From: a virus
Reading direction: 5' to 3' (one strand)
IMG/VR virus record: IMGVR_UViG_3300032677_000165
Span: 1 to 23,136 of that record
DNA: 23,136 nucleotides
The notes under the pieces: model-generated
The model's input: only the letters and a program-made list of their open reading frames with translations
What the model was told of the DNA's origin: nothing
Database searches by the model: none
Part shown: piece after piece, positions 1-23,136 of the stretch
Position numbering within the stretch: position 1 is the stretch's first letter
How the letters are laid out: each line of letters opens with the position of its first letter
Program-made: the position numbers and the translations under genes

Positions 1-909
1 GTTAATGAGAGTACCCAACCCGCCGAGCACACCGCCAATATTCCCAAGAGTGCTAGATGGATTAGTAGTAGTGTTAATACTTCCAGCAATAGGCACATTT
101 TTAATAAAGCTAGACATCTGCCCCGCCTTAGTGAGTGGGTCATTCATCTGATTCAAATAATCCTGATAATTAGCTGCCCCAACGACATTACCGTAATTAG
201 TTATACCTGTGCCAATAGCATTTTGTGTGTTAATAGCATTCGTAGCTTGATTAGTAGCATTTAAACCCTGCTGTCCCAAAACGCTTGCAGCATTATTAGA
301 AAGGCCAATGCCCTGAATACCGGCAGTAGTACCAAATTGCATATTTTGCTGGGCATTATTAAACGCGTTCTGAAGCCCTGTTGCCTGAATATTACCAAGT
401 GTCTGCTGGAGTCCCTGCTGAGCTTGTCCCTGCATAAGCGCTTCACGCGACCCACCGAGTCCTCCTACCTGTGTGGCAGCGGATCCCAACTGCGGAAGCG
501 TATTAGCATAATTCTGGATAGCAGCGTTGGACTGCTGATTCATTACATTCTGAGTATACGGAGACATAAATGCTTTGACCGCATTAGGATCAGTCGCCAT
601 ATTCATGTAGTTGCCGCCTACATTTGAAGCGGCGGCAGCGTTATTTGCTGCTATATCAGAAGCCTGAGAAGTCTGACCGGTCACGCCTAGATTCGACGCC
701 CCCTGTGCAGCTTGTGTTACAAGCGGGCTGATCGGTTGATACGGTGTCATTCCCGTAGCACCAAAATACGACCCTAATCCATAATATGGAGTTTTTGTGG
801 GGTCAGTAAGAGCAGATGCAGTCGATAAATTTGAAGTGACGTACGGCTGCAGTACAGTAGGTACTGATGCTGCTGTAGTTGAAACAGTTGTGTCAGCGGC
901 TGATGCCAT
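1..909 (-). CDS. Internal-virion-type phage protein, 3' end outside the window
   Basis: The frame is open from an ATG at 909 to the window edge (303 codons, no stop), so the C-terminus is missing. An AAGGAG ribosome site lies 9 nt upstream of the ATG, and the gene starts 11 nt after the previous stop. The product is rich in Ala, Gln, Asn, Gly and Thr. Around residues 108-160 it carries AFMSPYTQNVMNQQ, then GGLGGSREALMQGQAQQG, then a Gln/Asn-rich segment. The MSPYxxxV ... GGSRxA arrangement recurs in phage proteins near the tail or ejection module. That the protein is internal or ejected is inferred from composition and position next to the hub and the 557-aa protein. No enzyme motif is visible in the part present. 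Family match likely; function uncertain. Confidence 0.8.
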   Translation of the reverse strand, partial: MASAADTTVSTTAASVPTVLQPYVTSNLSTASALTDPTKTPYYGLGSYFGATGMTPYQPISPLVTQAAQGASNLGVTGQTSQASDIAANNAAAASNVGGNYMNMATDPNAVKAFMSPYTQNVMNQQSNAAIQNYANTLPQLGSAATQVGGLGGSREALMQGQAQQGLQQTLGNIQATGLQNAFNNAQQNMQFGTTAGIQGIGLSNNAASVLGQQGLNATNQATNAINTQNAIGTGITNYGNVVGAANYQDYLNQMNDPLTKAGQMSSFIKNVPIAGSINTTTNPSSTLGNIGGVLGGLGTLIN

Positions 910-920
910 GTTCTTGCTCC

Positions 921-2594
921 TTAAACAGGAAGAAACTTATGTGATTTAACAGCAGGGGCTTGTTTCTTCCTGCCCGTCCGTGCCATACGGACTTTATCCA
1001 TCATTTCGTATAGTTTTCGCGATCCGGCTTCCGTTGAACCGTTTCCGAGATGTGAAACCACATCTGCTGGTACAACAAATTCGCCATCAGCAAGTGCAGC
1101 ACGTTGCGGTTTATTCCCGTGGATGACGGCAGGGATTGAGTCTGACATCCCATCGCCGGGGCCTCTGAGAAGTTTTCCGCCTGCTGCGTATTCATGAGTA
1201 GACCCCAAACCTTGATGAATATTCCCACCATGCGCGTAGGAATGCACATGCCCACCCTTACGACCATTAGCAAATTGACTAAAAAATGGGTCAATATTTG
1301 CCTCGCCAATTGACCCATACGCGGTGAACATGTCCCCCAATAACGTAGGGTCAAACGTATTGTACTGTGACGTACTGGAATCATTTGATGGGGATGACCC
1401 AAATGTAGATGTATCCGGGCTAGTGGCACTGGGTACATAGTCAGAATTCAACGGGGATAAACTCGGATCCCCCGACTGTGGCATCAAACTCGGGTCGGCA
1501 AGCATTTGAGCAATTGTAGGCGATCCGGGAGTGGATGTATCAGGAGTCGCAGACTGTCCGGCAGCGGCAGCGGCAACATCTTTATTCAAAATACCAGACA
1601 CATCTAAATTTGAATTCAAAACCATATCCGGCGGACTCAGATTAGGTGTTCCCTTGCTATATATAGGATCAAGTTTGGTAGACGGGGATACTGCATTAAG
1701 TAATTTTTCACCGCCGTTGAGTAATGTACCCAAACCGGGGACCACCATGTTTGCCCCTATTTTTGCAGCGTCCCACGCGGCTGTACCCCAATTTACAGAG
1801 CCACTATTACCCGTATCATTTGGATTTGGCATTACCGTTAGGGTAGAAGGGTCTGTTATAGGATTAGTGTCTAACGATAAAGGATCATTAGGATTCGAAA
1901 AAGAATTTACATAGTCGCTTACCTGACTAGTACTCATAGCTCCACTAGGTAGCCCAGATGGAGTAGTATCTCCACCAATAGTAGAAAAGTTATTTGGGTT
2001 AGTATTTAAAATATTATTTACTTGCGTAGGATCAAGCCCCGCAAATATTCCAGAGTTAGTTACAGGGGTGCCGCTAACATAAGTACTACCAGCCGGTGGA
2101 GCGCCAACTAAACCTGTACTGCTACCGCCGCCACCCGCATTACCTGAATCCCCTCCAGAAGGGGGAACTACTGTAGGAGGAGGAGGAGGAGCTACACCTG
2201 AATCCCCTCCAGAAGGGGGAACTACTGTAGGAGGAGGAGGAGGAGCTACTGTAGGAGGAGTACTCCCCGTTGTTTTATTAGTAGTCCAAGGTTTTGTAGC
2301 TAACTGATTAATTTTATTTATATACGCAGTTATAGCATCAGGCGATGGCTTAGCAGCCTGCTGTGCGTTGTACTGATCCATATAAGAGGTACTTGGCGTA
2401 ACAGTCTTATTAGCAGACTGGTCAGGATTTTCCTCCGTAGGCACTGCACCACCCCCATCGAAATGGAGGGTAGCTTCTTTATACGAGTCCATGCCCTGTC
2501 GAAGCCCCGCTTTCCAGTTAGGCAAAGTAACAATGCCCGATCCGTGAGCGTGAGGATGGTGGGCAAGAGGGCGAGGCATTCCGGGGATTTCCAT
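921..2594 (-). CDS. Large low-complexity virion protein with a conserved C-terminal phage domain
   Basis: 557 aa. The N-terminal 20 residues are His/Pro-rich. Residues about 114-151 are two copies of an 18-residue polyproline unit (VAPPPPPTVVPPSGGDSG), followed by a long Ser/Thr/Pro/Asn-rich linker. A hydrophobic Gly-rich stretch lies at about 273-301 (AKIGANMVVPGLGTLLNGG), of a kind seen in phage proteins that meet membranes. The C-terminal 120 residues hold the recognisable part: KGGHV at 446-450, GGKLLRGPGDGMSDSIP from 472, LADGEFVVPADVVSHLGNG from 501, and a basic tail ending FLPV. This C-terminal block is recurrent in uncultured-phage proteins, but I know of no assigned function. Position next to the 1-909 gene suggests an internal or ejected virion protein. 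TAGGAT precedes the ATG. Confidence 0.85.
   Translation of the reverse strand: MEIPGMPRPLAHHPHAHGSGIVTLPNWKAGLRQGMDSYKEATLHFDGGGAVPTEENPDQSANKTVTPSTSYMDQYNAQQAAKPSPDAITAYINKINQLATKPWTTNKTTGSTPPTVAPPPPPTVVPPSGGDSGVAPPPPPTVVPPSGGDSGNAGGGGSSTGLVGAPPAGSTYVSGTPVTNSGIFAGLDPTQVNNILNTNPNNFSTIGGDTTPSGLPSGAMSTSQVSDYVNSFSNPNDPLSLDTNPITDPSTLTVMPNPNDTGNSGSVNWGTAAWDAAKIGANMVVPGLGTLLNGGEKLLNAVSPSTKLDPIYSKGTPNLSPPDMVLNSNLDVSGILNKDVAAAAAGQSATPDTSTPGSPTIAQMLADPSLMPQSGDPSLSPLNSDYVPSATSPDTSTFGSSPSNDSSTSQYNTFDPTLLGDMFTAYGSIGEANIDPFFSQFANGRKGGHVHSYAHGGNIHQGLGSTHEYAAGGKLLRGPGDGMSDSIPAVIHGNKPQRAALADGEFVVPADVVSHLGNGSTEAGSRKLYEMMDKVRMARTGRKKQAPAVKSHKFLPV
2142..2249 (-). repeat. Two perfect 54-bp tandem copies encoding a polyproline unit
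   Basis: Positions 2142-2195 and 2196-2249 read as identical. Each copy encodes one 18-residue unit of Ala-Pro5-Thr-Val-Val-Pro-Pro followed by Ser-Gly-Gly-Asp-Ser-Gly in the 557-aa protein. A partial third copy begins at about 2248. Identity at the DNA level, not just the protein level, points to a recent duplication, probably by slippage. The unit would form a stiff polyproline linker. Confidence 0.9.
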
Positions 2595-2606
2595 AAAATG
2601 ATCCTA

Positions 2607-3374
2607 TTAAACCGCCGTATTAGAAATTAAAATGCCTTCTACCTGAATGCCAACCGCAGCAGTACTGGACGGTGTATTTGCTTGGAATTGCAAATCAGTT
2701 TTTTGCGGGTAAGCAAACGGAGTAACGCGGGTAACATTGAATGTGCTAGTGAAAGGAGTTTGCAAAACAATCTGCGTTACTCCGGTTGCGGAAATACTTT
2801 GTACTCTATAAGTACAATACGAACTAGATAAGTTACCTACTTGGTTAGACGTAGCTTGTACACGAGTCAAATAAAACGTATACCCGTTAGGTACGGTATA
2901 AATCGCCATCTGGCTTTTACCAATGCCCACTGCAATTTCAGCGTATTGAGTTGTAGTAAGCGTTGCAGATGGGCCGATATTGACAATGCCAACAGGAGCC
3001 GTCGCACTAGTAACAAATAAATTATTGATCCTTAAGTAGCTGTTAGTAGTGGCGACGTGAGTTGTGCCATTAAGCGTTACCGTTTCTGAAATTTGGTTAT
3101 AGCTTCCATCCAATCCCTGAACCAAAATAGTATTAGTTGTATCCGAAGACGAAGAACTCCACAGATACTGAATGGCAGCAGAAACGGGATATGCGGGATA
3201 CGCCGTAGCATTCTCCCAAACAGGGATAAACGTAGTACCTATAGCGGCTTGATACCCAAATATACTGACCGACGATACGCCCGACACGAGGCCCCGAGCG
3301 ACCTGTGTGTACCAAGGAGCCGCAAGGCTCGACTCAGTACTGCCTGATTGAGTAGGATAAAGGTTAATACTCAT
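2607..3374 (-). CDS. Beta-rich phage structural protein
   Basis: 255 aa, rich in Ser, Thr, Val, Ala and aromatic residues, with no charged clusters, signal peptide or membrane segment. Typical segments are GVSSVSIFGYQAAIG near residues 32-46, VQGLDGSYNQISETVTLNGT in the middle, and TNSYLRINNLFV just after. This pattern (QGLD...ETVTLNGT...SYLRIN) recurs in phage virion proteins of unassigned position. The start overlaps the preceding stop by 4 nt (ATGA), so the two genes are translationally coupled. Its place between the hub-like and internal-type proteins suggests a tail or vertex component. I cannot say more about its role. Confidence 0.75.
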   Translation of the reverse strand: MSINLYPTQSGSTESSLAAPWYTQVARGLVSGVSSVSIFGYQAAIGTTFIPVWENATAYPAYPVSAAIQYLWSSSSSDTTNTILVQGLDGSYNQISETVTLNGTTHVATTNSYLRINNLFVTSATAPVGIVNIGPSATLTTTQYAEIAVGIGKSQMAIYTVPNGYTFYLTRVQATSNQVGNLSSSYCTYRVQSISATGVTQIVLQTPFTSTFNVTRVTPFAYPQKTDLQFQANTPSSTAAVGIQVEGILISNTAV

Positions 3375-3721
3375 GTTGCTTGCGCCCCAGACACGGTGAT
3401 GTTTAGTCCCGTAGCAGAAGCTTTAACCTGAATACTATCGCTGGTATTCAAGATTTGAGTGCCGGTCCATTGCAACGTACTGTAAGCAGGTATCTGCACG
3501 TTATACAGAACCGCATTAGAGTTGTTTCCTGTGTTACCTGCCGTGGCTCCATACCCAACTAAATGGACGTAAGCCGTAATTGCTCCACCAGTTGTGTTGG
3601 AGATATCAATATCTTTGACATATCCCTGCGTATTTGGCGGAACAGTATATATAGTAGAGTAAGCCGTACCCATAGAAGCTTGGCACAACTTGGCAGCAAC
3701 GATGTTTTGAAACTGTGACAT
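3371..3721 (-). CDS. Small beta-rich phage structural protein
   Basis: 116 aa. After a short N-terminal helix (FQNIVAAKLCQA) the sequence looks like a compact beta-sandwich: a YTVPPNTQGYVKDIDISNT strand pair, then GGAITAYVHLVGYG, and a C-terminal ITVSGAQAT strand. The form (VPxNTxGYVKDIxxxNTT) is common among small phage head or tail decoration proteins, and no function is assigned. It overlaps both neighbours: the start overlaps the previous stop as TAATG, and the stop overlaps the next ATG as ATGA. That implies coupled production with the neighbouring structural proteins. Confidence 0.75.
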   Translation of the reverse strand: MSQFQNIVAAKLCQASMGTAYSTIYTVPPNTQGYVKDIDISNTTGGAITAYVHLVGYGATAGNTGNNSNAVLYNVQIPAYSTLQWTGTQILNTSDSIQVKASATGLNITVSGAQAT

Positions 3722-3939
3722 TAGCCGCTACCTGTATTGATCCACTGCAATACGGACGAAGCCAACGCTGCCGTAATCAACTGCTGGCTGTTGCTATCTA
3801 ACTGATTGTGGTAAATCTTTAGCTGGTTAACAAGCTGATTTTGCTGTCGCTGATCATACGTAGCGGGGGGCACCTGCATGTTTGGGCTTTTGGAGGGGAC
3901 CAGAACATTAGTGCCAAGATTTATGGAATACGTTGCCAT
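3721..3939 (-). CDS. Small phage protein, probable virion component
   Basis: 72 aa. The N-terminal third is extended (SINLGTNVLVPSKSPNM). The C-terminal two thirds are Gln/Asn-rich and probably helical (YDQRQQNQLVNQLKIYHNQL, then DSNSQQLITAAL). Short proteins with a YDQ...NQLR/KxYxNQLD core recur beside phage hub and fibre genes, so I read it as a real, conserved small gene. It overlaps both neighbours by 1 nt (TAATG). Function is unknown; an oligomerising or adaptor peptide is only a guess from the helix. Confidence 0.75.
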   Translation of the reverse strand: MATYSINLGTNVLVPSKSPNMQVPPATYDQRQQNQLVNQLKIYHNQLDSNSQQLITAALASSVLQWINTGSG

Positions 3940-6374
3940 TAGCGTCTTCCATCCGGGCGCATATCAATACGCATCGTACCCATCTGCCACTGGACATTCA
4001 ATGCCGATGAGTTTACGTTAAAGCTCATTTGACGCCCGCGAATACGAGTATAGATAGCCCCGGTATACTGTTCTATTGGGTAAGTATTTGGTGGGACTGG
4101 GGCAGGCACGGTATTAGATACCGTAGAGTCCGAGACGTTACCGATATCCCCGCCCGTCATGTAGGGCAAGCCAGAATTGTTACGGGGATTGAGCGTCAGA
4201 TAGATCTGCGGAGTCGTTGCAGTAGATCCCGCAAACGTAAAGTCGGGCAACATTCTCCAGACGTATGCGAAATGGTCGCCATTGGCTATGTCGAAATCCG
4301 AAGTTTGAATATAGGAAGAGATCGGCAGCGGATTGGTCGGATCAATTGAACCGTCGTTTACGCCAAACTCATGAAACAGAATCTGGTTTGGGGATAAAAA
4401 AGATACTTTAGTGTAGATAGTGTGGGTAGCAGCAGTCGTACCGTTAGCTGCACGAGTAACCCCATTAAGTGCCGTGCCAGTATTGCTGGTATAGGTAAAC
4501 TGTTCATTATTGATAACTACAGTACCCGTTTCTGGATAAGAGTAGGCGTTGATAATCTGGATACTGGTAATAGCCGCAGTCGTAGTGATGGCTGCACTCA
4601 AGTACGAAGTCTGAATACTGAATACCGCTAGCGGGTATGACTGCAACGATGAGTTATACCAAGCCGTACGGTTTAGCGTTCCGTAGTACCACGTATTTTC
4701 AGCGTAGTTATAGACAACGTAACTGTCGTTCACGTAACCCGTATTTGAAGATTGCGACCCGCCAAACAAGGACGGGTAAAACCACCAGATCTCGTTAAAC
4801 TGTTCGTTCTGACCGCAGGTAATCTGATAAGACTGCGACTGATTGATATTCGAGAATATGTACTTACGAACTGAACAGGGCAACTGCGTTACCGTACCAT
4901 TGTAGGTATAAAACTTATCTGTGCCCATCCAAAAAGTCGCTCCGTTCACCGAAATCATAGCGTAGGGAGACGCGATGGAAATATTGTCCATCATCAACTG
5001 AAAGCTGAATACGAACGGCGCACCAACGTACTGCATGGAGTAAAGGGCACGGTCAGTCCAAATCAAATTCTCCTGACGAGTACTTAAGCCGCCAACGATA
5101 TAAGAACCGGATGATAACACCTGCTCGCCAGACTGGTTATAGGTAGCGGGGGTCCATTCGTAAGGGATAGCCTGATCTGACCACCGTACCAGCATGGGGC
5201 TGAATACCTGCGTAAATGTGGCAGGGTTATAAGGAGTGGCCCCCAGCGCAATGGCAAATTGATTGGTAGTGGATACGATGACTTGGTTGACCGTTGTGGG
5301 CGCAGTCTTACCAGAGTAGCTAAAGTTAACCGGATCGCCAGCGGCGAGCGTTACAGACCCCGCTCCGCCCGAAGCGTTATTTACCGTGATAGTCGTATAG
5401 CCAGTATAAGTCGGAGATGCAGATACATAAGTCCCTGCCGGGATAGACGATCCGCCACTAGCTCCTGTGCCGAGCGATATTACAGCGCCATAGTCCACGC
5501 CCTGCGAATTAGCTACCACAAAAGTACTAGACGAAGTAACCGCTGAAACTACCGTCTGAGTGGTCTTGACGTACTGCGTAGCAGCCGTATTGATCGTTAC
5601 GGCGGGGGAAAATCCACTACCTGAGTATGCTGGCGTCCAGTAGTACATTGCCCCATCACTAATCGCCATGACAAGATTGTCACCAAAATTAGCTTGCGAC
5701 CAGAGCCGAAGCGGCAGGTAAGTCGTGATTAGCGAGCCGCCAGAAGTGACGCCGCCCCAACCGCCCTGCCCCCAAGCAGGACCGCCCCATCCAGAACCGT
5801 TATTGGTAACGGTGGCATTACCCGCGTTGATCTGATACGTAGCTGTAACCGTGCCGCCGCCCGGACCTGCCGTAGATGTAGCAGCCGAAGACGCGATGAT
5901 TGTGTAGCCAATACCGGGAGAGGTAATTGTGCCAATGACTTCGTACGAGCCGCTGATGGTCAAACCACCTACAGCCGTGGCCCCCGAAAAGGTAATCCAA
6001 GTACCTAGCGTCACTGCCGTTGAATCAACTACGGAAACTAATGGGCTACCGGAAGTCGTGTAGAAAGGATTCGTAAGCGTAGCCGTACCAGCTATAGGGG
6101 TAATGTCGTAGTACGTACTACCAAAATTTACGTAGTATTTTTGATTTGTCCCAAAAGCAATTAAGTTTTGCGATACGCTAGTTTCCCAATTCCAAAGCTG
6201 TCGCGCTACACCATAAAACGTATTAGGATAGTAGGCATTAATCCACCCGCCAATTTTCTCAGCGTGTCCTGCACGAAACCGGATTTTATTGCAGTCGTAA
6301 AAACCACCTTTACCAGAGTAGTTTGTTACTTCTCTGTTGATCCCCGGTTGAAATGAAATGGCATTAATAGGCAT
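3939..6374 (-). CDS. Large tail hub-like protein (P22 gp10-like role inferred)
   Basis: 811 aa. The start has FQPGINREVTNYSGKGGFYD and IRFRAGHAEKIGGW (residues 8-44). A core at about 395-535 contains LVRWSDQAIPYEWTP, LIWTDRALYSMQYVGAPF and FWMGTDKFYTYNG. The aromatic blade-like repeats suggest a beta-propeller. This family is common in uncultured short-tailed phages. Its position and fold-like repeats suggest the role of P22 gp10, the hub that closes the tail channel, but I see no diagnostic gp10 motif. Residues about 110-360 look like added beta domains, including a Trp/Gly-rich stretch (GWGGPAWGQGGWGG, 195-208). The ribosome site is weak (TAAGAA). Its stop overlaps the next ATG as TAATG. 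Confidence 0.8.
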   Translation of the reverse strand: MPINAISFQPGINREVTNYSGKGGFYDCNKIRFRAGHAEKIGGWINAYYPNTFYGVARQLWNWETSVSQNLIAFGTNQKYYVNFGSTYYDITPIAGTATLTNPFYTTSGSPLVSVVDSTAVTLGTWITFSGATAVGGLTISGSYEVIGTITSPGIGYTIIASSAATSTAGPGGGTVTATYQINAGNATVTNNGSGWGGPAWGQGGWGGVTSGGSLITTYLPLRLWSQANFGDNLVMAISDGAMYYWTPAYSGSGFSPAVTINTAATQYVKTTQTVVSAVTSSSTFVVANSQGVDYGAVISLGTGASGGSSIPAGTYVSASPTYTGYTTITVNNASGGAGSVTLAAGDPVNFSYSGKTAPTTVNQVIVSTTNQFAIALGATPYNPATFTQVFSPMLVRWSDQAIPYEWTPATYNQSGEQVLSSGSYIVGGLSTRQENLIWTDRALYSMQYVGAPFVFSFQLMMDNISIASPYAMISVNGATFWMGTDKFYTYNGTVTQLPCSVRKYIFSNINQSQSYQITCGQNEQFNEIWWFYPSLFGGSQSSNTGYVNDSYVVYNYAENTWYYGTLNRTAWYNSSLQSYPLAVFSIQTSYLSAAITTTAAITSIQIINAYSYPETGTVVINNEQFTYTSNTGTALNGVTRAANGTTAATHTIYTKVSFLSPNQILFHEFGVNDGSIDPTNPLPISSYIQTSDFDIANGDHFAYVWRMLPDFTFAGSTATTPQIYLTLNPRNNSGLPYMTGGDIGNVSDSTVSNTVPAPVPPNTYPIEQYTGAIYTRIRGRQMSFNVNSSALNVQWQMGTMRIDMRPDGRR

Positions 6375-6382
6375 CGTTATTC

Positions 6383-6802
6383 TTACTTGATTGCCAAGCC
6401 ATCTCGAAGCTGCTCAAGGGTCAAGCCGCCCGTATACTGGAAGTGGGCAAGCTCCTTGAAGGTCTCCCATTCACCGGCCCAGTCCAGCCCAGCCTCCTTG
6501 CCCAGCGCCCCGACCTTCTCCCAGATCGGATGAGACCCATCCCAGTCAGGCTTGCCATTGACCAGCGGCACCACGTCCACAGCACAATGGAAGTTGTGGA
6601 AAGACTCTCCACCCTTGGAATTGGTGACGATCTTGCCCGGGGCCGTGCGTCCCTGCGCGTACAAGGCATCCTGCGACTCATAGTCACGGTAGGTAGACGT
6701 AACCAGAATATCAATCGTATTGGCAACGCAAAGACCCATGAACCGCTCAACCTTAAGTTTTACGGGGGGCACGAGGTCATTCAGGTTGCGCGAGTTGATC
6801 AC
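6383..6802 (-). CDS. Endolysin, M15-family L-alanyl-D-glutamate-type peptidase
   Basis: 139 aa, the usual size of a single-domain M15C endolysin. It cleaves the peptide stem of peptidoglycan in the periplasm. Visible motifs are STYRDYESQDALYAQGRT (36-53), SFHNFHCAVDVVPL (67-80) and ELAHFQYTGG (117-126). By family comparison the zinc ligands are H69, D76 and H120, and E117 is the catalytic acid. There is no signal peptide, so release depends on the holin encoded directly upstream. The start is GTG, overlapping the holin stop by 4 nt (GTGA), so endolysin translation is coupled to the holin. The motif has His-Cys where Gly plus a small residue is more usual (H72, C73). The exact bond cut is inferred from the family. 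Confidence 0.92.
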   Translation of the reverse strand: MINSRNLNDLVPPVKLKVERFMGLCVANTIDILVTSTYRDYESQDALYAQGRTAPGKIVTNSKGGESFHNFHCAVDVVPLVNGKPDWDGSHPIWEKVGALGKEAGLDWAGEWETFKELAHFQYTGGLTLEQLRDGLAIK

Positions 6803-7230
6803 TGATCATCCTTGCCTTTGCTGTTGAACGCATTAGCGATATGAGGTGCGGTTTGCTCGACACTGCGCCCAATGATGTACCCACTAATACCGATTTTAAC
6901 GATAGTCCAAAGCTCCATAGCTTCTGCTTCAGTCATGTTTGGAGCGGAGAACCCGAACCAACGAGCACCAATAAGGCCAGCAAAGAAGACCATCATCAGG
7001 GGTCGCCAATTGCGCTGTAGCCAGCTACTACCCTGCGCTTCAGCAAGAATCACCTTGCTCTGGGAGTCCAGAAGCTGTCGTTCATAGTCCATGGTCTGCT
7101 CAGCAGCAGCCATCTGTGCTTCAAGTATTTTCTGTTGAAGCTGGATCTTGGCATCGCCGGAAGGAAGGACGTGTTCTATGACATCCGATACCGGTTTAAA
7201 GATACCACTAACTATGTCTGACCAGCCCAT
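6799..7230 (-). CDS. Holin, 3TM/GTA-holin family
   Basis: 143 aa. The N-terminal half is an amphipathic, coiled-coil-like helix (about residues 28-66). It is followed by the hallmark SWLQRNWRPLMMVFFAGLI (69-87), which begins the first membrane segment (77-94). A second membrane segment lies at 107-123 (LWTIVKIGISGYIIGRS), and the tail is charged. This matches the family called holin of 3TMs for gene-transfer-agent release (Pfam PF11351, from memory), although only two clear membrane helices are seen. It would permeabilise the inner membrane for the endolysin that overlaps it. GGAGGG lies 4 nt before the ATG. Confidence 0.88.
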   Translation of the reverse strand: MGWSDIVSGIFKPVSDVIEHVLPSGDAKIQLQQKILEAQMAAAEQTMDYERQLLDSQSKVILAEAQGSSWLQRNWRPLMMVFFAGLIGARWFGFSAPNMTEAEAMELWTIVKIGISGYIIGRSVEQTAPHIANAFNSKGKDDQ

Positions 7231-7231
7231 A

Positions 7232-7459
7232 TCACCCTCCGTGTGGGAAGAACACCAGCTTCACGAGGATACCGGACATACCCGCAATAAGCAGAAGCCC
7301 TACTTTAACAGCGAGGCCATTCATCTTATCCAGAGCTTCCTTAGTCTCAACCCCAGACTTCAGGATTCCATTGTACCGTTCGGCGCATACCGCTTCATGT
7401 GTTCCAATCTGCATTTCTACTTTCCGCAACCGGTCAAATAGCTCTGGTTCGCTAGCCAT
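7232..7459 (-). CDS. XhlA-like small membrane protein, probable holin partner
   Basis: 75 aa. Residues 1-47 form a charged helix with heptad character (ELFDRLRKVEMQIGTHEAVC). One membrane helix lies at about 48-71 (GLAVKVGLLLIAGMSGILV), and the tail is short (FFPHGG). This cytoplasmic coil plus C-terminal anchor is the layout of haemolysin XhlA-type proteins, which accompany phage holins. It ends 1 nt before the 3TM holin and starts 2 nt after the preceding stop, so it belongs to the lysis cassette. It could itself be a single-span holin or a regulator of the neighbouring holin; sequence alone does not decide. Confidence 0.78.
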   Translation of the reverse strand: MASEPELFDRLRKVEMQIGTHEAVCAERYNGILKSGVETKEALDKMNGLAVKVGLLLIAGMSGILVKLVFFPHGG

Positions 7460-7461
7460 GA

Positions 7462-7614
7462 TTAAGCAGTCGGTTCAGGTTTCGGAACCTGCTGTTCGGC
7501 CTGTGTCTTGATCTTGACAATCAGGGGCCACGCGCCGGTCTTCGACGGCAGCTCGCCAAGCGTAGTCAGGATTGCGTTTACCTCGTCAACGGCGAGGGTC
7601 AAAGTGATGTCCAT
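7462..7614 (-). CDS. Short conserved phage protein (50 aa)
   Basis: The frame runs from an ATG at 7614, overlapping the preceding stop as TAATG, to TAA at 7462-7464. The product starts MDITLTLAVDEVNAILTTLG, continues with ELPSKTGAWPLIVKI, and ends in a Pro/Gln-rich tail (QQVPKPEPTA). The VDEVNxxLxxLGELP...VWPLIxKI pattern recurs as a small stand-alone protein near phage fibre or lysis genes. I know of no assigned function. It is probably a small helical cytoplasmic protein. Overlap with its neighbour and conservation of the pattern support it despite its length. Confidence 0.8.
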   Translation of the reverse strand: MDITLTLAVDEVNAILTTLGELPSKTGAWPLIVKIKTQAEQQVPKPEPTA

Positions 7615-7934
7615 TAAGCACTCCAAGGCAGGGGGGGTTGAACGATAGGGGGATTTGCCTGTTCCGCGATGTTAGCAGAAAGGTAATCAAGGACCGCCTG
7701 ATCCGCGCCGTGGTTAGGAATCCAGCCCATCACCTGCGCTGAAGTCAGGTTGGGGTAGGCAGTAAAATCGCCCGGATTGGGAGCGCCAACAGGATCGGTA
7801 AACGTCTGCTGTGCTGAATAAGTCCCGTCCGTAGAAATAACCTGCGATACCACAGAGGTTACAACCTGACTCAGCCCATCCAGAGACGGGGCGACATTCA
7901 GGGTTAGGATATTAAAAGTCGTTGTGATGGTCAT
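7614..7934 (-). CDS. Phage protein, DUF7936-like
   Basis: 106 aa. The first half alternates like beta strands (ITTTFNILTLNVAPSLDG ... VISTDGTYSAQQTF). It is followed by FTAYPNLTSAQVMGWI (about 58-73) and a short helical segment, and it ends PPLPWSA. The order (TDGxYSA, then FTxYxxLTxAQVxGW, then a final PW) is that of a small phage family I recall as DUF7936; the number is from memory. These genes commonly sit beside fibre or tail genes as structural or assembly proteins. GGAG lies upstream of the ATG, and the stop overlaps the next gene as TAATG. Confidence 0.75.
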   Translation of the reverse strand: MTITTTFNILTLNVAPSLDGLSQVVTSVVSQVISTDGTYSAQQTFTDPVGAPNPGDFTAYPNLTSAQVMGWIPNHGADQAVLDYLSANIAEQANPPIVQPPLPWSA

Positions 7935-7958
7935 GAATTTCCGACTCCGTTGTCGTGA

Positions 7959-8150
7959 TTAGGGAGCGCCGCCGCCCTTGATATTATCCGCATACGTTTT
8001 GAGCGCTGCGGCAGTAGCGGGATCCGTAGGGGCCGAAGCAGGGGTAGGGGCAGAAATGATTACGGATGAATCTTTGCTAAATTTTTTCTGTAGCCATCGC
8101 GCCACAAACAAAAAAGCGGCGGCGGCCAAAATTCCTAGGATGATTTTCAT
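7959..8150 (-). CDS. Small single-span membrane protein
   Basis: 63 aa with an N-terminal hydrophobic helix at residues 2-19 (KIILGILAAAAFLFVARW), then a basic patch (QKKFSK) and an Ala/Pro/Ser-rich tail. The helix is followed by positive charge, so the tail is probably cytoplasmic. There is no lipobox Cys. A strong AAGGAG site lies upstream of the ATG. Its position between the fibre block and the holin genes suggests a lysis accessory such as a pinholin-like or inner-membrane spanin-like protein. It is short for a spanin, has no coiled coil, and no paired outer-membrane lipoprotein gene is visible. Function not assigned. Confidence 0.68.
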   Translation of the reverse strand: MKIILGILAAAAFLFVARWLQKKFSKDSSVIISAPTPASAPTDPATAAALKTYADNIKGGGAP

Positions 8151-8159
8151 ACAAACTCC

Positions 8160-8609
8160 TTAAGTCTTAGTCCAAGTATACGTATTGCCACTAGTCATAT
8201 TCCAGATCGTACCCGTACCCACAACCCAACTCCATTGCGCGGTTCCAGTAGGGTATCCAGAAGGGTTATAGACGTACCCGGCACTGGCGGTTGTTTTGGT
8301 ATAGCCATTGACTGTAAAGCTGGTGCAGTAACTTATACCCGGATCAGAACTAAACCCAGAAACACGAATTACTGCGGTCCAAGACGGGACAATTAGGTAT
8401 GCAACTTCCGAAGCCGAGTAGAATGTTTTTCCGTCAACAAAAGTATTAGGGGAAACACTACCAAAAGGCCGCGTAGGGTTAGTTCCTGTTACAAGATCAA
8501 AACCAGTATAGTTACCACCAGATCCATCTGTTCCAGTACCAGATATCAATGTGCCAGTATTGGCGGAGGCGAGGCTTAAGTACCCAACAGTTCTAGCCGC
8601 AAAAGTCAT
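8160..8609 (-). CDS. Small beta-rich protein following the tail fibre
   Basis: 149 aa, Ser/Thr/Gly/Tyr-rich. The opening is fibre-like (RTVGYLSLASANTGTLISGT). The later part is aromatic and beta-rich (PSWTAVIRVSGFSSDPGISY, then ending in NTYTWTKT). There is no membrane segment. The start overlaps the stop of the 778-aa fibre as TAATG, so the two are co-translated. A fibre tip, fibre chaperone or minor structural protein would all fit. The position and composition are seen; the role is inferred. Confidence 0.72.
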   Translation of the reverse strand: MTFAARTVGYLSLASANTGTLISGTGTDGSGGNYTGFDLVTGTNPTRPFGSVSPNTFVDGKTFYSASEVAYLIVPSWTAVIRVSGFSSDPGISYCTSFTVNGYTKTTASAGYVYNPSGYPTGTAQWSWVVGTGTIWNMTSGNTYTWTKT

Positions 8610-10945
8610 TATGCGAAGCCCTTCGACAATGTGGCGTACCAGAAGCCCGTGGACGAACGATAAGTCATCACCAGCAGGTCAACCGCATTGGCAGCGGTGG
8701 ACAGAACGCCAGCCGTGCCTCCCGGCCACTTGACCGAGGTTCCCCAAGTCATTGTGCGAGTACCCGTGGCGTCCTGAGTGATGAACCAGTTGATCGTCTG
8801 GCCGTCCTGCGGGTTGGAGTACGACGGTGCCGTAGTCACGTTGGCCGTAAAGGTCGTGGTGAACACATTGCTTCTGGTGCAGTCAATCGTCATCGCCGTG
8901 GCAGAGAACGTCACCGCAGAAGTCGGGGTAGACGCCGAACCCGTAACGACTAGACCCGCATTGGTCGTACCACCCGTTGCAGCAGTAACCGTGAGGGCTG
9001 CGCCAGAAGTCGGCGCGTTGATCGTGACGTTGCCGGCTGCGGCTACGACTACACGCGATGCGTTGTTCGTGTAAAGCGAAAACGGATGGTTCGACATCGT
9101 GCCGATAGCGCCGCCAGCATTCGTATACCAGAACGTCTGCGTCGTTCCATCGGCCGTGGAGAACGCATACTGGCCGGCGATATTATTGATAAGCAGCGTA
9201 TTGCCACTACTCGGCGCGTTGATCGTGACGTTGCCGGCGGCTGCGATTGCCACTCTGGCGGCATTGTTGCTGTATAGGGTAAACGCATGGTTTGAGTACG
9301 TTCCGATCTGAGAACCGCTTGCGCCATTCAAATACAGTGCGGTAGTGGAAGTTCCATCAGTAACAGACCAAGCATACTGGCTTGCAAGCCCGGTAATAGC
9401 CAGCGCCGTCCCACTGCTCGGCGCGTTGATCGTGACGTTGCCGTTAGGTCCAATATCTAATGTATCTCTAAAACCACTTCCGGCCCTAAAATGCAAAGTT
9501 CCGGTTGTTGATCCTGTTGAATAATCAATGTATGAATCGCCACTTTGTATATATCTAATTGCAGATGCCGTAGTTCCAATATACAAACCTACCGCAGAAC
9601 TATCTCCAACAGAATTAATTGCCCCATTCACAGTCAAAGCCGTACCGCTCGTAGACGCGTTGATCGTAACGGCGCCAGCAGAATTTATAGAAACCCGCTG
9701 AGTAACGACTCCAGACGTATTGGCAGTTCGGAAGTTTAAGGTGGAGCCGGAAGTGTAAGAAGAATCTATATAACTATTTGCTGCGGACGACGAAATAGTA
9801 GTTAGGTAGTTAACCGTGCTATCAGAAACCTGAATGGCCCCTTGAGCGTTTATTGCGTTGTACGCACCAGTTCCGGTAACAGTCAGTGCCACTGCGCTCG
9901 TTGGGGCACCAATTGAGAACGAACCGTTTGAGTTGTTATAGGTCAGCGTTGAGCCGCCGAAAGACCCCGCATTGTTGTACTGGATCTGGGTATAGCTGCC
10001 ACCCGGGGGTGTGCCGGTAGAAGTGCTTACCGGGGAGCCATTGATGTACAAGCCCGTGGCATTGATCGTACCAACGCCTTTATCACCGCCAGTCGGCGCA
10101 CCAACCAGCATACTCCCTAGTACCGTCAGCCCAGTTCCACTACTCGGCGCAGCAATCGTGACGTTCTGATTAAAGAACGACTGACCATCGCCGCGAATAT
10201 ACGCAAGCGTAGTCCCTCCGTAGTTACGGAAAATCGCGCTGTAATCGGCGGAGGTAAAGCCAGCCTGAGTTCCTAAGCCGTAGCTGCTGCCGGACACATT
10301 GGCGCCTACAGCGGAGATAGCGAACTGACCGCTTACGCCAATAGATGTCAACGCTACTCCGCTCGTCGGCGCAGCAATCGAAAACCCGCCCGTAGAGTTG
10401 TTATAGGTCAGCGTTGAGCCGCCAAAAGATCCTGCATTGTTATACTGGATCTGGGTATTGGAGCCGCCCGGAGGAGCCGTCGTCAGGTAGGAAGTAGCGC
10501 TGATTACGTTTGTGCCGTTACAAACCAACAACAATTTGGTTCCGACAGGGACAGCAATGCCCGTACCCGAGGCTGTCTTGACAGTAATTGATCCGCCCGT
10601 AGTATTGTTATAAACGAAATACAACTTACTGACTGCGGGAACAATCAGGTTATTACCGCCACCAGACGTAGTGCCTTGGCACTCGATGTACATGTTTCGA
10701 GCAGAAACAGGCGTAGCTACCGTACCTGCTGTATAGATCCCATAATTTGGCTGCGTGGCCGCATCTGCGCCGGGGGCTATCGCAAGGGTTACATCCGCGC
10801 TGGAAAACTGCTGTGTGACGTAGGAGGAGATAGCCTGCTCCATCAGTACGCCAAGATTGGTATTAGTAGTGCTACCCCATGTACCAGACTGGTCGCCTGT
10901 AGCAATTAACTGGGTGCTAAGATTTGCCGAATATGTACTAGCCAT
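8609..10945 (-). CDS. Tail fibre, modular, receptor-binding candidate
   Basis: 778 aa. The N-terminus (ATGDQSGTWGSTTNTNLGVL at 15-34, then MEQAISSYVT) is the form common to virion-attached ends of phage tail fibres. The shaft is built of repeats. PPGGSxTQIQYNNAGSFGGS occurs twice (from about 158 and 313). A SYID...LNFR/LHFR module occurs twice (from about 391 and 471). The unit starting GNVTINAP is found at 502, 571 and 638, with two full copies of 67-69 residues. The C-terminal 75 residues (WFITQDATGTRTMTWGTSVK and AVDLLVMTYRSSTGFWYATL) look like the conserved terminal domain of such fibres. There is no intramolecular chaperone domain and no enzyme motif. AAGGA lies upstream of the ATG. The likely role is recognition of a host surface structure. 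Confidence 0.85.
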   Translation of the reverse strand: MASTYSANLSTQLIATGDQSGTWGSTTNTNLGVLMEQAISSYVTQQFSSADVTLAIAPGADAATQPNYGIYTAGTVATPVSARNMYIECQGTTSGGGNNLIVPAVSKLYFVYNNTTGGSITVKTASGTGIAVPVGTKLLLVCNGTNVISATSYLTTAPPGGSNTQIQYNNAGSFGGSTLTYNNSTGGFSIAAPTSGVALTSIGVSGQFAISAVGANVSGSSYGLGTQAGFTSADYSAIFRNYGGTTLAYIRGDGQSFFNQNVTIAAPSSGTGLTVLGSMLVGAPTGGDKGVGTINATGLYINGSPVSTSTGTPPGGSYTQIQYNNAGSFGGSTLTYNNSNGSFSIGAPTSAVALTVTGTGAYNAINAQGAIQVSDSTVNYLTTISSSAANSYIDSSYTSGSTLNFRTANTSGVVTQRVSINSAGAVTINASTSGTALTVNGAINSVGDSSAVGLYIGTTASAIRYIQSGDSYIDYSTGSTTGTLHFRAGSGFRDTLDIGPNGNVTINAPSSGTALAITGLASQYAWSVTDGTSTTALYLNGASGSQIGTYSNHAFTLYSNNAARVAIAAAGNVTINAPSSGNTLLINNIAGQYAFSTADGTTQTFWYTNAGGAIGTMSNHPFSLYTNNASRVVVAAAGNVTINAPTSGAALTVTAATGGTTNAGLVVTGSASTPTSAVTFSATAMTIDCTRSNVFTTTFTANVTTAPSYSNPQDGQTINWFITQDATGTRTMTWGTSVKWPGGTAGVLSTAANAVDLLVMTYRSSTGFWYATLSKGFA
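9011..9443 (-). repeat. Fibre repeat modules with a 25-bp motif at 201- and 207-bp spacing
   Basis: The same 25 bases, beginning cggcgcgttgatcgtgacg, stand at 9011-9035, 9212-9236 and 9419-9443. They encode the NVTINAP turn that opens each shaft module. The sequence between them is only partly similar, so the turn is kept at DNA level while the module bodies drift. Such conserved joints are natural sites for homologous exchange or copy-number change. Confidence 0.8.
9930..10458 (-). repeat. Two 64-bp direct repeats, 465 bp apart, in the tail fibre gene
   Basis: Positions 9930-9993 and 10395-10458 are near-identical. The first 29 bases read the same in both, and the rest differ at a few positions. 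They encode the QIQYNNAGSFGGSTLTYNN segment. The two copies bracket a 465-bp unit that could be lost or duplicated by recombination. Confidence 0.8.
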
Positions 10946-10954
10946 GCCTAATCC

Positions 10955-11809
10955 TTATGTAGTTACGGGACCCCAGCCGGGGGTCTGGGAGTCTGTAACG
11001 GGGGTCCAATTCGGGCTTTGCGCTTCGGAAACTGGAATCCAACCCGGACTTTGCGAGTCAGATACCGGAATCCAATTCGGACTTTGCGAGTCAGACACCG
11101 GGGTCCAATTCGGATTTTGGCTATCCGGGACATTGGCCCAGATAAGCACGGATTTTACAACACCTATTCCGTAGACGCTAGTGGCGGTTATGGAGGTTAA
11201 GCCCGTAGCCGAAACGGTATCCACGCCTTCCAAAATAAAGGCAGAGCCGTAATTAAGGGCCAAACCCGAAGCCAGAACCGTGTCAGCAGCTTCAATTATG
11301 GCAGCTATACCAAATACCGATACCAACCCCGTGCCAATTACAAAGTCAGAGCTTTCTGTAATTGCTGCACTGCCATAAACGGCTACCGTGGTATCTAGGC
11401 TTTCCGTTATAGAAGCCGAACCCGAGACTTTAACGGTACCGGAAGCGGCAACGGTATCTGCGCTTTCCGTTATAGAAGCCGAACCCGAGACAGAAACAGT
11501 ACCGGAAGCGGCAACGGTATCTAGGCTTTCCGTTATGGAGGCTGAACCCAACGCATAGGCGGAGCCTGAAGCTGCGACAGTATCCGCATTTTCCGTAATG
11601 GAAGCCGTGCCCGAAACTTTAACCGTACCGGAGGCGGAAACGGTATCCGCGCTTTCCGTGATGGAAGCCGAACCCGAAACGGAGACAGTACCGCTAGCTG
11701 CTACGGTATCGGCGCTTTCCGTTATAGAAGCTGTGGCGCTAACACCCGGGATCGGTAACGCTTGAGCGTTAGAAACCGGAGCCGCAGAAATGGCATATAA
11801 GCCAAGCAT
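10955..11809 (-). CDS. Repeat protein with 21-residue and 11-residue units, fibre-associated
   Basis: 284 aa. After a hydrophobic, signal-like start (LGLYAISAAPVSNAQALP, probably not a true export signal), residues about 24-208 are nine copies of a 21-residue unit of the type GSASITESADTVAASGTVSV. The Ile is spaced exactly 21 residues apart except for one 16-residue step. The C-terminal 58 residues are five copies of an 11-residue unit such as VSDSQSPNWIP, plus VTT. Both repeat types occur in phage fibre-region proteins. A beta-solenoid or stacked-strand shaft with a Trp/Pro-rich end is a reasonable model. It starts 3 nt after the 53-aa gene and lies just upstream of the main fibre, so an accessory fibre or fibre connector is likely. 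No clear ribosome site; coupled reading is likely. Confidence 0.75.
   Translation of the reverse strand: MLGLYAISAAPVSNAQALPIPGVSATASITESADTVAASGTVSVSGSASITESADTVSASGTVKVSGTASITENADTVAASGSAYALGSASITESLDTVAASGTVSVSGSASITESADTVAASGTVKVSGSASITESLDTTVAVYGSAAITESSDFVIGTGLVSVFGIAAIIEAADTVLASGLALNYGSAFILEGVDTVSATGLTSITATSVYGIGVVKSVLIWANVPDSQNPNWTPVSDSQSPNWIPVSDSQSPGWIPVSEAQSPNWTPVTDSQTPGWGPVTT
10967..11131 (-). repeat. Five 33-bp tandem repeats (11-residue unit)
   Basis: Five consecutive units encode [V]-x-[D/E]-x-Q-x-P-x-W-x-P. The second and third copies are closest at DNA level, and the others carry mostly silent or conservative changes. The constant Trp and Pro suggest a ligand-binding or packing role. 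Confidence 0.88.
11186..11740 (-). repeat. Nine 63-bp tandem repeats (21-residue unit)
   Basis: Repeat Ile positions are residues 29, 50, 71, 92, 113, 134, 150, 171 and 192 of the 284-aa protein. The phase is kept except for one unit shortened by five residues. Copies 1-6 are very similar and copies 7-9 are diverged, so the array probably grew from the N-terminal side. Confidence 0.88.
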
Positions 11810-11812
11810 GGG

Positions 11813-11974
11813 TTAGCTAACTAGCTGTGCGATAAGATTTTCGCCGGGAGTCCACTCCGTTACGCCATCCCATAAAACCGTATTTACCACGCTGCCAGCC
11901 GGAATCAGGACGACAGAGCCGTCAACCATCTGCTGCTCTATATCTACCGTGGTAATGACTAAGTAAGTATCCAT
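11813..11974 (-). CDS. Short protein between fibre genes (53 aa)
   Basis: The frame runs from an ATG at 11974, overlapping the Gly-rich fibre stop as TAATG, to TAA at 11813-11815. The product begins MDTYLVITTVDIEQQMVDGS, continues VVLIPAGSVVNTVLWDG, and ends with WTPGENLIAQLVS. It is acidic and probably beta-rich, with no membrane helix. The overlap with one neighbour and 3-nt gap to the next support it as real. I do not recognise a family. A small fibre-associated or assembly protein is suggested only by location. Confidence 0.72.
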   Translation of the reverse strand: MDTYLVITTVDIEQQMVDGSVVLIPAGSVVNTVLWDGVTEWTPGENLIAQLVS

Positions 11975-13245
11975 TAAAAATACTCTATTACGAAGACAAC
12001 ACCTGCGCCACCTGCGCCGCCCGCACCGCCGACACGGGAAGAAGTGCTACTGCCTGCCCCACCGCCACCGCCGCCAGCGCCATAGCTTCCACCTGCCCCG
12101 CCAGCGCCACCGTTTGCTGCACTACCGCCGCCACCGCCGCCACCGCCGGTAGAAAATGTGTACATTCCATAAAAAGCAGTGGTAAGGCCAACTCCCGGAC
12201 TTCCTGCGGCTCCCGCTGCGCCACCAGCAGAAGATGTAACAACACCGTTTATGATGGACGCCCCGCCACTTCCACCCGCAATGCCTGTACCGGAAGTGTT
12301 TAGCCCACCACCAGAACCACCGCTTGCAATATAGTTACCTGCACCGCCAAATGCTACGCCAGCGTTTCCACCTCCTGCACCGCTAGCACCAAAAGAATAA
12401 GTATTCGATGCAGATCCCGCAGCACCAAAACCTCCAGCAAGACCTATTCCTGAAGCTCCCGTACCGCCCGCAGCATTGGTGCCAAAGCCACCTTGCGAGT
12501 TAACTTGAACGGCTCCGCCGCCGCCGCCAGAGGCAGAATTAAGCGCACCGGGGGCCGCGCCTCCACCACCACCCGCGTATAGATATGTACCGAAGCTCGT
12601 AATGCCGCCCTGTCCACCTTGACCCGCGATAGACCCACCAGTCGGGGTCACACCACTAGCGCCCGCAGCGCCCGCAGCGCCAACGGTCACCGTTACAGTG
12701 GACGTAAGGGCTGATGCAGCAAAAATTTGATACACATAACCCGCACCGCCGCCGCCGCCGCCACCCGAGCCACCCGTAGCACCCGGAGCATACGTGCCTC
12801 CAAACCCGCCGCCGCCGCCGCCGCCCACTGCGAGTACATGAACAGCTACAACCCCAGCACTTTTGGTGTACGTGCCGCCGCTCGTAAATGAAGTAATTTT
12901 TGTCTGCCCTGCTAATGGGCCTGAATAGCTGGGCATCATCGCAGCAGCTACAGTGACAAATACGTCTTTGGTTTCAGAACCAAATGTAACAAGAGTGGAG
13001 GCGCCAGAGGAACCGCTGATTGGAGTAGTACGAGCTAAAGTATTACCGCTAGTGGTGTAGGTACCAATACCTACTTCCCAAGTGCTTAGAGTCTGTGAGG
13101 CTATGCAGTAATAACAGGTATTACTATTACCTATACCTGAACTGAAAGTTTGATAGCTATCCGGGGCTACGCCAGAAAGCGTGACTGTACCCGTACCCGC
13201 AGTGGTCGTGGATTCCCTAACGCGATCTGCAAATACGAGAGCCAT
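11974..13245 (-). CDS. Glycine-rich tail fibre-like protein
   Basis: 423 aa. The first 115 residues form a fibre-type N-terminal domain: ADRVRESTTTAGTGTVTLSG at 6-25, a CYYCIA pair, then EVGIGTYTTSGNTLARTTP. From about residue 125 (TKITSFTSGGTYTKSAGV) the rest is extremely Gly/Ala/Ser-rich, with many runs of four to seven Gly, ending GGAGVVFVIEYF. This Gly-rich domain is known in phage tail fibres and adhesin tips, where polyglycine-II-type bundles have been seen in other phages; whether this one folds that way is inference. The ribosome site CAGGAAG lies upstream of the ATG. It is probably a second receptor-binding or fibre-tip protein alongside the 778-aa fibre. Confidence 0.82.
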   Translation of the reverse strand: MALVFADRVRESTTTAGTGTVTLSGVAPDSYQTFSSGIGNSNTCYYCIASQTLSTWEVGIGTYTTSGNTLARTTPISGSSGASTLVTFGSETKDVFVTVAAAMMPSYSGPLAGQTKITSFTSGGTYTKSAGVVAVHVLAVGGGGGGGFGGTYAPGATGGSGGGGGGGAGYVYQIFAASALTSTVTVTVGAAGAAGASGVTPTGGSIAGQGGQGGITSFGTYLYAGGGGGAAPGALNSASGGGGGAVQVNSQGGFGTNAAGGTGASGIGLAGGFGAAGSASNTYSFGASGAGGGNAGVAFGGAGNYIASGGSGGGLNTSGTGIAGGSGGASIINGVVTSSAGGAAGAAGSPGVGLTTAFYGMYTFSTGGGGGGGGSAANGGAGGAGGSYGAGGGGGGAGSSTSSRVGGAGGAGGAGVVFVIEYF

Positions 13246-13248
13246 AGA

Positions 13249-13362
13249 CTACTTCCTGTAGCACGGAGTGCCACCAGATACTCCACCAATGCGGCCAGCG
13301 TTTAAACATACACTACCGCTAGTTAACCCAATGATCCCTCTGCTTGAGATAGAAATTGGCAT
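13249..13362 (-). CDS. Possible 37-codon protein in the largest gap between fibre-side genes
   Basis: ATG at 13362 to TAG at 13249-13251. The product begins MPISISSRGIIGLTSG and ends GGTPCYRK. The composition (Gly/Ser/Ile, with two Cys) resembles the start of fibre proteins. It fills most of the 154-base gap between 13246 and 13399 and stops 3 nt before the Gly-rich fibre start. There is no convincing ribosome site, and the sequence is too short to judge by composition. It may be a real short peptide, a remnant of a longer gene, or chance. Confidence 0.38.
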   Translation of the reverse strand: MPISISSRGIIGLTSGSVCLNAGRIGGVSGGTPCYRK

Positions 13363-13399
13363 TAGCTAAACACGCCCAACAGCCGACGTAAAGCCGCTA

Positions 13400-13720
13400 T
13401 CAGGCGACCAAAAAATTTGTTGGCGGGTTCGGTACCGGGGCAACAAAAGTCTTGGAACCGATTGCGCTAAAAGCACTTGTCCCAGCCGCGTCAGTCACAT
13501 CTACAGCAAAGTAAATTGTGCCGTAGCCCAAGTTGGTTACATCCACCGTCACGCTGGCCGTCGGCGTCGTGAACGGACCCGGAATAGTCTGGATCTTATT
13601 AAGCTGCGCTTTGCTCGTACCCGCGTAAACATCAACGCCGGTCAAGGCCGAAAGGGCAAGCGGGCTACCATCCGTGTTTGAAGTCGGAAACGTCCAAGTC
13701 AAAGTTGCCGTGTTAGCCAT
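13400..13720 (-). CDS. Fibronectin-III/Ig-like small phage protein
   Basis: 106 aa from the ATG at 13720. I prefer this start to an in-frame ATG at 13822 because AAAGGA lies just upstream and the longer form would run 91 nt into the preceding gene. The sequence alternates as in a fibronectin type III fold: TATLTWTFPTSNTDGSPL, then GVDVYAG, VTVDVTNLGYGTIYFAVDV, and AGTSAFSAIGSKTFV. The tail is PVPNPPTNFLVA. Such domains are frequent on phage virion surfaces and are thought to bind cell-surface or capsular sugars. Here a free-standing domain next to fibre genes suggests a decoration or fibre accessory protein. Confidence 0.78.
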   Translation of the reverse strand: MANTATLTWTFPTSNTDGSPLALSALTGVDVYAGTSKAQLNKIQTIPGPFTTPTASVTVDVTNLGYGTIYFAVDVTDAAGTSAFSAIGSKTFVAPVPNPPTNFLVA

Positions 13721-13730
13721 GATAATTCCT

Positions 13731-14138
13731 TTAGGCACCGTTAGCGGTAATAGCAAACGAGCTAATGGCGATAGATTCGCCAGAAGTCCATACCACGCCA
13801 CCTGCGAAGTTAAGGTCCGCACCCGAAGTACCCACCGTACCCTGTGCGATAGCGTTCGTGCCCGTCGTAGTAGAACTTGGGAACAATCGCCAGTACCCAG
13901 CCGTACCCGACGTAACCGTATTGGTCGTCGTAATCGCGTTGAACGTCAAAACGCCCGAGGTAACCGTACCCAGCGTCGAGGAACACGGCATAGAAACCAG
14001 CAGCGTACCGCTGAACGCCGTAGCGCAGTTGGACGGCTGAGTACCCGTGAAGATCGCCAGATAACCCGTCGAACCGGCCTGAGTCACGATGTCCGTGACG
14101 TTATTGGTACGGTGAGTAGTCGAGTATTGAATTGCCAT
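13731..14138 (-). CDS. Beta-rich phage structural protein
   Basis: 135 aa, Thr/Ser/Gly/Ala-rich, without membrane helix or charged regions. It starts IQYSTTHRTNNVTDIV, then TGYLAIFTGTQPSNC, and later GYWRLFPSST, GTSGADLNF and ISSFAITAN. This layout (a DxxLxxAG...YLxIYTGT...GxWRx opening) is a recurrent uncharacterised phage virion family. The AGGTAA ribosome site lies near the ATG, 7 nt after the previous stop. It sits in a run of similar small beta proteins between the second adaptor-like gene and the fibres, so a tail or decoration role is the natural guess. Confidence 0.75.
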   Translation of the reverse strand: MAIQYSTTHRTNNVTDIVTQAGSTGYLAIFTGTQPSNCATAFSGTLLVSMPCSSTLGTVTSGVLTFNAITTTNTVTSGTAGYWRLFPSSTTTGTNAIAQGTVGTSGADLNFAGGVVWTSGESIAISSFAITANGA

Positions 14139-14145
14139 AAATTAC

Positions 14146-14607
14146 CTATTGAATTTGGATAATAGCGGTGCTTGCAGCCGCTGTTGGGAAGTTAACAACA
14201 AACGGCGAAGCCGTAATGATGCCGCCAAAAGACAAAACTGCTACCGCCCTACCACCTTGAGTAGCATTATAAATCAACGCCCCGGAAGACGCGATTGAAG
14301 TAGCCCACGTAGTGGCACTAAAGTTAAGCCACGCAGTCGTGACCGGGGAGGGACCGGATGAGGGGGGATTGGAAATAACCAAGGTATTCCCCCCTGCTGT
14401 ATAACCGGACGCAACTACTTCATCTGAATTAGCGGTTACCTGAGAATAATTAGTCGTGGCGTAGTTATACGTACCGTTAACCGTGCCTTGAAGCAGGGCA
14501 ATCTTGAACGTATCCGCCGACCTATATCCCGGCCCAAAAGCATGGTACCCATCAAGGAGTTCAACCTTGAAGCTCGATACCATTGTCTGAGAAATACTTC
14601 CAGCCAT
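14146..14607 (-). CDS. Conserved phage structural protein
   Basis: 153 aa. The order of motifs is recognisable: a VELLDGYHAFG helix, DTFKIALLQGTVNGTYNY, YSQVTANSDEVVASGYTAGG, then ALIYNATQGGRAVAVLSFGG and a closing FPTAAASTAIIQIQ strand. Proteins with the FKxxLLxG...TFKIALY...EVxGxGYTAGG...ALIYN layout are widespread in tailed phages, usually near head-tail genes. Their exact place in the virion is not assigned as far as I know. The ribosome site TAAGGA lies upstream of the ATG. It starts 9 nt after the second adaptor-like gene. Confidence 0.78.
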   Translation of the reverse strand: MAGSISQTMVSSFKVELLDGYHAFGPGYRSADTFKIALLQGTVNGTYNYATTNYSQVTANSDEVVASGYTAGGNTLVISNPPSSGPSPVTTAWLNFSATTWATSIASSGALIYNATQGGRAVAVLSFGGIITASPFVVNFPTAAASTAIIQIQ

Positions 14608-14616
14608 ATTGATTCC

Positions 14617-15300
14617 TTACGGGGGGCTGACCCTGACCTGACCACTGCGGTATGCGTCGCGGCGACCCTTGCCTTCAGCCAGACCCTTGAGCAGTTCCAG
14701 ACCTTCCTGATACTTCTGCTCGTAGTAATTGACCATATCCTGCTCACCCTTCATGTACAGGTAAGCCTCACGCAGAGTCCCATACAGCAGGCAGTTAGCC
14801 GCATAGTTACCCAGCCATGACGATCCAGCCGTCACAATACTGGTTGGGTAAACATAATAGTGAAGCTCTACCGTATAGTTTTGGTCAGGAGTCGGGCCAA
14901 GGATAAAACTAGTCGTGTCAAACAGCCCATAGTGCGTAGGCGGGCCATAATACGAAGCAGGACTAGGATAGGGAAACGCCTGACGCATGTACTCTACATC
15001 CTTGTTTAGAAGGAATGTCTGGTACGTATTGCCAGAGCCATCAGTCTGGTAAAGAGCTAGGGAGAACGTCGCCGTCCAGTCAGACGGTACCGCCAGATAA
15101 GGGTTGCCTACAGTCAGTGTACCCGTCACGTTTTTCTTGAGCGACGGGATCTGAACAGAATTATATATCCGCTCTTCTGCCACCTGCACAAACGTAGGGA
15201 TGTAAGTTACAAAGGTAGACTCCGTATTCTCACAATAGTCCTGCACCATCTGCCAAAGGTTGGAGACGGAGTTGGTTCCCGCTACGTAGGTAATAGCCAC
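14617..15300 (-). CDS. Phage adaptor-type protein (head-tail connector region)
   Basis: 227 aa, starting at GTG (15298-15300) with AAGGA upstream. The motifs in order are a helical opening, FVTYIPTFVQVAEERIYNSV (30-49), LKKNVTGTLTVGNPYLAVPS (54-73), a LLNKDVEYMRQAFP helix near 98, FILGPTPDQNYTVELHYYVY in the middle, and a C-terminal helical part with YGTLREAYLYMKGEQDMVNY and LAEGKGRRDAYRSGQVRV. This is the form annotated as phage adaptor protein (SU10-adaptor-like) in short-tailed phages. There it forms a ring below the portal. The domain order is seen; the ring placement is inferred from the family. Confidence 0.83.
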   Translation of the reverse strand: MAITYVAGTNSVSNLWQMVQDYCENTESTFVTYIPTFVQVAEERIYNSVQIPSLKKNVTGTLTVGNPYLAVPSDWTATFSLALYQTDGSGNTYQTFLLNKDVEYMRQAFPYPSPASYYGPPTHYGLFDTTSFILGPTPDQNYTVELHYYVYPTSIVTAGSSWLGNYAANCLLYGTLREAYLYMKGEQDMVNYYEQKYQEGLELLKGLAEGKGRRDAYRSGQVRVSPP

Positions 15301-15303
15301 GTA

Positions 15304-15609
15304 TTAATCCTTACCAGTATCAACCGGGACACGTGGATTGGTCTTTACCGGATCCCGATCCATATCGTCGTCATGAAATTTACGTCCGCGCTCCGCAGCA
15401 CCATAACCACGCATTTCGATGTATGGCTTTTTCTTGCCATAAGGCTTTGGGTACCGCCCATAGGTCTTGGTCCCAGTCAGGTCAATATCATCTTCCGGAT
15501 AGCCCTGACCCTTGGTGAACCGAGGGTTCTTCATCGGCTGTTTATACTTCCCAATAGGATCTTTCTCATCCCACCCAAAGTACTTAAAGTCCTGCCAATC
15601 GTTACTCAT
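15304..15609 (-). CDS. Small charged phage protein with MRGxGAA motif
   Basis: 101 aa, highly charged, rich in Lys, Asp, Tyr, Gly and Pro, with little hydrophobic core. Near residues 66-78 it has MRGYGAAERGRKF. The MRGxGAAxxGxxF motif recurs in many short phage proteins next to adaptor genes. I know of no assigned function. It overlaps the preceding gene by 1 nt (TAATG) and is followed 3 nt later by the adaptor GTG. It is probably disordered on its own and may act as a plug, linker or assembly factor; this is inference. Confidence 0.72.
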   Translation of the reverse strand: MSNDWQDFKYFGWDEKDPIGKYKQPMKNPRFTKGQGYPEDDIDLTGTKTYGRYPKPYGKKKPYIEMRGYGAAERGRKFHDDDMDRDPVKTNPRVPVDTGKD

Positions 15610-15764
15610 TACTTGCCCCTTCCACCGCCGTGGCTGCGCTGGTTCATAGCACGGGCCAGATTGCGGCCATGCTGCTTCATCGCCAGCGACGTAACGCCCT
15701 CACCCTTTTTGCCAGCACTGCCAGCGGGGTACGGGGATTTCCCATGTTCTTTCTTGCTAGCCAT
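15609..15764 (-). CDS. Short basic phage protein (51 aa)
   Basis: ATG at 15764 with a good TAGGAG site; TAA at 15609-15611 overlaps the next ATG as TAATG. The product begins MASKKEHGKSPYPAGSAGKK, then GEGVTSLAMKQHGRNLARAM, and ends QRSHGGGRGK. It is strongly basic, His- and Gly-rich at the end, with a probable helix in the middle. The form (KxSPYPAG...GVTSLAMKxxGRNLARAxNQ) is one I associate with short conserved phage proteins in this gene neighbourhood. Nucleic-acid contact would suit the charge, but it is not shown. Confidence 0.78.
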   Translation of the reverse strand: MASKKEHGKSPYPAGSAGKKGEGVTSLAMKQHGRNLARAMNQRSHGGGRGK

Positions 15765-15773
15765 CTAAATCTC

Positions 15774-16148
15774 CTAAGTTACGGTAACCGTACCGATAAC
15801 ACCTTTGGCACGTAAATCATTAGGTGTATTCGGCAGGAACGACGTATTCATTCCGACTGGATTCCACCCATACTGTATAATCCGACTACCGCCGTCCCCG
15901 CCTACCGAACCTGTACCAACATAATAGCTCAGATCAGGGCGCGGCTCTCGTACAGCCTGCGGGTCATTAACCGGATAAAGCCCCAACTGCAACTGCGGCT
16001 GATCCGGCTCCCAGCATTCAGGACAAACTTTTATGCTTACATTCTTGGTTTTGATAACCAAGTTTTTAAGTTGGGTTAGTTTGTACCTGAACCCGCAGCG
16101 ATCACATTCTGCAATCGCATTTTTGCCAGATGCAAACCTGCTAGGCAC
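15774..16148 (-). CDS. Zinc-ribbon phage protein in the connector region
   Basis: 124 aa from a GTG start (16146-16148, AGGTGA upstream). The N-terminal half has a four-cysteine zinc ribbon: CDRC at 15-18 and CPEC at 42-45, with the core sequence ECDRCGFRYKLTQLKNLVIK and a typical follow-on WEPDQPQLQLGLYPVNDPQA. The C-terminal half is Gly/Asn-rich and beta-like, ending TVTVT. Proteins of this exact form occur repeatedly in phage structural operons near adaptor genes, with no assigned function. A ribbon with such a tail could be a structural joint rather than a DNA-binding regulator, since it lies deep in a late operon. It is coupled to the first adaptor-like gene (3-nt gap). Confidence 0.8.
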   Translation of the reverse strand: MPSRFASGKNAIAECDRCGFRYKLTQLKNLVIKTKNVSIKVCPECWEPDQPQLQLGLYPVNDPQAVREPRPDLSYYVGTGSVGGDGGSRIIQYGWNPVGMNTSFLPNTPNDLRAKGVIGTVTVT

Positions 16149-16151
16149 GAA

Positions 16152-16889
16152 TCACCTATAGCCTATGAAAGTCTCTCGTGGCACAAATCGGATAGCAGCT
16201 TTTTCACGATCTTCATCTGCCGCTCGCTGCCAATCTTCTTCGTATGCAGCTTTAAGCACTGGCATCCGAACATCCGCGCCGGGAATTTTCATAGATAAAT
16301 AATAGGCCAAACCAGATATCAACGCAGGCCACATACGAAACGGTACGTCCTGCGCGTTAATTCCCGTGCCAGCATCCTGCATACGCCGCAAACGCGTATA
16401 AACAAATGTGTACGTCGTGCTGTTATCCGGGGGGGGCCATACCGTAATAGTCGGGGCCGAAACTGCGCTTGTCTGGGAATTAGTCTGACCACTTAGTCGG
16501 TTGATCCAAACCTGAATAGGGCGACCTGTCGCGTTCTTATTAGGAATAGACAGATACGTAGAACTGGAAATACGGGTGATATTGATATCTTGCTGAGTAG
16601 TACCAGAGCCGGTACGGACTACATGATCAAGTAGATCAACAGTATCCAAAGGAAGTGTGTACGTAGCCGTAGCGTTGCTAAGCGTGATAGTCCCCGTATC
16701 CAACGTCCAGAGATTGATACCCCGGTTTGCCCATTCCATGAGCAATAGATTAAGACTACGTATAGCCGTGCGTAGATCGTAACCAGACCTAACTTCAGCC
16801 CCACAACGCTCAAACGCTTCTTCCACAATCTCATTAAGATCAGGAAGAAATGATGTAGTGCCCGTTGTTTGGCCTAGTGCGGATGTCAT
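16152..16889 (-). CDS. Head-tail adaptor-like protein (P22 gp4/T7 gp11-type role inferred)
   Basis: 245 aa. The helical opening includes DLNEIVEEAFERCGAEVRSG (17-36) and DLRTAIRSLNLLLMEWANRG (38-57), and LWTLDTGTITLSN begins a beta domain at 60. It ends with a helical C-terminus (PALISGLAYYLSMKIPG and EEDWQRAADEDREKAAIRFV). The pattern of an N-terminal helical bundle, beta insert and C-terminal helix is that of ring adaptors that join the portal to the tail in short-tailed phages. I recall this family as an adaptor/tail accessory group, but which model phage protein is closest needs profile comparison. It abuts the preceding stop exactly (TAA|ATG). Confidence 0.78.
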   Translation of the reverse strand: MTSALGQTTGTTSFLPDLNEIVEEAFERCGAEVRSGYDLRTAIRSLNLLLMEWANRGINLWTLDTGTITLSNATATYTLPLDTVDLLDHVVRTGSGTTQQDINITRISSSTYLSIPNKNATGRPIQVWINRLSGQTNSQTSAVSAPTITVWPPPDNSTTYTFVYTRLRRMQDAGTGINAQDVPFRMWPALISGLAYYLSMKIPGADVRMPVLKAAYEEDWQRAADEDREKAAIRFVPRETFIGYR

Positions 16890-17042
16890 TTACTTTCTCT
16901 TGGCGGTCTTAGCGCTTTTACGAAAAGCCTCAGCCGTGGGTGCGCCTTTTGCCCCGGGCTTACGCATTTTTTCCCCGGATCCAGCAGCAATACGAACCTG
17001 CTTCCGGTGGATATTTTCATAAAGTCCGGGTTTTTTAGCCAT
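16890..17042 (-). CDS. Short basic phage protein (50 aa)
   Basis: ATG at 17042, overlapping the preceding stop as TAATG; TAA at 16890-16892 abuts the next ATG. The product begins MAKKPGLYENIHRKQVRIAA, then GSGEKMRKPGAKGAPTAEAF, and ends RKSAKTAKRK. The KxGLYxNIHxKRxRIxxGSGEKMRKPGxKGAPTxxAF pattern is one of the most recurrent short proteins in phage structural operons that I know. Its function is not assigned. Very high Lys/Arg content and no hydrophobic core suggest an extended basic peptide bound to nucleic acid or to an acidic virion surface. Confidence 0.85.
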   Translation of the reverse strand: MAKKPGLYENIHRKQVRIAAGSGEKMRKPGAKGAPTAEAFRKSAKTAKRK

Positions 17043-17383
17043 TAGCAATTCCATGCCCGCAAGGACTTGTTGATCCGACTGTTTGGATCGCTAGCCGTTT
17101 TCTTACTTGTCAGCTTACGCTTCATACCAGACATTCTCGCGCAAAAAGAATCCCTACGCGAACCACCTTCTGGCTGTGGGCGCTTCAGGTTCATACCCTG
17201 CGCTTTAGCCGAAGCTCTACCTTTGGCATTTAGCCCGCCAGCGGGGTTTTTGCCTTCTTTACGCTGCCAAGCCGGGGATCCTCCCGACTTAAACATCTTC
17301 ACGGGCACATGAGCATCTTTCCGCTGGATTTTATGCGGAACTTTACTAGGGCTAACAGCACCCATGCCCCGTGAAGGCATCAT
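17042..17383 (-). CDS. Basic phage protein, DUF6321-like
   Basis: 113 aa. The conserved core is PAWQRKEGKNPAGGLNAKGR (37-56), then RRDSFCARMSGMKRK (76-90), and DPNSRINKSLRAWNC at the end. This order (WQRxEGKNPxGGLNxKGRxS ... RRxSFCARMxGM ... SRINKSLRxW) is that of a small phage family I recall as DUF6321; the number is from memory. The protein is very basic. Two ATG codons stand in tandem (17381-17383 and 17378-17380), so the true start may be one codon later. It begins 3 nt after the His-rich gene and overlaps the next by 1 nt. Confidence 0.82.
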   Translation of the reverse strand: MMPSRGMGAVSPSKVPHKIQRKDAHVPVKMFKSGGSPAWQRKEGKNPAGGLNAKGRASAKAQGMNLKRPQPEGGSRRDSFCARMSGMKRKLTSKKTASDPNSRINKSLRAWNC

Positions 17384-17386
17384 GGC

Positions 17387-17581
17387 TTACTTTCCGTGAA
17401 AGTGCTTACGGATATGCTCATGATGAGGCATATGCGAATCCACATGACCACCATGCTTGTGGTGATGCACAAACGGCGTCTCATGCTCGTGATGATGCTT
17501 TGGAGAATGCCCATCCTCATGAGATACACGGTGCTTACCATGCGACTTGTGACTGCCATGTTCCGAATGATGCTTAGCCAT
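17387..17581 (-). CDS. Extremely histidine-rich small protein
   Basis: 64 aa, of which I count 23 His (about 36 percent), with Lys, Gly, Ser, Glu and Asp making up most of the rest. It begins MAKHHSEHGSHKSHGKH and includes SPKHHHEHETPFVHHHKHGG (27-46) and ends EHIRKHFHGK. A good AGGAG site precedes the ATG. The composition is unlike any ordinary fold. Binding of Zn, Ni or Cu ions, or a pH-dependent charge switch, are the natural suggestions. KHGGHV at 42-47 is shared with the 268-aa protein. The competing frame here gives a Met/Arg/Ser-rich product without ribosome-site support. No family recognised. Confidence 0.75.
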   Translation of the reverse strand: MAKHHSEHGSHKSHGKHRVSHEDGHSPKHHHEHETPFVHHHKHGGHVDSHMPHHEHIRKHFHGK

Positions 17582-17595
17582 TTCAAATCTCCTGA

Positions 17596-18195
17596 TTAAC
17601 GATTAATGCCGCGAGTACGGCCCTTGATTTCACAACCGCTGCCACGGATAGACCCGCCACCCGCGTATTTTTTAACTTTGCCGCCATGTGCTTTCTTGTG
17701 CATAGGCTTATGCTCAGCATTAGGCATAGTAGCGCTTACCTGCTTGGAAGACTTATGTGGTACAGCTTTGTCCTCCTTTTTAGCACTAAGACTCCCACGC
17801 TTCATGTTTTTCGCATGCTTTTTAGGAGCTACTTTACCGCCCTTCTTCATAGCAGCCATAGCCGTAGGCATATACCCTATAGGCGCCCCAGAAGGAGCCG
17901 GATTCTGTGTCGGAGGAGCGCCTTGAGGTGCAGTAATAGATCCTTGAGAAGATTCAGGCATCATACGACCCAAGGGCTGATTAGGGTCCGGTGCAAACAT
18001 CGGTACTCCGGGCGGTACGTTTTGCGTAGATCCCGGAAGCTGATTTTGAGATGGAGACAGCGTCTGAAGCCGGGAATTACCCGGCATAAAGTTAGTTGGA
18101 TTCTGCATCGGAAGCCGACCGCCCCGTTGAGGCATCCCTTGCTGATTCCTAAAAGGCATATTACCTAGCCTCTTCATCAAATTCTGGCCGTCCAT
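17596..18195 (-). CDS. Gln/Pro-rich then Lys-rich protein with conserved basic C-terminus
   Basis: 199 aa. The first half (1-108) is rich in Gln, Pro, Asn and Met with no visible fold. From 113 it is Lys-rich: MAAMKKGGKVAPKKHAKNMK, then HKKAHGGKVKKYAGGGSIRG (168-187), and a final GCEIKGRTRGINR. The ending (YAxGGxxRGxGCExKGRTxG) is recurrent at the C-termini of phage proteins of this neighbourhood and is probably the functional part. The gene abuts the previous stop exactly (TAA|ATG). Likely disordered and possibly in the capsid interior; the function is unknown. Confidence 0.78.
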   Translation of the reverse strand: MDGQNLMKRLGNMPFRNQQGMPQRGGRLPMQNPTNFMPGNSRLQTLSPSQNQLPGSTQNVPPGVPMFAPDPNQPLGRMMPESSQGSITAPQGAPPTQNPAPSGAPIGYMPTAMAAMKKGGKVAPKKHAKNMKRGSLSAKKEDKAVPHKSSKQVSATMPNAEHKPMHKKAHGGKVKKYAGGGSIRGSGCEIKGRTRGINR

Positions 18196-19002
18196 TTAAC
18201 GTACCTTGCCCTTGGTATGCCCCTTCTTAGCAGCGCCATCACGCCCCTTGCTCGGTCCAATCATATGCTCCGGACCCGGAGTAGTCGGCTCGCCCGGACC
18301 CACATGCCCGCCAGTGTAATAGTGGTGATGAGAGTGGTGATGAATACCACCATGACCATGATGCACATGACCACCATGCTTCATACCGGGAGGAGCGCCA
18401 CCCATCGGAGGAGCGCCACCCATCGGAGGAGCGCCACCCATCGGAGGAGCGCCACCCATCGGAGGAGCACCAGCACCGCCCATTAGCGCAGCGAGAGCAG
18501 CGGGGTTAACAGGAGCGCGACGAGGAGCCATGCGACCAGCAGCTTTACGAGGAGCGCCCAGACCGCCACGAGCCATGTGCTTGCTGTGGTGCTTAACATG
18601 CCCGCCCTTCTTCATGCCGTAGCCTTTCAGGTGCGTATCACCTTCAAGTCCTGCCTTTTTGCTATGCGGGGGCTTACGACCGCCTTTTTCGTCATCTTTC
18701 ATGCCAAAACCGGTCTCTGCAGTCTCGATTTTTCCGCCGCGCTTGTATCCCATCTCTTTATGCTCTTTACGCTCATGCTCCATCACTTTTTTAGGAGCGT
18801 GACCACGCTTCAACGCCTTCATTTCGGCGTCAGCCATTGCCTTAGATTCTTTCATTTCGCCACCTTTGTTGAATTTCTTGCCTTTATCGGCTTCAGAGAA
18901 GTCTTTACCAACAGATTGAGGGATCCCAACCTTCCGTGCAAAAGTTGGGTTATGGGCAACCGCTGCCATAAGACGGTGCTGTTTGGAACTACTACTTGGC
19001 AC
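18196..19002 (-). CDS. Basic His/Gly/Pro-rich protein with tandem APPMGG repeats
   Basis: 268 aa from a GTG start (19000-19002, GGGGAAG upstream), overlapping the preceding gene by 11 nt. Residues 1-45 match a recurrent phage N-terminus (SSSKQHRLMAAVAHNPTFAR, then KVGIPQSVGKDFSEADKGKK), loosely similar to DUF3008-type starts. The middle is a Lys-rich, charged region (50-165). Residues 179-204 are APPMGG hexamers. Residues 208-246 are very His-rich (KHGGHVHHGHGGIHHHSHHH), and the tail is basic. GGK/GGH motifs are at 89-92, 133-136, 210-213 and 231-234. It looks disordered and cationic. No enzyme motif. Role unknown; virion association is suggested by the neighbours. Confidence 0.8.
   Translation of the reverse strand: MPSSSSKQHRLMAAVAHNPTFARKVGIPQSVGKDFSEADKGKKFNKGGEMKESKAMADAEMKALKRGHAPKKVMEHERKEHKEMGYKRGGKIETAETGFGMKDDEKGGRKPPHSKKAGLEGDTHLKGYGMKKGGHVKHHSKHMARGGLGAPRKAAGRMAPRRAPVNPAALAALMGGAGAPPMGGAPPMGGAPPMGGAPPMGGAPPGMKHGGHVHHGHGGIHHHSHHHYYTGGHVGPGEPTTPGPEHMIGPSKGRDGAAKKGHTKGKVR
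18389..18460 (-). repeat. Four perfect 18-bp tandem repeats plus a degenerate fifth
   Basis: Identical units at 18389-18406, 18407-18424, 18425-18442 and 18443-18460 (ggaggagcgccacccatc on the plus strand). Each encodes one Ala-Pro-Pro-Met-Gly-Gly hexamer. The fifth unit from 18461 has changed bases. Perfect identity suggests recent slippage expansion, so copy number may vary between related phages. Confidence 0.93.
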
Positions 19003-19183
19003 CGTGCATCTTCCCCAACGTCTGCGCCAAACGCGCCCTCTGACCCAGTTTCCCCGGTTTCGATGCGGCCTTGGCTAACGTCTTGGCCGGGATTTTTTCG
19101 CCTTTGGGCACTTTTAGCTGCTCATGCAATGCTCCGGGCTTTTTAATAGCCCCGGCAATCCAGTTTTTCTTTTTACTAGCCAT
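18992..19183 (-). CDS. Small basic conserved phage protein (63 aa)
   Basis: 63 aa, about a quarter Lys. It begins ASKKKNWIAGAIKKPGALHE, followed by QLKVPKGEKIPAKTLAKAAS, and ends RARLAQTLGKMHGAK. The NWIxxAIKKPGALHxxLxVPxGxKIPAxxLxxAA pattern is strongly conserved among phage structural operons I have seen, with no firm function. The predicted shape is short helices with all-positive faces, which suits contact with DNA or an acidic portal or capsid surface. Its 3' end overlaps the next gene (GTG start) by 11 nt, and it begins 2 nt after the previous stop. Confidence 0.85.
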   Translation of the reverse strand: MASKKKNWIAGAIKKPGALHEQLKVPKGEKIPAKTLAKAASKPGKLGQRARLAQTLGKMHGAK

Positions 19184-19185
19184 TA

Positions 19186-19947
19186 TTAACCCGCCTTAAT
19201 TACGAATGCCTGAAGCTGCCAAGACGCGCTAGGCGTCGCAGTAGTAGTGCAATTTACCGTCACCGTAGTGGAAGTGGTAGTAGCTACAATCCCAAGTATC
19301 GCCTGTCCAGACAATGAGCTATACAACGTAGGCTGTGCAGAAGACAATACCGTAGCCGTGGGAGAAGAAATAGTACCCAGAGCGTTATTCAAATCTATAA
19401 AGCCCGCCACGACGCAAACGTAATCCCCTACCGCCGTAGTTACCGTTACAGAACCAGAAACCGTTCCCGAAGTAGTCTTGGTACCTTGCGCGGTAACAGC
19501 GGTACCGAACGGAGTTGTTTGGCTGACCCCTGTAAAATACGCACCCGTTACTGATACTTCATCTGGCGCGGTGCTTGCGTAGTTATAGTGAAGATTAGCT
19601 GTTGTTGCTGGGGTAGGAGGAGAAAGTACGTACCAAGAAGCTAATTTAAGACGGGTATTGTCGCTAATAATATAGCTACCATTCTGAGTATAGACTGATG
19701 TACCTCCGCCAATCTGCTGAATAAAACCAGAACCAGTAGTGGCGGTCAGATTAGCCGCAGCGGCTCCAAATAACCCACCAGAAACAAGAGCCAGATGAGT
19801 GCCCGTAGGTGGGGTATATGTAGCCGATACAGCGCCAGCCGCAAAACCAAAATCGCCTGTAACCCCATAAGCAAAGCTTACAGTGGGTGTACCGGCAGCA
19901 GCCGCTGCACGGTAGCTTGGTAGGCTATTACCAAACCCGAATGGCAT
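19186..19947 (-). CDS. Beta-rich phage structural protein
   Basis: 253 aa, rich in Ala, Thr, Ser and Val with few charges. It begins PFGFGNSLPSYRAAAAAGTP, then alternating strand-like segments such as GTHLALVSGGLFGAAAANL, ADEV-type loops, and a late TTTSTTVTVNCTTTATPSAS run, ending LQAFVIKAG. There is no membrane segment. It starts one base after the 88-aa gene stop (TAA A ATG), so is coupled to it. The composition suits a virion surface or decoration protein. I do not recognise a specific family. Confidence 0.7.
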   Translation of the reverse strand: MPFGFGNSLPSYRAAAAAGTPTVSFAYGVTGDFGFAAGAVSATYTPPTGTHLALVSGGLFGAAAANLTATTGSGFIQQIGGGTSVYTQNGSYIISDNTRLKLASWYVLSPPTPATTANLHYNYASTAPDEVSVTGAYFTGVSQTTPFGTAVTAQGTKTTSGTVSGSVTVTTAVGDYVCVVAGFIDLNNALGTISSPTATVLSSAQPTLYSSLSGQAILGIVATTTSTTVTVNCTTTATPSASWQLQAFVIKAG

Positions 19948-19948
19948 T

Positions 19949-20215
19949 TTAGTAAATCGCTACCAAGTTAGTTGCGGTAGTGGAAGTTGCCCATACCCGC
20001 ACGACCTGAATCGGAAGGATAGACCCTGCCGTCAACCCCTGAAATACAACCTGATCCCCCGTAGGAGTCGTGACCTGAATATTGCCTGCGCCGCCCACAT
20101 ATATAACAGACGTATATGCCAAGTTAGCCGTGTCGCTAGGCGTCACAGCTTTAGCACCAGCCGGATACATCGGGAAGGTCGGGCTAGGATTAGTCTTACC
20201 TAAAATCTGCGCCAT
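19949..20215 (-). CDS. Small conserved phage virion protein (88 aa)
   Basis: 88 aa. The core is recognisable: AVTPSDTANLAYTSVIYVGG (23-42), AGNIQVTTPTGDQVVFQGL (43-61), then SILPIQVVRVWATSTTATNL and a final VAIY. Proteins with the PxDTxNLxxxxxxIYVGxxGxxxVxTxxGxxVxFxxxxxGxxLPxxVxRVxAT order are common in phage head modules, one compact beta domain long. They are generally taken to be virion decoration or head accessory proteins. GAGG precedes the ATG. A strong hairpin separates this gene from the one before, which may lower its expression compared with the 236-aa protein. Confidence 0.8.
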   Translation of the reverse strand: MAQILGKTNPSPTFPMYPAGAKAVTPSDTANLAYTSVIYVGGAGNIQVTTPTGDQVVFQGLTAGSILPIQVVRVWATSTTATNLVAIY

Positions 20216-20233
20216 TATCTCACCCTCAATTAA

Positions 20234-20258
20234 GCAGGGCTGGGGTTACCAGCCCTGC
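20234..20258 (-). terminator. Hairpin between the 236-aa and 88-aa genes, terminator-like
   Basis: A perfect 10-bp inverted repeat with a 5-nt loop: gcagggctgg, loop, ccagccctgc. On the minus (coding) strand it lies just after the 236-aa stop and is followed by TTAATTG, a poor T-run. The stem is very GC-rich. It may be a weak or factor-dependent terminator, an RNA-processing site, or a block to 3' decay. Confidence 0.6.
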
Positions 20259-20271
20259 CAGTATCCAGCTA

Positions 20272-20982
20272 TTAGTACGTAGCAACCGGCGGGTTGGCAA
20301 TCGGGCTAGTCGGCGTCTGCGGGTACCACGAACCGTCCGGGTTACGAACGGCATAACTAACCATAAACCCAATCGATCCGCCAGAAATCGCGGGAGTAGT
20401 ACCGCCAGTAAACGTAAATACAAGCTGAAGCAGGGTATCTGTCGGACCCGTATTAGTAATCGCGCTGACGTTGCTCGACGCAACAATCGGGTTAGTCGAA
20501 GCAATCGCAGTGGTCGTACTTCCAAGAGCGTAGTTACCCGCCGTAGGAAGAACCGTCGTATTGGCCGAAGAACCAATATTGGCAATATTCTGAGCCGACG
20601 CATACGTCGATCCCGGAGCACCAATCAAGTTAACCGCAATCTGGAACCCCGTGGGGGATCCACTAAAAGACAGTGCTGTGTAAATGTTCAAATCGATATT
20701 GTCGATATATGCGCCTGCCGGGAGCACAATCGGATAATTGACACCAGACGCGGAGTAGGTCGGGATAAAGGTATACGGGAAAGACGCAGCGGGAATCGCC
20801 GTCAGAACCGAGGCAGGGATACTAATAAACTGAAGCGCATCACCGGCTCCGGTATTACGGTAACTGCCGCCAGTACCCGGCTGAAGAAAAGTCGCGCTGG
20901 GGGTAGCCGAAGTGGCAACAACTGGGTTGTTGTTCTTCTGCGTACCAGAAAGGATAGGACCAAGGAAAGTCTGCAAACCCAT
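20272..20982 (-). CDS. Structural protein encoded after the major capsid gene
   Basis: 236 aa. It opens GLQTFLGPILSGTQKNNNPV, then a beta-rich body with GDALQFISIPASVLTAIPAA, LPAGAYIDNIDLNIYTALSF, FQIAVNLIGAPG, and ends VSYAVRNPDGSWYPQTPTSP. There is no charged cluster or membrane helix. A strong AGGAG site lies 7 nt before the ATG, after the 118-base intergenic region with two inverted repeats. Position directly after the capsid gene suggests a head decoration or minor head protein. I recognise the general style, not the family. Confidence 0.75.
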   Translation of the reverse strand: MGLQTFLGPILSGTQKNNNPVVATSATPSATFLQPGTGGSYRNTGAGDALQFISIPASVLTAIPAASFPYTFIPTYSASGVNYPIVLPAGAYIDNIDLNIYTALSFSGSPTGFQIAVNLIGAPGSTYASAQNIANIGSSANTTVLPTAGNYALGSTTTAIASTNPIVASSNVSAITNTGPTDTLLQLVFTFTGGTTPAISGGSIGFMVSYAVRNPDGSWYPQTPTSPIANPPVATY

Positions 20983-21006
20983 GATAAATCTCCTAATGCA
21001 CTAGTC

Positions 21007-21049
21007 GCTATACAGTTTGTGCAACATCCGCTAGGTCGGTCTGTATAGC
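21007..21049. repeat. 9-bp inverted repeat flanking 25 bases in the post-capsid gap
   Basis: gctatacag at 21007-21015 and its exact reverse complement ctgtatagc at 21041-21049. The long loop makes it a weak hairpin, so a protein-binding operator-like site is equally possible. I found no convincing sigma-70 -35/-10 pair around it. It lies between the post-capsid hairpin and the ribosome site of the 236-aa gene. Confidence 0.6.
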
Positions 21050-21066
21050 TCAAAATCCCTAGAGAA

Positions 21067-21092
21067 AGGGGCTAGGTATTACCCCAGCCCCT
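21067..21092 (-). terminator. Terminator-like hairpin after the major capsid gene
   Basis: A 7-bp perfect inverted repeat (aggggct ... agccct with one more matching base), extendable by two further GC pairs across one mismatch. It begins 8 nt downstream of the capsid stop on the minus strand, and the 3' arm is followed by TTTCTCT. The T-run is short and interrupted, so intrinsic termination would be partial. That could leave the capsid message in excess over the downstream genes. Confidence 0.6.
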
Positions 21093-21100
21093 CATCGCCG

Positions 21101-22003
21101 TTAGGCGCAGCCGAACACGCCCAGCGGGTCACTCCAGCCGAAGCTATAACGCTCGCGGCTCTTGTAACGCACGTTGCCCGTGTCGAAGTCTCCATCCATG
21201 GAGTTCTGAAGCGGGGTACGCACGAAATGCTTCAGGCCATTCGGCACGTCCGTGAGCAGGTACCAACCGTGGGTATCCGTCAAGAAGTGGTTGACCTTGA
21301 AGCCTTCCGGAATCGCGCCCATGCTCTTCAGAGCATTGATGTCGTTGTCCGAGGTACCGACGCGAAGCTCGGTGTCAAGCAGGCGCTTGGCAACGAACAT
21401 GTTGTTCGGGGGGACAACCAGCTTGCGGGGCTTGGCCGCGATCAGCAGGCCACGCTCATCAGTCCAAGCAGCGATCTGAATAACGGCGGCTTCAAGCGAA
21501 GTCTCGTTAAGATCCGGAGCCGTGGAGAACGTGTTGCTGTTCGTGCCGCCATTAACCAGCGGGTGGGCCGTGCTAAACAGGGGGACGCCATCGCCGCCCG
21601 TGTACTGAGTGTTGAACCCGTTGTTGACGATAGAAGCAGCTTTAACCTGCTTGGTATACGCCATGGCGCGGGCCAGACCCTTCGTGTACCGCTTCGACAG
21701 ACTGTCGTACAGGTTGTCCTCAATCGCCTCTTCGGTGAGCGAGAAGCCCAGAGCAACCGTCTCGTGGTTGTAACGAGCGGTCCAAGCTTCCTGCGCGTTG
21801 TCGTACGCAATCGCCTGACCTTCATTCTTGACCGGAGCCGCGTTAAAGCCCGACAGCTTGGTCTCTTCCTCAAACGAACGTTCCGAGGTTTCAGTCTCGT
21901 ACAGTTCCTTGTGTTCCTCACCATAGGAAGCGTACTCAAGACCGAACAGAGCGTTCAGGCCGGGGAGCAGTTCCTTGAGAAGTTGTGCGCGTGAAATAGC
22001 CAT
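21101..22003 (-). CDS. Major capsid protein, Mu gpT-like (HK97 fold)
   Basis: 300 aa. It shows an N-terminal helix (RAQLLKELLPGLNALFGLEY), an E-loop-like acidic stretch (YETETSERSFEEETKLSGFN at about 35-54), a long helix with HETVALGFSLTEEAIEDNLY, and TKGLARAMAYTKQVKAASIV. In the later part are GDGVPLFSTAHPLVNGGTN, AWTDERGLLIAAKPRKLVVP and the closing FGWSDPLGVFGCA. This is the layout of the Mu-like major head subunit gpT family (Pfam PF10124, from memory), which forms the icosahedral shell. No protease domain is fused and no processing site is evident. GGGAG precedes the ATG. The gene has notably GC-rich third positions compared with its AT-richer neighbours at 1-3 kb. Confidence 0.9.
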   Translation of the reverse strand: MAISRAQLLKELLPGLNALFGLEYASYGEEHKELYETETSERSFEEETKLSGFNAAPVKNEGQAIAYDNAQEAWTARYNHETVALGFSLTEEAIEDNLYDSLSKRYTKGLARAMAYTKQVKAASIVNNGFNTQYTGGDGVPLFSTAHPLVNGGTNSNTFSTAPDLNETSLEAAVIQIAAWTDERGLLIAAKPRKLVVPPNNMFVAKRLLDTELRVGTSDNDINALKSMGAIPEGFKVNHFLTDTHGWYLLTDVPNGLKHFVRTPLQNSMDGDFDTGNVRYKSRERYSFGWSDPLGVFGCA

Positions 22004-22019
22004 TTATATGCTCCCTTTA

Positions 22020-22901
22020 TTAGACGCCAGCAGCGTTCATATAGCTGTGGTAACCACCAGACCAGCTAACGATCACTTCCGGGTAACCCACAAACGTCAT
22101 GTTGACGGTGCTACCCGCCGTGATCGCGTTGGCAATCGTGACGGTCGTACCGTTGACGTTAGTGACATAGTTGTAGTCGCCGGGGTAACCGCCCGTGGTG
22201 TAGCCCGTACCAGCCGTGCTCGCCACGATAATCTGCATACCAGCCTGAAGGCCAGTAACCGCAGCACCCAGCGTAACCGTCGTGCTGGACGAAGTACCCG
22301 AACCCGACAGCGTGACCGCCGTATCCGGAACAAGCTGCACGATACGCATCGAACCCGCCGTATTACGAACGATACCCGAACCGTTGGTCGGGGCAGCAAT
22401 CGTGGACACGCCCGCAGTCGAGTCGCCCGTAGCAGTGCTACCAACGCCGATATTCACCGGATTGACGCCCGTACCGACATATGCCTGCGAGGCATAGCCA
22501 AGCGCCGAGGGAGTGCTGGACGCACTACCCGAAGCCTGCGCGTACACCGCCGTACGGAAGCAAGCCTGCGGATCATCGACCACATAACCAACCGCGTCCT
22601 GCGCGACGGTGTTAGCAGCCCAATACTGGTAACGACTCTTGCCGTAGATCGGACCACCCGAAGTCGAGTATTCCGCGCCCACGAACACACCCAGCGTACC
22701 GGCGACAGCCGAGTTAGTGCTGTAAACGATACCGCTCTTGATCAGGGTACCAGCCGCAAGGCCAACCGGATCGCCATTATAGATGTTCGTGTTGTACGCT
22801 TCAGTAATCGGAATCATACGGGTAGAACCCGAATAGACCCGACCGCCGATCAGGTTAACGGGCTTCAGCCCGTAACCAGCCGAAACAGTAGGATAAGCCA
22901 T
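22020..22901 (-). CDS. Conserved phage head-associated structural protein
   Basis: 293 aa. It opens SAGYGLKPVNLIGGRVYSGS (7-26) and TRMIPITEAYNTNIYNGDPV (27-46), then GTLGVFVGAEYSTSGGPIYG, YQYWAANTVAQDAVGYVVDD and PQACFRTAVYAQASGS. The order (YGxxPVNxxGGxVxxGSTRxxPIxxxYxTNIxxGDxV ... VGVFxGxxY ... QYWxANT...AxVxDDPxxxF) is a recurrent phage virion family found beside major capsid genes, with no agreed function. Residues about 205-275 look like an added immunoglobulin-like beta domain. TAGGAG precedes the ATG. A decoration or minor capsid role is inferred from position immediately before the capsid gene. Confidence 0.82.
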   Translation of the reverse strand: MAYPTVSAGYGLKPVNLIGGRVYSGSTRMIPITEAYNTNIYNGDPVGLAAGTLIKSGIVYSTNSAVAGTLGVFVGAEYSTSGGPIYGKSRYQYWAANTVAQDAVGYVVDDPQACFRTAVYAQASGSASSTPSALGYASQAYVGTGVNPVNIGVGSTATGDSTAGVSTIAAPTNGSGIVRNTAGSMRIVQLVPDTAVTLSGSGTSSSTTVTLGAAVTGLQAGMQIIVASTAGTGYTTGGYPGDYNYVTNVNGTTVTIANAITAGSTVNMTFVGYPEVIVSWSGGYHSYMNAAGV

Positions 22902-22917
22902 TAAAGTCTCCTAAAAA

Positions 22918-23136
22918 TTAAGATTTATTACCACGGCCAAACGCTGCACCTTTAGTGGTGGTCGAACGCTTCTCGTTAAAAAGAGGCATTCGTTCGTCCT
23001 GCGACCGCATAAAATTGTTGTCCACAGCCTCCATCTGGGCCTGATTCTGCTTCGCAAAGTAATCTGTGCGCTGCCTAACCATGTCTTCGGGAGTCTTGCA
23101 AAGGAGAAGCCCTCCAATCTCAATATTCCCTTTGAA
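22918..23136 (-). CDS. C-terminal end of an unidentified head-region protein, 5' end outside the window
   Basis: Open from the window edge to TAA at 22918-22920, 72 codons visible. The part present reads FKGNIEIGGLLLCKTPEDMV, then RQRTDYFAKQNQAQMEAVDN, and ends KRSTTTKGAAFGRGNKS. It is charged and largely helical until a basic, Gly-rich tail. I recognise this general end from genes upstream of the capsid in phages of this type but cannot name it. Scaffolding or portal-associated roles fit the position. An alternative frame at 22911-23123 has more arginine and no supporting context and is a shadow. Confidence 0.78.
   Translation of the reverse strand, partial: FKGNIEIGGLLLCKTPEDMVRQRTDYFAKQNQAQMEAVDNNFMRSQDERMPLFNEKRSTTTKGAAFGRGNKS

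Follow-up and report, generated by a model that had tools for sequence, protein, structure and literature searches.

Six small genes ahead of the adaptor

What task could a contiguous run of small, mostly basic proteins perform in the head-gene region of a tailed phage? The question is raised by an IMG/VR virus fragment of 23,136 bp (record IMGVR_UViG_3300032677_000165; hereafter the window, meaning this whole stretch of DNA), which derives from a tailed phage and for which a megablast of 11 kb of its sequence against cultured phages found no near relative. All genes considered lie on the minus strand and are transcribed in the order capsid gene, three neutral proteins, p1 to p6 and SU10-type adaptor (Table 1). 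The first-pass annotation had placed the six genes between capsid and adaptor, which is exact on one side, where p6 abuts the adaptor gene (0 nt), whereas on the other side the three neutral proteins intervene after the capsid gene. The six reading frames are consecutive and coupled, with the lengths and site given in that annotation, the intergenic spacing from p1 to p6 being -11, 0, +14, +3 and -1 nt and the p6 start overlapping the p5 stop (TAATG).

Table 1. Genes of the capsid-to-adaptor region of the window.
Feature	Coordinates	Strand	Length	Net charge	Description
Major capsid protein	21101..22003	-	300 aa		71% identical to that of Planktothrix phage Pag-Yong1
Three neutral proteins between capsid gene and p1	20272-20982, 19949-20215, 19186-19947	-
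p1	18992..19183	-	63 aa	+14	Module M1 ('KNWI..AIKKPGAL...KLGQRARLAQTL')
p2	18196..19002	-	268 aa	+26	GTG start; 25 His; N-terminal module M2N (phrog_16759)
p3	17596..18195	-	199 aa	+24	Pro/Gln-rich body
p4	17387..17581	-	64 aa	+2	23 His (36%)
p5	17042..17383	-	113 aa	+21	Constant start 'MMPSRGMGAVSPSKVPHKIQRKDAHVPVKMFKSGG' followed by module M5 (DUF6321, PF19846); ends WNC
p6	16890..17042	-	50 aa	+12	Module M6 (phrog_16028, 'GLYENIH..R..AGSGEKMRKPGAKGAPTA')
Head-tail adaptor	16152..16889	-	245 aa		SU10_adaptor, PF24175
Seventh gene of the same kind	15609..15764	-	51 aa	+9	Module G51 ('MKQHGRNLARAMNQ'); past the adaptor

Five of the six proteins are strongly basic, while p4 is not basic at neutral pH and is His-rich instead; it may bind metal, or be charged at low pH only. 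Beyond M2N, p2 continues as a tail rich in Gly, His and Lys that contains a GAPPMG repeat and junctions of the KxGG type. Only seven of the 35 window genes reach a net charge/length of at least 0.09 or contain 20% His or more; six of these are p1 to p6, a run with a permutation p of 0.000125 under thresholds that were set after the data had been seen. The hydrophobic residues ILVFMWY make up 12-21% of p1-p6 versus 22-39% of the other window genes, a 51-aa basic gene (14%) being the exception. The earlier description of the proteins as strongly basic or His-rich, and as mostly devoid of a hydrophobic core, thus holds. The 51-aa gene, outside the six-gene run, extends the kind past the adaptor, and a search of 168 loci found its module G51 in 33.

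Family membership and selection

The annotation had also noted that several of the proteins match recurrent, uncharacterised phage families, which proved correct for p5, p6, the p2 N-terminus and, weakly, p1. The p5 protein belongs to DUF6321 (63 bits against a curated cut-off of 28.5) and contains all of the invariant alignment residues C81, R83, W111 and C113, p6 matched phrog_16028 over profile positions 2-49 of 50 (E 2.7e-25), residues 1-44 of p2 matched phrog_16759 (E 1.8e-20), and p1 gave weak matches to phrog_15706/20603; p3 and p4 matched no family among the PHROG and Pfam profiles. Against Pfam, p1-p4 and p6 gave nothing at E <= 1 and p5 matched DUF6321 alone. Searches with p1-p6 and with a model of a fused M2N-M6-M5 protein returned neither a profile nor a fold match to HU or histone-like nucleoid proteins, and among portal, neck and adaptor profiles, SU10_adaptor was matched by the neighbouring 245-aa gene only and by none of p1-p6. 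Tblastn of p1 against cultured phages likewise matched nothing. One M1 protein resembled VP2 of fuselloviruses over 17 residues (17.5 bits against a Pfam cut-off of 27), which was treated as chance.

Comparison with a related contig, L009, indicates that p2, p4 and p5 are real genes, because their protein-level homologues show far fewer non-synonymous than synonymous changes. The p4 homologue (L009:10417-10584) is 73% identical with a dN/dS of 0.11 and p5 is 79% identical with a dN/dS of 0.09, values similar to that of the capsid protein (0.10), while p2 has a pN/pS of 0.34. DUF6321, which spans PHROGs 4689, 3477, 727 and 11180, occurs in >500 phage records; it is essentially viral, since only 61 loci, mostly on MAG contigs, were found among ~85,000 bacterial and archaeal genomes.

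A linked but fluid cassette

To compare gene order, baiting with the capsid protein and p6 brought in 160 viral contigs together with six cultured phages (Pag-Yong1, HTVC023P, HTVC027P, DSL-LC04, CRP-901 and 023Pt_psg01, all relatives), and per-module profiles were run over the whole collection. This yielded 45 capsid-adaptor intervals from 44 distinct phages (the window included, and DSL-LC04 entering twice). M5/DUF6321 was found in 40 of the 45 intervals, M2N in 32, M1 in 11 and M6 in 10, in an order and membership that differ between relatives. The profile search recognised no module in the CRP-901 interval, and the DUF6321 gene of Pag-Yong1 sits ~5 kb past the adaptor, far from the capsid gene. 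The set is therefore linked but fluid: the annotated view that it is kept together stands insofar as its modules recur in the interval of related phages, and fails for their order and membership, which are shuffled, and for the two exceptions just named.

The modules are also joined to one another. M2N, M6 and M5 form a single ORF with joints of the K.GG type in five relatives, and M6 and M5 are fused in a sixth. A constant start of the p5 type ('M[MR].SRGMG..[NA]PSKMP...[RK]+D...YA.GG') was found in 29 intervals, in one ORF each, and is followed by one of five different C-terminal modules depending on the phage: M5 (the window, L009 and DSL-LC04), M1 (two relatives), M6 (two), a 'YPNLVDNMRAA' module (five) or, most commonly, a 'QWSARKAQL' module. 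These bodies share no convincing homology (M5 versus M6: E ~0.01, 25% identity over 32 residues), and their swappability in one slot argues that they do equivalent work. The suggestion of a joint job thereby gains support, as the modules co-occur in the interval, fuse and replace one another behind a constant N-terminus.

A second constant peptide, 'KGG..S.RADG[IC]A.RGKT[KR]G[RK]..', closes 69 ORFs in 33 loci and begins ~10-35 residues from the C-terminus in every ORF that carries it; p3 ends in a divergent version (YAGGGSIRGSGCEIKGRTRGINR). Stripped of this tag, the 69 bodies fall into 46 clusters, and wherever a locus has at least two tagged proteins, as 22 loci do, their bodies are unrelated. 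Tblastn of the tag against cultured phages matched nothing, so the evidence for it comes from metagenomic contigs. Judged from its sequence, the cassette is built from interchangeable mini-modules, which are also found in unrelated phages in other orders and fusions.

The same modules in unrelated phages

Adjacent M5 and M6 genes (<=100 bp apart) also occur in 51 contigs without this adaptor. Of 77 larger neighbours of these pairs that were scanned, 34 matched the terminase large subunit and 16 the portal protein. Among T7-like phages, P-SCSP1u carries the pair (genes 16 and 17) between the capsid and tail tubular protein A (adaptor) genes, while HTVC022P and S-SBP1 carry it between the scaffold and capsid genes. 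HTVC033P has, ahead of a lysis gene, an array of seven tiny basic-protein genes whose modules include M5, an M6 in shortened form and two others; there, as in HTVC035P and Pag-Yong1, modules lie away from the capsid gene. Cyanomyoviruses have DUF6321 at the C-terminal end of longer proteins encoded close to gp16/gp17 (S-SM1, 495 aa; S-SZBM1, 165 aa) or, in P-TIM40, as a free 89-aa protein. In phiKZ, M2N forms a gene of 58 aa, and in phages BUCT555 and Eowyn one of 52 aa; it constitutes the N-terminus of 121Q gp51 and CBB_322, and also opens phiKZ gp165.1 and phrog_22033/25121 ('virion structural protein'). The set is thus coupled, modular and given to swapping and fusion, and it is linked to head or packaging genes in several unrelated phage groups.

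Conservation of the modules does not track that of the structural genes. Identity to Pag-Yong1 is 84% for p5, 71% for the capsid protein and 33% for the adaptor, and identity to T7-like phages is 72-82% for p6 (82% to S-SBP1) and 42-60% for p5, although a search with the window's capsid protein did not return the capsid genes of those phages. As the modules are conserved where structural genes diverge, a common partner, for example DNA, would explain the pattern better than one specific to capsid or adaptor. The hosts of phages sharing the core modules include Pelagibacter, Synechococcus and Planktothrix.

Evidence from virions and predicted structures

Direct evidence for a place in the virion comes from a single protein, the large jumbo-phage protein CBB_322, which carries the p2 module at its N-terminus and was identified in virions of CBB by 30 unique peptides covering 43.6% of it (PMC5259590), although it may owe its presence there to its other 800 residues. 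The identity of its gene is supported by CBB_318 and CBB_320, which agree with the numbering of the record. Two other proteins were missing from virion data: the DUF6321 protein of S-SZBM1 (S-SZBM1_192) is absent from the mass-spectrometry list that contains its neighbours (PMC9146016), and the stand-alone M2N protein of 201phi2-1 (gp383) has no virion mark in mass-spectrometry data in which gp382 is marked. Poor detectability is no full excuse, since trypsin would yield 8 peptides of a usable length from the first protein and 4 from the second. S-SZBM1_195 (87 aa), which is abundant in the virion, was considered as the DUF6321 protein and rejected as a different, acidic protein. The DUF6321 protein of S-SM1 falls in cluster T4-GC119, described as hypothetical by Sullivan et al. 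(PMC3037559) and labelled structural in the S-E7 record. The text on the P-SCSP1u cryo-EM structure, which models capsid, portal, adaptor, nozzle and fibre, describes neither the M5 nor the M6 protein (PMC10575957); gene numbers differ between that paper and the sequence record.

AlphaFold2 predicted M2N as three helices in the fused M2N-M6-M5 protein (pLDDT 93-94 at residues 11-30), with lower values for the remainder, and p5/M5 alone was predicted poorly (pLDDT 58). Neither a sequence search of the PDB with M5 nor a Foldseek search of the PDB with the fused model gave a match (for Foldseek, nothing significant), and this failure to find a DNA-binding fold counts against a DNA-binding role in the head, as do the low-confidence p5 model and the relatives that are without the modules or carry them at other sites.

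Proposed function and alternatives

Weighing these observations, we give about an even chance to the proposal that p1-p6 are late, small polycations that would be produced together with the capsid, pass into the prohead or head and attach to the DNA packaged there, much like the internal proteins of T4. The six genes would then form one cassette of late, small and largely disordered polycationic proteins drawn from a common pool of mini-modules (M1, M2N, M5/DUF6321, M6 and others), with KxGG linkers and often with constant end-peptides. After synthesis alongside the capsid and entry into the prohead or head, these proteins would bind the packaged DNA, partially screening its charge or organising it, and would perhaps be ejected together with it, while the constant N- and C-terminal peptides could serve as a loading signal. 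What we infer here is that the proteins bind DNA, are disordered, are expressed late and reside in the head, along with the part played by the tags.

Arithmetic constrains the proposal. A complete set carries ~+99 charges and a genome of ~60 kb, a size taken from relatives, ~120,000 phosphates, so 400 sets (a copy number likewise from relatives) would offset about one third of the phosphates and complete neutralisation of the genome is unrealistic. Of the annotation's suggestion that the proteins condense or neutralise DNA in the head, a contribution to condensation or partial neutralisation is plausible and full neutralisation unlikely. A broader idea, that unrelated aquatic phages share, shuffle, fuse and end-tag polycationic modules as a head-loading code and a general, protamine-like DNA-organising system, is offered tentatively, as a possibility that would have the odds against it. 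None of these modules, which are common in aquatic viromes, has an assigned function, and their swapping, fusion, common end-peptides and linkage to head or packaging genes give them one testable job; a short head-loading tag, if true, would be useful for cargo delivery into non-model phages.

The alternative that survives best, possible if rather doubtful, is that the proteins are late nucleic-acid binders acting within the infected cell, for instance on replicated phage DNA ahead of packaging or while it proceeds, on the host nucleoid or on RNA and ribosomes, and are not parts of the virion. High conservation across unrelated capsid types suggests a universal target, M5-M6 pairs lie beside terminase and portal genes in ~50 contigs, modules are distant from the capsid gene in the three phages named above, and the module proteins of S-SZBM1 and 201phi2-1 named above went undetected in virions; however, head and packaging clusters are the preferred location in several lineages, M2N is carried by an abundant CBB virion protein, and the common end-tags resemble a sorting signal.

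It is unlikely that the proteins act through protein-protein contacts in the head, as a portal plug, an internal core or minor structural proteins that bind adaptor or capsid. The site directly before the adaptor in the window, P-SCSP1u and several relatives would fit such a role, as would the pair between scaffold and capsid genes in T7-like relatives. Against this, modules that are 42-84% identical are found alongside unrelated sets of head genes, which disfavours the portal plug or internal core raised in the first-pass annotation, and the plug in particular since the modules do not co-diverge with portal and adaptor; moreover, hydrophobic residues are very few, order and membership vary freely, and the proteins are absent from the portal-tail components listed for P-SCSP1u.

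More improbable still is that they are host-directed effectors akin to T4 IPI, loaded by means of the common end-tags and injected for anti-restriction or take-over. Constant end-peptides on different bodies do resemble an effector repertoire, bodies of the p3 type turn over fast (the 46 clusters noted above), and the T4 internal proteins set a precedent, but the core modules show strong conservation among phages infecting such different hosts as Pelagibacter, Synechococcus and Planktothrix, and PADLOC, whose library covers defence systems and not counter-defence, gave no match. Finally, the notion that Lys/His/Gly-rich low-complexity sequence produced the run as a composition artefact or as spurious ORFs can be set aside, being refuted by the purifying selection seen against L009 and opposed by family matches, coupled starts and conservation across dozens of contigs.

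Comparison with known systems

The proposal of head-loaded DNA binders has its closest analogue in the basic internal proteins of T4, which are present at ~300-370 copies each, bind DNA at low salt and have a common targeting propeptide (PMC9026906). The relationship would be one of analogy, not homology, as no Pfam, PHROG or NCBIfam model named for internal proteins matched the cassette. Like IPI, IPII and IPIII, the cassette consists of small basic proteins (five of six here) with unrelated bodies and common terminal peptides, although a targeting role for the latter is putative here. The T4 proteins provide the precedent for head loading and DNA binding (PMC9026906). Proteins of the T4 type are also marked by high copy number within the virion and by cleavage by the prohead protease, while the cassette belongs to a non-T4 phage group and the indirect virion data on its modules are mixed. 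Its tags also differ, an N-terminal peptide of another kind being carried by a single protein in each phage and a C-terminal one by one to four proteins, and its core modules are far more conserved.

Several of the parts had already been named. DUF5872 (PF19197), named in the algal virus CpV-BQ1, is a single family in Pfam and is absent from the window, and its two halves weakly match, below the cut-off, two distinct small basic genes that DSL-LC04 has between capsid and adaptor. DUF6321, of which p5 is a member, has been classed as a domain of unknown function and is found here within a swap-capable cassette and attached to a constant N-terminal peptide. Similarly, p6 and the p2 N-terminus are direct members of phrog_16028 and phrog_16759, respectively, which here share one operon with DUF6321 and are fused to it in relatives. 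The families are therefore known but uncharacterised, and their placement in one swap-capable, fusing and end-tagged cassette is the new part.

Genes following the adaptor

The adaptor gene is followed by two further small genes, both of which recur in relatives. Homologues of the 124-aa gene adjoin the adaptor in 48 loci and, because it carries two CxxC-type cysteine pairs, its sequence suggests a putative zinc ribbon. The 51-aa gene encodes the conserved module 'MKK.GRN[ML]A[RK]..NQ' and occupies the equivalent position in 33 loci.

Features outside the cassette of small basic proteins
Feature	Location	Position	Character
124-aa gene	window 15774-16148	after adaptor	two CxxC-type cysteine pairs
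Seventh small basic gene	window 15609-15764	two genes beyond adaptor	51 aa, net +9
557-aa protein	window 921-2594	near window end	K.GG-type sequences; C-terminal 'RGPGDGMSDSIPA' stretch
S-SZBM1 gp082	L185:1478-3601	two genes past small terminase	net charge +65

Repeats and K.GG-type sequences

Sequences similar to the K.GG-type linkers of the cassette (RKGGHVHS, AHGGNIHQ and AAGGKLLR) precede the C-terminal stretch of the 557-aa protein. Within the cassette, a tandem repeat (18390-18480) encodes GGAPPM units midway along the Gly-rich tail of the 268-aa protein.

Related phages and their records

The GenBank records of MinM2, Pag-Yong1 and Pra-JY27 (L002; hits H76-H78) are each 65,014 bp with equal match scores, their names refer to three different cyanobacterial hosts, and they look like one phage. 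The DUF6321 proteins of Greip and MinM2 (L174:3876-4127; hits H1 and H257) carry the label 'RecA-like recombination protein', which seems to be an annotation error passed from record to record.

S-SZBM1 gp082 has a DUF3008-like start and a C-terminal match to S-AdoMet lyase (33 bits; cut-off 28). In DSL-LC04, two adjacent basic genes (L005:12340-12787) separately match, below cut-off, the halves of DUF5872, whose name comes from a giant virus of algae.
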